Shown here: piece after piece, positions 1-64,000 of the stretch
How the letters are laid out: each line of letters begins with the position of its first letter
How positions within the stretch are numbered: the stretch's first letter is position 1
Assembly: GCF_015265455.1 (NCBI RefSeq)
Contig: NZ_CP054492.1
Location: 1,302,001-1,366,000 of the forward strand
Length of the DNA: 64,000 bases
Direction of reading: 5' to 3'
Source: Candidatus Sulfurimonas baltica
Lineage (GTDB): Bacteria > Campylobacterota > Campylobacteria > Campylobacterales > Sulfurimonadaceae
The notes under the pieces: generated by a model
Told to the model about the DNA's origin: nothing
The model's database searches: none
What the model saw: the letters and a program-made list of their open reading frames with translations, nothing else
Made by a program: the position numbers and the translations under genes

Positions 1-1
1 T

Positions 2-373
<372 letters not shown>

Positions 374-381
374 TCCCACTT

Positions 382-951
382 ATGAAAAAACTATTCTTAA
401 TTATCGGAGCTCCAGGCTCTGGTAAAACTACAGATGCAGAGTTGATAGCAGAACAAAACGACGCAATAACACACTACTCTACTGGCGACATGTTAAGAGC
501 AGAAGTTGCAAGCGGAAGTGAAATTGGTAAAGAGTTAAACTCTTACATGTCAAAAGGTTTAATCGTGCCTATTGAAGTAGCGATTAAAACTATCACAAAT
601 GCCATTAAAAATGCTCCTACTGACATAATCATTATAGATGGCTATCCTAGAAGCATGGAGCAGTTAAATGCTTTAGATGAATACTTACATGTAGACTCAT
701 TTTTAGAGCTTGCTAGCGTTATAGAAGTACATGTAAGTGAAGAAACAGCTCGTGATAGAGTTCTAGGTCGTAACCGTGGTGCTGATGACAACACAGAAGT
801 TTTCGACAACCGTATGAAAGTCTACACTGAGCCTTTAGCTGAGATACAAGCTTTTTACAGTGCTAAAAATCTTCTACATGTAATAAGTGGCGAAGGTACT
901 ATTGAAGAGATAGTTCACGAGATGGGAAGTTTCGTTAAGTCTAAAATATAA
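382..951 (+). CDS. adk: Adenylate kinase, short campylobacterial type
   Basis: 189 residues. P-loop GAPGSGKTT near residue 9, [14 protein letters not shown]-binding segment, DGYPRS motif, and GRNRGADDN where the LID begins. The LID is short, as in the Campylobacter/Helicobacter Adk, and lacks the long LID of E. coli Adk. It converts ATP + AMP to 2 ADP in the cytoplasm. It starts 8 bp after aspS, so it is probably cotranscribed. Three copies of TACATGTA lie inside it (686, 728, 875) and a fourth just downstream. A second, unrelated-looking long-LID adenylate kinase is encoded convergently 44 bp away. Confidence 0.9.
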   Translation: MKKLFLIIGAPGSGKTTDAELIAEQNDAITHYSTGDMLRAEVASGSEIGKELNSYMSKGLIVPIEVAIKTITNAIKNAPTDIIIIDGYPRSMEQLNALDEYLHVDSFLELASVIEVHVSEETARDRVLGRNRGADDNTEVFDNRMKVYTEPLAEIQAFYSAKNLLHVISGEGTIEEIVHEMGSFVKSKI

Positions 952-953
952 TT

Positions 954-980
954 ATATATCCAGAAAATTTCTGGATATAT
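954..980. terminator. Bidirectional hairpin between the two adenylate kinase genes
   Basis: Perfect inverted repeat with 13-bp arms (ATATATCCAGAAA / TTTCTGGATATAT, 954-966 and 968-980) around a single central A. It sits between the convergent stops of the short adk (951) and the long adk (996). The A/T-rich outer arms would give U-runs on either strand, so it can serve both genes. A TACATGTA octamer (980-987) abuts it. Confidence 0.65.
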
Positions 981-995
981 ACATGTAGAAGTTGA

Positions 996-1697
<702 letters not shown>

Positions 1698-1719
1698 CTA
1701 TAATGCTCCATAATTCTAT

Positions 1720-2529
1720 TTATAACAGCCATGTTTTAGCCTCTTTAAACGTAAACAATTTTTCCCTTGCTCTTTTTAAATTTTTTTTAAAATAATTTTT
1801 TAATTCTAAGAGCTGTTTTTTTGTCAGTTTACCTTCCAAGCTTTCTACTAATTTCAGTCTCACAAGATTATCCTGAATCGCTCCGAATAAATCCTGCAAG
1901 ATTTTCAATTTTGACAAATCTGTAGAGATTTTTTTATTGTTTTCAAAACATTGTTCATAAATATTTAGCCCGTAACGAAATTTTTTAAACTTCATCCTTA
2001 GCTCATGAAGCTCTGTGAAAGATGTGTTTTTATCTATTTTATTGAAATCTTCGTAGATGTTTTTTTCTATATCTCTAATAATTTTATAGTTATTTGCTTT
2101 GTTTATTTTTTTGTATATAAAAAACTCATCACTTTTGCTCATCTCATGAAAATCTTTTAAATTTTTTTTATACTCAACACTCTTAATCGAAGAAGAAAAA
2201 ACTTTAAAAAGAGAAACTCTTTTTAAAGTTAGCAGAGAATGGAGTTTCTCTTTTGTTTTAAGCGAGCAGGCAAAAGTATCTATTTCGCCCAAAAATACAT
2301 CTAAATCACGTAAAGCAGAGGTAGGCTTAATTATTTTTTTTACAAGTCTTGAGAGTTCTTTAGATTTTTTTTTGTTCAGCTGTTTTGCATACACTTCGCT
2401 GCAGGCATATAATCTTCTTAAATTGACACGATATTTATGTAGCACTTCGATATCTTCATAATTATCCAGTTTTATATACAACTCATTAGTGACATCGGCA
2501 TTCTCTTCAAACCACTCTCTAAAATCCAC
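1720..2529 (-). CDS. CHAD domain protein
   Basis: 269 residues, Lys-rich and all-helical in appearance. Conserved CHAD elements are visible: HKYRVNLRRLYA near residue 31, SALRDLDVFL near 72, LHELRMKFKKFRYGL near 175, and LKILQDLFGAIQDNLVRL near 210. CHAD (conserved histidine alpha-helical domain) proteins are known to bind polyphosphate granules through the basic face. There is no CYTH triphosphatase domain, which is often fused to CHAD. The neighbouring adenylate kinase could connect ADP/AMP with polyphosphate metabolism, but that is only inference. No signal peptide. Confidence 0.8.
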   Translation of the reverse strand: MDFREWFEENADVTNELYIKLDNYEDIEVLHKYRVNLRRLYACSEVYAKQLNKKKSKELSRLVKKIIKPTSALRDLDVFLGEIDTFACSLKTKEKLHSLLTLKRVSLFKVFSSSIKSVEYKKNLKDFHEMSKSDEFFIYKKINKANNYKIIRDIEKNIYEDFNKIDKNTSFTELHELRMKFKKFRYGLNIYEQCFENNKKISTDLSKLKILQDLFGAIQDNLVRLKLVESLEGKLTKKQLLELKNYFKKNLKRAREKLFTFKEAKTWLL

Positions 2530-2611
2530 TATAACTACCTTTTTGTATCAAAAATACAAGATGATACACCAATATACTTTAAAATTCAAATAATTTAGAC
2601 ATCTGATAAAT

Positions 2612-2672
2612 TCACAAACTGGACTCCAAGTCACTATATTTTCGTCATTCTGGACTTGATTCAGAATCTAGT
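2612..2672. repeat. REP-like palindromic repeat, degenerate copy C
   Basis: A 30-bp unit at 2643-2672 begins CGTCATTCTGGACTTG and ends ATTCAGAATCTAGT; its ATTCTG/CAGAAT arms form a hairpin. A degraded inverted partner (TGGACTCCAAGTCA) lies at about 2621-2634. The unit differs at about three positions from the inverted units of the two copies at 48877 and 52632. It lies in the 254-bp gap upstream of the DEAD-box helicase gene; a TACATGTA also sits in this gap (2709). Confidence 0.65.
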
Positions 2673-2783
2673 AGCGCATTATTAGAGATACCTTTAAATT
2701 CAACACTCTACATGTAAAATAAATAAACCTCCTATAAAGCCAAAACACTCTAAAATACGTTTTATATTATAAGAGGAAGTAAA

Positions 2784-4019
2784 ATGCCATTTTCCAAACT
2801 AGGACTCTCTGTAGAAATTCAAAATGCACTTAAAAAAAGTGGGTTTAAAGAGCCGACACCTATTCAAGAGAAGGTCATTCCTCTTGTGCTTGAACACAAC
2901 GACGTAATGGCAATGGCACAGACAGGAAGTGGCAAGAGTGCTAGTTTTGTTTTACCAATACTTGAGCTTTGGTCAAAGAATGTTGGTGAAGGGAAACCTA
3001 AGATAAAAGCCTTGGTTTTGACACCTACGCGTGAACTTACTCTTCAGGTTGCGGAAGCCTTTTCAATATTTGGCGCTTCACTAAAGAGAAAGCCCATAGT
3101 TGTTAGTGTTATCGGCGGTGAAAGTCTTGGCGATCAAATTTATGCTATTCAGCAAGGGTGTGACATTTTGGTTGCAACATCGGGAAGACTTCTTGATGTA
3201 CTTTCAAAAAAGCAAATGAACCTTTCTCATCTTGACTTCTTTGTTCTTGATGAGGCAGATAAAATGCTTAACCTTGGTTTTGCAGAGGAGCTTGAAGCTG
3301 TTCTTGAAGCTATTCCGCTCAAACGCCAAAACCTTCTCTTCTCGGCAACCTACCCTCAAAAAATTCTAGATATTGCTTCTAAAATTACTCAAAACCCTAT
3401 TCAAGTCACTATTGAACAAGAAGTACCAACAGTAGATAGCGTTACTCAAAGAGTAATAGAAGTAAGTCGTGAAAACCGCGGTCCACTGCTAAGACACCTG
3501 CTCGAAAGTGAGAAGTGGGAACAGGTACTTGTGTTTATGGCAAACAAAAGAGCTACGGACAATATAGCTGATAAGTTTATTAAGTACGGATACAAGGCAG
3601 AGTCATTTCATGGGGATCTTCTTCAAGATGAGCGTAACCTGACACTAAGTGACTTTAAGGCTAAGAAGATACGAATTTTATTTTCTACGGATATTGCCGC
3701 TAGAGGCTTAGATATTGACGATATTACATGTGTGGTCAACTTTGATCTTCCACGCTCTCCTACTGACTATATCCACCGTATTGGACGTACTGCAAGGGCC
3801 GGTAAATCCGGTGTAGCAGTATCATTTATATCACATGAGGACAAAGAGCATTTTGGCGTTATAGAGAAGAAGTGTAAGGTAAAATTGACTCCAGAGCAGA
3901 TAACAGGGTTTGAGCTAAAAGGTGAAGCTCCTAAAAAAGTAAAAGGCCCTGCTCCGGTTAAGGGAAAAGGTAAAAGTAAAAAAGATAAAGCGAGAGAAAA
4001 AGCTCTTAAAGAGGCTTAA
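2784..4019 (+). CDS. rhlE: DEAD-box ATP-dependent RNA helicase (RhlE-like)
   Basis: 411 residues. All helicase motifs can be read: Q motif (GFKEPTPIQ), motif I AQTGSGKS (Ser in place of the usual Thr), PTRELTLQV, VIGGE, TSGRL, VLDEADKML, LLFSATYP, the helicase C motifs FSTDIAARGLDID and HRIGRTARAGKSG. A basic tail (KGKGKSKKDKAREK) follows, typical for RNA binding. It unwinds RNA duplexes in ribosome assembly or mRNA turnover. GAGGAAG ribosome-binding site 7 bp upstream. The last 14 bp overlap the convergent gene at 4006. The symbol is by subfamily resemblance. Confidence 0.88.
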   Translation: MPFSKLGLSVEIQNALKKSGFKEPTPIQEKVIPLVLEHNDVMAMAQTGSGKSASFVLPILELWSKNVGEGKPKIKALVLTPTRELTLQVAEAFSIFGASLKRKPIVVSVIGGESLGDQIYAIQQGCDILVATSGRLLDVLSKKQMNLSHLDFFVLDEADKMLNLGFAEELEAVLEAIPLKRQNLLFSATYPQKILDIASKITQNPIQVTIEQEVPTVDSVTQRVIEVSRENRGPLLRHLLESEKWEQVLVFMANKRATDNIADKFIKYGYKAESFHGDLLQDERNLTLSDFKAKKIRILFSTDIAARGLDIDDITCVVNFDLPRSPTDYIHRIGRTARAGKSGVAVSFISHEDKEHFGVIEKKCKVKLTPEQITGFELKGEAPKKVKGPAPVKGKGKSKKDKAREKALKEA

Positions 4020-4611
4020 TCTCTTCAAGGTCTTTAAAGTCTGATCTTCTTTTTTTAAGTTCATCTTTGTACGTTAAATAATCTCCATAATCAAAAAAAT
4101 TATCATATCTGGTATGTCTCTCTTTTAGCGGTTTAGAGTGCTTAATAGGACACCAAAACTGCTCAGTTCTTCCTGCTATTTCTCTTACATAAGCTGTCAC
4201 ACCGTTAAAATACTCACAATACAGGCAGTTGATTTTCTCAACTCTGTCTAAATAAAAAAGATTGTACCTGTCTATAACCACATAATCTTTTCTCTTAACT
4301 TTTGGGATTTTATAAATAGGAAAGCATATAGCTTGAAATATGGTGACCATTATGTCTGCCAATATCACAGGTATAATCATAGCCCAGATAAAAGGAATAG
4401 TTAAAATAACAGTAACCGGAAACGATGAGAGATATTTTATAGAGCTGATGATTTGGGATTTCCCCTCTTTTATAACCCTCTCTTCAAACTTCACTTTTTC
4501 GTTTTCAATAGTAAAGTAAAAATCCTCACTTTTCTTTTTGAACTCTGTTATCAGCTCATCTTCTAATTTTTTTATTTTTGCTGTTAACTCATCAATTCTA
4601 TTATCAATCAT
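4006..4611 (-). CDS. Hypothetical membrane protein with coiled coil and cysteine motif
   Basis: 201 residues; I do not recognise a named family. An N-terminal helix (residues 1-50, Lys/Glu rich) looks like a coiled coil. Two hydrophobic segments follow, about 60-80 (FPVTVILTIPFIWAMIIPVI) and 82-100, then a soluble C-terminal part with NCLYCEYFNG and WCPIKHSK, i.e. a CxxC plus a further Cys-His pair, suggestive of a metal or iron-sulfur site. The 3' end overlaps the helicase gene by 14 bp, tail to tail. It is 16 bp upstream of nothing else on its strand, so it is probably monocistronic or the tail of the transport operon (gap of 16 bp from the DUF1302 gene). Confidence 0.7.
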   Translation of the reverse strand: MIDNRIDELTAKIKKLEDELITEFKKKSEDFYFTIENEKVKFEERVIKEGKSQIISSIKYLSSFPVTVILTIPFIWAMIIPVILADIMVTIFQAICFPIYKIPKVKRKDYVVIDRYNLFYLDRVEKINCLYCEYFNGVTAYVREIAGRTEQFWCPIKHSKPLKERHTRYDNFFDYGDYLTYKDELKKRRSDFKDLEEIKPL

Positions 4612-4627
4612 CTATATCCCTTTAAAG

Positions 4628-6055
4628 TTAAAAACTATATGTTATATCTGCAAATACTCTGTCGTTCTCTTTATTTGCTTCCATAAACGGTCTATCTCCG
4701 CCTATATAATCTACAATGCCAACATTTGCACTCACTCCGTCCATTATCTCATACTCAACCCAAATTCTGGCAAAACCGCCATTTTCCCAGCTTGAGCCAA
4801 ACATACTCAGCAGAGCAGAAGTATTTAGAGTGTCATTTGAATACGATTTTGTAAATCTAAGGGCGGTCTGCATCTCATTCTTATCAACGTAGTCCGACTG
4901 GTATCTCATCTGTGCTTCATGATTGAAAATATGTCTGTTTACTATTTCCAAAGAGACAACAGCGTCTTTAATTCCCATGTAATCAAAACCAAATAAGACA
5001 TCGAGACGGTTTTTTTCATCTGCAGTTGAGTTATACCCTACTCCGCTCAAATATGCTATTTCACTTTTTAAAAGCCAGCTACCAGTCGCGATATTTATAG
5101 CGGTTCCAAGCATATCAATTTTATTTACAACTCTTGTTATGTCGCTTAGAGGAACACTTCCCTGAACATTGTCAAAATTCCACTTTTGATCAAGTACATG
5201 TGCTGCGTAAAAAGACAAATCCCATCCTGAAAAAACGCCATTTGCTGCCATTGCATACTGCATGTTATTTAAAGAGTTGCTTGGTATTTTTAACTCTAAA
5301 AATGGATTCGGTGCAGATGGAAATATTTCATCCACTGGAAAAAATTCACTTCTAGGGGGAGCTTCAATCATAATTCTATTCTCACCTATAGCAATAAAAG
5401 AGAAGTTCCATTTGCCAAAATAGTAATCTAGCTTTGCCATACCGACACTGAGTCTTAAATCCTCTATGTCAGTCATCCCTGGCAGGCGGTTGTCAAGCGG
5501 GTTTATAACATCTGTAACTCTCAGGCTATCAGATTTTCCCCACACAACTATTTGACGACCTACTTTTAAATCAATACGTGAGTTTATTTTGCCCTGAATA
5601 TAAGCATCATCAATCCTGATTTGTGTTTTGTAATCATCTTTAATATCGTTACTGTAGTTGTTGTGTGAATATAAATCGTAGATTGCATCATAAAACATAT
5701 TTGTGCTTATTCGCATTTTCCATTTCTCTGAAAGTTTAGAATCTAACTGAATAAATAGCGAAGTTTGAGCTTGGTTTATACCTGAATATTCAATACCGTC
5801 AACTTTATGTTTTTTATATCCCGCAGAGGTTTTAAAAGCCAAATTTCCACCTAAAGAGAAGATACTTTCATCTTCGTTTTTGGTTGATGAGTCCAGCATA
5901 ACCTCTTCTCCAAAGCCTGCCAAGTCATCAGAAATCTCAACATTTTTCTCTTTCACTATCTCTGCTGCAAATCCACCCAAATCATCTTCAACAATATTTT
6001 GAGCGTTGCTACATGTAAGAAAAAACAATAAGCCAATAGAGACTTTGTGTAACAT
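4628..6055 (-). CDS. DUF1302-like outer-membrane beta-barrel protein
   Basis: 475 residues with an N-terminal signal peptide (MLHKVSIGLLFFLTCSNAQ). The acidic N-terminal part holds two similar short repeats (DLGGFAAEI and DLAGFGEEV). The rest alternates polar and hydrophobic residues as in beta barrels and contains KVGRQIVVWGKSDSLRVTDV, a signature I associate with the DUF1302 family, and ends in Phe (ADITYSF) as outer-membrane proteins do. It is the third gene of an operon with a LolA-like periplasmic protein (3-bp gap) and an RND pump; this trio is a recurring envelope lipid/lipoprotein transport arrangement. Substrate unknown. Confidence 0.75.
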   Translation of the reverse strand: MLHKVSIGLLFFLTCSNAQNIVEDDLGGFAAEIVKEKNVEISDDLAGFGEEVMLDSSTKNEDESIFSLGGNLAFKTSAGYKKHKVDGIEYSGINQAQTSLFIQLDSKLSEKWKMRISTNMFYDAIYDLYSHNNYSNDIKDDYKTQIRIDDAYIQGKINSRIDLKVGRQIVVWGKSDSLRVTDVINPLDNRLPGMTDIEDLRLSVGMAKLDYYFGKWNFSFIAIGENRIMIEAPPRSEFFPVDEIFPSAPNPFLELKIPSNSLNNMQYAMAANGVFSGWDLSFYAAHVLDQKWNFDNVQGSVPLSDITRVVNKIDMLGTAINIATGSWLLKSEIAYLSGVGYNSTADEKNRLDVLFGFDYMGIKDAVVSLEIVNRHIFNHEAQMRYQSDYVDKNEMQTALRFTKSYSNDTLNTSALLSMFGSSWENGGFARIWVEYEIMDGVSANVGIVDYIGGDRPFMEANKENDRVFADITYSF

Positions 6056-6058
6056 TCC

Positions 6059-6841
6059 TTATAGACCTTTTTCTATGGTTCTGGTGACAAAAAACGACTC
6101 TTTTAGATCTTGGTTGTACTTAATATCTGAAAATTCCAAGATAGTCTTATGAAGAGTTTGCTTCCCTTTTTTTGTAACCATCTGTATTTTTGTTGTTGTC
6201 CAAATCCCGTCGATTTTTTCCAAGCCTGTAAGCATCATGTACTTCAATCTATTGCCGGCTTTTATATAGTTAAGTGCTTGAACAATTACAAAGTTGTCCT
6301 GTCGTACAAATATAATAGACTTTGTGTAACCTGTTTCGTCAATAGTTTTCTCACTCTTTGGTGTTACAAGAATCTGCCAAGTTTTATATCCGTCAACCAT
6401 CGTCTCTTTCATTATCTCATAAGTGTAGTCTTTCACATTTCTTTTGGTCATATCTGAATATGTAAAATCACTCCCCATAAAAGATGAGCTTTTATCGCTT
6501 GAAGCGATTCTTTTTACTTTTTGAAGCTCTGGAAGATATAACCACTGGTCGTCGTCTTTAGAGCTGTCATCATAGTCATAAGTCAAAAAACCTGTATTTT
6601 TAACATCTGCTGGAGCCAAAAAGAACATCAGCTTTTGGGTATCGACACCCTTGTCTTTTGTGAAGACCTTAAGCTGACGGACTCTCATGTTGTCACTCTT
6701 GTCAATAAGAGTCATCTTCATATTTGAGACGATGTTGTCTCCGTCATCTCTGTCATGAACTTTTTGTGCTATCTCTTCACCGGTTATAGCCATAAGCGAG
6801 CTAAGCGTCAGAGCGGTTATTAAAACTGTTTTTAAAATCAT
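6059..6841 (-). CDS. LolA-like outer membrane lipoprotein-sorting family protein
   Basis: 260 residues, signal peptide (MILKTVLITALTLSSLMA). The mature part resembles the COG2834/LolA-like family: an early DRDDGDNIVSNMKMTLID strand, LMFFLAPADVKNTGFL, WLYLPELQKVKRI, and SSFMGSDFTYSDMTKRNV. These proteins have a half-barrel that holds a lipid or acyl chain in the periplasm. It overlaps the upstream RND pump gene by 4 bp (ATGA) and precedes the DUF1302 gene by 3 bp, so all three are made together. The natural role is probably ferrying a lipid between pump and outer membrane; this is inference. Confidence 0.82.
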   Translation of the reverse strand: MILKTVLITALTLSSLMAITGEEIAQKVHDRDDGDNIVSNMKMTLIDKSDNMRVRQLKVFTKDKGVDTQKLMFFLAPADVKNTGFLTYDYDDSSKDDDQWLYLPELQKVKRIASSDKSSSFMGSDFTYSDMTKRNVKDYTYEIMKETMVDGYKTWQILVTPKSEKTIDETGYTKSIIFVRQDNFVIVQALNYIKAGNRLKYMMLTGLEKIDGIWTTTKIQMVTKKGKQTLHKTILEFSDIKYNQDLKESFFVTRTIEKGL

Positions 6842-9225
6842 TTTTCATCCTTTGACATTAGTTTTAGCAGCGCCGGAGCAAGTATAATGTCAGCGAGCAA
6901 GGCTATACCTATAGCACCACCCGTTAAAATACCGAAGTTAACCAAGTTACTCAGTGAAGCAAACATATAAACATAAAATCCTAACGATAAAACTATTGTT
7001 GTAGCAACCATTGCCCGACCTGTTCCAAGCATTGTCTCATCTACCGCTTTTTGTACACTCGCCCCTTTATGATGATATTTCGCATAATTATGAAAAAAGT
7101 GAACCGTATCATCAACTGAGAGACCTATTATAATTGCCCCTATAAGCATAGTAAACATATCCAACGGCATGCCAACCATATTCATAAATCCTAAAGCCAT
7201 AACTACCGGAAGGACATTCGGCAGCATACTTACCATCCCTATTTTAAGGCTTCCAAGAAGCAGAATCATCATTATTGTTATTAATACAAATGCCGTTGCG
7301 TAGCTAACTGCCATGGTGTCCATGGCTGCAACCAACGTCCTTTGAAAAAGCGGAACCATACCAGTTATAGTAATCTCAACTTCATCTTTAAGTTCATCTT
7401 TAATAAGTGTAGTCAGCTCCCGAGATAGTGCCTCATACTCACTCGCTTCCATCCAAGGGAGTTTGAATGTCAGTCTTGCTTTAGAAAATGAAGAATCAAC
7501 CAAATCTTCCAAATCATCACTTCCGCTATTTTCAAAAAGTAAAAACTCTTGCGGAATTAGAGCATTGTTATCTGTAATGGCGTAATACTCTTCGTTGTTT
7601 GCATGTAGAGCACGATGAATCTCTTTTAGAACTTCAGCGACGCTCCAGCCCTTTCCTACAAAATATTTATCGTTACTGATAGCTTCAGCTTTTTCTCTTA
7701 CTCTGTCTATTTTCTTAAGTAATTCTGAGTTGTGAAGACCATTCTCTTTTTTTGTATCAAGAATAACTTCCATTGTGACAGAACCTTTAAGCTTGCTGTC
7801 TACTACCTCGGTAGCTATCCTGATTGGAGCATCTTTTTTTTGCCAGCTAAGAGGGTCGTGCTTCAACTCAAGCTGAGATGCACTATACAAAAACACAACA
7901 AATACAATAGCCGTAACAGCAACTATTTTTTTAGCGTGATAAATACTGAAATTTGCTATAGCAATTAGAATTTTATCCATTTTTGCAGAGTTGTTCTTAT
8001 GTGTCTCTTTGGCTTTTTTTATAGGCAATGCAACAAGCATAGCTGGCAGCAGTACAATTGTATTGACTAAAGCCAACATGATACCTACTGCTCCAAATAT
8101 ACCCAAATCTGCTATGGGTGCAATCTCTGCTGAACTAAATGACAAAAGTCCTGCCGCAGTTGTTAAGGATGTCATAATTATTGGCAGTCCTGAGTGTCCT
8201 AACGCAAATATGACAGCTTCGTTTTTTGACTCACTGCTATTGAAATGCTTAAAAAACATTGCCAAAAGATGAACTGTAGCCCCGATACTCACGGCTAATA
8301 AAAATGATGGGAGTATTTGAGTCGGTACAGATATAGGTGTGCCAGTCATTGCCATAAGTCCAACAGTGCTCAATAAAGATACAAGAACTATAAACAAGGG
8401 AAGTAAAACACCGCTGACTCTTCGAAATACCACAAATAAAAATATTGCTATTATCAGAAGAACAAGCTTGATAAACTTTTGCATATCAGACTGCATAGAT
8501 TTTTTTGTATTGTCATTTACCGCAAGTGAGCCAGCTATAAAAACATCAAAATTATCCCCAGTAAATTTCTCGGCAATAGCCTTAGCTGCTCTAACCATCT
8601 CACTTTTAGATTTATCTGATATAAATTCCGGTTTTTCTTGTTTTGTTTTACTTTCACTAAACCCTTCAAGTGCATTTAAATTCGAAGAACCTTCATATGC
8701 GTTAGGCTCAAGTATAATAGTTGCTAGAGTATTGTCACTATTTAAAAGAAGGTTTTTATACATTACACTGGTTGTAGCCAGCCTTTTTAACAAAGCCAAC
8801 TCTTGTGCATTTTGAGGCATGTTTTCAACCAAGTCTTCAACAATAAGCCTGTCACCATCGCCTCTTGTATTTCTTGCATTAATAAGTGAGTTTATGTCTG
8901 TCAGGTGCGGGATGTTGTTTTGCAACTCTACATGTAACTCTTTGAATCTCTCTAAAAACTTAATATCAAAGATATCTTTAGTCCTAACAACGACCATAAT
9001 TCGTTCATCTTGACCAAACTGCTCTTTAAAGGCTTCGTATTTGACTAATGCCGGATCTTCATGGTGTAAAAACCCTTCGGTTGATGTGTCAATGGTGATT
9101 TTTGGTATGTTTGAAATAATTGCAAAACTTGCAAGCAACATAAATAAAATGATTTTTTTTGGATGAAGAGTTATTTTTTTTCCGAGTTTTTCCAATAAAG
9201 CTTCGGTTTTTGTACGCCAGTTCAT
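6838..9225 (-). CDS. RND/MMPL-type exporter (COG1033-like)
   Basis: 795 residues. Two halves, each with one isolated transmembrane helix, a large periplasmic loop and a block of five helices (first block about 245-400, second about 640-790). The first half starts HPKKIILFMLLASFAII; the second half contains GAIIIGLSVDDTVHFFHNY, the conserved Asp-bearing RND/SSD helix, mirrored in the first half by LAVSIGATVHLLAMFFKHF. Such short RND proteins work without a TolC-type adaptor and move lipids or hopanoids. First gene of the three-gene operon; CACTCCTTGTG upstream is a poor ribosome-binding site on its face, but AAGGAGTGTC on the coding strand is a good one. Confidence 0.85.
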   Translation of the reverse strand: MNWRTKTEALLEKLGKKITLHPKKIILFMLLASFAIISNIPKITIDTSTEGFLHHEDPALVKYEAFKEQFGQDERIMVVVRTKDIFDIKFLERFKELHVELQNNIPHLTDINSLINARNTRGDGDRLIVEDLVENMPQNAQELALLKRLATTSVMYKNLLLNSDNTLATIILEPNAYEGSSNLNALEGFSESKTKQEKPEFISDKSKSEMVRAAKAIAEKFTGDNFDVFIAGSLAVNDNTKKSMQSDMQKFIKLVLLIIAIFLFVVFRRVSGVLLPLFIVLVSLLSTVGLMAMTGTPISVPTQILPSFLLAVSIGATVHLLAMFFKHFNSSESKNEAVIFALGHSGLPIIMTSLTTAAGLLSFSSAEIAPIADLGIFGAVGIMLALVNTIVLLPAMLVALPIKKAKETHKNNSAKMDKILIAIANFSIYHAKKIVAVTAIVFVVFLYSASQLELKHDPLSWQKKDAPIRIATEVVDSKLKGSVTMEVILDTKKENGLHNSELLKKIDRVREKAEAISNDKYFVGKGWSVAEVLKEIHRALHANNEEYYAITDNNALIPQEFLLFENSGSDDLEDLVDSSFSKARLTFKLPWMEASEYEALSRELTTLIKDELKDEVEITITGMVPLFQRTLVAAMDTMAVSYATAFVLITIMMILLLGSLKIGMVSMLPNVLPVVMALGFMNMVGMPLDMFTMLIGAIIIGLSVDDTVHFFHNYAKYHHKGASVQKAVDETMLGTGRAMVATTIVLSLGFYVYMFASLSNLVNFGILTGGAIGIALLADIILAPALLKLMSKDEK

Positions 9226-9345
9226 GACACTCCTTGTGATTTTAGTACTGAATTATATTGATTTTTTGTGTAGTAAGCGTGTTAATGGGTTAATTGTTTA
9301 TATTTGCAAATGCCATATTAATAGCACTTGCGTTTTTGATAACTA

Positions 9346-9636
9346 CTAATCTTCTTCAGTGAATCCAAAATCTTCTTCTTCACTACCTTTTTGAGCCTCT
9401 AAAATATCATCTATCAGCTCCTTACACTCATCTTCGTCTATGTCTCCATGCACTATATCTTCTAAAACATCTTGCAGGTCAGCTTTGAATTCACGTAGCT
9501 CCTCTATCTCTTCTTTTGCGTCCTCATTAGCTTCTTTACTGTCAGCAATTTCTGCAAAAATTTCATCTAATCTCTCATCAAGATCAGGTATAACACTCTT
9601 TGTAATCAACTCTTCTAATTTTTCTGCATAAGACAT
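9346..9636 (-). CDS. Small acidic helical protein, unknown function
   Basis: 96 residues, roughly 40 per cent Asp/Glu, predicted as long helices (AEIADSKEANEDAKEEIEEL) with heptad-like spacing. Not recognised. No membrane segment and no cysteine. A good AAGGAAAACAG ribosome-binding region precedes the ATG. It is divergent from the CinA-like gene at 9698 with 61 bp between them. Confidence 0.65.
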   Translation of the reverse strand: MSYAEKLEELITKSVIPDLDERLDEIFAEIADSKEANEDAKEEIEELREFKADLQDVLEDIVHGDIDEDECKELIDDILEAQKGSEEEDFGFTEED

Positions 9637-9662
9637 ATCTGTTTTCCTTAAATAATTTACAA

Positions 9663-9668
9663 TATAAT
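9663..9668 (+). promoter_or_regulatory. Probable -10 box of the CinA-like gene
   Basis: TATAAT 30 bp before the ATG at 9698 in a very AT-rich stretch, as is usual for Campylobacterota housekeeping promoters, which often lack a clear -35 box. Confidence 0.45.
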
Positions 9669-9697
9669 ACTTAAAAATAATAAACTAGTAGGTTAAA

Positions 9698-10429
9698 ATG
9701 AACTTTTATGCGCTAATAATTGGAACTGAAATTTTAAACGGACGAAGAGTTGACAAACATTTTGAATTCTTAAAAAATGAACTTAACAAATACGGACATG
9801 AACTTTTTGCTTCATTTATAATCAAAGACGACAAAGAGCTTATTAAAAACATATACAAACTTATAATGAATGATAAAAAATCTGTTATGTTCTCATTTGG
9901 AGGGATAGGTTCAACTCCGGACGATTTAACAAGAGCTATTGCAGCAGATGTTTTCACATCAAAGCCGCTCTTTAGACACAAGCAGTTTGAAAAAGACATA
10001 ATAAATAGATTTGGCGATGAAGCGTATCCGCATAGAATACACATGTCGGATTTGCCTCAAAACTCAGACTTATTATTTAACCCTGTAAACAACATGTCAG
10101 GATTTTCTCTTGAAGATAGATATTTTTTTGTTCCTGGCTTCCCACAAATGGCACATCCTATGATAAGCACGGTTATTAGCACTCTCTTTAATAACTCAGC
10201 AAAAAAGTACAGACTGACTCTCCTCGCTCAAACCAGTGAAAACACACTTATATCTATTATGAAAGAGATCCCTGAAGATATAGAACTCTCATCTTTGCCC
10301 ATGCTTGGTAAATCAAATATATCAGTAGAAATATCACTATGCTCTACAGATAAGCTACATGTAGAAAAATATTTCAAGCTTTTTACAGACTTTTTATCAA
10401 ACTCCAATATTACATATAATTTAATTTAA
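9698..10429 (+). CDS. CinA-like / molybdopterin-binding domain protein
   Basis: 243 residues. N-terminal MoaB/CinA-type fold: FYALIIGTEILNGRRVDKH, SFGGIGSTPDDLT (the substrate-binding GG-x(2-3)-PT/D-DLT motif) and FFVPGFPQMAH, the CinA hallmark G-P near residue 147. The C-terminal nicotinamide-mononucleotide deamidase domain of full-length CinA is missing, so this is the cytoplasmic N-terminal type (COG1058). It may act on a pyrophosphate bond of a nucleotide, as known for this domain. Followed after 50 bp by a tiny membrane-protein gene. A TACATGTA is at 10356. Confidence 0.8.
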   Translation: MNFYALIIGTEILNGRRVDKHFEFLKNELNKYGHELFASFIIKDDKELIKNIYKLIMNDKKSVMFSFGGIGSTPDDLTRAIAADVFTSKPLFRHKQFEKDIINRFGDEAYPHRIHMSDLPQNSDLLFNPVNNMSGFSLEDRYFFVPGFPQMAHPMISTVISTLFNNSAKKYRLTLLAQTSENTLISIMKEIPEDIELSSLPMLGKSNISVEISLCSTDKLHVEKYFKLFTDFLSNSNITYNLI

Positions 10430-10479
10430 TATTTTATTTGTCGATTTTTAGAAATAAGTAAAAATCAGGGAAATTTATC

Positions 10480-10605
10480 ATGTTAATTTGGTTATTGGTA
10501 TTATTATTGCTGACACTATCCATATATATTGTTTATAGATTTGCTTTCTTTGAAAAAAAAGAGGAAGAGACAAAGATAAACAATCATTTTACATTTAAAA
10601 TTTAA
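10480..10605 (+). CDS. 41-residue single-pass membrane peptide
   Basis: Short frame with a Leu-rich membrane helix (MLIWLLVLLLLTLSIYIVY, residues 1-19) followed by a charged tail (FFEKKEEETK). CAGGG 9 bp before the ATG can act as a ribosome-binding site. It ends 10 bp before the DUF6166 gene, suggesting one transcript. No known family recognised. Confidence 0.55.
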   Translation: MLIWLLVLLLLTLSIYIVYRFAFFEKKEEETKINNHFTFKI

Positions 10606-10615
10606 GAGGTAAAAG

Positions 10616-11242
10616 ATGGCTATTGTTAGAAATAACTATGTTTTTAAAGGACACAAATCACTACTTGGAAGTAAGTTTGTAACCTATGGAGAGTTGGAGC
10701 TTCCAGTAAGATATGAGATTTTTGCTCAATCTAAAAATGGTTTTGACTGGGGACATACAGGGCCGGCCGCTAGACAGTTGGGCTTTTCAATACTATGTCA
10801 ACTTAGCGATGAAGATTTTGCAAGAGAGAATGCACTAAAGTTTACTCACGATATTATTAGAGTATTTACAAGAGATTGGGTTATGAGTGCTTCTGATGTA
10901 TTAAACTGGATAAATAAAAATACCGCCGAAACAGAATGCACAATAGAAAATGAACCTGCAAACATAGTCTCTTCAGAAGTAAAAAAAGAAGTAAAAAAAA
11001 TCACAAAGAGAACAAAACAAAAAACAAACGTTGTTAAAGATATTTGCAACGAGCTTCAAATAACTCAAAAAAACCTTGCACAAATTTTAGAAGTGCCCGA
11101 AGGTACAGTAAGCAGTTGGGCTGTTAAAAATGAAATACCTAGATTAGGTAAAAAAGCAATTGAATTTTATATTCAGAGCCAAAAAAATCAGCATATCATA
11201 GAGGGCTATAAAAGCTTTGCAAAGCTACTGCACGCCTCCTAG
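10616..11242 (+). CDS. DUF6166 domain protein with C-terminal helix-turn-helix
   Basis: 208 residues. The N-terminal ~100 residues fit DUF6166: NGFDWGHTGPAARQLGFSIL, then ALKFTHDIIRVF and a WVMSASDVLNWI ending. A Lys-rich linker (about 125-140) follows, and the C-terminal part (about 143-185) reads as a helix-turn-helix: ELQITQKNLAQILEVPEGTVSSWA. DUF6166 is of unknown function and common in mobile or accessory DNA. The HTH suggests DNA binding. AAGAGG ribosome-binding site. Convergent with the ankyrin gene one base away. Confidence 0.7.
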   Translation: MAIVRNNYVFKGHKSLLGSKFVTYGELELPVRYEIFAQSKNGFDWGHTGPAARQLGFSILCQLSDEDFARENALKFTHDIIRVFTRDWVMSASDVLNWINKNTAETECTIENEPANIVSSEVKKEVKKITKRTKQKTNVVKDICNELQITQKNLAQILEVPEGTVSSWAVKNEIPRLGKKAIEFYIQSQKNQHIIEGYKSFAKLLHAS

Positions 11243-11243
11243 A

Positions 11244-11720
11244 TTACAAAGAGCTATTTTCAAGTAGCTCCAGTACTTTGTTCTTTTTCATTTTTCTTGC
11301 AAAATCTGCCACACCCCACCCCTTGGAGTCAACCGCATTTTTGTCGGCACCCTCTTGCATAAGAAGTTTTAAAATTTCTATTCTTCCATAACAAGCTGCT
11401 GCCATCATAGGGGTAAATCCACTTCTCCTGTGTGTCTTGTTTACATCTATTCCATCAGATATTAAATATTTTACTATTTCTATATTGCCGTATGTAATGG
11501 CTACTTCAAAGATGCTAACACCCTCTTCGTCAAAATCATATATATCCGCGCCACTCTCGATAAGCAGCATTATCAAATCCATATCACAATGATGTCTAAA
11601 CGACATAGCTAACACAGACTCCTCATGCTCATCGGCTTCATTAACATCAGCACCATCTCTTAGATATTTTTTTACACCTAAGTAGTCATTATTTTTTAAA
11701 AATTGTATCCATTTATCCAT
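11244..11720 (-). CDS. Ankyrin repeat protein
   Basis: 158 residues, four ankyrin repeats of about 33 residues: LKNNDYLGVKKYLRDGADVN, MDLIMLLIESGADIYDFDEE, GNIEIVKYLISDGIDVNKTH, GRIEILKLLMQEGADKNAVD. No signal peptide, so cytoplasmic; a protein-protein scaffold of unknown partner. It ends one base from the DUF6166-HTH gene. Within its 3' end (11251-11270) a GAGCTA/TAGCTC hairpin could help terminate the convergent transcript. Confidence 0.82.
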   Translation of the reverse strand: MDKWIQFLKNNDYLGVKKYLRDGADVNEADEHEESVLAMSFRHHCDMDLIMLLIESGADIYDFDEEGVSIFEVAITYGNIEIVKYLISDGIDVNKTHRRSGFTPMMAAACYGRIEILKLLMQEGADKNAVDSKGWGVADFARKMKKNKVLELLENSSL

Positions 11721-11795
11721 AATGAAAGTATATATAAATAAGTATTAGTAAAGTTTTAATATACTTGCATAAATAATTTAGCAAAGAGAGAACTT

Positions 11796-12995
11796 ATGGA
11801 ACTAATTCAAACAACGGATGCCTTTAAAGCATTAATAGAAAATATCAAATCATCAACTAAAGGATACAAAGATCCTCTTGCATTTGGTATTTGTAGAGTA
11901 GATTTAGGACAACTCAATATTGAGAAATCTCTTCAGGCAACTTACCCTATAATTAATTGGAATGAGAATTTCGGCAGTGCGGCTATTTTCATAAAAGCTT
12001 TATTTGAACAAGGTATTGAAGTTGACTTTAATGAGAGCGAGGTTGTTTGTAATATTAACGCTGCTTTTTTAAGAAACTGTCTAAATGCTTTTACACCTTA
12101 TTCTGATGAAGCTTATGGCGATGCTCATAAAAACATTCAAGTTGTGTCTGCACTTTACAACCAAATAATGAATAGCGGCTCTTTAGAGGGTGAGTTTAAA
12201 ATTACATTTATTTTTGCTGATGAAGCGTTAAAAAGCGTAGAAGCTTCTTATCTAAAGCTATATGCATTATCACAAGCTAAAGTTGAGCTCAGAAGTATTA
12301 ACCTAAATGGTGCCTTTGGCGTACTTCCAAATCTTGCTTGGTCAAATGGTCAACCAATTGAACTTGACTATCTTCGTGAATTCGAAATTGAATTGAAATT
12401 ATCAAATGAGTACCCGCATATTGACTTTGTAGATAAGTTTCCAAGATTTTTACAACACATTATTCCTGCTGACAATACTCGTATTTTAGATACTTCTAAA
12501 GTTAGATTTGGTGCTCAACTAGCAGCAGGCACAACTGTTATGCCGGGGGCTTCTTATGTGAACTTTAATGCTGGCACAACTGGTCCGGTTATGGTTGAAG
12601 GGCGTATTTCCAGCTCAGCTATTGTTGGCGCAGGCAGCGATGTTGGCGGTGGTGCTTCTATCCTTGGTGTTCTTAGTGGAACGGATGGAAATCCTGTCTC
12701 TATAGGTAAAAACACACTTTTAGGTGCAAACTCTACATGTGGAATACCTATGGGTGACGGCTGTATTTTAGATGCAGGCGTAGCAATTTTAGAAGGTACT
12801 AAAGTTAAAATATATTCTAAAGAACTCCCTAAAATTAAAGAGGTTAACAACAATCTTACTCTTGATGGTGAAATCTTTAAGGGTAAAGATTTAGCAGGAC
12901 TTAACGGCATACATTTTAGACAAAACTCTATGACAGGTGAGCTAACTGCTTCACGTTCAACAAGAGAGATTAAACTAAATGCGGATCTTCATTAG
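11796..12995 (+). CDS. dapD: Tetrahydrodipicolinate N-succinyltransferase
   Basis: 399 residues, the long campylobacterial DapD. The C-terminal half has the left-handed beta-helix hexapeptide pattern: MPGASYVNFNAGTTGP, SSSAIVGAGSDVGGGASILG, and GKNTLLGANSTCGIPMGDGC. It transfers succinyl from succinyl-CoA to tetrahydrodipicolinate in lysine/meso-diaminopimelate synthesis, needed for peptidoglycan. The strong match of the active-site region (GANSTCGI) supports the call. The gene stands alone, divergent from the ankyrin gene. Confidence 0.92.
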   Translation: MELIQTTDAFKALIENIKSSTKGYKDPLAFGICRVDLGQLNIEKSLQATYPIINWNENFGSAAIFIKALFEQGIEVDFNESEVVCNINAAFLRNCLNAFTPYSDEAYGDAHKNIQVVSALYNQIMNSGSLEGEFKITFIFADEALKSVEASYLKLYALSQAKVELRSINLNGAFGVLPNLAWSNGQPIELDYLREFEIELKLSNEYPHIDFVDKFPRFLQHIIPADNTRILDTSKVRFGAQLAAGTTVMPGASYVNFNAGTTGPVMVEGRISSSAIVGAGSDVGGGASILGVLSGTDGNPVSIGKNTLLGANSTCGIPMGDGCILDAGVAILEGTKVKIYSKELPKIKEVNNNLTLDGEIFKGKDLAGLNGIHFRQNSMTGELTASRSTREIKLNADLH

Positions 12996-12996
12996 G

Positions 12997-13014
12997 TAGC
13001 TATTTTTTTAGCTA
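12997..13014 (+). terminator. Possible dapD terminator
   Basis: TAGCTA, six Ts, TAGCTA: a 6-bp stem with a T-rich loop starting 2 bp after the dapD stop. The stem is short and lacks a U-run behind it, so termination is uncertain. Confidence 0.3.
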
Positions 13015-13022
13015 ACATGTAG

Positions 13023-13028
13023 TATAAT
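13023..13028 (+). promoter_or_regulatory. Probable -10 box of the small rod-like gene
   Basis: TATAAT 23 bp before the ATG at 13052, with AAGGAG as ribosome-binding site at 13040-13045. No sigma-54 (GG/GC) or clear sigma-28 promoter is visible, unlike many flagellar genes. Confidence 0.4.
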
Positions 13029-13051
13029 TAGGGATACCAAAAGGAGTTAAT

Positions 13052-13357
13052 ATGAGTATATCAAGTAATATGTCATCGATACAATCTCATCAGACCATGA
13101 TGAACACGACTGCAAATAATGTAGCAAATGTTAATTCAGATGGGTTTGTTCCTAGTAGCACTAGAATGTCAAGTGATAACGGTTCTGTTTTGGCAAACAA
13201 TCGCAAAGCTGATAATACCGACTCTACAAAAAGTCAAACAGATTTGGCAAAAGAGATTCCGGATCAGATTATTGCGCAGAATGCAACTGCCGTGAATGTT
13301 ACAGCAATAAAAACGCAGGATGCTATGTTTGGTTCACTTTTAGATATTAAAGCATAA
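13052..13357 (+). CDS. Miniature flagellar rod/hook-like protein
   Basis: 101 residues. The N-terminal part carries the flagellar rod signature (MMNTTANNVANVNSDGFVP; usual form ANNIANxxTxGF) and the C-terminal part the rod C-terminal helix (EIPDQIIAQNATAVNVTAIK ... MFGSLLDIKA; usual form LVxxIxAQxAYxANxKxI). The middle is just a polar linker of about 40 residues. FlgB and FlgC are 130-160 residues, so this is a reduced paralogue. It sits alone, away from flagellar genes, so its place in the flagellum is unknown. Confidence 0.75.
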   Translation: MSISSNMSSIQSHQTMMNTTANNVANVNSDGFVPSSTRMSSDNGSVLANNRKADNTDSTKSQTDLAKEIPDQIIAQNATAVNVTAIKTQDAMFGSLLDIKA

Positions 13358-13366
13358 TATCTAAAA
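13338..13366. terminator. Bidirectional terminator overlapping two stop codons
   Basis: Perfect 11-bp inverted repeat TTTTAGATATT / AATATCTAAAA with a 7-base loop. It covers the last codons of the rod-like gene (stop 13355-13357) and the last codons of the convergent NlpC/P60 gene (stop at 13361-13363). Arms end in T/A runs on both sides, so it can work for both transcripts. Confidence 0.65.
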
Positions 13367-14743
13367 GGCGTCTTGTGTCAGGATGTTCATGCTTTTTAAA
13401 TTTTTCAGTATCTCTGCTTCTTCGTCATAATTTTCTTGATTTTTGCCGAGTCTCAGAGTACTGAAAATTGGTTTTCCTATTATTACCCTTCCTTCAACAC
13501 CGTCTTTTTTAGTTTTTATCCCCCAAGTATTATGAAACACAATGACTTCATCATTATAAGTTCCTACATACAAAACTATATGTCCTTTTTTATACAGAAG
13601 TGTCTCAAATGCTATACCCTTATCTTTAATAAGCTTAATCTTGTCATCATCACTCATCCCATTAAAAGCTATAACTTTTCCTATCTTGCTTTGTTGGTAA
13701 GAGTTTCTTGGTAGCCATATACCAAATGGAGCAAACATATCTCTGAGCATGGAAGAACAATCTCTTTGCTCATACATTCCGCCCCAACCATAATTTGTTT
13801 TTGATACTTCTCTAACTATTTCGCCTAAATTGTTTTGATTTAAGCTTATCACACCTCTACTTGCTATATCTTTTGATATTATAGATTCTGTAAAAAGTGG
13901 CTTAGAATCTTTATATGATGAAATTGTTAAGATTGTATATGCGTTGTCACTCTGTGAAATCAAGGCAAACATCATCCCAAGTCTTGATTTAAAAAGAAAT
14001 CTTCCATCTATGGTGTATATAGGAACATTCTCTTTGGTAATTTGTATCTGTTGTGCTTTTTGCCAAATATCTGCATCATTATCACCCAAGATAACAATAT
14101 CAGATGTTTTGACCCAGCCTGAGGCAAAACTACTTAAAACATATACCCACTCCATATCTTTAGAATAATGTGAAATAAAAAGCGGTTTATTTGCATGTAC
14201 TGTGCTATTTTGCATGTAGTCAAATGGAAATCCCTCTCCGGCAAGCGTTGGGTCTAGGAGTAAAGGTCTAATGGTCGGAAAAGCCCTTATATTTGTCTCT
14301 CTCAATGTCACTGCTTTTAAATTAACAGTAGCATATGCACCGAAATTTGCACTCTCTAACATATTGTCAAAAAACTCTTGTTTTAATGGCTGAAGATTTT
14401 CTCCATAGCTCTGCTCAGCTTTATATAAAAAAAACGGCCACTTAGCAGATTCTACATCTTCTTTTGGTTTATCAATATTCCATACACTGAAATAACTACT
14501 CTCATATTTTTCTTGTACATCATATTTTAATATACTACTGTTTATGTTTTTTAGAAAATAATCCACATCTTGCGGAATATTTTTCAAGTCATGAATCTCT
14601 GTGTCTTTTTTAGGTAAAACAAGTTTTATATTGACACTTTTATTTTCATCTAGAACCAAAGGCTCTTGTGGTTCTAATTTCTGCGTAGAACAAGCTGTAA
14701 AAAGCAATACGAATAAAACTATATAAATATATTTCAATGACAT
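13361..14743 (-). CDS. NlpC/P60-family lipoprotein with SH3 domains
   Basis: 460 residues. Lipoprotein-type signal peptide (YIYIVLFVLLFTAC, Cys at residue 18). The central part looks like bacterial SH3 domains (LRETNIRAFPT, FASGWVKTSDIVIL). The C-terminal NlpC/P60 domain has the catalytic Cys in YEQRDCSSMLRDMF and the His in KKGHIVLYVG, with a third polar residue in VFHNTWG. Such proteins cut peptide stems of peptidoglycan in the periplasm. The domain order resembles the N_NLPC_P60-SH3-NlpC arrangement. Downstream of (and 6 bp from) the S24 repressor gene, so possibly cotranscribed. Confidence 0.82.
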   Translation of the reverse strand: MSLKYIYIVLFVLLFTACSTQKLEPQEPLVLDENKSVNIKLVLPKKDTEIHDLKNIPQDVDYFLKNINSSILKYDVQEKYESSYFSVWNIDKPKEDVESAKWPFFLYKAEQSYGENLQPLKQEFFDNMLESANFGAYATVNLKAVTLRETNIRAFPTIRPLLLDPTLAGEGFPFDYMQNSTVHANKPLFISHYSKDMEWVYVLSSFASGWVKTSDIVILGDNDADIWQKAQQIQITKENVPIYTIDGRFLFKSRLGMMFALISQSDNAYTILTISSYKDSKPLFTESIISKDIASRGVISLNQNNLGEIVREVSKTNYGWGGMYEQRDCSSMLRDMFAPFGIWLPRNSYQQSKIGKVIAFNGMSDDDKIKLIKDKGIAFETLLYKKGHIVLYVGTYNDEVIVFHNTWGIKTKKDGVEGRVIIGKPIFSTLRLGKNQENYDEEAEILKNLKSMNILTQDAF

Positions 14744-14749
14744 AACCTT

Positions 14750-15409
14750 TTAATCAACCTCACCAAATCTACTCACAACTCTACCAATAACTTCAATTTC
14801 TTCAGGCTCAAGAGTTTGCGTTGAATATACTTCATTATCGGATATTATATCTATTTTTCCATCTATTCTTCGAACTACCCTCTTTATAAATAAACCAGCT
14901 TCTGTTCTTATTGTAAAGATTCCGCCTCGCTTAATGTCAGTTTTACTTCTGTTTATAAAAACTATATCGTTGTAGCTAAAAGTTGGCTCCATTGAGTCAC
15001 CGCTTACATTTATGGCTTCTATATGTTTTAATTCTCTCTCTCCGCCTAGCATCATTGCAAATGCGTGCGGTATCTCTATCTCTTGAGCATCTTCTGTGTC
15101 AGAATCTGCTCCACCGCCGGCAGAAGCATTTATGTCACTAAAGTATTTAACCATAAAAAATTTGTTTGTTGCATCAACAAGACTCTCAGGAGATTGTCCA
15201 TAGAGCATCCAGTTAATTGAAATAGATTTTGTTGCACAAAAATCAAGAAGCTCACCGAAAGGTATTTTATTTCTTTTTTTCATTGTTGCAAAATTCATCT
15301 GACTTACACCTAAGGTATCGGCTACATCTTTGTCAAATATTTTCCTGCCGCTAAACTCAGCAGATATAATACTTTTAATCTCTTCAACAATTTCTAAAAA
15401 ACTTTTCAT
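14750..15409 (-). CDS. S24-type (LexA/CI-like) repressor
   Basis: 219 residues. N-terminal DNA-binding region with VADTLGVSQMNFATMKKRNK (about 29-48). The C-terminal S24 peptidase domain has Ser139 in GDSMEP and Lys176 in LFIKRVVRR. SAGGG (96-100) may be the self-cleavage region. CI-like and LexA-like repressors of this build react to DNA damage through RecA-assisted autocleavage, but the regulon is not known. CAGGAG ribosome-binding site. A 13-bp palindrome 10 bp upstream of the start is a likely operator. Confidence 0.82.
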   Translation of the reverse strand: MKSFLEIVEEIKSIISAEFSGRKIFDKDVADTLGVSQMNFATMKKRNKIPFGELLDFCATKSISINWMLYGQSPESLVDATNKFFMVKYFSDINASAGGGADSDTEDAQEIEIPHAFAMMLGGERELKHIEAINVSGDSMEPTFSYNDIVFINRSKTDIKRGGIFTIRTEAGLFIKRVVRRIDGKIDIISDNEVYSTQTLEPEEIEVIGRVVSRFGEVD

Positions 15410-15419
15410 TTCGCTCTCC

Positions 15420-15440
15420 TGTAATTTTTACAATTATAAT
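15420..15440 (-). promoter_or_regulatory. Likely operator and -10 region of the S24 repressor gene
   Basis: Perfect palindrome TGTAAtttTTACA (15420-15432) directly next to a TATAAT-like -10 box (15435-15440, TATTAT/ATTATA on the minus strand) for leftward transcription. The palindrome falls at the expected transcription start, where a self-repressor would bind. A possible divergent transcript to 15543 starts in the same gap. Confidence 0.45.
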
Positions 15441-15542
15441 ACTATTTTTCATTTTAGTCAAAGAAAATATGACAAAATGCAATATTTATTATTTTTATTT
15501 GAAAATATGTGTAGTATTTGAGAATAAATAAAAGGATTAGAA

Positions 15543-15626
15543 ATGGCAATTATCGTAAAAAATGCACAAAGTTTACTTGATAGATTTGAAAATAGCGTAG
15601 AAATATGGGCTAGAAAAGTTTTTTAG
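15543..15626 (+). CDS. 27-residue peptide, possibly a truncated gene
   Basis: Frame MAIIVKNAQSLLDRFENSVE... with a good AAAGGATTAG ribosome-binding site 5 bp before the ATG, divergent from the S24 repressor. The start looks like the N-terminus of a longer protein (strand-helix, IIVKNAQSLLDRFEN), and the frame stops at TAG after 27 codons. It may be a genuine peptide, or the remnant of a gene shortened by deletion. Not recognised. Confidence 0.4.
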   Translation: MAIIVKNAQSLLDRFENSVEIWARKVF

Positions 15627-15637
15627 AAGTTACTATC

Positions 15638-15790
15638 TTATTTGACTGATATATCTTCGCTGACTTTTTTCTCCTGAGCTTCTCTATCTGCTTCTCTTTG
15701 CGCTGATTTATTTTTATGGTAACCGCTAAAAACAAATACAAGAAATAATACAAATAATGCAACCATTATTCCATTAACAACTGGATTCAT
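15638..15790 (-). CDS. 50-residue single-pass membrane protein
   Basis: One membrane helix (VVNGIMVALFVLFLVFVFSG, residues 4-23) and a charged helical tail rich in Lys and Glu. Its ATG overlaps the stop of trmL by 4 bp (ATGA), so it is translationally coupled to it. Its size and layout recall small cytochrome oxidase (CcoQ-like) or assembly subunits, but there is no oxidase gene near, so I leave function open. Confidence 0.6.
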   Translation of the reverse strand: MNPVVNGIMVALFVLFLVFVFSGYHKNKSAQREADREAQEKKVSEDISVK

Positions 15791-16257
15791 ATATTTTCCT
15801 TAAATGTACTATACGTTTGTCTTATGGCATCATAAAGAACAATGCCTGTGCTTATGGCTAAGTTCAGGCTTCGACCCTCTTTAGTCATTGGAATTGTAAT
15901 ATTTTGCTCTTTATAAGCATTTAAAATATTCTCAGGAATTCCTGCTGTCTCACTTCCAAAAAATATAAAATCACCATCTTTAAATTTTGCCTCAAAGTAC
16001 GGTTTATCTGTTTTCGTAGTTGCAAAATATGCATTATCCGTTATCTTATTCTCAAGAAAAAACTCGTCTATATTCTCCCATACATGTAGCTCTAACTTTT
16101 CCCAGTAATCAAGCCCTGCACGCCTAACTGCTTTTTCATCTATGTCAAATGCTATTGGCTTTATGATATGTAAAGCTGCACCCGCGTTAACGCAAAGACG
16201 ACCTATAGCTCCCGTATTGTTTGGTATTTGCGGATTTACGAGCACTATGTTAAACAA
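15787..16257 (-). CDS. trmL: tRNA (cytidine/uridine-34 2'-O)-methyltransferase
   Basis: 156 residues, the TrmL size. SPOUT knot motifs: NIVLVNPQIPNNTGAIGRLC at residues 3-22, FFGSETAGIPENIL, and RSLNLAISTGIVLYDAIRQ. It methylates the wobble ribose of tRNA-Leu isoacceptors using SAM. Starts 52 bp after purU and overlaps the 50-residue membrane-protein gene. Confidence 0.92.
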   Translation of the reverse strand: MFNIVLVNPQIPNNTGAIGRLCVNAGAALHIIKPIAFDIDEKAVRRAGLDYWEKLELHVWENIDEFFLENKITDNAYFATTKTDKPYFEAKFKDGDFIFFGSETAGIPENILNAYKEQNITIPMTKEGRSLNLAISTGIVLYDAIRQTYSTFKENI

Positions 16258-16309
16258 ATGATACTCCCGAAGTTGATTTTACTATATATAAATTCATTAT
16301 ATTAGTATG

Positions 16310-17146
16310 TTAAAAAATTACAGTTCTGTTGGCATATACAAATATTCTGTCTTCCAATGCCAATTTAAGAGCGCGTGAAAGAACTACTTTTTCCACATCT
16401 TTACCTGAGCGTTGCATGTCTCTCCAACCATAAGCATGGTCTACATGTATTACCTCTTGTGCAATAATCGGTCCCTCATCAAGGTTATTATTTACAAAGT
16501 GTGAAGTGGCACCAATAATCTTTACACCTCTGTCGTAAGCCTGTTTGTAAGGATTTGCTCCTATAAAGGCAGGCAAAAAAGAGTGGTGAATATTGATTAT
16601 TCTATCAGCATAAACTTCAACAAATCTAGGAGTTAAAATTCTCATATACTTTGCCAAAACAATATAGTCTATATCTTTAAACTCTGCCAAACATTCAAGT
16701 ATTTTATTTTCATGTTCTGCCCTGTCTAAATCTACATGTGAAACTGCCATGAAAGGAATGCCAAACTTAGTGACTAAAGACTCTAAATCACTATAGTTAG
16801 ATACTACAGCTAAAATATTTGCTTCAAGCTCACCTGCTTCATGACGAATCAATATATCACCTAACGCATGCATCTCTTTTGTAGCCATTATTACTATATT
16901 TTTCTTCTTAGGCGCTATCACTTTGATATTTGCACTAGAGGGGAGAACCTTTTTTAATAAGTCATAAAGTATATCTAGGTCGATATCTCCATCAACAACA
17001 CTTCTCATAAAAAATTTATTATTCTCTTTATCAACAAACTCATTATTTGATAGTATGTTTAAATCATTATTATAAAATACAGTGGATACTTTATGAACAA
17101 GCCCTTTTTCGTCATAAGCATCTATAAGAACCCTATACTTACTCAT
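16310..17146 (-). CDS. purU: Formyltetrahydrofolate deformylase
   Basis: 278 residues. N-terminal ACT-like domain (YRVLIDAYDEKGLVHKVSTV) and C-terminal formyltransferase fold with the catalytic triad context: NIHHSFLPAF, GATSHFV and DEGPIIAQEV. It hydrolyses 10-formyl-THF to THF and formate. Starts directly at the end of the CiaD-like gene; this neighbourhood is, as I recall, kept in Campylobacter (purU next to cca and ciaD). Confidence 0.93.
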   Translation of the reverse strand: MSKYRVLIDAYDEKGLVHKVSTVFYNNDLNILSNNEFVDKENNKFFMRSVVDGDIDLDILYDLLKKVLPSSANIKVIAPKKKNIVIMATKEMHALGDILIRHEAGELEANILAVVSNYSDLESLVTKFGIPFMAVSHVDLDRAEHENKILECLAEFKDIDYIVLAKYMRILTPRFVEVYADRIINIHHSFLPAFIGANPYKQAYDRGVKIIGATSHFVNNNLDEGPIIAQEVIHVDHAYGWRDMQRSGKDVEKVVLSRALKLALEDRIFVYANRTVIF

Positions 17147-17488
17147 TTACTTTTCCCCTTTTTCAAGCTCTAGTACTCTTTTATCAAGGGTAACTAAAAC
17201 ATATTCCAAGAAGTTAAGCGTCATATCAACTTTTGCCTCAATATTGGTGTTGTTTGGTGCTTGAAAACCCTCAAAAAGAACTAGCAATCTCTCTCTCATT
17301 GAAGTTAAAAAATTTATCTCATCACTAGAGTTTTTCTCTCCAAAATATTCACTCTCATCTTCTTCGTACACTTCTTCTTTTTTTTTTAGTTTAATTTGAA
17401 AATTATTTATAGGTTTTGTATCACTTTTATCAGAACCTACATCTTCCATCTCAGCTAAAGTTGAGAGTATTACATCTTTTAATTCCAT
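17147..17488 (-). CDS. CiaD-like conserved campylobacterial protein
   Basis: 113 residues counted from the ATG at 17488 ([11 protein letters not shown]); a start five codons further up is possible but would overlap the TPR gene more. Its acidic linker leads to FLTSMRERLLVLFEGFQAP and a final helix (MTLNFLEYVLVTLDKRVLEL). That C-terminal pattern and the place next to purU remind me of Cj0788 (CiaD) of Campylobacter jejuni, but homology is only from memory. No signal peptide. The ATG overlaps the TPR stop by 10 bp. Confidence 0.6.
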   Translation of the reverse strand: MELKDVILSTLAEMEDVGSDKSDTKPINNFQIKLKKKEEVYEEDESEYFGEKNSSDEINFLTSMRERLLVLFEGFQAPNNTNIEAKVDMTLNFLEYVLVTLDKRVLELEKGEK

Positions 17489-17727
17489 AACTTCAATAAC
17501 CACCTTTCAAATTCGTTAAACTCTACTTCAGAATCCAATTTTAAAAAAAAGCCCTTCATTTGAGTGTTTACATTTAAAAACTTTTTTCTCATACCAGATA
17601 ATCTTCTTATAGCAATTTTTGCATCACTATTAGAAGGGTCTTTTTTTAAAATTTCTTTGTAAATTTCAAGGGCTTCTTCTTTAAGTCCCTGAAGTTCGTA
17701 AATATTAGCTAAGGTTAATGTTTTCAT
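17479..17727 (-). CDS. Small TPR protein
   Basis: 82 residues. One clear tetratricopeptide repeat at residues 2-35 ([20 protein letters not shown] ... DPSNSDAK) plus a tail containing [12 protein letters not shown]. Overlaps leuB by 4 bp upstream and the CiaD-like gene downstream, so it is made with them. It probably serves as an adaptor; partner unknown. Confidence 0.7.
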
Positions 17728-18794
17728 CTAGCCGCATAATTAGCAATAATAGAACCCATTTCACTTGTAGAACAAACCTCTTTTGCATCATACTGCGCCA
17801 AGTCTTTTGTTCTATAGCCCTCTTTCAGTGCTCTTTTTACAGCGTTGTCTATTTTATCTGCTGCATCAATTTCACCAAGAGCATATCTAAGCATCATAGA
17901 CGCAGAAGATATCGTAGCGATTGGATTTGCTATACCTTGACCTGCGATATCTGGAGCAGAGCCATGAATAGGCTCATAAACACCTATTCTAGCTCCAACA
18001 GATGCAGACGGTAAAAGACCGATAGAACCTGAGAGCATACTAGCCTCATCACTTAAAATATCACCAAAAATATTTCCTGTAAGCATTACATCAAACTGTC
18101 TTGGATCACGAATCAGTTGCATTGCAGCATTATCTACATACATGTGACTTAGCTCAACCTCAGGGTACTCAGTTGCAACCTCAGTAACCACATCTCTCCA
18201 TAATTGAGAAACATCTAAAACATTTGCCTTATCAACAGAACAAACTCTCTTACTTCTAGTCATTGCAATTTTAAATGCCTGATGAGCGATTCTAACTATC
18301 TCTTCACGAGTGTAAACCATGGTATTCCAACCTTTGTCCTCTGTGCGACCTTTTGGTTCACCAAAGTAGATACCACCAATAAGCTCGCGAACAACCATCA
18401 AATCAACGCCTTCAACAACGCTTGCCTTTAGTGATGAAGCATTTATTAGTTCATCATAAACAACAGCAGGACGAAGATTTGCATAAACACCTAGCTCTTT
18501 TCTAAACCTTAGAAGACCGCTTTCTGGGCGTTTTTCACGAGGTAGAGAATCCCACTTAGTTCCACCTATTGCACCAAAAAGGACAGCATCACTGTTTAAT
18601 GAAATATTTATAGTCTCTTGAGGAAGCGGGTCGCCAGTTATATCATAAGCACAGCCGCCCATTAAAGCCTCTTCGTATTCAAAATCAAAGTCGTAGCAAG
18701 ATGCCACAGCATCTAAAACTTTTACAGCCTCATCTATTATCTCTGGGCCGATACCGTCACCTTTAATAAGTGCTATTTTATATGTTTTCATCAT
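17724..18794 (-). CDS. leuB: 3-isopropylmalate dehydrogenase
   Basis: 356 residues. Typical motifs: [13 protein letters not shown] at the N-terminus, [31 protein letters not shown], and [20 protein letters not shown]. Oxidises and decarboxylates 3-isopropylmalate in leucine synthesis, with NAD. Overlaps leuD by 4 bp (ATGA). leuC, the large isomerase subunit, is not adjacent. Confidence 0.97.
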
Positions 18795-19303
18795 TTGCTC
18801 TCCTGAGCTTTTATTTCATTTTGTGCAAAGTTCATAAGTCCGCCTGCATCTATAAGTTCTTGCATAAATTCTGGAATCGGTGTGAAACTATAAGTTTTAT
18901 TTGTAGTTTTGTTTGTCACAGTTCCATTATTCATATCTACACTAACTTCATCACCCTCAGATATTTCAGCACTCTCTTTAAGCTCAAAAATTGGAAGACC
19001 CATATTAAAAGAGTTTCTATAAAATATTCTTGCGAAAGTTGGAGCAATCACTGCTGCGACACCAGCTGCTTTAAGTGCTATTGGGGCGTGTTCACGTGAG
19101 CTTCCACAACCAAAATTATCACCTGCTACTATTATATCACCAACTCTCATCTTGTTTACGAACTCTGGGTCAGCATCTTCCATTACGTGCTTTGCCAACT
19201 CCTCTGGTACTGAAGTGTTAAGATAACGAGCCGCTATGATTAAATCTGTGTCAACATCTTTGCCGAATGTCCAAACTTTACCATCAATATTTGCTTTTTG
19301 CAT
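18791..19303 (-). CDS. leuD: 3-isopropylmalate dehydratase small subunit
   Basis: 170 residues, short (archaeal-like) LeuD. Swivel-domain motifs: [39 protein letters not shown] and [16 protein letters not shown]. Works with LeuC to isomerise 2- to 3-isopropylmalate. First gene of the leuD-leuB-TPR-CiaD-like run; 73 bp separate it from the FtsH-like gene. Confidence 0.96.
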
Positions 19304-19376
19304 TATGAAAATCCTATATTTTTTATATTGTATCTCTAAATAATTTTGCGATTATAGCCAAATTGTGATTGTAGTT

Positions 19377-21035
19377 TTATAAAGTGCTTTCTAGCAATGC
19401 TTGATCAATGAATATTTTAACATCCGACTTTGTAATACTTTCTCTTTCATATAGAACATTTTCAACTTTATTTATTACTTTTAAAAGTGACTCTAATAAA
19501 ATTTTAGTCTCTGCATAAAGCCTGCCCATCATTATTTCTTGCTCTTTATCTTTAGCAATTAAAGATACGCCCATGCCATATTCTTGAAGCATTTTATTTA
19601 CAATCTCTTTTGCTTCGTCTAAATCAACTTTCGCACTACTTGCATGTTCGTTAAACTTAATCCCACAGGCAACCATTCCAGCCAGCAACATCTTAACTCT
19701 TGACTCTAATTCATGTTTAATCAATGGGTCATCGGTTCTAGGAGTTAATTTCTCACTGGATAACATAAGTTTTTCAAAAGGAAGGTCAAAATATGTAGCA
19801 CACACAACCTTAGCAGCCTGATATGTAACGCGATACTCTTTTTGTATCTCACTAAGCATCTGAAGCTTTTTCTTTCCAAACATAACCTTGTCTTTTACAT
19901 GATGAAAATGTTCAATAGTAACTTGAAAGTCATGCTGTCTTATCGAAAGAAGTGCTGCTTCATTTACTAATGTAGCTAAAGATGCGCCATTAAATCCAAC
20001 TGTCATATTTGCTATTGCCTTAATATCCAACTCATGTGGAATTTGAGCTAAATACTTAGATAAGATAGATTCCCTTTCCCTCTTTGTCGGAAGCTCAACA
20101 AAAATTCTTCTGTCAAATCTACCTGCGCGAAGGAGTGCTGAGTCTAAGACATCTATCTTGTTTGTAGCAGCTATTACAATCACTCCGCTGGAGTTTTCAA
20201 AACCATCCATCTCTGTTAGAAGCTGATTTAGAGTTGCTTCTCTTTCGTCATTTCTTTGCCCATCTCTAGTTTTACCAACTGCGTCTATTTCATCTATAAA
20301 CACAATAGATGGGGAGTTATTTTTGGCGGCGCTGAAAAGCTCATGAACCCTTTTTGCACCCATTCCTACATATATTTGCACAAATGAAGCACCGCTTTGA
20401 TAGTAAAATGGGACACCTGCCTCATTAGCAACTGCTTTAGCAATCATAGTTTTGCCTACGCCTGGAGGACCAACCAAAAGGACACCTCTTGGCATTCTTG
20501 CACCAAAAGTTTTATACCGCTTTGGATTTTTCATAAAATCAATAATCTCTTCAAGCTCTATTTTAACGTCAGTGATTCCACCAATATCATTAAATGTCAC
20601 ATCACTTCTTGTTGACTCTATTGGTCTTGTTGACTCGTAAGCGGAAGCAGATAAATCTTTTTGAGAATCTCCACCTATCCTTAGTGAGCTTTTTTTAAGC
20701 CATCTAAATATCAAGCTACCAAAACCTAAAAATAGAACTAAAAAAAGTAGATATACAATTATATTTGAACCACTATCAACTTCTACTTTGTAATCAATAA
20801 ACATCTTAGGAGTCACTTGAGATGATGCTATTTTATAAAAATCCTTATCTGTTTTAAGATAAACATAATCTTTAGAGACAACTACTTTTTTAACCAAACT
20901 GTTCTCTAAGATTTCAGTTGCATAACCTAGAGTTATTTTATCTGCATTATCCCTAAGCATTGCAAATAGAACTAAGATAATCACCAAAAAAGCTGATGCG
21001 TAAAGGGCTATTCTGTTTGATTTAGACTCTAGCAT
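19377..21035 (-). CDS. FtsH-like membrane AAA+ protein lacking the protease site
   Basis: 552 residues. Two transmembrane helices (about 10-26 and 91-111) around a small periplasmic domain, then an AAA module: Walker A GPPGVGKT (189-196), Walker B IVFIDEID (244-251), pore loop FVQIYVGMG, second region of homology TNKIDVLDSALLRAGRFDRR (291-310). In FtsH a zinc HExxH follows; here the aligned segment is Y405-Q-A-A-K-V, so both His and the Glu are gone. A helical C-terminal domain remains. It should be an ATPase without zinc protease activity. H. pylori HP0286, next to mtaB, is as I recall the same type. Overlaps mtaB by 14 bp. Confidence 0.85.
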   Translation of the reverse strand: MLESKSNRIALYASAFLVIILVLFAMLRDNADKITLGYATEILENSLVKKVVVSKDYVYLKTDKDFYKIASSQVTPKMFIDYKVEVDSGSNIIVYLLFLVLFLGFGSLIFRWLKKSSLRIGGDSQKDLSASAYESTRPIESTRSDVTFNDIGGITDVKIELEEIIDFMKNPKRYKTFGARMPRGVLLVGPPGVGKTMIAKAVANEAGVPFYYQSGASFVQIYVGMGAKRVHELFSAAKNNSPSIVFIDEIDAVGKTRDGQRNDEREATLNQLLTEMDGFENSSGVIVIAATNKIDVLDSALLRAGRFDRRIFVELPTKRERESILSKYLAQIPHELDIKAIANMTVGFNGASLATLVNEAALLSIRQHDFQVTIEHFHHVKDKVMFGKKKLQMLSEIQKEYRVTYQAAKVVCATYFDLPFEKLMLSSEKLTPRTDDPLIKHELESRVKMLLAGMVACGIKFNEHASSAKVDLDEAKEIVNKMLQEYGMGVSLIAKDKEQEIMMGRLYAETKILLESLLKVINKVENVLYERESITKSDVKIFIDQALLESTL

Positions 21036-22269
21036 AATTAAACTCCTCTTTTATTTTATAATCTTTAATACTTAGCCAATTGCCAACAAGATCTTCATCT
21101 GACTCTACAGATATTTTATTAAAATGTTGGTCATACCCAATATAGAGGCCATCTTTTTCATTCTCTATTAAAACTTCTAATTCACTGCTAAAAGCTTTTC
21201 TAAATTCTAGATTTTTTGCTTTTACAACCGACTCTAATTCGTGCAATCTATCTTTTGCCACTTTACCATTAACTTCTGGCTTCATTATAGCAGATGGTGT
21301 GCCGTCTCTTTTTGAGTATGTAAAAGCATGAAGATGTGTAAGCGGTAAATCTTTTACATTTCTCATAGCCTCATTCCAAAGTTGTTGGCTCTCACCAGGA
21401 TGACCTGTAATAAAATCAGTTCCAATTGCAAAGCCTTTTGAAGCCAAGAACTCAAATAGTTCTCTATCTTGCTTGTAAACATTTCTTCTGTTCATATGTT
21501 TTAACATCTGCTCAGATGTGTGTTGCAGAGCTATATGCAGATGTCTTTCAAGCCAAGGCTCATTAAGTATCTCTTTAAATTCATCAGTTATCTGGATTGG
21601 TTCAACACTCCCCAGTCTTATCCGTCTAACACCTCGAATTTGAGATATTTTTTTCATAAGTTGTGCAAGAGAACTATTTGTTTTTTGACCATAACTCCCA
21701 ACATTGGTGCCAGTTAAGATAAATTCACCAAAACCGTTTAGAGCAAGCCTTCTGATTTGTTCTAGTATTCTACCCTCATCCATACTTCTTGCATCACCGC
21801 GGACAAATGGGATAATACAGTAAGAACAGCGAAAATTACACCCCTCTTGAATTTTTATAAATGCCCTGCTCATACCTACAAAATCATCAACAACTGCTTC
21901 ATCAATATGGTTCAAGTCACCAGGTTCATAAAAAGGTTTATCTTTGCTCAGCATTGAATCTATTTTCATTTTTTCACTTTGACCAAACACCCCTTGCACT
22001 CTCCCTTGAGAGAGTAGTTTTTCGCCTTTTGTATGTGCACCGCAACCTGTTAAAAAAACTTTAGCGCCACTGCTTTTTTCTACATGTGAGAGATATGAAC
22101 GAACATGAGAATCGGCTCCGTTAGTTACAGTACATGAATTTATAACAACAACATCAGCTTCACTTTCAATCTCCGTAACATCATAATCTTGCATTGCACT
22201 CATCATAACTTGAGAGTCATAAAGATTAGTTCTGCAACCAAAAGTTTTAAAATAGACCTTCTTTTTCAT
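21022..22269 (-). CDS. mtaB: tRNA t6A37 methylthiotransferase
   Basis: 415 residues. N-terminal UPF0004 cysteines in FGCRTN, INSCTVT and TGCGAH; radical SAM cluster CNFRCSYC with FVRGDARS; C-terminal TRAM region. The pattern FGCRxN separates MtaB from MiaB (GCxMN). It converts t6A37 to ms2t6A37 in tRNAs reading ANN codons. It abuts the mscS gene (stop/start adjacent) and overlaps the FtsH-like gene. Confidence 0.92.
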   Translation of the reverse strand: MKKKVYFKTFGCRTNLYDSQVMMSAMQDYDVTEIESEADVVVINSCTVTNGADSHVRSYLSHVEKSSGAKVFLTGCGAHTKGEKLLSQGRVQGVFGQSEKMKIDSMLSKDKPFYEPGDLNHIDEAVVDDFVGMSRAFIKIQEGCNFRCSYCIIPFVRGDARSMDEGRILEQIRRLALNGFGEFILTGTNVGSYGQKTNSSLAQLMKKISQIRGVRRIRLGSVEPIQITDEFKEILNEPWLERHLHIALQHTSEQMLKHMNRRNVYKQDRELFEFLASKGFAIGTDFITGHPGESQQLWNEAMRNVKDLPLTHLHAFTYSKRDGTPSAIMKPEVNGKVAKDRLHELESVVKAKNLEFRKAFSSELEVLIENEKDGLYIGYDQHFNKISVESDEDLVGNWLSIKDYKIKEEFNYARV

Positions 22270-23913
22270 TTATACAACTTCATTTTCATCAAAAGGCGGT
22301 TTTTTTCTGGCTGTTTCTACATGTAGTTTTTGAGTAGGATATGCAATAGTAATATCATCTTCAGCATTAAAAGCATCAACTATTTCAATAGATATAACAC
22401 TTCTTAAAGTAAGAGTTGCATAAGCATTTGTTAAATACCATGAGTCAATAGATACGCCGTTTGTTTCAATAAATGAAAAAATTCTAGGCTCAACATTTGT
22501 ATTTTTAAGACTATATTGATTTCTTAATTTATTTAACTGTTTTCTTGTTATATCCGTATACCCCTTAGAGTATTTTTTAGTTATCTCTTTACAGATATGC
22601 ATTGCTTTTTTATGATTTGAATCAAATGATATAGTAATATGTACACCATCCCAAACAGTCTTTAGTGTGCTGTGGGTGTAGTTTGCAATCATTCTCGTAA
22701 AAACATAGTTGTTTGGTACAAAAATAATTCTTCCGGCTCTTCTATTTTGCATAACAGATGTCAGCGTAATATCTTCAAGTATCGTCATACGAAGAAGAGA
22801 TATATCCATAACGTCACCAACATACTTCATTCCGTCCATATCTACACGTATTCTATCGCCAACGTGTATGCTCCCACCAAATACTATAACAAGCCATCCC
22901 AAGATGCTCATAAACCAATCTTTCATGGCAATAGCTATACCTGCAGAGGCAAATCCAAGTATGGTTACCAAGTATGCTACATTCTCAATATAATTAAAGA
23001 ATAGAATTAAAATAATTAGCGTAAAATTAGTAAATGTGATAATTTTATTTGCAGTATAAAATCGTTCATTGTCTGTTATGTATTTTTTAATAACTAATTT
23101 AAGCAAGAAAAATATAATAAATACAACTAAAACGATAACGCCTATTCTTACAATTTTTAGCATTTGAACTTCAATATCTTTATTAATCTTTATCTCTATG
23201 ATTTCCAATCTTTTTTGATAAACTTCAGAAGTCACACTCATAGTATCTAAAGCAGTCTCAAATCTCTCCAGCTGCTTTGATTTTTTCTTGGCATCTTCTT
23301 TATATTTGCCATCAGTATCTATAGTGTCTATCTCTTTATAGATGAATATTTGCGATCTCAGCAGAGATATCAATTCACTTAACTCCTCTTTTTGCAGCAC
23401 ATAATCACTGTAATCTTTTTCCATTGTTTTAATCAAAGAAATACCAGTAAAAATATCAAATGGGTTTGTTATAACTACCGTTTCATCAATAGTAGGGGGA
23501 GTTAAAATATTTGCAAAAGGAGAACTGTCTTTTTTCTTTAGTTTTTCTATTTGAGATGTTAAAATTTTCTCTTTTGACACAAGTGCATCCAGCTCATCTT
23601 TTTGAGCAACAGATATCTTTCTAATTCTTTGTAAAAAATTTATTCTTTTTTTAATCTTTTCTAGGCTTTCTCTAACGTCTAAAGATGTTAGATATGAGGC
23701 ATAACTTTTCATCCAAACACTATCTTTATTCTCTATATTTGCCTCTATATTCTCTAACTCTAAAACATATTCAGCTATTTTTTCTTTTCTAAGATCCTCT
23801 TTTTCAAGCTCTATTTTTTTAAGCTCCTGCTTATCTGCAGCAATATTTTTTTCTGTATCCACAGCAAACAGTAAAGATGAAGTTAATAAAAAATAAAATA
23901 ATAATATTTTCAT
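22270..23913 (-). CDS. MscS-family mechanosensitive channel
   Basis: 547 residues from the ATG at 23913, which shares one base with the aroB stop (TAATG); an upstream in-frame start would overlap aroB by 31 bp. Signal peptide MKILLFYFLLTSSLLFA, then a long periplasmic coiled coil (about 25-245), TM helices at about 255-345, and an MscS pore and beta domain with GWLVIVFGGSIHVGDRIRV and IIFVPNNYVFTRMIANYTH. Protects against osmotic downshock. The large N-terminal extension is as in MscK/YbdG-type relatives. Same operon as aroB and mtaB. Confidence 0.88.
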   Translation of the reverse strand: MKILLFYFLLTSSLLFAVDTEKNIAADKQELKKIELEKEDLRKEKIAEYVLELENIEANIENKDSVWMKSYASYLTSLDVRESLEKIKKRINFLQRIRKISVAQKDELDALVSKEKILTSQIEKLKKKDSSPFANILTPPTIDETVVITNPFDIFTGISLIKTMEKDYSDYVLQKEELSELISLLRSQIFIYKEIDTIDTDGKYKEDAKKKSKQLERFETALDTMSVTSEVYQKRLEIIEIKINKDIEVQMLKIVRIGVIVLVVFIIFFLLKLVIKKYITDNERFYTANKIITFTNFTLIILILFFNYIENVAYLVTILGFASAGIAIAMKDWFMSILGWLVIVFGGSIHVGDRIRVDMDGMKYVGDVMDISLLRMTILEDITLTSVMQNRRAGRIIFVPNNYVFTRMIANYTHSTLKTVWDGVHITISFDSNHKKAMHICKEITKKYSKGYTDITRKQLNKLRNQYSLKNTNVEPRIFSFIETNGVSIDSWYLTNAYATLTLRSVISIEIVDAFNAEDDITIAYPTQKLHVETARKKPPFDENEVV

Positions 23914-24962
23914 TAAGATTCTCCAAACTTGTTTAAAACACACATTATTGTCCCTGCATCTACCTTGTCTGTAATAGTTACATCACCAATTCCAATAGGG
24001 ATAATAAATGTTATCGAAGAGTCTGAACTCTTTTTGTCTAAAAAAAATGCTTCATAAAAGCTATGGGAATTTTCAATTTTATATGAAGTGGGTAAATTGT
24101 ATTTTTCTAAAAGTACTTTTATGCGAGCAGCCTCTTTTTCATTCATTAGATTCATTTTGACAGCTATCTCATTTGCCATTACCATTCCTATGGCTACAGC
24201 TTCACCATGCAAATACTTTTTGTATTTAGTTTCATTTTCTATCACATGTCCAAAAGTATGACCATAGTTAAGAGCAGCGCGTATTCCATGTTCTTTTTCA
24301 TCTTTAGTCACAACATCTGCTTTTGTTGATACAGCTTGTTTTATTACTTCTTGTAAGATTTCATGGTTATTAAGATCAGCTACCTCTAAAAATTCAAAAA
24401 AAACTTTATTAAATGTTACAGCCATTTTAACTATTTCAGCAACACCAGCACTAAACTCACGAGATGGAAGTGTTGCTAAAAAATACGGGTCAATATATAC
24501 AGCTTTTGGTTGATGAAATGCTCCAACAAGATTTTTTCCATATTTGTTATTCATTCCGGTTTTCCCGCCAACGCTGGCATCAACCTGAGAAAGAAGAGTT
24601 GTAGGAATTTGAATAAAATCTATCCCTCTTTGGTATATGCTTGCTGCAAAACCTGTCATATCTCCGATAACACCGCCTCCAAAAGCAATCAAGAGGGACT
24701 TACGATTAAAACGATTTTCAAATAGTGACTCTAAAATAAGATCTATACTCTCTTGATTTTTATACTCTTCCCCATCTTTCAAAGTCACTACATGTAACTC
24801 TTTTGCAGAAACTTTTTTCAGCAAATATTCTAAATGAATGGCTGAGACCGTTTCATTGGTTACTATTGCTACTTTTGTCTCAAAATGAAGTGTCGGGAGT
24901 GTGTCAATTGTTATGTTATAGGAGTTGTCAACAACTTTTTTAAGAGCTATATTTACTTGCAT
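23913..24962 (-). CDS. aroB: 3-dehydroquinate synthase
   Basis: 349 residues. NAD and zinc site motifs: LLIAFGGGVIGDMTGFAASI, PTTLLSQVDASVGGKTGMN, KNLVGAFHQPKAVYID and ALNYGHTFGHVIE. Second step of the shikimate pathway. Start of the aroB-mscS-mtaB-ftsH-like operon, whose order agrees with what I remember of H. pylori HP0283-HP0286. A TACATGTA is at 24789. Confidence 0.96.
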   Translation of the reverse strand: MQVNIALKKVVDNSYNITIDTLPTLHFETKVAIVTNETVSAIHLEYLLKKVSAKELHVVTLKDGEEYKNQESIDLILESLFENRFNRKSLLIAFGGGVIGDMTGFAASIYQRGIDFIQIPTTLLSQVDASVGGKTGMNNKYGKNLVGAFHQPKAVYIDPYFLATLPSREFSAGVAEIVKMAVTFNKVFFEFLEVADLNNHEILQEVIKQAVSTKADVVTKDEKEHGIRAALNYGHTFGHVIENETKYKKYLHGEAVAIGMVMANEIAVKMNLMNEKEAARIKVLLEKYNLPTSYKIENSHSFYEAFFLDKKSSDSSITFIIPIGIGDVTITDKVDAGTIMCVLNKFGES

Positions 24963-25039
24963 TATTTATCCAGATTTATTTATTATATAATTGGATATAT
25001 AATACTTAAAACAAACTAATATTTTGATAAATTTTTATA

Positions 25040-26446
25040 TCAAATCTGAACAGGAATAAAAATCTGATGATAATCATCAAGTTTGTGGTATAGTCTTTCG
25101 CTGTCTGTAGAGAAAATAGAGTAAATTCGTCTTTTAGTCAACTTTCTTGTAAACGGCAGAAGATGAATAAAATCATCTTTTTGTTTTAAAACTTTAATAG
25201 GATTTTCACTCTCTTTTATAACTTTAATATTCTTTGAAAAGATTGTTGATAAATTGTAATAGTGCTCAATTACCTGCTCTTTTGCCTCTTGGTGTTCATT
25301 TAAATAGTTATAAAGCTCTATGTTAAAGTTCATTTGCTCAGATATATCAAATATTGTAGATGAAATTTTTTCTATATCACGATTATCACTTAAAATTATA
25401 ACTGCATCTTTGACTGAAGAAAAAGTTTTATCAGCAATTTTAAGGACAGGAACATGTGCTTCATAGAGAGTCTGTCTAATACTATAGTTTTTAAACATCT
25501 CCTTTGGCACAATAACCAATCCCACATGGTATGTTTTTATATCACTAAAAAAATTCTCTTTTAAATTTAGACTATTGTAGTCTATGTCTATCGTAATATC
25601 ATCATTCACATACTCTTTAATCTTCCAAATGACAGATATGTTATTTGGATTCACTATTTTTATAAAAAGCTTTTGATGTAATTTTTCATATGCAAAAATC
25701 GCCATTTTTACAAAATTTTCTATAGTTTTTAGATTTACAATGTTCATATCAATATAGACATAAATATTAGATCCGAATGGTTCTGGAAATTGCCCAAGTT
25801 CCCTCTTGATAGCACGATAAACTGACTTTAAAACTGTTGGCTCTCCAACCAGTAGGAGCAAATCATTCGGCTGAATCATTCTGCGGCGATTTGGCATAAC
25901 TAGCTTTCTGTTTCTGTAAATTGCCACTATTCGCCAATTCTTTTGCTCAATAACACCTATATGCCTATACACAAATGAGCTTCCAAACGGAACCAATACC
26001 TCCATTATCTCACCCTCGCCTATTCCGACATTTTGGGCAATGACCGGTACATTTGGCAAATAATCAAGAAGTCTTGATGCTAAAATTTCATTTGAGTTTA
26101 TTAAAACAACATTTGGATCCTCATTGAGTAAATTCCATCTGTTTAAAACAATAACTCTAAGTTGTTTTTTGATAGTTCTGATATTTTTAATTGTATTTTC
26201 AACATCAAGTTGATTTTCCATAGCAATAATAACTTGAACAAAATCCATTTTCAGAAGATTTGAAAGTTTGTATAAACTTGTTGAATCAAACTCATAAAAT
26301 TTAAAACGTTTTGGATTTACATCTTTATACTCTTTTGCTTTTCTTTGAACAACATAATATATATTTTCACTTGTATAAGTGTCAATTGTCCTGCGTATGA
26401 AATGTTCACCAACATCTCCATCGCTTATAATTAAAATTTTTTTCAT
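25040..26446 (-). CDS. TrkA-like nucleotide-binding regulatory protein (COG3400-like)
   Basis: 468 residues, no membrane helix. N-terminal Rossmann-like RCK_N region (KKILIISDGDVGEHFIRR) and TrkA_C-like segment (LVPFGSSFVYRHIGVI, RRMIQPNDLLLLVGEP) at about 165-215. The rest (220-468) is a second domain of unknown function. Probably senses a nucleotide and controls a transporter. It lies between the chemotaxis operon (22 bp gap) and aroB (77 bp gap); a similar gene precedes aroB in Helicobacter, from memory. Confidence 0.7.
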   Translation of the reverse strand: MKKILIISDGDVGEHFIRRTIDTYTSENIYYVVQRKAKEYKDVNPKRFKFYEFDSTSLYKLSNLLKMDFVQVIIAMENQLDVENTIKNIRTIKKQLRVIVLNRWNLLNEDPNVVLINSNEILASRLLDYLPNVPVIAQNVGIGEGEIMEVLVPFGSSFVYRHIGVIEQKNWRIVAIYRNRKLVMPNRRRMIQPNDLLLLVGEPTVLKSVYRAIKRELGQFPEPFGSNIYVYIDMNIVNLKTIENFVKMAIFAYEKLHQKLFIKIVNPNNISVIWKIKEYVNDDITIDIDYNSLNLKENFFSDIKTYHVGLVIVPKEMFKNYSIRQTLYEAHVPVLKIADKTFSSVKDAVIILSDNRDIEKISSTIFDISEQMNFNIELYNYLNEHQEAKEQVIEHYYNLSTIFSKNIKVIKESENPIKVLKQKDDFIHLLPFTRKLTKRRIYSIFSTDSERLYHKLDDYHQIFIPVQI

Positions 26447-26468
26447 ATGTAATTCTTATTTAAATATT

Positions 26469-27761
26469 TTAAAAAAGCTCAAAATCATCTTCATCTTGCT
26501 GAGAGACTTCTTTTTTCTCAAATATTGACTGCAATTGCAAACAAGAGCTTAAAAGTGATGAGTCAAGATAATGAACATCATTTGCTTCTATTTTTATAAA
26601 TATATTATTTCTCCATTCTCCTATATCATCTAAGAGAAGCATAAATAAAAGGGCAAACTTTTTATGATCTGCGGGGTCAACGTGTTCAATATCTAAATTT
26701 CTCATAAACTCATTGAGTGTTTTAAGAGCATAGGCAAAATGTTCAAACTCTATCAGCTCTTCAACGACATTTATATATGTTTCAAACAACTCCGTAATCT
26801 CAAGTAGTATATTTTTACTAGCATCTTTTTCAAAGGCAATTGCCTTAATCTCTACTTCATACAAGGTGCTCTCAAGTATTTCTATTTTATCAATAACGTA
26901 TACAGCAGTGTTTTCTACATAATCGGCTGCAGTTGTTTTACTAAAATGAACTTTGCCTAAAATATTTTGCTGATAGTCAGTTACTTCAATTTTTTCAACT
27001 TTTTCAATACTTATTGGCTTTGCTTTTGGAAGGCGAAAAGAGAGCTCTTTATTTTTAAGAATAAAAATGGCAGAACTGTAGTTTTTTACTAATGTTTTTT
27101 GTATAACCAACTCGCTTATAATATCTAGAGGTGTAAGCGTTAAGTATAAATTATCATCGTTCTCTTCGGCAACAATTGTAAATACTTGGTCTTTTTTTAA
27201 ATTGAGTTGCCCATAAGCGTATATCATTCTTATACAATCTTCCAAGCTTTCTATCTCATAATGATGGTTATTTAAATAATAATCCCACAATTCAGATAGT
27301 GACTGCAACGAAGAGATGTTAAAGACCATAGTCCTTGAGTAAATTTTTTCAGTAAAAGCGTTAACGGCATTTACATTGTAGAGTTTTCTTTTACGAAGCT
27401 CGACAATTTGCAAGTAGTTCTTCATTCTTTGATGAAAAAGTCCACTCTCAATTGGTTTGACAATATAGTCTTCTGCGCCATTAGCAAGCATTTGATTTTT
27501 TGACTCTTCGTCATCCAAGGCGCTCAAGGCTAAAATCATCACCTTTTTATCAAATGATTTTATAATTTTTGTAGCTTTTATCCCATCGACATTAGGCATC
27601 ATGATATCCATAAAAATTATGTCATAATGCTTTTTTTTGCACATATCAATAGCCTCTTGACCATCTTTGGCTTCAGAAATTTCAATATTCTCAAACTCTT
27701 CTAAAAGAAGCTCTACTGTCATTCTATTATCGCTATTATCATCAACAATTAATATTTTCAT
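26469..27761 (-). CDS. Response regulator with an uncharacterised 300-residue output domain
   Basis: 430 residues from the ATG at 27761, one base after the stop of the hybrid kinase gene. Receiver domain residues 1-120: LIVDDNSDN, phospho-acceptor Asp52 in FMDIMMPNVDG, LSALDDEES and VKPIESG. The remaining 300 residues match no output domain I know (no HTH, GGDEF, EAL or HD): alpha-beta part, then mostly helical (FELEHF..., LLDDIGEWRNNIF), acidic tail. As last gene of the che operon it is probably the target of the hybrid kinase. Confidence 0.75.
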   Translation of the reverse strand: MKILIVDDNSDNRMTVELLLEEFENIEISEAKDGQEAIDMCKKKHYDIIFMDIMMPNVDGIKATKIIKSFDKKVMILALSALDDEESKNQMLANGAEDYIVKPIESGLFHQRMKNYLQIVELRKRKLYNVNAVNAFTEKIYSRTMVFNISSLQSLSELWDYYLNNHHYEIESLEDCIRMIYAYGQLNLKKDQVFTIVAEENDDNLYLTLTPLDIISELVIQKTLVKNYSSAIFILKNKELSFRLPKAKPISIEKVEKIEVTDYQQNILGKVHFSKTTAADYVENTAVYVIDKIEILESTLYEVEIKAIAFEKDASKNILLEITELFETYINVVEELIEFEHFAYALKTLNEFMRNLDIEHVDPADHKKFALLFMLLLDDIGEWRNNIFIKIEANDVHYLDSSLLSSCLQLQSIFEKKEVSQQDEDDFELF

Positions 27762-27762
27762 T

Positions 27763-29292
27763 TTATGCACCTTTTTCTTGTTTTTCATTAAATGTGAGAG
27801 TAAATTTTGTTCCACTACCCTCATTTCTATCTTCGACTTTGTAGCTTATGTGTAAATCTGTACAAAGAAGTTTTACAAAATACAGACCAACTCCTGTACC
27901 TTGACTTTTTCTTTCAAGAAGTCCATCATCCTCCTGAGAATAAAGGTTAAATACGGCATCTTTGTCTTTTATACCAGGTCCATTATCTTCCACTGAAACT
28001 GTTATATGTTCTTTGTTTAAAACAGAGATTTTAATTTCATTATTGCCATACTTTATAGCGTTTGAAACTATATTTGAGAATATCTGCTTAACGCGAAATA
28101 CATCATTGCTTATTAAAGCGTCATCTTGAACATCACATGTTAAAGTAATATTTTTTTCTGTTAAAAGTGAATTATATCTTTTCATAACTTCAGAAACAAT
28201 ATCCTTAGCATTAAATACCGAGTAATTATAGGTTAACTTATGTGCATTTAGTTTAGAGACCTCGAGTATTTGCGTTACATTCTCAAGCATATCATGGGCA
28301 TTACTTAAAACTGATTCAAGCAAACTAGAAAGCTTTTCCTTATTTAATTCTTTTGGCAATTCTATCTGTTTTTTAACATATTTAGTAAAGTTAATTATAG
28401 CATTTAGTGGTGTTTTAAGCTCATGCGTAAAGACAACAAGAAAAGATTTTTGTGCCTCTGCAATTTTAATTCGTTTTATTTTTTCCTGTTCTTCTAAAAA
28501 TATTTTTCTTTTAAAAGTTACAGCATCAGTAACATCATTTCTTATAGCCATATACTCTTTAATATTGTCATTTTCATCAAGCAAAGGGATGATTGTAGAT
28601 TCGGCAATAAACTCAGAGCCATCCTTATTTAGATTGACCATTCTCTCTCTCCATATTATTCCTGAAGTTATAGTTTTCCACATATCTATATATATTTCAT
28701 TAGGATTGTTTGGATGTCTAAACATACTGTGAGAGTGCCCTATCATCTCTTCTCTCGTATATCCAGTAATTTTACAAAAATTGTCATTAACGTAAGTGAT
28801 AATACCGTTCATATCTGATTTTGATATAATTGAAGCTTCTGTAAGTGCATTGAAGTATTGAAGATCATCAGAGTGGAAGGTTAAAGATACTTTTTTCAGT
28901 ACATCAAAAACCTGTTGACTTTTTAAAGGCTTTTGTATAAAACCTTCAATACCTATATTGATTGCCTCTAGCATATGTTCATCATGTGCAGATATTAAAA
29001 TGATTTTTTGTTTTTTGTTTGTTTGTAAAATCATTTTACTCATAGTAAGACCATCCATACGTGGCATCTGAATATCACTTATCACAATATCATAATATCT
29101 ACCATTGTCTAAAAAGTATTCTCCATAAAGGTCTAACCCCTCTTGTCCATCTGCTGCTACATGTACCGTTTGAACTAGATGAGAGAAAATTTCCGCTGTA
29201 CTTTTTCTAATTTGTTCATCATCTTCTACATATAAAAGAGTTAGATTTTTTGTTATTTTTTTTAATTCTGCAATATTATTATGGTTATTCAA
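27763..29292 (-). CDS. Hybrid sensor histidine kinase (receiver-PAS-HisKA-HATPase)
   Basis: 509 residues, cytoplasmic. Receiver at about 16-130 (YVEDDEQIRK, Asp73 in VISDIQMPRMDG, QKPLKS), PAS/PAC at about 150-260 (ITYVNDNFCKITGYTREEMI, AIRNDVTDAV), HisKA with His290 in FTHELKTPLNAII, HATPase with IFSNIVSNAIKYGN, VEDNGPGIKD and GTGVGLYFVKL. The Aer-like PAS motif (FRHPNN) suggests possible redox or oxygen sensing, as in Aer PAS domains binding FAD; this is inference. Two bases after cheB. Confidence 0.85.
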   Translation of the reverse strand: MNNHNNIAELKKITKNLTLLYVEDDEQIRKSTAEIFSHLVQTVHVAADGQEGLDLYGEYFLDNGRYYDIVISDIQMPRMDGLTMSKMILQTNKKQKIILISAHDEHMLEAINIGIEGFIQKPLKSQQVFDVLKKVSLTFHSDDLQYFNALTEASIISKSDMNGIITYVNDNFCKITGYTREEMIGHSHSMFRHPNNPNEIYIDMWKTITSGIIWRERMVNLNKDGSEFIAESTIIPLLDENDNIKEYMAIRNDVTDAVTFKRKIFLEEQEKIKRIKIAEAQKSFLVVFTHELKTPLNAIINFTKYVKKQIELPKELNKEKLSSLLESVLSNAHDMLENVTQILEVSKLNAHKLTYNYSVFNAKDIVSEVMKRYNSLLTEKNITLTCDVQDDALISNDVFRVKQIFSNIVSNAIKYGNNEIKISVLNKEHITVSVEDNGPGIKDKDAVFNLYSQEDDGLLERKSQGTGVGLYFVKLLCTDLHISYKVEDRNEGSGTKFTLTFNEKQEKGA

Positions 29293-29293
29293 T

Positions 29294-30334
29294 TTATTTT
29301 CCTTTCTGTAAATAATATAAGATATCTTTTGGAAGTTTATCCAATGAATTTTGTTTTATAACTGCCCCCAAATCATACGCTACTTTAGGCATGCCATAAA
29401 CTGTAGAGCTTTTACTGTCCTGTCCAAAAGTCATGGCTCCCGAGTTTCTCATATTTAACAATCCCTTTGCTCCATCAGAACCCATCCCCGTCAAAATAAC
29501 ACCAATAGCATTTGCTCCGGCCATTTTTGACACAGAGTCAAACATGACATCAACTGATGGGCAGTGACCTGAGACTTTTTCTCCACTATATATATTAACA
29601 TAATATCTATGCCCTGAACGTCTTAATGTCATGTGCTTATCTCCGGGAGCAATCAACACTTGCCCTATCTCAACGGTATCTCCATCTTTTGCTTCTTTAA
29701 CATCCATTTTACATATACTATCAAGTCTCTGTGCAAATTGTTTAGTAAAATCTACAGGCATGTGTTGTACTATCAATATAGCAGGACTATTATGAGGGAA
29801 TTGAGCCAAAAACACTTTTAATGCCTCAACACCACCCGTCGATGAGCCAACAGCAATAAGCTTCTGAGTAGTCTCTAAAGTAGGTGTTTTATAAAGAAGT
29901 TCTCTATTTGTATCAATTTTAATATTTTTATGAACTTGCACCATAGCTGCACTTTTTACTTTTTTTAAAAGTTCACTGCGAATTTCATCAGAATTTTCAT
30001 ATATATTAGAGTGTGGCTTGGCAACAAAATCAATAGCACCCAACTCAAGAGCATCAAGTGTTGTCTGGGCTCCCCTTTTTGTGAGAGAAGATACCATTAC
30101 AACAGGAATAGGCAGATATTTCATAAGTTTTCTTAAAAATGTTATCCCATCCATTCTTGGCATCTCTATATCCAAACATATGACGTCTGGTTTATTTTTT
30201 AATATTTTATCTCTTGCTATATAGGCATCAGGAGCTGTCGCTACGCTTTCTATTTCATTGTCACTCTCTAAAATATCAGTAATAATAGCTCTTGCTGTGG
30301 CGCTGTCGTCAACTACTAAGACTTTTATCCCCAT
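29294..30334 (-). CDS. cheB: Chemotaxis methylesterase/glutamine deamidase
   Basis: 346 residues. Receiver (VLVVDDSATARAIITDIL, Asp55 in CLDIEMPRMDG) plus CheB catalytic domain: Ser in AVGSSTGGVEAL, His in IVQHMP, Asp in LTGMGSDGAKG. Removes methyl groups from receptor glutamates. It keeps the receiver that, as I recall, the Campylobacter jejuni CheB lacks. Two bp after cheD. Confidence 0.95.
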   Translation of the reverse strand: MGIKVLVVDDSATARAIITDILESDNEIESVATAPDAYIARDKILKNKPDVICLDIEMPRMDGITFLRKLMKYLPIPVVMVSSLTKRGAQTTLDALELGAIDFVAKPHSNIYENSDEIRSELLKKVKSAAMVQVHKNIKIDTNRELLYKTPTLETTQKLIAVGSSTGGVEALKVFLAQFPHNSPAILIVQHMPVDFTKQFAQRLDSICKMDVKEAKDGDTVEIGQVLIAPGDKHMTLRRSGHRYYVNIYSGEKVSGHCPSVDVMFDSVSKMAGANAIGVILTGMGSDGAKGLLNMRNSGAMTFGQDSKSSTVYGMPKVAYDLGAVIKQNSLDKLPKDILYYLQKGK

Positions 30335-30336
30335 AA

Positions 30337-30801
30337 CTATTCATCACCACTTTTTGTATATTTTAAAAAAACTTTTCCTGTATCACTGCGCATCATAATT
30401 CGTCTTCCCTTTTCACCGCCAACATCTTGGGCTGTAATTGGAATACCATATTCTCTTAATATCTCTTTAGCAATTAAAATATTTTTTCGTCCTATCATCA
30501 TCTCAACGCTTGAAACATCAATTACATTTGCCCCACCAAATATTTTAGCTTCCATGTTTTTTATCTCACAACCAATATTTACCATACTTTCAATTAAGCG
30601 AGGAATTGATATATTCCCATATTTTGGACTTTGAAGACCATTTTCATTCCACAAAGGGACTAAATAGTGGTTCATTCCACCAACGCAATTTACACTATCG
30701 TAGAGACAAACGGCAATGCAAGAACCTAGTATTGTACTAATTTCAGTTTCTCTTGCACCAATATGAATTTCTCCAACATGAATAAATTTCTTTATGTACA
30801 T
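30337..30801 (-). CDS. cheD: Chemoreceptor glutamine deamidase
   Basis: 154 residues. Catalytic Cys in STILGSCIAVCLYD and His in GGMNHYLVP; KIFGGANVI and GRKNILIAKEIL are typical of CheD. Deamidates receptor Gln to Glu, and in some systems is controlled by CheC, which is not present here. Between the degenerate kinase gene (1 bp) and cheB. Confidence 0.93.
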   Translation of the reverse strand: MYIKKFIHVGEIHIGARETEISTILGSCIAVCLYDSVNCVGGMNHYLVPLWNENGLQSPKYGNISIPRLIESMVNIGCEIKNMEAKIFGGANVIDVSSVEMMIGRKNILIAKEILREYGIPITAQDVGGEKGRRIMMRSDTGKVFLKYTKSGDE

Positions 30802-30802
30802 A

Positions 30803-31693
30803 TTAAAATTCTACCGACCCGTCACCTTGGTCAAATAAAAACTCATTAGAGCCTATTCCTGTTGATATGTCCATGTCTGTTTCATCTATTTTACTTATTA
30901 AAACTGTAAAAACTGTTTTCCCGTTTTCTATGGTATTGTCAATAGTACCGTCAAGTGCTTCGACCATTCCTCTGGTAACACTTAGTCCAAGGCCTAATCC
31001 GGCCGTAGCTCGAGTATTTCCCGTCTCAAAGTGAGTAAAACGATTATAAATCTCTTTCGTATGCTCTTCATATACACCCTCCCCTGAATCTTTCACTTTA
31101 ATGATGTAGTTTTTATCATCACAATCAACAGTAACTACAACTTCAGAGTTATTATAAGAATATTCACACGCATTTGATATTAAGTTAAGTAAAATAATAT
31201 TTATCTTTTGAGAATCTGAAATAACTTTTTCTTGACATCTGTTTACATACTTTAGTTTTAAAGATTTTTCTTCTATAAGATAGTTAAAATACTCTAGCTT
31301 TTCATTAAAAATACTCTCAATATCAACATCGGAGTAATCATTGGCTGTCTCTCCTGCCTCTATCTCTGAGGCTGCAAAAATATTTTTTAAACTAAAATCT
31401 AGTTTTAACAACTCACTCTGCATCATAGAGGATAACTTTTCAATTTTTGGATCTGTTGTTTTTTTTACTATCATATTGGATATGTTAAGCAATGACGACA
31501 TAGGGTTGTTAAACTCATTTTTTATAAGAGACAAAAATTGGCTTTTGACCTCTTGTGAGTTTTTATTTTTTTCATTTAGTTCAAGAAGTTTTTTTGTCAT
31601 AAACTCCATCTCTAAAATAGAGGCTTTTTTCTCTTCAAATCGGCGCCCGATTTCTTTAAGTAGCTCACTATCTGCAATATTTGTAATTTCCAT
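30803..31693 (-). CDS. Histidine-kinase-like protein lacking the phospho-acceptor His
   Basis: 296 residues, no membrane segment. Coiled N-terminus, DHp-like helix with FLSLIKNEFNNPMSSLLN where the usual FLxxxSHExxxPL has His; residue 59 here is Asn (codon at 31517-31519). HATPase domain looks intact: IILLNLISNACEYS (N box), KVKDSGEGV (G1), GLGLGLSVTRG (G2). So it should bind ATP but not autophosphorylate at that site. Lies between cheR and cheD, in the che operon, so likely modulates receptor or CheA signalling. It may act as a pseudokinase or heterodimer partner. Confidence 0.78.
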   Translation of the reverse strand: MEITNIADSELLKEIGRRFEEKKASILEMEFMTKKLLELNEKNKNSQEVKSQFLSLIKNEFNNPMSSLLNISNMIVKKTTDPKIEKLSSMMQSELLKLDFSLKNIFAASEIEAGETANDYSDVDIESIFNEKLEYFNYLIEEKSLKLKYVNRCQEKVISDSQKINIILLNLISNACEYSYNNSEVVVTVDCDDKNYIIKVKDSGEGVYEEHTKEIYNRFTHFETGNTRATAGLGLGLSVTRGMVEALDGTIDNTIENGKTVFTVLISKIDETDMDISTGIGSNEFLFDQGDGSVEF

Positions 31694-31702
31694 AATTTTT
31701 CC

Positions 31703-32533
31703 TTAATTAAGTTTATATATTGATGGTGCAACTAATTTGTATGTATAATCTTTTTTATGTATTGATTCTGAGTGCCCAATAAATAGCAATGACTTTTTGT
31801 TGAGTAATTTTGCAAACTGTTCAAGAAGTTGATTTTGTGTTGGACGGTCAAAATATATCATCACATTACGACAAAAAACAATATTGAAATAATTTTTGAA
31901 CATTGAAAAGTCGCCTGTAACTAGATTAAAAACACGAAAAATGATATATTTTTTAATTTCATCTTTAACAACAAATGTGCTAATTCCATTGCTATCTTTT
32001 ATGCTGTTAAAATGCTTTAATAGAATGTTTTTCGGCATATTCTCTACATCTTTTTTTGTATAAACACCATTAATGGCTTTTTTCAAAATTTCTTCAGATA
32101 TATCTGTTGCTAAAATTTTAATATCCCACTCATCAAAGTTTTTCAAATGTTCTTTTAAAAATATAATTATACTATATGGCTCTTGCCCACTAGAACAAGC
32201 TGCCGACCAGATACGTATTCGTCTATTCTTTACATCAAACATTTCATTTAAGTGCTCTTGCATATAAATCCACTGATTCTCTTCACGAAAAAAAGATGTT
32301 ACATTTGTTGTAATTGCGTTTACCAACAACATAAGCATCTGACCGCTTTTATCACTAGCTATTTTTTCATAAAGTTCTTCATAACTTGACAATCCAAACT
32401 CTCTTATCCATTTTCTAAGTCGTGACTGAACAAGAGTACGCTTATGGTCTGCTAAAGAAATGCCAACATCATTATATATGAGTTTCTGGAACATCTTGAA
32501 TTCTGACATTGTCAGAGCTTGCTCTGTATACAC
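31703..32533 (-). CDS. cheR: Chemotaxis protein methyltransferase
   Basis: 276 residues. N-terminal helical domain (FQKLIYNDVGISLADHKRTL), SAM-binding RIRIWSAACSSGQEPYSI, LATDISEEIL, and IVFCRNVMIYFDRPTQN near the C-terminus. Methylates receptor glutamates using SAM. The MCP upstream ends without a C-terminal CheR-docking pentapeptide. Four bp after cheA. Confidence 0.95.
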   Translation of the reverse strand: MYTEQALTMSEFKMFQKLIYNDVGISLADHKRTLVQSRLRKWIREFGLSSYEELYEKIASDKSGQMLMLLVNAITTNVTSFFREENQWIYMQEHLNEMFDVKNRRIRIWSAACSSGQEPYSIIIFLKEHLKNFDEWDIKILATDISEEILKKAINGVYTKKDVENMPKNILLKHFNSIKDSNGISTFVVKDEIKKYIIFRVFNLVTGDFSMFKNYFNIVFCRNVMIYFDRPTQNQLLEQFAKLLNKKSLLFIGHSESIHKKDYTYKLVAPSIYKLN

Positions 32534-32537
32534 TTAT

Positions 32538-34634
32538 TTACGCGTCCCTATTAAGGAGCTCTTCTACATTTAGAATAAGTGCTATTTCGCCACTGCCCAT
32601 AATAGCACTGCCTGAGAGCTCCTTAATTCTTGACAATGTAGCACCAAGAGATTTTATAACAACCTGCTGTCTTCCAACAAGATCATCTACCAAAATAGCA
32701 TATTTACCTTTTTCACTCTCTACACACATAAGTGTAGATTCCCAAATATCAGGTTTTTCGTCACCTATCTCAAGCACATGATTTAACCTTACAACAGGGA
32801 TCATCTCTCCTCTTAAATCAACAAATTCACCTTTACGTTTAATGGAGTGAACAATCTCTTTAGATGGAATAAATGATTCTACTACAGTAAGTGTTGGGAT
32901 AATAAAAGTATCACCAGCACTTTTAACAATCATGCCATCAATAATAGCTAAAGTTAATGGGAGTAAAATAGTAAAGGTAGAGCCTTTTCCTACCTCAGAA
33001 GCAATTTCAACTCGTCCATGTAGTTTCTCAATAGATGAGCGAACAACATCAAGCCCAACCCCGCGACCAGAGATATCACTAATTGCATCTGCCGTTGAAA
33101 AACCAGCTTGCATTATTAGAGAAAATACTTGCATATCTGTTAAATCATCCTCAGCATCAATAAGTCCGCGCTCTACTGCTTTTGAAAAGACTTTATCACG
33201 GTTTATTCCCCGTCCGTCATCTGATACCTCAATAGCTATATTACCGCCTCTGTGAAATGCTCTGAGGGTTATAACGCCTATGGCTGTTTTTCCTGATGCA
33301 ACTCTATCTTCTGCACAATCTTCCAATCCATGATCAATCGCATTACGCATAATATGTATAAGAGGATCAGAAAGAGCATCTACCATTGTTTTGTCTATCT
33401 CGGTATCTGCACCATCAATCTCTAAAGATATCTCTTTATTTACTTTTTTACTTGCATCACGAGCAACCCGTTTCATCTTCTCGAAAGTATCATTTACAGC
33501 TACCATTCGTAGAGACATAACTCTATTTTGAATTAAACGTGTAATTTTTGAAAGAACATTTATAGTTTTAGAGATACCCTCGCTTTTAATCTTTTTTATC
33601 TCTTCATTTTCAGCAAGAAAGTTTTGTGCTATTACCATCTCACCAATTGAGTCAAAAAGTTCATCAAGCTTAGTGGTGTCAACTTTCACAAAAGAGCGTG
33701 CATCATTTTTTCTGCGACCAACTCCAGCTATTGTGTCATCTCTATCGTTTTCTCTACGACCAGATGTTTTCACTTCATTGTCAATTTCTCTACGTCCAAA
33801 TTTAATATCTTCATCTTTAAGCGGTTGAGGTTCAGGTTTTTTCTTTACTTCTCTTTCTACACGTACAAAGCTGTATTCATGTTCATCTATATATTCAAAC
33901 AACTCTTCAATTTCGTCTGATGGCTTATCAGAAGCTAAGAATATATCTACATGTTTAATACTGCTTCTTTCAGGGTTGAATTCTTCAAGTGGAAGAATGC
34001 CATCCATATTCCACCAAGATTCAAGTATTTGCCCCTCATCACTAAGTAGTTTAAATAGTCGTGCATGATCAAACCCACGAAAAAATATATCATCATCAAG
34101 CGTTAAAGAAATATGATATAACTCTTCACCATATTTAAGCATATTTTTCATTCTAAAAATATCATCTTCATCAAAATTGTTTTCTATTACTTCTTCTTGC
34201 TCTGAAAATTCAGTTGTTAAATCATCAAGTTCAACTTTTGTCTCTTCTGTGCTTTGTGATAAAATAGATTTTATACCTACTAAAATATCGTTATAATTAT
34301 CAGGAACACCATCATTACCATCAACTTCTCTCCACATAACATCTTTAATGATATCAACAGAGGATAAAAAAAGATCAATATTTTGTGGATTTACAATATC
34401 ATCAGAATTACGATAGTAATCAAGTACATCTTCAAAATGGTGAACAAATTCACCAAGCCTAGTAAATCCAAAAGAGTTAGCACTCCCTTTTAGTGTATGT
34501 ACACCGCGAAAGAGTTCATTAAGCAAATCTTTATCTTGTGGATTATCTTCAAAATTTATAATATCAACATCTAGTTTCTCAATAATCTCTGTTGCTTCTT
34601 CAATAAATATATCCCGTATCTGTTGTTTAGTCAT
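32538..34634 (-). CDS. cheA: Chemotaxis histidine kinase
   Basis: 698 residues. HPt domain with His46 in FRGVHTLKGSANSFGF, an acidic linker (about 130-215), a further P2-like region (about 215-270), P3 dimer helices (FVKVDTTKLDELFDSIGEM), HATPase (DPLIHIMRNAIDHGLE, VSDDGRGIN, GRGVGLDVVRSSIEKLHG) and a C-terminal CheW-like domain. No receiver at the end. Overlaps the STAS-like gene by 8 bp upstream. Interacts with the MCP and CheW of this operon. Confidence 0.95.
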   Translation of the reverse strand: MTKQQIRDIFIEEATEIIEKLDVDIINFEDNPQDKDLLNELFRGVHTLKGSANSFGFTRLGEFVHHFEDVLDYYRNSDDIVNPQNIDLFLSSVDIIKDVMWREVDGNDGVPDNYNDILVGIKSILSQSTEETKVELDDLTTEFSEQEEVIENNFDEDDIFRMKNMLKYGEELYHISLTLDDDIFFRGFDHARLFKLLSDEGQILESWWNMDGILPLEEFNPERSSIKHVDIFLASDKPSDEIEELFEYIDEHEYSFVRVEREVKKKPEPQPLKDEDIKFGRREIDNEVKTSGRRENDRDDTIAGVGRRKNDARSFVKVDTTKLDELFDSIGEMVIAQNFLAENEEIKKIKSEGISKTINVLSKITRLIQNRVMSLRMVAVNDTFEKMKRVARDASKKVNKEISLEIDGADTEIDKTMVDALSDPLIHIMRNAIDHGLEDCAEDRVASGKTAIGVITLRAFHRGGNIAIEVSDDGRGINRDKVFSKAVERGLIDAEDDLTDMQVFSLIMQAGFSTADAISDISGRGVGLDVVRSSIEKLHGRVEIASEVGKGSTFTILLPLTLAIIDGMIVKSAGDTFIIPTLTVVESFIPSKEIVHSIKRKGEFVDLRGEMIPVVRLNHVLEIGDEKPDIWESTLMCVESEKGKYAILVDDLVGRQQVVIKSLGATLSRIKELSGSAIMGSGEIALILNVEELLNRDA

Positions 34635-34890
34635 TCTTTATCCAATGCAATAAACCATATTTGTCTAGCCTTAAATCTTTATCTATCGCATTTATTACAA
34701 TAGATGGTTTAGATTTTTTCATGCTAAAAAGTAATTGAAACAATGATGAGGAGGAGAATTCATTCATCTCTCCCGTAAGTGAAACAGCTTCAATATACTC
34801 AAGCCTGTCAACTACAAAGTTTTTCAGCTCAAGTACATCTTTAATGTCCATATCTAACTCAATTTCAAGAGTGTCTCCATCTATGGTCAT
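34627..34890 (-). CDS. STAS-like small protein of the che operon
   Basis: 87 residues. Pattern of an alpha/beta STAS fold: EIELDMDIKDVLELKNFVVD, EAVSLTGEMNEFSSSSLFQLLF (Ser-rich loop as in anti-sigma factor antagonists), KPSIVINAIDKDLRLDKYG. A phosphorylatable Ser might lie in SSSS at about 47-50. Between the MCP (same base position) and cheA (8-bp overlap). STAS proteins in chemosensory operons are known elsewhere in alternative-function systems. Confidence 0.65.
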   Translation of the reverse strand: MTIDGDTLEIELDMDIKDVLELKNFVVDRLEYIEAVSLTGEMNEFSSSSLFQLLFSMKKSKPSIVINAIDKDLRLDKYGLLHWIKND

Positions 34891-36870
34891 TTAGAACTCC
34901 TTAAGATCATCTTTATCTAGAGGGAAGATATCTTCTGCTCTTTTTGAAGTTTGTCTAACTGCCTGAGTTTTTTTAACTTGGCGCTTTGTTGTATTTATAC
35001 TATGTTTTTTTGTAGTTACTGCTGCCGTTGATTCACCAACCATAACAGCAATAACATTAACAATCTCTTTCATAGAGACAGCTTGTGCGCTAAGCTCTTC
35101 GGAAGCTGCAGCAGCCTCTTCGCTTGTAGCTGCATTTTGTTGGGTAACTTGGTCTACTTCACCCATTGCTATAGCAATTTGGTTCATTCCCTCGCTTTGC
35201 TCTTTTGTAGATATTGAAATTTCACTTATTAAATTAGATGTTTTACTAATGCGTTCTAGAATATCTTCAAATGACTGAGAAGTAAGTTTAGCTATCTCTG
35301 CACCTTTTTTTGTTTGATTTATTGATTCTTCAATAATAGCCGCTGTCTCAGTTGAAGCGTCTGAAGAGCGTTGAGCAAGACTTTTAACTTCATCTGCAAC
35401 AACTGCAAATCCAAGTCCATGTTCACCTGCACGTGCAGCTTCAACTGCAGCATTAAGTGCAAGAAGTTTAGTTTGTGAAGCGATCTCATCAATTGTTTTA
35501 ATAATTTTAGAAATTCGATCACTAGATTTATTAATCTCTCCCATTGCTTCAATTAGTTCAGTACCTTTTTTAGAACCATTCTCAGCAGAGGTTCTAGCCT
35601 CTTTAGCTAAGATATCAGCTTCACGAGAGTTGCTAGAGTTTTGACTATTGATTGCAGTTGATTCTTCAATCGTAGCACTAACCTGTTCAACACTACTTGC
35701 TTGCTCACTAGCACCCTCTGCTAAGCTTGTTGCAGAGTCTGCAATCTCTGATGAAGCGCTTAGTACTTGGTCATTTGCTTCTATTATTGATCTTACTGCT
35801 GCTATGATTGGTTTTGTAATAAAGTTTCCAAGTAATATAGCAATGGCAGTGATTAAAACAATGAATGCGGCTCCCATAATAAGTGTGCTGTTACGAAGAT
35901 CAGTAACAGAACTAAATACTTCTTCTTCTTCAATCTGAGCAATTAGTGCCCATTTTAAATCAAGAAACTCAAAAGATGCATATGATGATAAAACTTTATC
36001 ACCATCATAGTCTAGAATGCTTTCTGTACCTGTTCCTCCAGATAGAGCAGCCTTTGACGATGATGTCTTTACTGAACCATTAGCTGGGTTTTTAAAAGAA
36101 GCTAAAAGTGAACGGTTTATTGGGTCAACAAAGCTATCACTTCTCATAAGATAATCTTGTCCAACAAGATATGTCTCTCCAGTTTTATCCATTCCTGTTC
36201 TATCTTGCATTATTTTATTAATAGCTTTAGGATTAAGTTGAATTGTAACAACAGCCTCAACTGCTCCACCTTCCATAATAGGGACACCCATAAACATTGC
36301 AGGCTCTCCATTTTGCATAGGGTCAGGTGCCATGTCTGTCATATGAGGCTCTCTATCTTTAACTGCTATACGCCATGCTTCTGCAAGACCACTATTACGA
36401 TACTGCCCTGAACCAAGGTTTTGTCCAAGTTCTGTTTCTTTTTCAGAAGAGTACATAACATGTCCATGCTCTGCACAGATTATAAAAAGGTCATAAAGAC
36501 TATTCTCTTCTGTGTACTTTTTAAAATATTTATCATATTTTGAATAAATAGCAAGCGTCTCAGGTTTATTAGTCACATCAAATAGTCCATTATCTTTAAT
36601 GCTATCTGATTCATGTAAAACTAATAGCTCATTATTCATAGCATGAACATTTCTATTGTCAGAAAGATTTTCAACGCCAGACTCAAGCATTTCAAAATAA
36701 GTCGTCAGTTGATTTTTCTTTAAATCTCTTGCTATCTCCATTTTATCAATTGCTTCTGCATTAAGTGCATCACTAGATTTAATATATGATGTTAATGCTA
36801 CAACTATAAAAGGTATAAACCCTACCAATAATAGCGCTATTACTAATTGTTTTTTAATCGTCATCTTCAT
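34891..36870 (-). CDS. Methyl-accepting chemotaxis protein, dCache-type
   Basis: 659 residues. TM1 about 9-27 ([20 protein letters not shown]), a periplasmic part of about 300 residues with dCache features ([47 protein letters not shown]), TM2 about 325-347 ([19 protein letters not shown]). The HAMP domain is short or absent: signalling helices begin soon after TM2. Signal tip [21 protein letters not shown] and [16 protein letters not shown]. Many Glu/Gln pairs for CheR/CheB/CheD. Start overlaps cheW by 4 bp. Confidence 0.92.
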
Positions 36871-37382
36871 TTTTCTTCCTCTTTTGTATGTAAGTTTTCT
36901 TGTTCTAATTTACTAATATTTAGTAACTCTTCTGGTTCAAATATTTTCTCTAGATTTAGCAACATAATAACATCATTATTCACTTCAGCTACATTCTCAA
37001 TAAAAGAGGTGTCAATATCACTTCCAAAATGAGGTGCATCTGAGATGCTATCATCGTTTAAGGAGAGAACATCCTCTACATGGTCAACTATAAAACCAAT
37101 ATATACTTTATCAACTTCATATATAATGATTGCAGTATTGATATCCATCTCACGCTCTTGCATACCAAACTTAAGTCTTATGTCAACTACTGGAATAATA
37201 GAGCCTCTAAGGTTGATTACACCCTTTACGAATGGAGGTGTTTTTGGTATATGAGTGATTGTTATAGGAGCAATAATCTCTTTTATTTTAGATATATCAA
37301 TTCCGTACTGTTCTTCATCAACAAAAAAGGTTAAATACCTATGTGCCGCGCCAAGATCTTTTGTTTTTTTCTTATTATCCAT
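36867..37382 (-). CDS. cheW: CheW coupling protein
   Basis: 171 residues. [40 protein letters not shown] and [13 protein letters not shown] are diagnostic of CheW. It links the MCP to CheA. Overlaps the MCP start and follows cheY after 3 bp. Confidence 0.95.
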
Positions 37383-37385
37383 AAA

Positions 37386-37772
37386 TTAGATTCCTAATAC
37401 CATTTTAATGGCTTTAATTAACTTTTCATCACTAAAAGGCTTAACTAGCCAACCGGTAACACCAATCTCTTTCCCTTTCATCTTCATTTCAGCTGAGCTC
37501 TCCGTAGTCAAGATAAGAATCGGCTTACTTTTAAAATTAGCAGTTTGTTTTAGCTCTGCTGCTAAATCTAAACCATTTAACTGAGGCATATTTATATCAC
37601 TAATCAGCAAATCATAATCTTCAGTTGCACCAATCAGTGCATCGCGCAACTCTGCCGGATTCACATACGTCTTTAAGACTATTGATCCGTCGCTAACTAA
37701 ACTTTCCAAAGCCATTTCCGCTGTTGCAAGAATGGTCTTGGAATCATCAACAATTATAATTTTTTTACTCAT
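37386..37772 (-). CDS. cheY: CheY-like response regulator
   Basis: 128 residues from the ATG at 37772, preceded by GGTGGAG; a TTG start five codons upstream is less likely because the ribosome-binding site lies within it. Single receiver: IIIVDDSKTI, Asp59 in LLISDINMPQLNG, TTESSAEM, WLVKPFSDEKL. First gene of the 11-gene chemosensory operon. It may act on the motor or on the other kinases here. Confidence 0.9.
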   Translation of the reverse strand: MSKKIIIVDDSKTILATAEMALESLVSDGSIVLKTYVNPAELRDALIGATEDYDLLISDINMPQLNGLDLAAELKQTANFKSKPILILTTESSAEMKMKGKEIGVTGWLVKPFSDEKLIKAIKMVLGI

Positions 37773-37930
37773 ATTACTCTCCACCAAATTAGTTATCCGA
37801 GAAATTTAACTTTCTCGAATATTTATTATATAAACATTAGATGATTGTACTAGAAGGAATATAAAAGCCATATTAAATAAACATAAACTATACATAACAA
37901 TTTAACTAACTAAAGTAAAAAAAGAAATAA

Positions 37931-38509
37931 CTACTTTTTAGAAACCTGTAGTATTTTAACCCACATCTCAGTTTTGCTGTTTTTCCATTTTCTATCAACA
38001 AAATAGCCTGTTATTTTAATCCAGTTTTCACTCTTTTGGTTTGAGGTAAAGGATGTTCCTTTCTTCCACTCATCTATTTTTTTGCCATTTATAGAGTTAT
38101 AAATAATACTATCGGTTTGCAAAACAAATGGAGCAGCCTTAAAAGCTACAACTTTCTCTTTGTATTGCTCTTTCATCGCAAGCTTTGGAAAAGAGTTCTC
38201 TTCTTGTGCAACGCCAACGCTATTATTTTTTCTTAGAGTTAAAATAATTTTCTCTAACTCTTCAACTTTTTTTGACAAATTTTTATTACTAGCTGCTAAA
38301 TCATTTTCAAAATCTTTTTTTGCGCTTAATATTGTGTTTTTTTGCTTCTCTTCATTGAGCTGCTTTTTACACATATCATTATCAATACGAAGCTTGCCTA
38401 TGTCTTTTATTATTGCCCCTATTCTTTTTACTTCACCTGTCTCTAGATTCGGCATCTCACCTGCATGTAAAAACGACAAAAAAACCAAGGCTACAAATAT
38501 ATTTTTCAT
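37931..38509 (-). CDS. Secreted coiled-coil/SH3-like protein, unknown
   Basis: 192 residues from the ATG at 38509 that shares a base with the trmA stop (TGATG). Signal peptide MKNIFVALVFLSFLHAG. A coiled coil about 55-95 (KDFENDLAASNKNLSKKVEE), then a possible SH3b-like domain (VLQTDSIIYNSINGKKIDEW, SENWIKITGYFVDRKW). Probably periplasmic. I do not recognise a named family. Start overlaps trmA, so cotranscribed. Confidence 0.65.
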   Translation of the reverse strand: MKNIFVALVFLSFLHAGEMPNLETGEVKRIGAIIKDIGKLRIDNDMCKKQLNEEKQKNTILSAKKDFENDLAASNKNLSKKVEELEKIILTLRKNNSVGVAQEENSFPKLAMKEQYKEKVVAFKAAPFVLQTDSIIYNSINGKKIDEWKKGTSFTSNQKSENWIKITGYFVDRKWKNSKTEMWVKILQVSKK

Positions 38510-39624
38510 CACTTACTACCTTTTTTAACTAATTTTACACCCATCTCAACATGATGGGTGTAGGGAAACTGATCAAATAGAGCCATATCAACAACATCAT
38601 GTGTTTGACATAGTAACTCTAAATCTCTCACTAAAGTCTCTGGATTACAAGATATATATAAAATATGTTCATATCTTGAACTAAATTCACAAGAAGCAGT
38701 ATCCATTCCGCTTCTTGGAGGATCTACAAATATGCTTTTAATATTGTATGAACTTATCTCTATCTCGTTCATTCTTCTGAAGTCTCTAGCGCCATCTAGA
38801 GCCTGAACAAACTCCTCAACGCTCATTCTTACAAACTCAATATTACTTACATCATTTAATAGCATATTTGTTTTCGCTGCATTTATTGATGATTTTGATA
38901 TTTCAGTTGCTAATACTTTGTTGAATTTTTTTGAAAAAGGTATAGTGAAATTTCCAGCACCACAATAAAGTTCAAGTAAATCTCCATCAATATTAGATAA
39001 GTTTTTCAAAGCCCACGATATCATTTGCTCATTTACTTTAGTATTTGGCTGAGTAAAACTGTTCTCAATATAGTTAAATTTATACTCTTTGTTTTCTACA
39101 TGTAACGTTTCTGTTATATAATCTTGTCCAATTACAACTTTTTGCTTACGACTTCTACCTATGATATATATTCCAAGTGTTTTTGCTATCTCTGAAGCTT
39201 TTTCTTGCCACTCTTCATCTAGTTTTTTATGATAAAGAAGTGAAACAACTATTTCACCACTGCTTGAGCTTAAAAAATCAGCACCAAAAAGCTTAAAACC
39301 TATCTGCTTGCGGTCAATTTCATAAAGAAGTTTTGGCATTAATTCAAATATAAACTCATTTACTTGCGGGCACTCATCTACAAACACAACCCCTTTTTTA
39401 TCTACATGATTCATAGCATATCGAATGATGTCACCATCATGCCAAATCTTAAACTCACTTCTTGAGCGGTAGTTTTGCTGGGGAGACTCATAAACAGATA
39501 TTTCACCACTGTAAAAGCTTTTAAATCTATCTATATTTAACTCTAATTTTTCATTTAATTGGGAAGCGTATCCATTTTCATAGATTCTGCAAGCTCCACA
39601 TATTCCAAAATATTTACAATTCAT
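38509..39624 (-). CDS. trmA: tRNA (uracil-54 C5)-methyltransferase with iron-sulfur-type cysteines
   Basis: 371 residues (E. coli TrmA 366). TrmA hallmarks: SRSEFKIWHDGD, VVSLLYHKKLDEEW, VENSFTQPN-like YIENSFTQPN, LELYCGAGNFT, IFVDPPRSGMD, ILYISCNPETLV, LFDQFPYTHHVEMGV. Catalytic Cys in SCNPETL. Unlike E. coli TrmA, the N-terminus has C3-x5-C9-x2-C12 and a fourth Cys85 in FVDECPQ, the pattern of the [4Fe-4S] site of RlmD/RumA. Makes m5U54 (T-loop). Followed by a secreted-protein gene. Confidence 0.88.
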   Translation of the reverse strand: MNCKYFGICGACRIYENGYASQLNEKLELNIDRFKSFYSGEISVYESPQQNYRSRSEFKIWHDGDIIRYAMNHVDKKGVVFVDECPQVNEFIFELMPKLLYEIDRKQIGFKLFGADFLSSSSGEIVVSLLYHKKLDEEWQEKASEIAKTLGIYIIGRSRKQKVVIGQDYITETLHVENKEYKFNYIENSFTQPNTKVNEQMISWALKNLSNIDGDLLELYCGAGNFTIPFSKKFNKVLATEISKSSINAAKTNMLLNDVSNIEFVRMSVEEFVQALDGARDFRRMNEIEISSYNIKSIFVDPPRSGMDTASCEFSSRYEHILYISCNPETLVRDLELLCQTHDVVDMALFDQFPYTHHVEMGVKLVKKGSK

Positions 39625-39630
39625 CTATCA

Positions 39631-40365
39631 CTACTTTATTGAGGCAATAAGATTACCAATAAGCAAGTTCCATCCATCTATTAGAACAAATACAAGTATC
39701 TTAAAGGGCAGAGCTATCATAACCGGAGGAAGCATCATCATACCCATTGACATCAAAATAGATGCAACAACCATGTCTATTACAAGAAATGGCAAGAAGA
39801 GTAAAAAACCAATCTCAAAGGCTGTTTTTAGCTCACTGATAACAAAAGCCGGAATTATAACAGACAAAGGGACTTCTGCTACACTCTGAGGATTCTCCAT
39901 TTTTCTTATTCTAAAAAACAGTGCTAAATCCTTCTCTCTTGTATTTCTAATCATAAAGTTTTTAAATGGCATGGCAGTTTTATCAAAAGCCTCTTCATAA
40001 CCGATTTTTTCCTCTATATACGGCTTAATACCAGCTTCGTAAGCCTTTGTTCCGACCGGTTCCATTACAAAAAATGTTAAGACCATAGCAAGCATTACAA
40101 GAAGTTGTGTTGGCGGAACCTGTTGAGTACCCAGAGCCTGCCTTAAAAATCCAAAAACAATAACAAAGCGCGTAAACGTTGTCATAACAAGCACCATGCT
40201 AGGGGCCAAGAAAAGTAGCGTAAGCACTACTAGAACATTAAGAGAGCTCACTAGTTGCTGAGGAGTATCGGGAGCAGATAGCTGAAAGTTCATTGTAGGA
40301 ATCTGCACAGCTTCAGCACCCAAAAAAGAACTTACGCTAAAAAGCAATAAAAACAGTCTAAGCAT
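39631..40365 (-). CDS. fliP: Flagellar type III export protein FliP
   Basis: 244 residues; signal peptide (MLRLFLLLFSVSSFLGAEA) and four membrane helices. Conserved stretches: TRFVIVFGFLRQALGTQQVP, PAFVISELKTAFEIGFLLFL, PFLVIDMVVASILMSMGMMM, DGWNLLIGNL. Core of the FliPQR export gate. Directly follows motB by 1 bp overlap (stop/start at 40365). Confidence 0.95.
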   Translation of the reverse strand: MLRLFLLLFSVSSFLGAEAVQIPTMNFQLSAPDTPQQLVSSLNVLVVLTLLFLAPSMVLVMTTFTRFVIVFGFLRQALGTQQVPPTQLLVMLAMVLTFFVMEPVGTKAYEAGIKPYIEEKIGYEEAFDKTAMPFKNFMIRNTREKDLALFFRIRKMENPQSVAEVPLSVIIPAFVISELKTAFEIGFLLFLPFLVIDMVVASILMSMGMMMLPPVMIALPFKILVFVLIDGWNLLIGNLIASIK

Positions 40366-41156
40366 TATTTATTTGCTGCCTTGTCCAAAACCGTCTCACT
40401 TACTTTACTCTTATCTTTAGGTTTTGCACCAAAGAAATGCAACTCTACTCTGCGGTTTTTCTCTTTGCCGTTTTTCGTTACATTTGTTGCTTTTGGTGAA
40501 AACTCGGCATAGCCGGATGCACTAATACGCTTTGGATCAACTCCATCAAGCAAAAGTTCTTGTAAAACAGATATTGCTCGGGCCGAAGAGAGTTCCCAGT
40601 TATCCTTAAATATACTGTTTTGACCAGGTCCACTGCTATCCGTATGCCCCTGAACACTTACTTTTATCTCATTTGGAAGCTCTGCAATAATAAGAGCAAT
40701 TCTTTTTAAAAAAAGTATCGCATCATCGTTTTGTATGATTGCGCTTCCAGATTTAAACAGCAGTGAAGCCGGTAGCTCAATTACAAAACCATCTTGTGCC
40801 TCTTCTAAAACGATAGAGGGCGCATGCCCTTTTTCTATCATCTCATTGGCGTCAACAACAGCCTGAGCAGCTGATACAGTAATTCTGTTTACCTGCTCAG
40901 ATGTTTCATCTTGTGTTTCAACAGGTGTTGATTCCTGTATGCGCTGTTTAGAAATTTCAGTTTTTGTACCGCCTTCTAAAACACTCATTGCCCCCGATAA
41001 CGAACCAATTGCTTCAGATATTTTCTTCGCATCCATGCTTGACATAGAGAGAAGCAGAACAAAGAAGCACAAAAGAAGGGACATTAAATCCCCAAAGGCT
41101 GCTAGCCAACCGGGGAGACATCTCTCACATTCAGGACATTTTGCTTTTTTAGCCAT
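40365..41156 (-). CDS. motB: Flagellar motor stator protein MotB
   Basis: 263 residues. One TM helix with the proton-carrying Asp23 (FGDLMSLLLCFFVLLLS), linker, then an OmpA-type peptidoglycan-binding domain (VQGHTDSSG, ISASGYAEFSP, KNRRVELHF). Three N-terminal cysteines (CPECERC) precede the helix. It anchors MotA. Located 12 bp after motA. Confidence 0.94.
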   Translation of the reverse strand: MAKKAKCPECERCLPGWLAAFGDLMSLLLCFFVLLLSMSSMDAKKISEAIGSLSGAMSVLEGGTKTEISKQRIQESTPVETQDETSEQVNRITVSAAQAVVDANEMIEKGHAPSIVLEEAQDGFVIELPASLLFKSGSAIIQNDDAILFLKRIALIIAELPNEIKVSVQGHTDSSGPGQNSIFKDNWELSSARAISVLQELLLDGVDPKRISASGYAEFSPKATNVTKNGKEKNRRVELHFFGAKPKDKSKVSETVLDKAANK

Positions 41157-41168
41157 TAGAAATACCCA

Positions 41169-41933
41169 TTAGTTAAATTGACTAACACGTTCTATAGGAG
41201 GTAAAAAGCTTAAAAGTTTTGCTTCCAAGGCTCTTGGTGCATCTCCAGATTGGATTGACATAATTCCTGAAATAATCATCTCTCTGACTAAAGTTTCGTC
41301 ATCATTTCTAATGCCAAGTATAATTGCGATAGGTGTTCCAACAACGTTACCAATAATTGCACCGTACATCGTTGTAAGCAAGGCAACTGCCATTGATGGA
41401 CCAATGGCAGAGGGATCAGCCATATTTAAAAGCATAGCAACCAAACCGATAAGAGTACCAACCATACCCATAGCTCCGGCAAGTCCTGCCCACTGAGAGA
41501 ATATAGAACCATTGATTTTATGACGGGTACTTGTTTGTTCCATATCAATCTCTAAAAGGTCGCGGATAGTATCAGGCTCATTTCCATCGATAGCCATTGA
41601 TAAACCTTTTTTTAAAAACTCATTTGGCTCATCATTGACTTCACTCTCTAGTGCTAAGATACCATCTTTTCTTGCTTTAGTAGCAAATCCTATAAGTTTT
41701 TTTATTAACTCAGCTTTATCTTCTTCGGGCGGCTTGACAGCTATCATAAAGATTTTTGTAAATGACTTCATTTGAGACGGTTTAAATGAAATCATTAATG
41801 CACCGATACTACCGCCGATAACAATTAAAACAGAGGGGATATCGATGTAAGCACCCACACCGACACCCATTGACATAGCGCCCATTAGAAGCGCCATGAT
41901 TAAAACAATACCAATGACCGTACCTAAATCCAT
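41169..41933 (-). CDS. motA: Flagellar motor stator protein MotA
   Basis: 254 residues from the ATG at 41933 (MDLGTVIG); two further upstream codons (TTG, TTA) are in frame. Four membrane helices, MIGTLIG-type MGMVGTLIGLVAMLLNMADP and GPSMAVALLTTMYGAIIGN, ISGIMSIQSGDAP. Forms the proton channel with MotB. Starts the motA-motB-fliP-trmA-secreted protein run. Confidence 0.94.
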   Translation of the reverse strand: MDLGTVIGIVLIMALLMGAMSMGVGVGAYIDIPSVLIVIGGSIGALMISFKPSQMKSFTKIFMIAVKPPEEDKAELIKKLIGFATKARKDGILALESEVNDEPNEFLKKGLSMAIDGNEPDTIRDLLEIDMEQTSTRHKINGSIFSQWAGLAGAMGMVGTLIGLVAMLLNMADPSAIGPSMAVALLTTMYGAIIGNVVGTPIAIILGIRNDDETLVREMIISGIMSIQSGDAPRALEAKLLSFLPPIERVSQFN

Positions 41934-42043
41934 TAACAAACCTTAAACCAAAATATTAGGCTTATAATACCACAAAAAATATTAGGCTCACCACTAAAAT
42001 GGTTCTTTTTTTAATTTAATTTCAAATATATCACCTAAAAGGG

Positions 42044-42049
42044 TATAAT
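42044..42049 (+). promoter_or_regulatory. Probable -10 box of glmU
   Basis: TATAAT 30 bp before the glmU ATG, in an AT-rich 145-bp gap shared with the divergent motA gene. A direct repeat AATATTAGGCT occurs twice in this gap (around 41951 and 41978), of unknown meaning. Confidence 0.45.
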
Positions 42050-42078
42050 TCAATCAATTTAACAAACAAGAGAAATCG

Positions 42079-43383
42079 ATGAACAAAGATAAAATAAGTA
42101 TAGTAATTTTAGCTGCCGGACAAGGCAGCCGTATGAAATCAACCAAGGCAAAAGTTCTTCATTTTATAAGCGGTAAACCTATGCTTTTTCATATTATTAA
42201 ATCATCTTTGGAAATAAGCAATGACGTTACAGTGGTAGTTGCACATCAAAAAGAGAGTGTCAAGGAGCAGATGAACTCTTACTTTAATAATATAAACTTT
42301 ATTGTCCAAGATGCCGATAACTTCCCCGGAACGGGTGGAGCCATGAGAGATGTAAGGGCTAAAAATGAGAAAGTGTTAGTTTTAAACGGAGATATGCCTC
42401 TAATAACTGCAGATTCTTTACGGGGATTTTTAGAGAGTGAAGCTGAAATCATTATGTCGATATTTGACCTTGTAAATCCAGACGGATATGGTCGTGTTAT
42501 TATTGAAAATACTCAGGTTCAGAGAATTGTTGAACAAAAAGACGCATCTGCGGATGAGCTAAAAGTAACAACAGTAAATGCCGGGGTTTACGCTTTTTCA
42601 AAAAGTGTTCTTGAAAAATACATTCCTCTTTTGAGTAATGACAACGCTCAAAAAGAGTACTACTTAACAGATGTGATATCAATGGCTAAAGAGGACAGAT
42701 TAAGGATCTCTCCGTTACTTGTTGAGGAGGAGTATTTTAAGGGGATTAACTCAAAGCTTGATTTGGCAGTTGCAGAAGAGATAATGCAAGACAGAATAAA
42801 ATCACAACTAATGAAGTCAGGTGTCATTATGCAGCTTCCTCAAACAACATACATCGAAGATGGAGTAGTTTTTGAAGGTGAGTGTACAGTAGAAAACGGT
42901 TGTCGTATAACTGGAAATACCCTGATAGTAAACTCTCACATAAAAGCAGGAAGCGTTATAGAGGACAGCATCGTTAAGAACTCGGATGTTGGACCTTTGG
43001 CACATCTGCGCCCTGCTTCGTTTATAGAAAACTCACATATAGGAAACTTTGTAGAGGTGAAAAAAAGTTCTCTCAAAGGTGTTAAAGCCGGACATTTAAG
43101 CTACATTGGCGATGCACAGATTGACGAGGGGACAAATATCGGTGCAGGAGTTATTACATGTAACTATGACGGCATCAATAAACATAAGACCATTATTGGT
43201 AAAAATGTATTTATAGGTAGTGATAGCCAGCTTATAGCTCCTGTTACGCTAGAAGATGATGTTATGGTAGCTGCTGGAACAACTGTAAGAAGCGGTAAAA
43301 TTGAGAGCGGTCATCTTGCAGTCAGCAGTGCAAAATTAAGAACTATAAAAGATTTTTATTACAAATTTTTTGCCAAGAAGTAA
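42079..43383 (+). CDS. glmU: Bifunctional N-acetylglucosamine-1-P uridyltransferase/acetyltransferase
   Basis: 434 residues. Uridyltransferase signature LAAGQGSRMKSTKAKVLH, FPGTGGAM, LNGDMPLI, VNAGVYAFS. C-terminal hexapeptide beta-helix with VGPLAHLRPASFIENSHIG, NIGAGVITCNYDGINKHK and VMVAAGTTVRSG. Makes UDP-GlcNAc for peptidoglycan and lipopolysaccharide. A TACATGTA is at 43155. A small hairpin AACAAC/GTTGTT (43386-43401) follows the stop, before sbcD. Confidence 0.96.
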   Translation: MNKDKISIVILAAGQGSRMKSTKAKVLHFISGKPMLFHIIKSSLEISNDVTVVVAHQKESVKEQMNSYFNNINFIVQDADNFPGTGGAMRDVRAKNEKVLVLNGDMPLITADSLRGFLESEAEIIMSIFDLVNPDGYGRVIIENTQVQRIVEQKDASADELKVTTVNAGVYAFSKSVLEKYIPLLSNDNAQKEYYLTDVISMAKEDRLRISPLLVEEEYFKGINSKLDLAVAEEIMQDRIKSQLMKSGVIMQLPQTTYIEDGVVFEGECTVENGCRITGNTLIVNSHIKAGSVIEDSIVKNSDVGPLAHLRPASFIENSHIGNFVEVKKSSLKGVKAGHLSYIGDAQIDEGTNIGAGVITCNYDGINKHKTIIGKNVFIGSDSQLIAPVTLEDDVMVAAGTTVRSGKIESGHLAVSSAKLRTIKDFYYKFFAKK

Positions 43384-43416
43384 AAAACAACTGCTGTTGT
43401 TATATCAGGAGAATAT

Positions 43417-44535
43417 TTGAAAATTATGCACTTTAGCGATACTCATCTGGGATATAGCGACTTAGATATTTTAAACAAAGATAATATCAACCAAAGAGAA
43501 GCAGATTTTTACGATGCTTTCTCTCAAGTGGTTGAGCAAATCAAACTTATAAAACCAGACTACATTATCCATACCGGTGATTTATTTCACCGCTCTAGCC
43601 CCTCAAATCGTGCTATAACTTTTGCACTTGAACAGTTTAAAATAATAGACTCATTGGACATTCCATTTATACTAATAGCTGGAAATCACTCAACTCCTAG
43701 AACTAATTTAAGCAGCCCTATTTTAAAGATATTTGAGGGCTTTAAAAATCTACATGTAGCGTACAACCAAGAGTACAAAAAAGTTGAATTTGAGGACATA
43801 GTGTTTCACACCCTCCCCCATATGAACGATGATACAAAGGCACTCTCTCAGATAGAACTTTGCGAGCAAAACATCTCTACATGTAAGAAAAATATTATGA
43901 TGATGCACTGTTCGGTTGGAGCTTGGTACTTAATGCAAGAGTTTGGAGAGTGGGTTTACCCGAGCGATAAAGAGTATATATTTAAGATGATGGACTATGT
44001 TGCTCTTGGTCACTGGCACGGCTTTGGAAAAGTCGGCAATCATGAAAATGTTTACTACAGCGGTTCAACTGAGAGAACATCACTAAACGACAAAAGAAAC
44101 TCAAAAGGTTTTATACATGTAGAGTTAAACGACACTCTACATGTAGATTATCGAGAGATAAAAATACGTCCCATAATTCTTAAAGAGATAGATTGCGCAG
44201 AGTTTGAAGAGTCACTAAAAACTTTAGACGCTAGTGATACAAAAGATGCGATTGTGGAGATAAGACTTACAAACTTAACAGCTCTGCAATCTATTGATAT
44301 TCAAAACACAAATATAAAAAACCTCTTCCCTGATGCTATGAGTGTGAGTGTAAAAAGAGAGTTTATACATGGGCAAAACGAGGCAAATATAGATGGCGTA
44401 GAAGCACTCTCTTTAGAGGAGTTTTTCTTAGAGCATATCAAAGAAGAGACGAAAGAAAAAGAGTATGAAAGACTAAAATTTAAAGTTCAAGAACTGTTTG
44501 CACAATATGAGGATATATCGAATGATACTATCTAA
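43417..44535 (+). CDS. sbcD: SbcD/Mre11-like DNA exonuclease subunit
   Basis: 372 residues, TTG start supported by AGGAG 6 bp upstream and by the family pattern MKIMHFSDTHLGY (an ATG three codons on would remove the first strand). Metallophosphatase motifs: DTHLGY, HTGDLFHR, LIAGNHS, MMMHCSVG, LGHWHGFG. Nuclease partner of SbcC in end-processing of DNA breaks and hairpins. Four TACATGTA copies lie inside it (43751, 43878, 44114, 44138). Overlaps sbcC by 14 bp. Confidence 0.87.
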   Translation: MKIMHFSDTHLGYSDLDILNKDNINQREADFYDAFSQVVEQIKLIKPDYIIHTGDLFHRSSPSNRAITFALEQFKIIDSLDIPFILIAGNHSTPRTNLSSPILKIFEGFKNLHVAYNQEYKKVEFEDIVFHTLPHMNDDTKALSQIELCEQNISTCKKNIMMMHCSVGAWYLMQEFGEWVYPSDKEYIFKMMDYVALGHWHGFGKVGNHENVYYSGSTERTSLNDKRNSKGFIHVELNDTLHVDYREIKIRPIILKEIDCAEFEESLKTLDASDTKDAIVEIRLTNLTALQSIDIQNTNIKNLFPDAMSVSVKREFIHGQNEANIDGVEALSLEEFFLEHIKEETKEKEYERLKFKVQELFAQYEDISNDTI

Positions 44536-46891
44536 TATAAAGCTTACCAACTTCAAAAAATACACCAAATTTGAGATAGAGTTTGGCGAGGGTCTTGTGG
44601 GTATCATCGGCAAGAACGGAAGCGGGAAATCTACCATATTTGAGGCGATACTTTTTGCACTTTACGGTGAAGCTAAGACAAGAGGAAACAAAGAGTTAAT
44701 CCGAAATGCCAATGCATCTGAGAAAGAGGCAGTTGTTGTAGAACTAGAGTTTGAGTTTGAAAGTTTGGAGTACAAAGTGGTTCGTGAGTTTCGCGGCAAA
44801 AGTCTTACTGCAAATGCAAAGTTTTACAAAAACGGCTCTCTTACAACTACTGGAGCAAAAGAGGTTACCACCGCCATAGTAAACTTAACAAAGATGAGCA
44901 AAGATGCTTTTATGCACACACTTTTTGCTTCTCAAAAAGAGCTTACAAGTCTAAGCACTCTAAAAAATGAAGACCGTAAAAAGATGATACGAAAACTTCT
45001 TGGGCTTGAGAAAATAGACTTTGTTGAAAAAGAGCTGGTTGAGAAAAGCAGAGAGCTAAAACGTGAGATAAGTGCATTTGCAGAGGTTCTTCTAGGCGAG
45101 GATGAGATAAAGCTAAAACAAGAGCAAATAAAAGTCAATGAAGAGACTAAAAAAGCTCTTAGTGAAGATGAGAAAAGTAAGACAAAAGAGCTTGAGAGCA
45201 TTAAGAATCGAGAGCTACATGTAAAAAAAGAACTAGAGGTTTTTGCTAAAACAAAAGAGCAAAAACAAAAGCTGTATTCAGAACTTGAACTTGCTAAAAA
45301 CTCCAAGTCTTCTGAGGTTATGAACCAAGTAAAACTATCGGCAGAGGTTCATGAGCTAGAACACAAACAAGAAGAACTAAACAAGCTAGGCAACCTAAAA
45401 GCAGAGTACACAAACCTCCAAGAGCAACTAAAAAACCAAGAGAAGTTAAAAGAGTTTCACCTCAAAAAAGATGGTATTTTAAAAGAGCAAGTTAGTCTAA
45501 GAGAGCAGTTTAGTAAAAGTAAGGCTGATATTCAAACACTAGAAAAAGCGTGTGAAAATCACGAGCAATTCGTGCTTGAGCTAAAAAAGACAGAACAAGA
45601 ACTTTCTTTACTGCAAGAGAACGTAACAGAAAGTCAAAAGCAAGAAAAAGAGGTTCTTGCAGAGATGGCTGGAGAACAAAAGCAAATAGAGGTCACAAAC
45701 TCAAAAATAGCAAAACTTAAAGAGCTAGGGAGTGAATCTGAGTGCCCTACATGTACGAGACCGCTTATAGAGGAGTATGACAATGTTATAAACTCTCTTT
45801 TAGATATAGTAAATAACACGCACCAAAAAAATATAAACGAGTTTAAAAAACAACTTCTACATGTACAAACTCAAAAAGCTACACTTGAAGCTCAAAAAAG
45901 AGCTAAAGAGAAGCAACACTTGGAGCTTTCAAAGAGCCTGAATCTTATACAAAGTAAGCTTCAAGATCTAAAAACTGCACAAGAACATTTTGTACATGTA
46001 GAGAAAAAAGGTCTAAAAAATAAAGAAGAGTTAAAAGAGCTTGAACAGTACAACTACGATGAGAAACAACACAACATTGTTCTGGGCAATTTTACTGAGT
46101 TAGAGCCAAAATACAAACATTTACTTAGCCTTGAGACAGAGCTGAAAAGATTTGTCTTAGTTAAATCCGACTTAGCAAACGTAACTAGAAACATCAAAGT
46201 TTTAGACTCTACATATAGAGATAAAGAAGCAGAGTTTAAGCTCGTTATTTACGACGATGTGAAGCATAAACACGCACTTGATGAGCACGAAGGTCTTCTC
46301 AAAACCATAGAGTCAAAAACTTCATTTATTCATGAGCTAAAAGTACAAACTGCAAAGATAGACGGCGAGATAAAAAACATCCAAAACTCACTTGAGAACA
46401 ACGAAACTCAACTCAAAAAAGTGCAAACTAAAAAAGATGACTTAGTGGACTACGAGAAAATCAAACTCTCTCTTGCAGAGTTTAAGACAAAACTAAACGC
46501 AAAAGTAGCACCTCGTATCTCAAGCGTTGCCTCCGAGATGTACTCTCAAATAACCAAAGGCAAATACCAACACATAGAGGTAAGCAACGACTTCGACTTT
46601 TTCATCTACGATGAGGGAAAAAAATACCCCATAGAACGCTTTAGTGGTGGAGAGATAGACCTAGCAAACTTAGTTCTACGCATTGCTATCTCAAAAACTC
46701 TAACAGAACTAAGCGGTGCAAGTTCCATAGGTTTCTTAGCGTTTGATGAAGTGTTCGGAAGTCAAGACGAAGCAAGAAGAATGGAGATACTAGAGGCTTT
46801 TCACACCATTAAAGAGCAATATAGACAGATATTTCTGATAAGCCACGAGATGGAGATAAAAGAGATGTTTGAGCGGGTTGTGGAACTTTAA
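44522..46891 (+). CDS. sbcC: SbcC/Rad50-like SMC ATPase
   Basis: 789 residues from the ATG at 44522 (MILSNIKLTNFKKY), 14 bp before the sbcD stop. Walker A GKNGSGKST, long coiled-coil arms, zinc-hook C408-PTC (SECPTCTRPL), ABC signature ERFSGGEIDLANLVLR and Walker B FLAFDEVFGS. Shorter than E. coli SbcC (1048) mostly through shorter arms. With SbcD forms the ATP-driven nuclease complex. Four TACATGTA copies lie inside it (45216, 45748, 45858, 45993); the one at 45748 covers the zinc-hook codons. Confidence 0.9.
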   Translation: MILSNIKLTNFKKYTKFEIEFGEGLVGIIGKNGSGKSTIFEAILFALYGEAKTRGNKELIRNANASEKEAVVVELEFEFESLEYKVVREFRGKSLTANAKFYKNGSLTTTGAKEVTTAIVNLTKMSKDAFMHTLFASQKELTSLSTLKNEDRKKMIRKLLGLEKIDFVEKELVEKSRELKREISAFAEVLLGEDEIKLKQEQIKVNEETKKALSEDEKSKTKELESIKNRELHVKKELEVFAKTKEQKQKLYSELELAKNSKSSEVMNQVKLSAEVHELEHKQEELNKLGNLKAEYTNLQEQLKNQEKLKEFHLKKDGILKEQVSLREQFSKSKADIQTLEKACENHEQFVLELKKTEQELSLLQENVTESQKQEKEVLAEMAGEQKQIEVTNSKIAKLKELGSESECPTCTRPLIEEYDNVINSLLDIVNNTHQKNINEFKKQLLHVQTQKATLEAQKRAKEKQHLELSKSLNLIQSKLQDLKTAQEHFVHVEKKGLKNKEELKELEQYNYDEKQHNIVLGNFTELEPKYKHLLSLETELKRFVLVKSDLANVTRNIKVLDSTYRDKEAEFKLVIYDDVKHKHALDEHEGLLKTIESKTSFIHELKVQTAKIDGEIKNIQNSLENNETQLKKVQTKKDDLVDYEKIKLSLAEFKTKLNAKVAPRISSVASEMYSQITKGKYQHIEVSNDFDFFIYDEGKKYPIERFSGGEIDLANLVLRIAISKTLTELSGASSIGFLAFDEVFGSQDEARRMEILEAFHTIKEQYRQIFLISHEMEIKEMFERVVEL

Positions 46892-46987
46892 AATTTAAAG
46901 CTACTCCCCAGAGGTTGAATCTCCACTTTTTCTACATGTATCAAGATATAAGTAAATTTTTGATACATTTTCGCAGAAGGAATCTTC

Positions 46988-47257
46988 ATGAAAAATTACA
47001 GATTTATTATAAGTGGAAAAGTACAAGGTGTTTATTACAGAAAAAATACTTATGAAAATTCCATCAAAGAAAACTTTAGCGGATATGTTAAAAACCTGCC
47101 AAACGGCTCTGTTGAAGCCTGCGTTACATGTAATGAAAATGATTTAAATAGCTTTGTCGAGATACTCAAAAAAGGCTCGCCTGAAAGTATCGTAAAAAAT
47201 ATAGAGAGACACCCATGCGATGAGATATTTAGCGGTGATTTTGAAATAAGATATTAA
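46988..47257 (+). CDS. acyP: Acylphosphatase
   Basis: 89 residues, normal size. Motif GKVQGVYYRK with the phosphate-binding Arg, and GYVKNLPNGSVEACV with the catalytic Asn. Hydrolyses acyl phosphates. AAGGAAT ribosome-binding site. TACATGTA copies occur just upstream (46933) and inside (47125). Confidence 0.9.
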   Translation: MKNYRFIISGKVQGVYYRKNTYENSIKENFSGYVKNLPNGSVEACVTCNENDLNSFVEILKKGSPESIVKNIERHPCDEIFSGDFEIRY

Positions 47258-47350
47258 AACATTACAAAATGCCATACTTTTCACTCTAAACTTTTTTCAT
47301 GCAATAATCTATAAAAGCATATAGGATAGGTTATGAATGGAGTATCAAGA

Positions 47351-48846
47351 GACCACTGCACAGTAAATAACCCCAGAACATCAAGGAAAACTCCCTAAAA
47401 CAAGCACTTTAACAGCACTTTTTGGCTAAAATATCTGCTATAAACAAGGTAGAGACATGGCATTTAAAGATACAAACAACACATTTTCAGATATAGCAAT
47501 AACATCAAGACTCCATAAGGTAAATTCGTTTCTTAAAGAGTTAGATTCAATAATAAACTTTGAGAAACTAAGACCAATACTAAATAAAAATGGTAGAGGC
47601 GGAAAGAATGCTACTGGCTCGCCTGCTTATGACAATGTGTTAATGTTTAGAATACTCCTCGTGCAAAAATACTACAACCTCAGTGATCAATCAATGGAAG
47701 ATGCACTTTATGTCAATTTATTGTTTATAAGGTTTGTTGGACTTAGTTTAGAAGACACCGTACCAGACGAATCTACAATTTGTAGATTTAGAAACTCACT
47801 ACTTGCAAATAAACTATATGATAAGCTTTTTAATGCAGTCAACAAACAACTAGAAGATAATAACTTTATCGCCAAAGAGGGTAAATCAGTATTAGTAGAT
47901 GCTTCTCTTATCAAAAGTGAAAACACTCAAATCAACAATAAAACTAAAGAGCAAAAAAGTGAAGATAAATTAAAAGTAGAAACTGATAATAGCAAACTAG
48001 ACATTCAAATAAATGAAGAGCTAAAATCAAGAACACCTTCAAAAAAGAAAATAGAAAAATTGTTAAACGCTAAAGAATACAATTCAAAAACAATGAAAAA
48101 CGCTCAACTGGACACACTTCAAGATATAGATACTAAAGATGTAAAAATTTCTCAAGAGATTATTGAAAATGAGAAAGATAGCTATGAGCATAAGAATAAA
48201 ATAGATACAGATATAAGAATAGGTTACCAATCCTCAAAAAAACAATATACACAAGGATATAAAACTCATATTGCATCAGATGAAGAGAGCGGAGTGATTC
48301 TAAAAACAATGACTACATTTGCTAACACTTCAGATATAGATGTGCTTGAACCATTTATAGAATCAATTCCAAATGTAAAAGCTTGTTATGCCGATAAAGC
48401 CTATAAGTCCAAAGAGATAGATGAGCTTCTGCAATCAAAAGATATTGAGAATATGATATGTCTTAAAGAGAAGCAGAAAATGAGCAGTGATGAGAGAAAA
48501 ATCCAGCGAGAAGATGAGAAACCAAAACACAAGATAAGAGCAAAAGTTGAACATAGATTCGCAGATTTGAAAGTTCAAATGAAAGGACATACTACAAGAT
48601 TTATAGGTTTGGTTAGAAACAATATGAATTTTACCATCGCTTGTATAGCAGCTAACCTAAGATTATTGGCATATAGACAGATGAACATGAGAAAGAGTGT
48701 TAATAGATGAAAGAGATAGAAGTAAATATCTCAAATATCCATAATATTAATGGAATATATTATCAATTTGGAATATACGAAAGTGTATTTTTTTAAATAT
48801 TTGCAAAATTAGATGCAAATGAACTTCTTGTTGTTATGCAGTGCTC
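47351..48846 (+). mobile_element. IS5-family insertion sequence (ends approximate)
   Basis: The transposase gene at 47457 is flanked by short imperfect terminal inverted repeats GACCACTGCA (47351-47360) and, on the other side, TGCAGTGCTC (48837-48846), 9 of 10 matching. That gives about 1.5 kb, a normal IS5-family length, but the repeats are weak and no clear target duplication is seen, so the ends are a guess. The REP-like repeat at 48869 begins 22 bp beyond the right end. Confidence 0.4.
47457..48710 (+). CDS. IS5-family DDE transposase
   Basis: 417 residues. N-terminal DUF772 region and IS5 signature YNLSDQSMEDALYVNLLFIR followed by PDESTICRFRNSL; DDE residues at D148 (VLVDASLIK), D in VKACYADKAYKS and E in KVEHRFADLK. 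Compared with IS5 (326 residues) it has about 80 extra charged residues (about 157-235: KTKEQKSEDKLK, TPSKKKIEKLL) between the first and second catalytic Asp. Intact frame, so the element could be active. Confidence 0.9.
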   Translation: MAFKDTNNTFSDIAITSRLHKVNSFLKELDSIINFEKLRPILNKNGRGGKNATGSPAYDNVLMFRILLVQKYYNLSDQSMEDALYVNLLFIRFVGLSLEDTVPDESTICRFRNSLLANKLYDKLFNAVNKQLEDNNFIAKEGKSVLVDASLIKSENTQINNKTKEQKSEDKLKVETDNSKLDIQINEELKSRTPSKKKIEKLLNAKEYNSKTMKNAQLDTLQDIDTKDVKISQEIIENEKDSYEHKNKIDTDIRIGYQSSKKQYTQGYKTHIASDEESGVILKTMTTFANTSDIDVLEPFIESIPNVKACYADKAYKSKEIDELLQSKDIENMICLKEKQKMSSDERKIQREDEKPKHKIRAKVEHRFADLKVQMKGHTTRFIGLVRNNMNFTIACIAANLRLLAYRQMNMRKSVNR

Positions 48847-48865
48847 CCATCAATTAACTTCTCTG
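48707..48865 (+). pseudogene. Possible decayed gene fragment after the transposase
   Basis: A frame starting at an ATG that overlaps the transposase stop (ATGA) runs 29 codons to a TAA at 48794-48796, then continues in the same frame for about 23 more codons (IFAKLDANELLVVMQCSH...) to a TAG. One in-frame stop may have broken a small gene. Not recognised; could be chance. Confidence 0.2.
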
Positions 48866-49012
48866 AATAATTAGCTATTAGACTCTGAATCAAGTCCAGA
48901 GTGACGAAATTATCGTCATTCCAAGCTTGACTTGGAATCTAGTTTAATATTTAAAGGCGAAGAAGCAGATTATAAGGTACATGAATCGACACATCCACAC
49001 TTTATAAATTCT
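48711..49012. other. 302-bp gap downstream of the transposase
   Basis: This gap contains the presumed right end of the insertion sequence, the small decayed frame described separately, the BIME-like repeat copy A (48869-48946) and about 65 bp of unremarkable sequence before the aspartase gene end. No RNA gene is recognisable. Confidence 0.6.
48869..48946. repeat. BIME-like palindromic repeat, copy A
   Basis: 78 bp nearly identical (three differences) to 52624-52701. It contains two 30-bp REP-like units head to head: an inverted one at 48877-48906 (arms ACTCTG/CAGAGT) and a direct one at 48914-48943 (arms ATTCCAAG/CTTGGAAT). Each unit begins CGTCAYTC and ends in TCTARWT-like sequence. The unit at 2643 belongs to the same family. 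Confidence 0.8.
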
Positions 49013-50896
49013 CTATTTCCAATCTCGAATAATTCTCTTTTTAGGCTTGGTCATGTTCTCAGGCAATAGAGCATCTTCTAACTCTTCTTTTGTCATCAAA
49101 TCTTTTTCAAGAACCAAGTCGTAAATACTAGCATCCTTTTCCAATGCTTCTTTGGCAAGCATGGTACATGTATCATAACCTAGTATAGGATTGAGGGCTG
49201 TAACAAGTCCAATACTGTTTTCAACCTGCTTGCGACATACTTCTCTATTAGCCGTTATACCTTCAATACAGCGGTACTGAAGAGTCTTCATTCCATTTTT
49301 CAACATCTCTATAGACTCAAAAATACTCTGAGCGATTACAGGCTCCATTACATTTAGTTCTAGTTGACCAGCTTCTGCCGCAAGACTAACGGTTAAATCG
49401 TTACCAATAACTTTAAAGGCAATCTGATTTACTACTTCAGGAATAACAGGGTTTACTTTTCCCGGCATAATGGAAGAACCAGGTTGCATTTTTGGCAGAT
49501 TTATTTCATTAAAACCTGCTCTTGGACCGGAAGAGAGAAGGCGTAAATCGTTACAGATTTTAGATAGCTTTATGGCTAGTCTCTTCATTGTTGCTGAATA
49601 CATTACAAATGAGCCTGTATCTTGCGTCGCCTCTACAAGATTAGTCGCTAATACTACGTCTAGTCCTGTTATTTCTCTAAGATGTTTTACTACTTTGTCG
49701 CTGTACTCAGGGTCAGAATTGATTCCTGTTCCGATAGCTGTGGCACCCATATTTACTTCTAAGAAATGATCTGCAGCGTAGACTAATTTCTTTGCTTCTG
49801 TCTCCAAGGTATCTGAATAAGTTTGAAATGTTTGTCCCAGTGTCATCGGAACGGCATCTTGAAGCTGGGTTCTTCCCATTTTTATAATATCAGCAAACTC
49901 AAGAGACTTCTCTGCAAAAGCACTAACGAGATTACGAAGAACATCAAGTAGTTTTTTATTTGAAAAGTTTAGAGCTAGATGCACTGCAGTGGGATAGGCA
50001 TCGTTTGTAGACTGGGAATAGTTTACGTGATTATTTGGGTGGCAATATTGGTACTGCCCTCTTTTGTGACCCATAATCTCCAAAGCTCGATTGGCAATCA
50101 CCTCATTGGCATTCATGTTAGTAGAGGTTCCAGCACCGCCTTGTATCATATCTACTCCAAATTGATCGTGGTGTTTTCCTTCTAAGATTTCTTGACACGC
50201 TTCTACGATTGCATTTTTTACTTTTTCATCCAAGTAACCCAGTTCAAAGTTGGCTTTTGCTGCTGCCATCTTAACTATAGCATGTCCTAAAATTAAATCT
50301 GGAAAAAAGTTGAGAGTTACTCCACTTATGTTGAAGTTTTCCATAGCTCTCATAGTTTGAATACCGTAGTATGCTTCAAAAGGGACTTTTCTGTCTCCAA
50401 GAAGGTCGTGTTCCATCCTAGTTTGGCCTGATTTGTATTGAGCCGAAGAGTTGACTGCACGGCTGTTAGTTTGCTGTAATCTTCTTGAAATCACCCCTGC
50501 AATTAATGAAAATATTTTTGTTGCCAAAATACCGTTATTTTCAAATAGATGAAAAAGTTTTTCTTTTCTTATAGATAAAACAGTAGTATCTACTTCTGCC
50601 TTGGCTGAAGTGGAATGTGGGGAGTCATCAAAAAGAGCACCTTCTCCCAAAAAATCAGAGTTTGTAAAAAGCCCCATCTTCTTTTCTTCACCATAAGGAG
50701 TGGTTTTAAACAAAGCCACCTTCCCATCATAAATAAAATGAATTGCTTTTCTTGGATGATTCTCGCGGATTAGAAGGTCCCCTGTGTTTAAAGTTCTTAC
50801 TTCAACTTCATCAAGAAGTAGGCTTAACTCATCATCACTCAATGTTGAAAATAGTTCAACACCCTTAAAAAAATCCCTAATTTTATCCGTATTCAT
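49013..50896 (-). CDS. aspA: Aspartate ammonia-lyase with N-terminal cyclic-nucleotide-binding domain
   Basis: 627 residues from the ATG at 50896, which has AAAGGAGAG upstream. Residues 1-150 form a CRP-like cNMP domain: FKGVELFSTLSDDELSLLLD, NTGDLLIRENHP, IHFIYDGKVALFK, FLGEGALFDDSPHSTSAKAE, but no helix-turn-helix. From about 165 follows a full aspartase (EHDLLGDRKVPFEAYYGI, STNDAYPTAV, MGRTQLQDAVPMTLGQ, GSSIMPGKVNPVIPE, NVMEPV). Converts aspartate to fumarate and ammonia. The fusion implies control by a small ligand or by the domain itself. Divergent from sqr; both lie between the 78-bp repeats. Confidence 0.9.
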   Translation of the reverse strand: MNTDKIRDFFKGVELFSTLSDDELSLLLDEVEVRTLNTGDLLIRENHPRKAIHFIYDGKVALFKTTPYGEEKKMGLFTNSDFLGEGALFDDSPHSTSAKAEVDTTVLSIRKEKLFHLFENNGILATKIFSLIAGVISRRLQQTNSRAVNSSAQYKSGQTRMEHDLLGDRKVPFEAYYGIQTMRAMENFNISGVTLNFFPDLILGHAIVKMAAAKANFELGYLDEKVKNAIVEACQEILEGKHHDQFGVDMIQGGAGTSTNMNANEVIANRALEIMGHKRGQYQYCHPNNHVNYSQSTNDAYPTAVHLALNFSNKKLLDVLRNLVSAFAEKSLEFADIIKMGRTQLQDAVPMTLGQTFQTYSDTLETEAKKLVYAADHFLEVNMGATAIGTGINSDPEYSDKVVKHLREITGLDVVLATNLVEATQDTGSFVMYSATMKRLAIKLSKICNDLRLLSSGPRAGFNEINLPKMQPGSSIMPGKVNPVIPEVVNQIAFKVIGNDLTVSLAAEAGQLELNVMEPVIAQSIFESIEMLKNGMKTLQYRCIEGITANREVCRKQVENSIGLVTALNPILGYDTCTMLAKEALEKDASIYDLVLEKDLMTKEELEDALLPENMTKPKKRIIRDWK

Positions 50897-51140
50897 TAAA
50901 TTCTCTCCTTTTAGAATGAATTTCCCCTGCAAGATATACTGTGTACATATTAATTCCTTGTTATAAGTTTAGAGTCCACTATATTATATAAAAAAATGAC
51001 ATTATGCAATAAATTCAGACCTACACTAAACAATAATAGGTTAAAAGGCTAAAAATGAACCTTCAATGTTTCCAAAGCGAATCTATATGTAACTATATTT
51101 AAGTAAAAAATATTTTACTATATAAGATTTTTTTTAGCTA

Positions 51141-51173
51141 TATAATATTATAGTTTCTTATTAATTTAATAAG
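51141..51173 (+). promoter_or_regulatory. Promoter and palindrome upstream of sqr
   Basis: TATAAT at 51141-51146, then a perfect palindrome CTTATTAA-T-TTAATAAG (51157-51173) where transcription would start, then GTAGGAT ribosome-binding site and the GTG at 51185. The palindrome could be an operator for a sulfide- or redox-responsive repressor or an mRNA hairpin. Which one is not decidable from sequence. Confidence 0.4.
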
Positions 51174-51184
51174 TAGGATACATA

Positions 51185-52597
51185 GTGAATCAAGAATCAA
51201 AAAAAACTTTAAATGTAGAAACTCATTTATCAAGACGTGATGCGATTAAACTAATAGGAATTTCACCAGTAGCAGCTATGGCAATTGCTAGTGCTTCAAT
51301 GTCAACGCAAGCTAAAGCTGCAACAGACGTTAAGGGAAAAATCGTAATTATTGGCGCAGGAGCTGGTGGGATTATGGCAATGGCGCACTTAAGGTCTAAA
51401 ATTTCCAACCCTGATATTACTATAATATCTCCAAATGAAACTCATCTATATCAACCAGGACAAGTTTTTATCGCAACTGGTGTATACCAGCCTGAAGATA
51501 TCATCATGAACAATAATGATTTTATTCCTAGTGATGTAAATTGGATTAAAGATGAAGTAAAAAATATTGATGCTGAGAGCAATAAACTAACTCTTAGAAA
51601 TGGCGAAGAAGTTAGTTATGACTACCTTGTAGTTGCGACAGGCGCAGCGTGTAACTACGACTGGATTGAAGGACTTAAGAAAGAAGACATTGGAACAAAT
51701 GGGCTTTCATCTGTTTATCTTTCAGACTTTGAAAAAGGCACAGCTGATGGTGGTTCAACGGGATGGACATGGCTAAATGACATAACTAAAGAGGTAGAGT
51801 CTGGCAAAAAGCCTCGTGTTATATTTACTCAGCCAAGAACGGCCATTAAATGTGGTGGGGCTCCTCAGAAGATGCTTTGTCTATGTGCTGATTATTTAAA
51901 GCAGAAAAAACTTCATACTGAGATGATTTTCACGACTGCAGGGGGAAAACTTTTTAGCCTTAAAAATGTAGCAGATGAGCTACAAAAAGCGCAAGATAGT
52001 TACGAAGGAATGTCAACAAAATTTAAGCACAACCTTATTAAAGTAGATGTGAAAAATAAGAAGGCTACTTTTCATTATATTTATGAGCATAAAGATGAGT
52101 GGGGTGTAGAATCAATGGAAGAGGAAGTTGTTTTAGATTATGACTATCTACATATTGTTCCACCTATGAGTCCTGTTGATGCTGTAAGAGAGTCGAATCT
52201 AGTATGGGAAGAAGGGGCTGAAAAAGGTTGGCTTGAAGTAGATAAATTTACTCTTCAACATCGCCGTTATAAAAATATATTTGGAATAGGTGATGTTTGT
52301 GGAGTGCCTATGGGTAAAACAGGTGGTTCTGCTCGTCATCATGCACCGATTGTAGCAAAAAACATTATTTCAGCTATGGGTAACAAACCATTAGAAGAAA
52401 AGTTTGATGGCTACACAGTTTGCCCATTAAAACCACGATATGGTGAAATAATCATGGCAGAGTTTGGTTACGATGGACCAATGCCTTCTATACCTTTTTG
52501 GAAAGATATTTCAGTTCCACGTTATTCATGGTGGATTTTTGATGTATATATGCTAAAGCACATGTATAAACATCTAATGATGCGTGGTTTGATGTAG
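51185..52597 (+). CDS. sqr: Sulfide:quinone oxidoreductase-like flavoprotein, Tat-exported
   Basis: 470 residues, GTG start with AGGAT 9 bp upstream. Twin-arginine signal LSRRDAIKLIGISPVAAMAI (residues 15-34) ending in AKAA. Mature part: FAD motif KIVIIGAGAGGIMAMAHL, PNETHLYQPGQ, YLVVATGA, KCGGAPQKMLCLCADYL with paired cysteines, GIGDVCGVPMGKTGGSARHHAP, VCPLKPRYGEII. Family member of the SQR/flavocytochrome c sulfide dehydrogenase group. Oxidises sulfide and feeds electrons to quinone, on the periplasmic side. C-terminal amphipathic helix (YMLKHMYKHLMMRG) may touch the membrane. Confidence 0.85.
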   Translation: MNQESKKTLNVETHLSRRDAIKLIGISPVAAMAIASASMSTQAKAATDVKGKIVIIGAGAGGIMAMAHLRSKISNPDITIISPNETHLYQPGQVFIATGVYQPEDIIMNNNDFIPSDVNWIKDEVKNIDAESNKLTLRNGEEVSYDYLVVATGAACNYDWIEGLKKEDIGTNGLSSVYLSDFEKGTADGGSTGWTWLNDITKEVESGKKPRVIFTQPRTAIKCGGAPQKMLCLCADYLKQKKLHTEMIFTTAGGKLFSLKNVADELQKAQDSYEGMSTKFKHNLIKVDVKNKKATFHYIYEHKDEWGVESMEEEVVLDYDYLHIVPPMSPVDAVRESNLVWEEGAEKGWLEVDKFTLQHRRYKNIFGIGDVCGVPMGKTGGSARHHAPIVAKNIISAMGNKPLEEKFDGYTVCPLKPRYGEIIMAEFGYDGPMPSIPFWKDISVPRYSWWIFDVYMLKHMYKHLMMRGLM

Positions 52598-52623
52598 TAA
52601 AAATGGTAGAGAGGCACCCATGT

Positions 52624-52701
52624 AATTAGCTATTAGACTCTGAATCAAGTTCAGAGTGACGTAATTGTCGTCATTCCAAGCTTGACTTGGAATCTAGTTT
52701 A
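52624..52701. repeat. BIME-like palindromic repeat, copy B
   Basis: 78 bp, three mismatches to 48869-48946. Inverted unit at 52632-52661 and direct unit at 52669-52698. Together with copy A it brackets the aspartase and sqr genes as direct repeats 3.7 kb apart, which could recombine to delete or circularise the segment. Located 26 bp after the sqr stop. Confidence 0.8.
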
Positions 52702-52715
52702 TGAACTAATGACTC

Positions 52716-53846
52716 TCACTTTAAGTTTTGTAAATCCCATTTATAAATGTACCCGCTAGAACTAAGTCCAAAAAGTTTATCATCTTCTGTAAACATACTC
52801 GTAATGTCTCCCGTATGTTTTTTAAAAGTATCTACAATTTTATTTGTTTTAAGATTATAGACGTATAAATAGTTTTCATTCTTATTTACTTCACTAAAGA
52901 TAAGATTATCTTTATAAAACACCATCCTATATATACTTGTTATTTGAGTATTGTCATAATATTTTTTTAAAATTTCACTATATGCTCTTTGTTTTTCAAA
53001 AAGTGTTTTCACATTTTTAAGTTTTTTTGTTTTTGTATCGAGTATCATTAAACCATCATAATCAAGTGCCATATAAATCCATCTATCTTTATATAATGCA
53101 ATATAATTCACCTCTTTGGCAGTTACGTATCCATACTCTTTGTTAAACTCAATAGTACTGATTTGATCCAAAAATTCACCACTGTTTAAATCATAAATAT
53201 TTAAAAAACCTCTCCAATTGCCTGTATATACTCTATTGTTATGAACTAAAACGCTATTTATCCTTCTTACATCGAGGTCTTCATGGATTTTAGCTATGTT
53301 TTTAGGGTAATCTTTTTTAATATTTATTATCCGAACTATTTTATCATCTTTAAATACATATAGATTATCGCCCTTTCCATAGGCTATTACATAATTTTTA
53401 TATTTTGTAAAATTTCCAATTTCATTTGTATCATAAATATAATTTTTTTCTTTTTCATCATCCCAAATCTTTGGCGAAGCTATCTTGTAGTTGCTTACTT
53501 TATTTAAACTTTTTTTGTCATAAAAGGTTATGTCTTGAACTGTACCTATATAAATATATTTATCACCTACCTCTATGGAATTTGGCTTGTTTGGTATTTT
53601 TACATATGTTGCGTTGTAGTATTGAGTAAAAGACTTAGTGATACTTAGTTGCTTTGACTTTACAAACTTTAAACTTTTTTTATCATAAATCTCTATTTTA
53701 TAGCTACCTTGCTCGTAATTTCTTGTGAGTGCATAGATATATATCTTATCATGAGCCATATTCCAACTATCATCATTTTGCATTTTCACCATTGAAGCAT
53801 TGGCGTTTACTAAAAGTGCCAAGAGTAATATTATTAGTTTTTTCAT
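52716..53846 (-). CDS. Secreted beta-propeller (WD40-like) protein
   Basis: 376 residues. Signal peptide MKKLIILLLALLVNANA. Then repeated four-stranded blades with patterns such as DKYIYIGTVQDITFYDKKSL, NRVYTGNWRGFLNIYDLNSG, DRWIYMALDYDGLMILDTKT and DKLFGLSSSGYIYKWDLQNL, i.e. a seven-bladed-like propeller. Periplasmic or surface-exposed. Function not known. 3 bp downstream of the LRR gene end, so one transcript. Confidence 0.75.
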   Translation of the reverse strand: MKKLIILLLALLVNANASMVKMQNDDSWNMAHDKIYIYALTRNYEQGSYKIEIYDKKSLKFVKSKQLSITKSFTQYYNATYVKIPNKPNSIEVGDKYIYIGTVQDITFYDKKSLNKVSNYKIASPKIWDDEKEKNYIYDTNEIGNFTKYKNYVIAYGKGDNLYVFKDDKIVRIINIKKDYPKNIAKIHEDLDVRRINSVLVHNNRVYTGNWRGFLNIYDLNSGEFLDQISTIEFNKEYGYVTAKEVNYIALYKDRWIYMALDYDGLMILDTKTKKLKNVKTLFEKQRAYSEILKKYYDNTQITSIYRMVFYKDNLIFSEVNKNENYLYVYNLKTNKIVDTFKKHTGDITSMFTEDDKLFGLSSSGYIYKWDLQNLK

Positions 53847-53849
53847 ACT

Positions 53850-54884
53850 TTACAGTAACATCTCCCCATTTAAAGATTTAAAATCATAAATAGTTTCCAC
53901 TTTTGTAAGCCCCTCTTCTACTTTAATTCTAAGTGGTATTACATTATCAGTTATTATATTGCTTAATTTAGTTTCTACTCTTTTTGTGGCTATTTTTAAA
54001 TTTTCTATTGCTTGCATCTCTTGTGGCAGCTCTGTCACCATTGTTTTTAAGAGTATCAATATCTCTAGTTTTTTTAAATTTACTATGCTTCTTGGAAGTG
54101 AAGTTATCTTGGTTGCTTCTAAATTCAATAGTTTAAGATTAATTAACTCTCCTATGCTATCTGGAATATTATCAACTAAAGTTCTATCTAAATATACAGC
54201 TTCTAAGTTTTTCATATCTCCTATATTGTTTGGAAGTTTATAAAAATCTTTTGCACTATCTAAATCTAATTTGACTAACTTATCTAGCTTAGTAAATGAC
54301 TCCGGCAACTCTTTCATATCAGAATAACTCATATCTAGTGTCTCTAAGTTCTCTAGTTTACCAATACTCTCTGGAAGAGACTCAATATCACTACTGAAAA
54401 TACTTAAAACTTTTAATGCGCTACATGTAGATATTTCATCTGGTAAAGTTTTGAATTTTGAAGTGTATAAACCTAAATATTTTAAATTTTTTAATCTACC
54501 TATCTCCTTGGGTAACTCAAGCATATCTGTCCTGCCAAAAGTTAAATAAATTAAATTTTCAAGGTCAAATATCTCTAATGGTATATTTTCAATTGGCATA
54601 TCTTTAAATATAAGAGTTTGTAAATTTTTTAAATTTGCTATTGTTTTTGGTATTTTCGTTATATTGTTTTTATCAAAACTTAGCTCTTTCAAGTTTGTTA
54701 ACGTATCTATTTCTTCTGGTATAAATGTCAAACTATCAAAATTTCCGCCTATATGAAGAACCTCTAAAGAGTTTAAATCTTTATCTTCATAAATAACCGC
54801 ACCTCTATTAAATTCATTTATCCATTGTACCAATTCACTTGGTTTTTCTGACTTACCAAACATTGAAAAAAGTTTTTTTAACAT
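53850..54884 (-). CDS. Leucine-rich repeat protein
   Basis: 344 residues. About ten LRRs of 23 residues with the form LPESIGKLxNLExLxxxxxx, e.g. LTNLKELSFDKNNITKIPKT, LKNLKYLGLYTSKFKTLPDE and LINLKLLNLEATKITSLPRS. No signal peptide seen, so cytoplasmic, possibly with a structural or binding role. First gene of a two-gene unit with the propeller protein. A TACATGTA is at 54422. Confidence 0.85.
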   Translation of the reverse strand: MLKKLFSMFGKSEKPSELVQWINEFNRGAVIYEDKDLNSLEVLHIGGNFDSLTFIPEEIDTLTNLKELSFDKNNITKIPKTIANLKNLQTLIFKDMPIENIPLEIFDLENLIYLTFGRTDMLELPKEIGRLKNLKYLGLYTSKFKTLPDEISTCSALKVLSIFSSDIESLPESIGKLENLETLDMSYSDMKELPESFTKLDKLVKLDLDSAKDFYKLPNNIGDMKNLEAVYLDRTLVDNIPDSIGELINLKLLNLEATKITSLPRSIVNLKKLEILILLKTMVTELPQEMQAIENLKIATKRVETKLSNIITDNVIPLRIKVEEGLTKVETIYDFKSLNGEMLL

Positions 54885-54958
54885 TTTGTACCTTTTAATC
54901 TAATTATTATAGGCATAATATCAAGTAAAAATTTGTTGATTACTGATTTTATTGACAG

Positions 54959-54977
54959 CTACGCCTCAGCGGTGTAG
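54959..54977 (+). other. Stem-loop in the gap before 55 kb
   Basis: CTACGCC-TCAGC-GGTGTAG, 7 pairs with one G-T, in the 190-bp gap between the divergent LRR gene and the SdiA-regulated-like gene. No U-run follows, so it is not a classical terminator. It could be an RNA element or a weak repeat. Confidence 0.35.
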
Positions 54978-55074
54978 TGACCCCATTATAATAAACAAGA
55001 GATTAAATAATTATATCATTATGCTAAAATGACACTACTGAAGATACTCTAATATACACTAAAACGGATAAAAA

Positions 55075-55821
55075 ATTAAAAATATAATAATACTAATCCT
55101 ATCGTTGGGTGTTTTTACTCAAATCATTGCCAAAGAAAAAGTTATTGCTAAAATACCAGAGGCATCAGGCATCTGTTTTTACGCTCCATCAAAAACTCTT
55201 TTTGTTGTGAATGATGAGGGTAATATATATGAACTCTCCAAAAAAGGAAAAATAAAAAGAGAACATTATCTTGGAAATTTTGATTTAGAAGGGATTGCAT
55301 GTGACAATGAAAAAGAACTTCTATATCTCTGTGTTGAGGGCGATGATTCTGTTTTAGTTGTTGATGTAAAAAGTTTCAAAATTTTAAAAGAAGTTCCTAT
55401 AAAAAGAAAATTCAATGGCATAAAAGTTCTTAAAAAAGATAAAAAACATGGATTAGAAGCGATTGAGATTATTGATGGTGTTATATATCTTTCTAACCAG
55501 TCATACAATATCTACCCAAAAGAGGACTCTTCAATCGTTTTCACAATAGACACACTTGAAAACAAAAAAGCGAAAATAACAAAAATTTTTAATCATGGCT
55601 ATGTAGATATAGCAGCACTTAGTTACTATCAAAATATTTTATATATGATTAGTGACCACGATAACCTTTTGATAGCATATAATCCAAAAAACGAGAAAAC
55701 AATCAAAACCTATAAACTACCTAAAGCTAGTCAGGAAGGATTATGTTTTGACGATGATGGTAAAATGTATATTGCTGATGATGGTGGGAAAATAATAAAG
55801 ATGGATAAACCATTTTTGTAA
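55075..55821 (+). CDS. SdiA-regulated-like secreted beta-propeller protein
   Basis: 248 residues if read from the ATT at 55075; the first usual start is TTG at 55105. From the ATT the frame gives a signal peptide KNIIILILSLGVFTQIIA, and ACGGAT lies 8 bp upstream, while the TTG would cut through this signal. The protein then has a propeller pattern: IPEASGICFYAPSKTLFVVN, FDLEGIACDNEKELLYLCVE, ALSYYQNILYMISDHDNLLI, SQEGLCFDDDGKMYIADDGG, as in the SdiA-regulated family. Likely periplasmic. Function not known. Confidence 0.65.
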   Translation: MKNIIILILSLGVFTQIIAKEKVIAKIPEASGICFYAPSKTLFVVNDEGNIYELSKKGKIKREHYLGNFDLEGIACDNEKELLYLCVEGDDSVLVVDVKSFKILKEVPIKRKFNGIKVLKKDKKHGLEAIEIIDGVIYLSNQSYNIYPKEDSSIVFTIDTLENKKAKITKIFNHGYVDIAALSYYQNILYMISDHDNLLIAYNPKNEKTIKTYKLPKASQEGLCFDDDGKMYIADDGGKIIKMDKPFL

Positions 55822-55852
55822 AGTAATATTATAAAATTAACAAAGGTAGTAA

Positions 55853-57298
55853 ATGATTGATTATAGAAAAAAATTAACAGTAGACAGAGAGTTTTACCCC
55901 ATAGATAATCTTGATATTTCCATAGAGAGTGACAGAGGTCGAATACTATCTGCACCTGCATTTAGAAGGCTCCAAAAACGTACACAAGTTTTTGCCCTAG
56001 AACTAAACGCATCTATACGAACAAGACTTACACACTCTCTAGAGGTAGCGCAAACTGCCCGATTCATAGCCAAAACTATTTTCTCAAAGCTAACAGAAGA
56101 AAAACTAAAAACCTATGGCTTAGAGACTCTTAAAGATGCATTTGTTTCTACTGCCGAGATGACAAGTTTACTTCATGACATCGGCAATCCGCCGTTTGGA
56201 CATTTTGCTGAAAAGACTATCAACAAATGGATAAAAGAGAATGCTCTGCCAATACTTGAGAGTTTTTCTGCAAGTTCTGATGAGAGTAAAAAACTCAAAG
56301 AGATGATTGCCAAAGATATTTGCAACTATGACGGAAACGCACAAGCCATAAGAGTAATCACAAAACTGCAAAAACTAAACCTCTCTTACACCCAAACTTT
56401 AGCGGTACTAAAATATACCAGAGGAGCATTTGAAGATAAACCAAAAAAGGGTGAACCTTTTGACTATCTTATGAAAAAACCTGGTTTTTACTACAGTGAA
56501 AAAGATTTAATAAAGACGATTCAAAAAAAGCTGGGCGTAGAACATGGACATAGATTCCCAATAACTTACATTATGGAAGCAGCTGATGACATCTCATACC
56601 TTACAGCAGATTTAGAAGACTCTGTTGAAAAAGGGATACTTAGTTTAGACGAGGTTTATAACCTTATAAAAGCAGAGTGTGAAAAAGAGGGAGAAAACTA
56701 TCTGCTAGAGGTTATAGAAGATAGATACCAAAAGGCAAAAAGCGATGATGAACCTTTCCAATTTAACATGTTTTTTACTCTCGTAAGAGCAAAACTTGTT
56801 ACTTCGTTGGTGTTTCATGTCGTAGATATTTATATTGACAACCACGAAGCCATTTTTAACGGCAAGTTTAACAGTGCATTGCTTGAGTATGATAAACATA
56901 GTAAGTACTACAAAGCTATTGAGATTTTACAAAATATATCTGAAAAACATATTTACAAAAATGCACATGTCCAAAAACTGGAACTTCAAGGCTACGCAAT
57001 TATAAATGGACTGCTAAATATTTATAAACCTCTTTTAGGGCTGAGCTCAGAAGATTTTGAGAAGTTAATGCGTGATGAGGAGATAGAGTGTTTTATTGCA
57101 ATGAGACTTATAAAAAGAATAGCATCAAAGCATGTTGTAGCGTACTCAAATGATGTTAAAAAACTAGATAAAGAGGATACAGAGTCATTTAAAATTCTTG
57201 AGTGGTACTACAGAGTGCGACTCATTATTGACTACATCAGCGGTATGACAGATGATTTTGCTTTACATGAATATCATGTTTTGCTGGCTATTAAATAG
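55853..57298 (+). CDS. dgt: Deoxyguanosinetriphosphate triphosphohydrolase (dGTPase-like)
   Basis: 481 residues. HD-domain residues: RTRLTHSLEVAQTAR, SLLHDIGNPPFGHFAEKTI, and EAADDISYLTADLEDS. Hydrolyses dGTP (or other dNTPs) to nucleoside and triphosphate, adjusting dNTP pools or blocking phage. 31 bp after the SdiA-regulated-like gene. AAGGTAG ribosome-binding site. Confidence 0.88.
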   Translation: MIDYRKKLTVDREFYPIDNLDISIESDRGRILSAPAFRRLQKRTQVFALELNASIRTRLTHSLEVAQTARFIAKTIFSKLTEEKLKTYGLETLKDAFVSTAEMTSLLHDIGNPPFGHFAEKTINKWIKENALPILESFSASSDESKKLKEMIAKDICNYDGNAQAIRVITKLQKLNLSYTQTLAVLKYTRGAFEDKPKKGEPFDYLMKKPGFYYSEKDLIKTIQKKLGVEHGHRFPITYIMEAADDISYLTADLEDSVEKGILSLDEVYNLIKAECEKEGENYLLEVIEDRYQKAKSDDEPFQFNMFFTLVRAKLVTSLVFHVVDIYIDNHEAIFNGKFNSALLEYDKHSKYYKAIEILQNISEKHIYKNAHVQKLELQGYAIINGLLNIYKPLLGLSSEDFEKLMRDEEIECFIAMRLIKRIASKHVVAYSNDVKKLDKEDTESFKILEWYYRVRLIIDYISGMTDDFALHEYHVLLAIK

Positions 57299-57322
57299 CA
57301 CACTAAATCATACATGTAAAAA

Positions 57323-58054
57323 TCAAAACTCAAATGTAGCAACTATTGGATTGTGGTCTGAGATTTTTTTGCTGTCTATCACTTTTGAGTATGTTAATTC
57401 CAAGTCTCTGTAAAATATATAGTCTAAGCAATTTGTAAAAACTTTTTTTAGGTTTACTTTGTCGCTAAAAGTAACTTCTTTTAGCGACAATGAATGTGTA
57501 AACTCTCTTAAGTATTGGACTCTTTTTACATTCCAAGTATTAAAGTCACCAGCAACTATCATAGCTCCTGTATGAGATTTAATCATTAATTTTATACTCT
57601 CTAACTCATTATAAAAATCACTGTTGTTTACAAAGTTGATAGCATGCAGGTTAACTATCAATATCTCTTTGTCGTGAGATATTTTATGCTTAGTTATTAG
57701 AGTTACTTTATGTGTTGCATATGTAAGTTCACGTTTTTGAGTAAGAAGTGACACATCATTCTCGCAAGATATTTTAAATGCACTCAAAACCCCAAAAACG
57801 TGTTTTTTAGTCTGAATATTTGGAGATAAGACATAAGAGAACTCTGACATTTCCAAATCTTTTGTTATCTGTTTTTTCACCTCTTGAAGTAATAAAACAT
57901 CTACTTTATTGTATTGTACAATTGAGTTTATGTAGTCAAGATATTCGCTTTTAAGTGTTAGTTTAGCAACATTCCAACATAAAACCGTAAAACTATTGCC
58001 TAAGTTTTTATCTTGATGTTTTAAAGATTTTATAGTTTTTGTAGGCTTAAGCAT
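57323..58054 (-). CDS. Endonuclease/exonuclease/phosphatase (EEP) family protein
   Basis: 243 residues, no signal peptide. EEP motifs: FTVLCWNVAKLT (Asn), DVLLLQEVKK (Glu), MIVAGDFNTWNV (Asp/Asn) and KISDHNPIVATFEF (Asp-His) at the end. Substrate (DNA, phospholipid or other phosphodiester) is not evident. 14 bp after cls, same direction, so it may share the katA-ank-cls transcript. Confidence 0.82.
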   Translation of the reverse strand: MLKPTKTIKSLKHQDKNLGNSFTVLCWNVAKLTLKSEYLDYINSIVQYNKVDVLLLQEVKKQITKDLEMSEFSYVLSPNIQTKKHVFGVLSAFKISCENDVSLLTQKRELTYATHKVTLITKHKISHDKEILIVNLHAINFVNNSDFYNELESIKLMIKSHTGAMIVAGDFNTWNVKRVQYLREFTHSLSLKEVTFSDKVNLKKVFTNCLDYIFYRDLELTYSKVIDSKKISDHNPIVATFEF

Positions 58055-58068
58055 AATTTTTCTTTTTA

Positions 58069-59460
58069 CTATAGCTGAGGCGCTATAATTCTCATAAAGT
58101 TTTCCAAAACTCTTCTAGGTAAAGATACATCTTTCGTACCTGCTGATGAATTTGAAACTAGCTTGTTCATCCAAAACTCAATATCTTCTATAACTTTTAC
58201 AGAGTAAACAAATGTAGCAACTTCATAATTTAAAAAAAGACTTCTATTGTCAAAATTAACACTTCCAAGCATAGCACTTGTATCATCAAAAAGTATTGCT
58301 TTTGCATGTAAAAGCGCACCATTATAGAGTGCAACCTCTACCCCGACCTCTTCAAGTTCTCTCATGTATGAACTTCTAGTTAGATTAACAATTATATTTT
58401 GTGAGTCTTTTGGCGTAATTAGTTTAACATCTATCCCTTTATGCTTAGCAATAATCAATGCTTGAATTATAGAGCTGTCAGGTATAAAATATGGTGTAAC
58501 AATCCAGATACGCTTCCTTGCACTGTAAATTGCACACAGGAGCGCTTCATAAAGGATATCTTTACTCATATCCGGTCCAGATGGTACAACTTGTAAAAAT
58601 GTGTCACCGCTGTTAGCAACACCATTTTTTGCAAAACTTATCTTCTCCTCTGAAGCATAAAACCAATCAGAAGCGAATATTTCAAAAAACAGTTCCGCAG
58701 ATGTACCTTCGCTGAAAAAAAATATATCATCCCATCTTGTTCCATCTATATTTGGTCCGAAATATTCACTTGAGATATTCATACCGCCGCTTAAAACCCT
58801 CTTATCATCAAATATATAAATCTTTCTATGATTTCTTAAGTTTATGTAGTTTCTAAAGGGCATCTGAAAGATTGGCATAAAAAATTCAACTTTAACACCT
58901 GACTCCCTAAGTTCTTTCAATTTAAACTGAGAGAAGTACAACCCTATAGAACCGAGTGAATCTATAAGTATTTTAACTTTTACCCCATTTTTTGCTTTGT
59001 TAACTAGTGCCTTTACAATCTCTTTTGTAACATCATCATATTCAAAAATATATGTACTTAAATATATAGATGTTTTAGCATCCTCAATACAACTCATAAA
59101 CTTTTCATATGCTTTTACAGAATCCGTAAAAAGTTCAAACTTCTCATTTTCACTAGCATCTGCAATACCATAACTTCTTAGTACATCATGGACGGGATTT
59201 TGCTTATAAAAATTTTTTGTATGTTTTTGAAGTATTATTGGTTTTTTCTTATATCTGTTTTCTCGTTTTCTTAAACCAAAAATCAAATACAGGAGAACAC
59301 CTACATATGGAACCAATATCATAGTCAGAAGCCATGCTGTCATACTAGCCGGCGTTCGCTTTTTATAAATCATATGCGCAAATACCAAAACAATTAACAA
59401 TTCCCCGAATACTGATAAAATATAATAGATTAAATTATTTGATATATCAATATTCATCAT
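58069..59460 (-). CDS. cls: Cardiolipin synthase
   Basis: 463 residues. Two N-terminal TM helices (about 7-28 and 37-62: TPASMTAWLLTMILVPYVGV) and two PLD motifs: NHRKIYIFDDKRVLSGGMN at about 220 and LLHAKAILFDDTSAMLGSVN at about 400. Makes cardiolipin from phosphatidylglycerol in the inner membrane. Start overlaps the ankyrin gene by 4 bp. Confidence 0.92.
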   Translation of the reverse strand: MMNIDISNNLIYYILSVFGELLIVLVFAHMIYKKRTPASMTAWLLTMILVPYVGVLLYLIFGLRKRENRYKKKPIILQKHTKNFYKQNPVHDVLRSYGIADASENEKFELFTDSVKAYEKFMSCIEDAKTSIYLSTYIFEYDDVTKEIVKALVNKAKNGVKVKILIDSLGSIGLYFSQFKLKELRESGVKVEFFMPIFQMPFRNYINLRNHRKIYIFDDKRVLSGGMNISSEYFGPNIDGTRWDDIFFFSEGTSAELFFEIFASDWFYASEEKISFAKNGVANSGDTFLQVVPSGPDMSKDILYEALLCAIYSARKRIWIVTPYFIPDSSIIQALIIAKHKGIDVKLITPKDSQNIIVNLTRSSYMRELEEVGVEVALYNGALLHAKAILFDDTSAMLGSVNFDNRSLFLNYEVATFVYSVKVIEDIEFWMNKLVSNSSAGTKDVSLPRRVLENFMRIIAPQL

Positions 59461-59975
59461 GCTATATTATTTGATTTTCCAAATAAAACTCTTATTCCAC
59501 CAGTAATCTTTGCCATTTGCAAAGCTGACATACCAAAGAAAGTTTGTGATTGTATATCTGCACCTTTATCTATTAAATATTCAACAATATTTTTGTGTCC
59601 AAACATCGCTGAAAACATTAGTGGAGTTTTTCCTCCACCATTGTCTGCATTAACTTCAGCTCCATGTTCTACAAGCAACATAACAAGTTCAAGGTTGCCT
59701 TTAAAAGCTACTCCACCAAGTGGAGTTTGTCCTCTATCATTTCTTTTATCTACCTGTGCTCCATGGTTTAGTAACATTTTTGTACATTCAACATTACCAT
59801 TATATGAAGCGAGCATAAGAAGAGGATTCCCCTTTTCATCAGATAAATCAGTATTTAGGCCGGCTTCTATCATATTTTTCAATGTGTTAGTTTCACCAAC
59901 TCGTGCAAAATGAAGCGCCATAAGCTGAAGTTCCAAATACCTGCTATTTTCGTCTTCCGTAACTGATATCTTCAT
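59457..59975 (-). CDS. Ankyrin repeat protein next to catalase
   Basis: 172 residues, four ankyrin repeats (NTLKNMIEAGLNTDLSDEKG, NVECTKMLLNHGAQVDKRND, NLELVMLLVEHGAEVNADNG, HKNIVEYLIDKGADIQSQTF). No signal peptide. It lies 11 bp after katA and overlaps cls by 4 bp. Catalase-adjacent ankyrin proteins such as Pseudomonas AnkB are known to be needed for full catalase activity, so it may have served this catalase. Confidence 0.85.
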   Translation of the reverse strand: MKISVTEDENSRYLELQLMALHFARVGETNTLKNMIEAGLNTDLSDEKGNPLLMLASYNGNVECTKMLLNHGAQVDKRNDRGQTPLGGVAFKGNLELVMLLVEHGAEVNADNGGGKTPLMFSAMFGHKNIVEYLIDKGADIQSQTFFGMSALQMAKITGGIRVLFGKSNNIA

Positions 59976-59986
59976 TGTTGACCCTT

Positions 59987-61245
59987 TTATATGCCAAGTG
60001 CTTTTGAGACACCTGCAGAATAGGCTGGGTCAACTTTTTTAAAAAGTGCCAATTGTCTGTCAATTATATTTTTTGGCACACCGCTCATAGCTTCTGCAAT
60101 ATTACTAAATAGTTGTTGTTTTTGATAACCATTCATTAGATTAAAAAGTGCTCTTGGCTGAGAGAAATAATCATCACTGTCTTCACGATGGTCATATCTG
60201 AAGCAATCGCCATCTATGTCAAAAGGTGGCTCAACATATTGTTTATCTTCAACAGGACCGTCAAAACTATTTGGTTCATAATAAGCATCACTCCCTTTTG
60301 GCTCATCAAGCCTCATTGGGCCATCAGCGTGATATGTATTTACTTCACTAGAAGGTTTGTTTACCGGAAGCATCTCATAGTGTGTACCAATTCTGTATCT
60401 ATGCGCATCAGCGTAAGAGAGAACTCTTGCCTGAAGCATTTTATCAGGTGACCAACTTATGCCCGGGACTACATTTGATGGGCTAAAGGCAGATTGTTCT
60501 ATCTCGGCAAAATAGTTCTGCGGATTTCTGTTTAGCTCAAACTCACCAACATCAATCATAGGATACTCAGCATGTGGCCACACTTTTGTCAAATCAAATG
60601 GATTAAACGTCGTGTTTTTACTCTGATCATCTGTCATAATTTGTATTTGAAATTTCCACTTAGGAAAATTTCCGCTTTGTATAGACTCATAAAGATCTCT
60701 TTGAGAACTCTCTCTGTCTTTTCCTATAACTGCTTCGGCCTCGGCATTTGACATAGTCTCAATTCCTTGAGCAGTTTTAAAGTGAAACTTCACATATGCT
60801 CTTTCATTTTTATCGTTAATAAGGCTGTATGTGTGAGAGCCGTAACCATTACGAAAAAAACAGGAGTGTTGTTTCCAACCAAATCCCAATTCCCCTCTTT
60901 TGTGTAAAACTTCATGGCAAACCCTCTAACATCCCTCTCGGCATCTGCAGCACCCTTCTCTCCAGCAACTGTAGAAAAGCGAATTAACATAGGCGTAACT
61001 TCACCTATCTGTAAAACACTTGCTTTAGTATATGCACTTATGTCATGAGTTATTTTGAGTGTTCCAAAAGCACCAGAGCCTTTTGCATGTACGACACGTT
61101 CAGGAATTCGCTCTCTGTTTTGATGAGCAAGTTTTTCAATTAACTGATAGTCCTGCATAAGTAACGGACCACGCGCTCCGGCACTTAACGAATTTTGATT
61201 GTCACCAATTGGATTTCCACCTGTTGTAGTCATTCTCTTTTTCAT
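59987..61245 (-). pseudogene. katA: Catalase (KatA-type) with an internal deletion and frameshift
   Basis: The N-terminal part (61245 to about 60850) reads [20 protein letters not shown], His53 in [26 protein letters not shown], and then runs out of frame. The C-terminal part continues in another frame from [14 protein letters not shown] to the end ([29 protein letters not shown], heme-ligand region [13 protein letters not shown]). Full-length catalases have about 57 more residues between them (from RDxLKFPDFIHTQKRDP to YRHMNG). The junction is at about 60850-60853, the remaining 2-base offset shifts the frame. The gene is probably inactive. Confidence 0.82.
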
Positions 61246-61308
61246 AGCTATTCCTTACATGTAATGTTTTACACAGTCTATAACAAAAAATCTTAATAAA
61301 AAATTATA

Positions 61309-62517
61309 CTAAGCGCACTCACCTTTAAAATATTTTTTTAATAAAAATGGAGGCAGAACAGTTGTAATAATTATTACAAAAATAAGCATTGCATAAATAT
61401 CATTTGGTAATATTCCGTTTACTCTCCCCATTTCTGCAAATATAAGACCAACTTCTCCTCTTGGTATCATAGAGATTCCAATTATTACATTATTTCTTAC
61501 GCAACTTTGAACAATGAAAAATGCACCTATAAATTTAGTCACAAAAGCTATTGAAACAAAAGATAATCCCATAATCCAAAAAGAAGAAGATGAGAAATCT
61601 ATAACAGTTAGGTCCATAGAGAGACCGACCATAACAAAAAATATAGGTGTAAATATTTGAATAATTGGTGTCATACTCTTTTTTACTTCATCAAGAAGTA
61701 TTTCATTTGTGCTCAAAAATGCACCAAATGGGAGAAAGAACCTTCTTGAGAGTGCAATACCTGCTGCAAAAGAGCCTAAAATAGCGGGAGCGCCAACTAA
61801 ATGTGAAAGATATGCAAAAAATAAAATAAGCGAAACAATAATCGTTGGAATATACCCTGGAACTAAATCATTTCCATTAAACTTATGTATCATATAAGAG
61901 AGTGACTTAGCCAAAATCGGGGCCAATACTAAAAACATCATAACCATCCCTGCAACTGAGAGTGTATGGTTAAAATTTGTCTCATGAGAAATTGAGAAGT
62001 CATATATAAAGACTAAAAGAATAATCCCTATAATGTCATCAATAACAGCCGCACCAATAACAATTTGCGCTATATTAGTCTTTTCCATATGTATATCTTT
62101 TAAAACTCTAAGGGTTATACCTATGCTTGTGGCTGTAAGTGTCCCACCGATAAACAATGATATGTCAAATGACAATCCAAAAATATAATAAGCTATTAAC
62201 AAACCAAAGCTAAAGGGCAGTATAACACCGAGTATAGCAACAACAAGAGATTTGGTTCCTGCATTTTTCAATCTCGTGAAGTCGGTCTCTATCCCCACTT
62301 CAAAAAGAAGTAAAATAATTCCAATCTCTGCTAATATCTTCAATATTTCATTAGGCTCTACTATACCTAAAATTGATGAGCCTAAAAGTACTCCTGCAAA
62401 CAGTTCACCAAGAACTGACGGTACTCCAAATCTAGCAAAGATTTCGCCCAATACTCTTGCAACTATTAATATTAAAAAAAGTGTTAAAAAAAAGTCATGT
62501 GCTTCCATAAAAATCAT
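61309..62517 (-). CDS. Cation/proton antiporter (CPA2/KefB-like)
   Basis: 402 residues, about 11-12 membrane helices, no RCK domain. Conserved stretches: VPSVLGELFAGVLLGSSILG, LLLFEVGIETDF, GGTLTATSIGITLRVLKDI, IGAAVIDDIIGIILLVFIYD with the Asp-Asp pair typical of the ion site. MIF or the later Met (MEAHDFF) could be the start; neither has a clear ribosome-binding site. Exchanges Na+ or K+ for protons. It is 63 bp from katA on the same strand. Confidence 0.85.
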   Translation of the reverse strand: MIFMEAHDFFLTLFLILIVARVLGEIFARFGVPSVLGELFAGVLLGSSILGIVEPNEILKILAEIGIILLLFEVGIETDFTRLKNAGTKSLVVAILGVILPFSFGLLIAYYIFGLSFDISLFIGGTLTATSIGITLRVLKDIHMEKTNIAQIVIGAAVIDDIIGIILLVFIYDFSISHETNFNHTLSVAGMVMMFLVLAPILAKSLSYMIHKFNGNDLVPGYIPTIIVSLILFFAYLSHLVGAPAILGSFAAGIALSRRFFLPFGAFLSTNEILLDEVKKSMTPIIQIFTPIFFVMVGLSMDLTVIDFSSSSFWIMGLSFVSIAFVTKFIGAFFIVQSCVRNNVIIGISMIPRGEVGLIFAEMGRVNGILPNDIYAMLIFVIIITTVLPPFLLKKYFKGECA

Positions 62518-62699
62518 TATACTATTTTTTTAATACTTAACTAAAATAATTTAAAAAAAATAACAAAATACAATGATAGATGATTATATAGTTTTAAGTT
62601 AAACATCTTAAAGGTTTTCCTGCTAAAATATAACTCAAATAAACATATAAGAAACATTATTATACAAACTACAATTATTTAAAAAAACCGAGGTAAACC

Positions 62700-63974
62700 A
62701 TGCTTATTCCAACAGATTTATTAAAAGGTAAAAAGATACTCCTAGGAGTTACGGGCTCAATTGCAGTCTATAAATCACCTGAACTTGTTAGACTTTTTGT
62801 TAAGGCCGGCGCGGATGTAAAAGTTGTAATGAGTGAAGCTGCCAAAAAATTTATAACTCCCCTCACTTTTGAAACTCTCACCTCAAACCAAGTGCTTGAT
62901 GACACAAATGAATCTTGGGTGAATGACCATAACCATATTAAGGCTGGGGAGTGGGCAGATTTATTTGTAATAGCGCCCTGCTCTGCCAATACAATTGCGA
63001 AACTGGCAAATGCTATAGCCGACAATATGCTTTTACAGACTGCTTTGGCATACCCACATGTAAAGATTATAGCACCCTCTGCGAACACAAATATGCTTGA
63101 AAATCCAATTACAAAAGCTAACCTTAAAATGTTGGCTATAGCCTCTTATGAGCTTGTAGATACCCAGACTAAAGAGCTTGCATGTAAAGCAGTTGGAAAT
63201 GGAGCTATGGCTGAACCTATAAATATATTTTGGCACTGCGCAAGAGCTATGCTTAAAGATGATTTTTGGAGCGATAGAAGAGTTATAGTTACAGGTGGCG
63301 GAACTGTAGAAAAGATTGATGATGTACGGTACATCTCTAACTACTCAAGTGGTAAAATGGCTTCATCTCTAGCTACGGCACTCTACTGCAAAGGGGCAGA
63401 TGTCAATTTAATCTCAACTAAATTTGAAGACAATCTGCCAAAAGATCTCCATACTATTGATGTTCAAAGTTCAGATGAAATGCTTGAGTATTTAAGTGAC
63501 TCTATACGCATTGCAAAAAAAGGGAAATTATCAAAGGCCTCACTTATGAGTGATGATAAAATTCGTCTTATACAGAAAAAACCATACCTTTTTATGGCGG
63601 CGGCTGTCAGTGACTATGTACCTGCTTACGCTCAGGAGGGAAAACTGAAAAAAGAGACCTTAGGTGATGAGTGGGAACTCAAACTTAAACAAAATATTGA
63701 TATATTAAATTCTATTGATAAAACAGATATAACCACTATTGCTTTTAAGGCTGAAATGGACTCAAACAACGCAATTAAAAATGCTTCAAATATGATTGAC
63801 AATAAAAGCGTTGATGCAGTTTGTCTAAATATCTTAAAAGACTCATCTAGCTTTGGGACTGACACTAACAAGGTTGATTTTATTCTTCCAGACAAGATAG
63901 AGTCAATCCCTCTCTCTGATAAACTTAGTGTTGCGTTTAATATTTTAGAACACGCAAAAAGTATGCACAAATAA
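62700..63974 (+). CDS. coaBC: Phosphopantothenoylcysteine decarboxylase / phosphopantothenate-cysteine ligase
   Basis: 424 residues. CoaC part: KILLGVTGSIAVYKSPELVR, KVVMSEAAKKFITPLTF, VIAPCSANTIAKLANAIADN, PSANTNMLENPITKANLKML; CoaB part: VIVTGGGTVEKIDDVRYISN, YSSGKMASSLA, MAAAVSDYVP, KKETLG-type ligase motif. Makes 4'-phosphopantetheine in coenzyme A synthesis. The stop is 26 bp before the window end; no further gene is visible. Confidence 0.95.
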   Translation: MLIPTDLLKGKKILLGVTGSIAVYKSPELVRLFVKAGADVKVVMSEAAKKFITPLTFETLTSNQVLDDTNESWVNDHNHIKAGEWADLFVIAPCSANTIAKLANAIADNMLLQTALAYPHVKIIAPSANTNMLENPITKANLKMLAIASYELVDTQTKELACKAVGNGAMAEPINIFWHCARAMLKDDFWSDRRVIVTGGGTVEKIDDVRYISNYSSGKMASSLATALYCKGADVNLISTKFEDNLPKDLHTIDVQSSDEMLEYLSDSIRIAKKGKLSKASLMSDDKIRLIQKKPYLFMAAAVSDYVPAYAQEGKLKKETLGDEWELKLKQNIDILNSIDKTDITTIAFKAEMDSNNAIKNASNMIDNKSVDAVCLNILKDSSSFGTDTNKVDFILPDKIESIPLSDKLSVAFNILEHAKSMHK

Positions 63975-64000
63975 TTACCAAATGAATATATCACAAATAG

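Follow-up and report, generated by a model that had tools for sequence, protein, structure and literature searches.

A conserved family of His-less histidine-kinase cores encoded next to cheD in Campylobacterota chemosensory operons

What does a histidine-kinase core without its phospho-accepting histidine do in a chemosensory operon? The window, by which we mean the whole 64,000-nucleotide stretch analyzed here from the 2.74-Mb, single-contig genome of Candidatus Sulfurimonas baltica, carries on its minus strand a gene cluster in the order cheY-cheW-receptor-cheA-cheR-pseudokinase-cheD-cheB-hybrid kinase-REC protein. The gene that raises the question is an ORF for 296 residues at 30803-31693, flanked by cheR (31703-32533) and cheD (30337-30801), whose product, hereafter the pseudokinase, combines an HATPase_c domain with a weakly matched HisKA domain. 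The genes further upstream encode CheY (37386-37787), CheW (36867-37382), the cognate chemoreceptor (34891-36870; dCache and MCPsignal domains) and CheA (32538-34634), in which Hpt, dimerisation, HATPase and CheW domains are matched and REC is not. Downstream of cheD follow cheB (29294-30334; REC and methylesterase domains), a REC-PAS-HK hybrid kinase with an intact His (27763-29292; THELKTP) and a REC protein whose C-terminal part is without assignment (26469-27824).

Campylobacterota F7 systems occur in two gene-order types, Arcobacter and Sulfurospirillum (F7_Sulfurospirillum), according to parts of PMC9321776. The best NCBIfam match of the window receptor is Aer2, below the cut-off of that model, and the F7_Sulfurospirillum type, as given in those parts, fits the hosts; the chemosensory system is probably F7. 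The legend to Fig. 1 of PMC9239204 includes K, a histidine kinase, among Campylobacterota chemosensory gene orders and gives no class for K. This K is probably the pseudokinase gene; it is listed there as a histidine kinase, and the legend and adjoining parts of the text are silent on a missing His. The first-pass annotation had not seen such a protein described for a chemosensory operon, and a literature search, with most subscription journals outside its scope, likewise returned no report of a His-less kinase in this setting or of the His loss of this che-operon kinase.

The pseudokinase is recognizable as a kinase core. Its HATPase_c match has an E-value of 7e-18, its HisKA match of 16.8 bits falls short of the 26.9 cut-off, and the window copy carries all three ATP boxes, N (NLISNA), G1 (DSGEG) and G2 (GLGLGL). 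No sensor domain was recognized, and neither CheC nor CheX is among its four Pfam families (E up to 0.01). A structure model built from 19 sequences (pLDDT 75, pTM 0.68) consists of a long helix, a DHp hairpin and a GHKL domain, which is the HisKA kinase core fold, with the ATP lid and the tail modelled at low confidence. GacS is the best match to the model among PDB folds and DivL (4q20) the second, and the family profile matches DivL at 1.5e-17. Membership of the DHp and GHKL fold is thus carried by the HATPase_c match, the model and the fold matches, the HisKA match alone being below its cut-off. The earlier reading of an Asn in the phospho-His place is confirmed: codon 59 (31517-31519, within FLSLIKNEFNNP) reads AAT, and an HMMER alignment to the family profile pairs Asn59 with the His of GacS (7z8n).

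The replacement extends well beyond the window. We aligned the window protein with 74 further loci, 69 of them from an order-wide search and 5 from another search, and column 59 of the resulting 75 rows holds Asn in 68, Ser in 6, Tyr in 1 and His in none; the rows include two broken copies (L134 and L135) and many close relatives, and do not represent 75 independent events. With seven further members (five Asn, two Ser), the family totals 82, of which 73 have Asn, 8 Ser, 1 Tyr and none His, giving strong orthologue support to the pseudokinase status proposed from the window sequence. Asn59 is invariant in 18 loci from named public records (20 were returned and two distant kinases left out), some of whose contigs are those of the 74-locus set, and the named records closest to the window protein are Sulfurimonas MAGs with 71 and 65% identity. 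Pseudokinase matches at E<=1e-32 are found in 68 of 398 genomes of the order, and family-profile matches at 1e-45 in 51 of 397 genomes of the phylum.

Ordinary kinases, taken as controls, retain HExx[T/N]P in 24 of 24 cases: nine from the same genome, being those with loci out of 16 other matches, and 15 from other genomes (L025-L039). When 32 chosen family members were placed with these 24 kinases in a FastTree phylogeny, the pseudokinases grouped as one clade with an SH-like support of 0.999, so that a single loss of the His is the simplest account. A search seeded with the distant branch gave 66 places at 1e-25, which by their coordinates are pseudokinase genes already found, except for G052:C130, which runs to a contig end. 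Between the window copy and its closest relative, 89% identical, dN/dS is 0.055/0.61 (about 0.09). This ratio, together with the 82 members devoid of His, rules out a read error or a decaying gene, and neither of the findings on which the pseudokinase reading could have foundered, His in orthologues or an error at the codon, was borne out.

Based on these observations, we regard the conserved pseudo-histidine-kinase family of chemosensory operons, found in Sulfurimonas-like and Sulfurospirillum-like bacteria, as real. Compared with HisKA histidine kinases, all 82 members examined lack the phospho-accepting His, and as in pseudo-histidine kinases of the DivL kind the core is kept, the His is replaced and selection is acting; to judge from the sequences, the pseudokinase is a His-less histidine-kinase core dedicated to a single Campylobacterota chemosensory system. 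DivL of Caulobacter, which has Tyr for His, likewise possesses a HisKA-type core without the phospho-His, but it has PAS sensor domains and a cell-cycle role, whereas the pseudokinase has no recognized sensor and belongs to a che operon with cheD. With bifunctional HisKA sensor kinases, represented by GacS and HK853 among the profile and fold matches, it shares the whole DHp-CA core; it differs from them in the missing phospho-His, in the lack of a recognized sensor and in the acid at +1, which is lost in 40 of 75 rows.

The residues around the lost His bear on what activity could be left. In HisKA kinases, kinase activity alone depends on the acid beside the His, and phosphatase activity alone on the Thr or Asn at His +4 (PMC3510030, in part). 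The +1 residue is Glu in the remaining 35 rows, and it is Val in all 26 Sulfurospirillum-type members (those of family f20, genera g20 and g61). An active kinase that phosphorylates another residue could be imagined from the Ser (8/82) and Tyr (1/82) found at position 59, but Asn occupies that position in 73 of 82 members and the acid required for kinase activity is so often gone that we consider this very improbable. At +4 stands Asn63 (codon 31505-31507), a residue linked to phosphatase activity in other HisKA proteins, with Asn in 71 of 75 rows and Asp in 4. The 24 ordinary kinases read also all have Thr or Asn at +4, so that its presence argues only weakly for a phosphatase; the kept Asn appears permissive for a CheY~P phosphatase and is not proof of one. 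A pure phosphatase defined by the full ExxN motif finds no support as such, Glu being present in only 35 of 75 rows and only the +4 residue being kept. Perhaps the pseudokinase does have phosphatase activity, which we consider less likely than not.

The ATP boxes have fared unevenly. Asn170 and Asn174 of the N box are present in 75 of 75 rows, and the G2 glycines in 74, the remaining row being truncated. The G1 Asp is replaced by Asn in 45 of 75 rows, including 26/26 Sulfurospirillum-type and 17/17 clade-B members, and the second G1 Gly is absent from all 26 Sulfurospirillum-type members. The description of the ATP boxes as intact therefore stands for the window copy and does not extend to the family. 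It had also been suggested that the protein is an ATP-dependent modulator of receptor adaptation, in which nucleotide binding or hydrolysis would be the switch. The invariant N-box residues, the G2 glycines and the intact G1 of the window copy speak for such a switch, and with N box and G2 kept nucleotide binding may persist, but the G1 losses weaken ATP dependence to the point that we consider this explanation improbable.

The highest conservation lies elsewhere. Scored by weighted entropy, segment 50-64, the part of the DHp domain around the lost His, reaches 0.80, the top value of 14 segments, compared with 0.76 for G2, 0.72 for the N box, 0.61 for the C-terminal tail and 0.31 for the linker before the tail. 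Such conservation of a dead active site, above every other segment scored, suggests that a partner still docks there.

Which proteins could the pseudokinase work with? The next recognized gene downstream is cheD in 74 of 74 loci, and in 72 of these the two genes overlap or lie no more than 17 bases apart; the exceptions are L111, where the ORF starts used give 302 bases, and L134, with 1183. The truncated pseudokinase of L134 (L134:4350-6663, genome G055) ends about 1.2 kb before cheD; the rest of that operon is intact and the genome nominally complete, and this is possibly a natural loss. CheD matches at 1e-10 occur in 114 of the 398 genomes of the order sample and fall into a close type (E<=2.1e-42; 71 places in 68 genomes) and distant matches only (E>=1e-29; the other 46 genomes), the cut having been chosen after the gap was seen. 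The 68 genomes with the close type are, in this one order sample, the same 68 that have the pseudokinase. Thr23, Cys28 and His45 of this CheD, a receptor deamidase, are kept in 75 of 75 rows, the window included, and we take them to have the active-site roles of their counterparts in T. maritima CheD. One locus, L098 (genome G425), has the pseudokinase-cheD pair without cheA, cheR or cheB in the stretch read, and the same genome also has a full operon, L147. The role in receptor adaptation put forward in the first-pass annotation gains indirect support from this coupling to cheD, in 68/68 genomes and 74/74 loci.

A second candidate partner emerges from a more distant cluster type (L154, L187, L189 and L193), which comprises a receptor, cheW, a CheW-REC protein (identified by Pfam in three of these loci), cheR, cheY, the pseudokinase, cheD and cheB, with a cheA of about 32% identity further upstream in the two contigs checked. 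In L187, cheY and the pseudokinase are joined as one protein of 418 residues, with REC at 5-122, a HisKA-like region below cut-off at 174-238 and HATPase at 287-394; the fusion is known from one assembly only, on the distant branch of the family. By alignment, its receiver retains the usual phosphorylation residues, and it is closest to the CheY encoded directly before the pseudokinase in L189 (48%), L193 (47%) and L154 (40%), followed by the window CheY (37%) and then by the other receivers of the window operon. The fusion to a CheY-type receiver and the adjacency of cheY point to CheY as the docked partner, and the window CheY is a candidate for this partner.

The hybrid kinase next to cheB offers another possible partner, and the pseudokinase had been proposed to act together with it. 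In this explanation the pseudokinase would form heterodimers with the hybrid kinase or some other kinase, or would regulate it in trans; the pseudokinase and hybrid-kinase genes share an operon in the window, and kinase heterodimers are discussed for the ChrS pseudokinase in parts of PMC9491836. Yet of 49 well-covered loci, each with 5 kb or more to either side, 26 show no close hybrid-kinase homologue nearby (35% identity over 200 residues; one could lie elsewhere), whereas cheD is never missing from the 74. These 26 loci, and the CheY-type receiver found fused or adjacent in relatives, weaken the partnership, which we regard as unlikely.

The C terminus raises the possibility of a passive role. 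Residues 282-296 (SNEFLFDQGDGSVEF; 30806-30850) form the conserved tail, and the final residues are Glu followed by Phe, Leu, Met or Ile in 71 of 74 orthologues. Receptors of the pseudokinase loci end in FPLxEDDLKEF or near it, and certain pseudokinase tails, such as FMFDDFDDMKEF, resemble this end. Of the 75 ORFs assigned to the pseudokinase, 29 score above zero on a receptor-tail profile; among 1108 other ORFs that are not receptors 15 do so, and 13 of these are the REC protein of the operon. A plain tail motif, defined only after the tails had been looked at, occurs in 53 of 74 pseudokinases, 46 of 50 cognate receptors, 1 of 38 REC proteins and 1 of 624 unassigned ORFs, and in none of the CheA, CheB, CheD, CheR, CheW and CheY products of the loci. 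Within the window genome such a tail is found on 1 of 19 receptors, the one in the pseudokinase operon. The REC protein of the window ends DDFELF and its orthologues DDDIEFF or similar; this tail too is acidic and hydrophobic.

These counts favor a scaffold or decoy, in which the kinase fold would be a mere dimeric platform whose tail competes with or recruits CheR, CheB or CheD. The receptor pentapeptide of F7 systems, aromatic-type at both position 2 and position 5, tethers CheR, which also speaks for a scaffold; a receptor with Val in place of the aromatic residue at position 2 does not bind CheR, as described in parts of PMC7184735. Position 2 of the window receptor pentapeptide is Leu, which counts against CheR as the tail binder. 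Against a scaffold, conservation is stronger at the DHp site, in the N box and in G2 than in the tail, one relative has a fused CheY receiver, and the distant branch has other endings. Receptor and pseudokinase tails do not covary: clade-B receptors end DLKEF and their pseudokinases mostly IEL. For the window copy a receptor-like tail was rejected by motif and profile alike: the motif is not matched, and 78 of the 1108 other ORFs reach its profile score. Because the window tail fails both tests we keep the tail out of the core explanation, and a purely passive scaffold appears to us rather unlikely. The receptors of the second cluster type end in the aromatic pentapeptides EFKKF, DFKAF, GFERF and GFEKF, which fit the canonical CheR tether motif; DLKEF of the first type does not.

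The best-supported reading, to which we assign about an even chance, is that the pseudokinase is a partner of CheD that reads CheY and perhaps quenches CheY~P. In such a mechanism: (i) the DHp helix would still offer a docking site to a response regulator, CheY~P being the likeliest, as it does in ordinary kinases and in DivL, which binds DivK~P (PMC4211667, in part); (ii) the pseudokinase would sense the CheY~P signal and possibly abolish it; (iii) it would pass the CheY~P state to CheD and so to receptor adaptation; and (iv) many relatives, though not clearly the window copy, may be tethered by a receptor-like tail to the binder of the receptor tail. The pseudokinase would thus be a kinase-dead, CheY-docking regulator that works with CheD and is CheC- or DivL-like in its logic. 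CheC of Bacillus is a CheY phosphatase and a partner of CheD (PMC3513319, in part); the likeness would lie solely in the proposed logic of a CheY~P reader or phosphatase coupled to CheD, CheC belonging to a different domain family. Against this reading stand other CheY-phosphatase candidates of the window genome, namely five CheX matches and one CheC match above cut-off and CheZ matches below cut-off, as well as the truncated gene of L134. A more specific scenario, tentative and on the improbable side, has a single conversion: in the ancestor of the CheD system, a sensor kinase core would have become a CheY partner that acts as a phosphatase alone or only reads, replacing CheC in the control of CheD, with a receptor-tail copy holding it near the adaptation enzymes in many lineages.

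Accounts of chemotaxis adaptation usually feature CheR, CheB, CheD and CheC, CheX or CheZ. If the proposed reading is correct, the pseudokinase would be a further adaptation component that co-occurs with one CheD type in 68/68 genomes, would suggest a second route for CheY~P feedback on CheD, and would represent a natural separation of the kinase and docking functions.

Two neighboring ORFs deserve mention. Between cheD and cheB of the second cluster type lies an ORF for 266-276 residues (L154:5585-6415, L187:4490-5290 and L189:4837-5649), for which the L187 and L189 copies give weak CobQ/MinD/ParA-type matches below cut-off; it is perhaps an array-positioning ATPase. In clade B, a gene between cheR and the pseudokinase had been labelled a hybrid kinase from a weak BLAST match, a label rejected because Pfam on 3 of 15 finds no kinase domain. 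This protein of 453-465 residues, encoded upstream of the pseudokinase in L136-L138, L140, L141, L143, L146-L148, L150-L153, L155 and L156 (for example L155:4609-5970), has PAS and a weak, below-cut-off MCPsignal match in the three scanned copies, and is perhaps a pseudo-receptor beside the pseudokinase.
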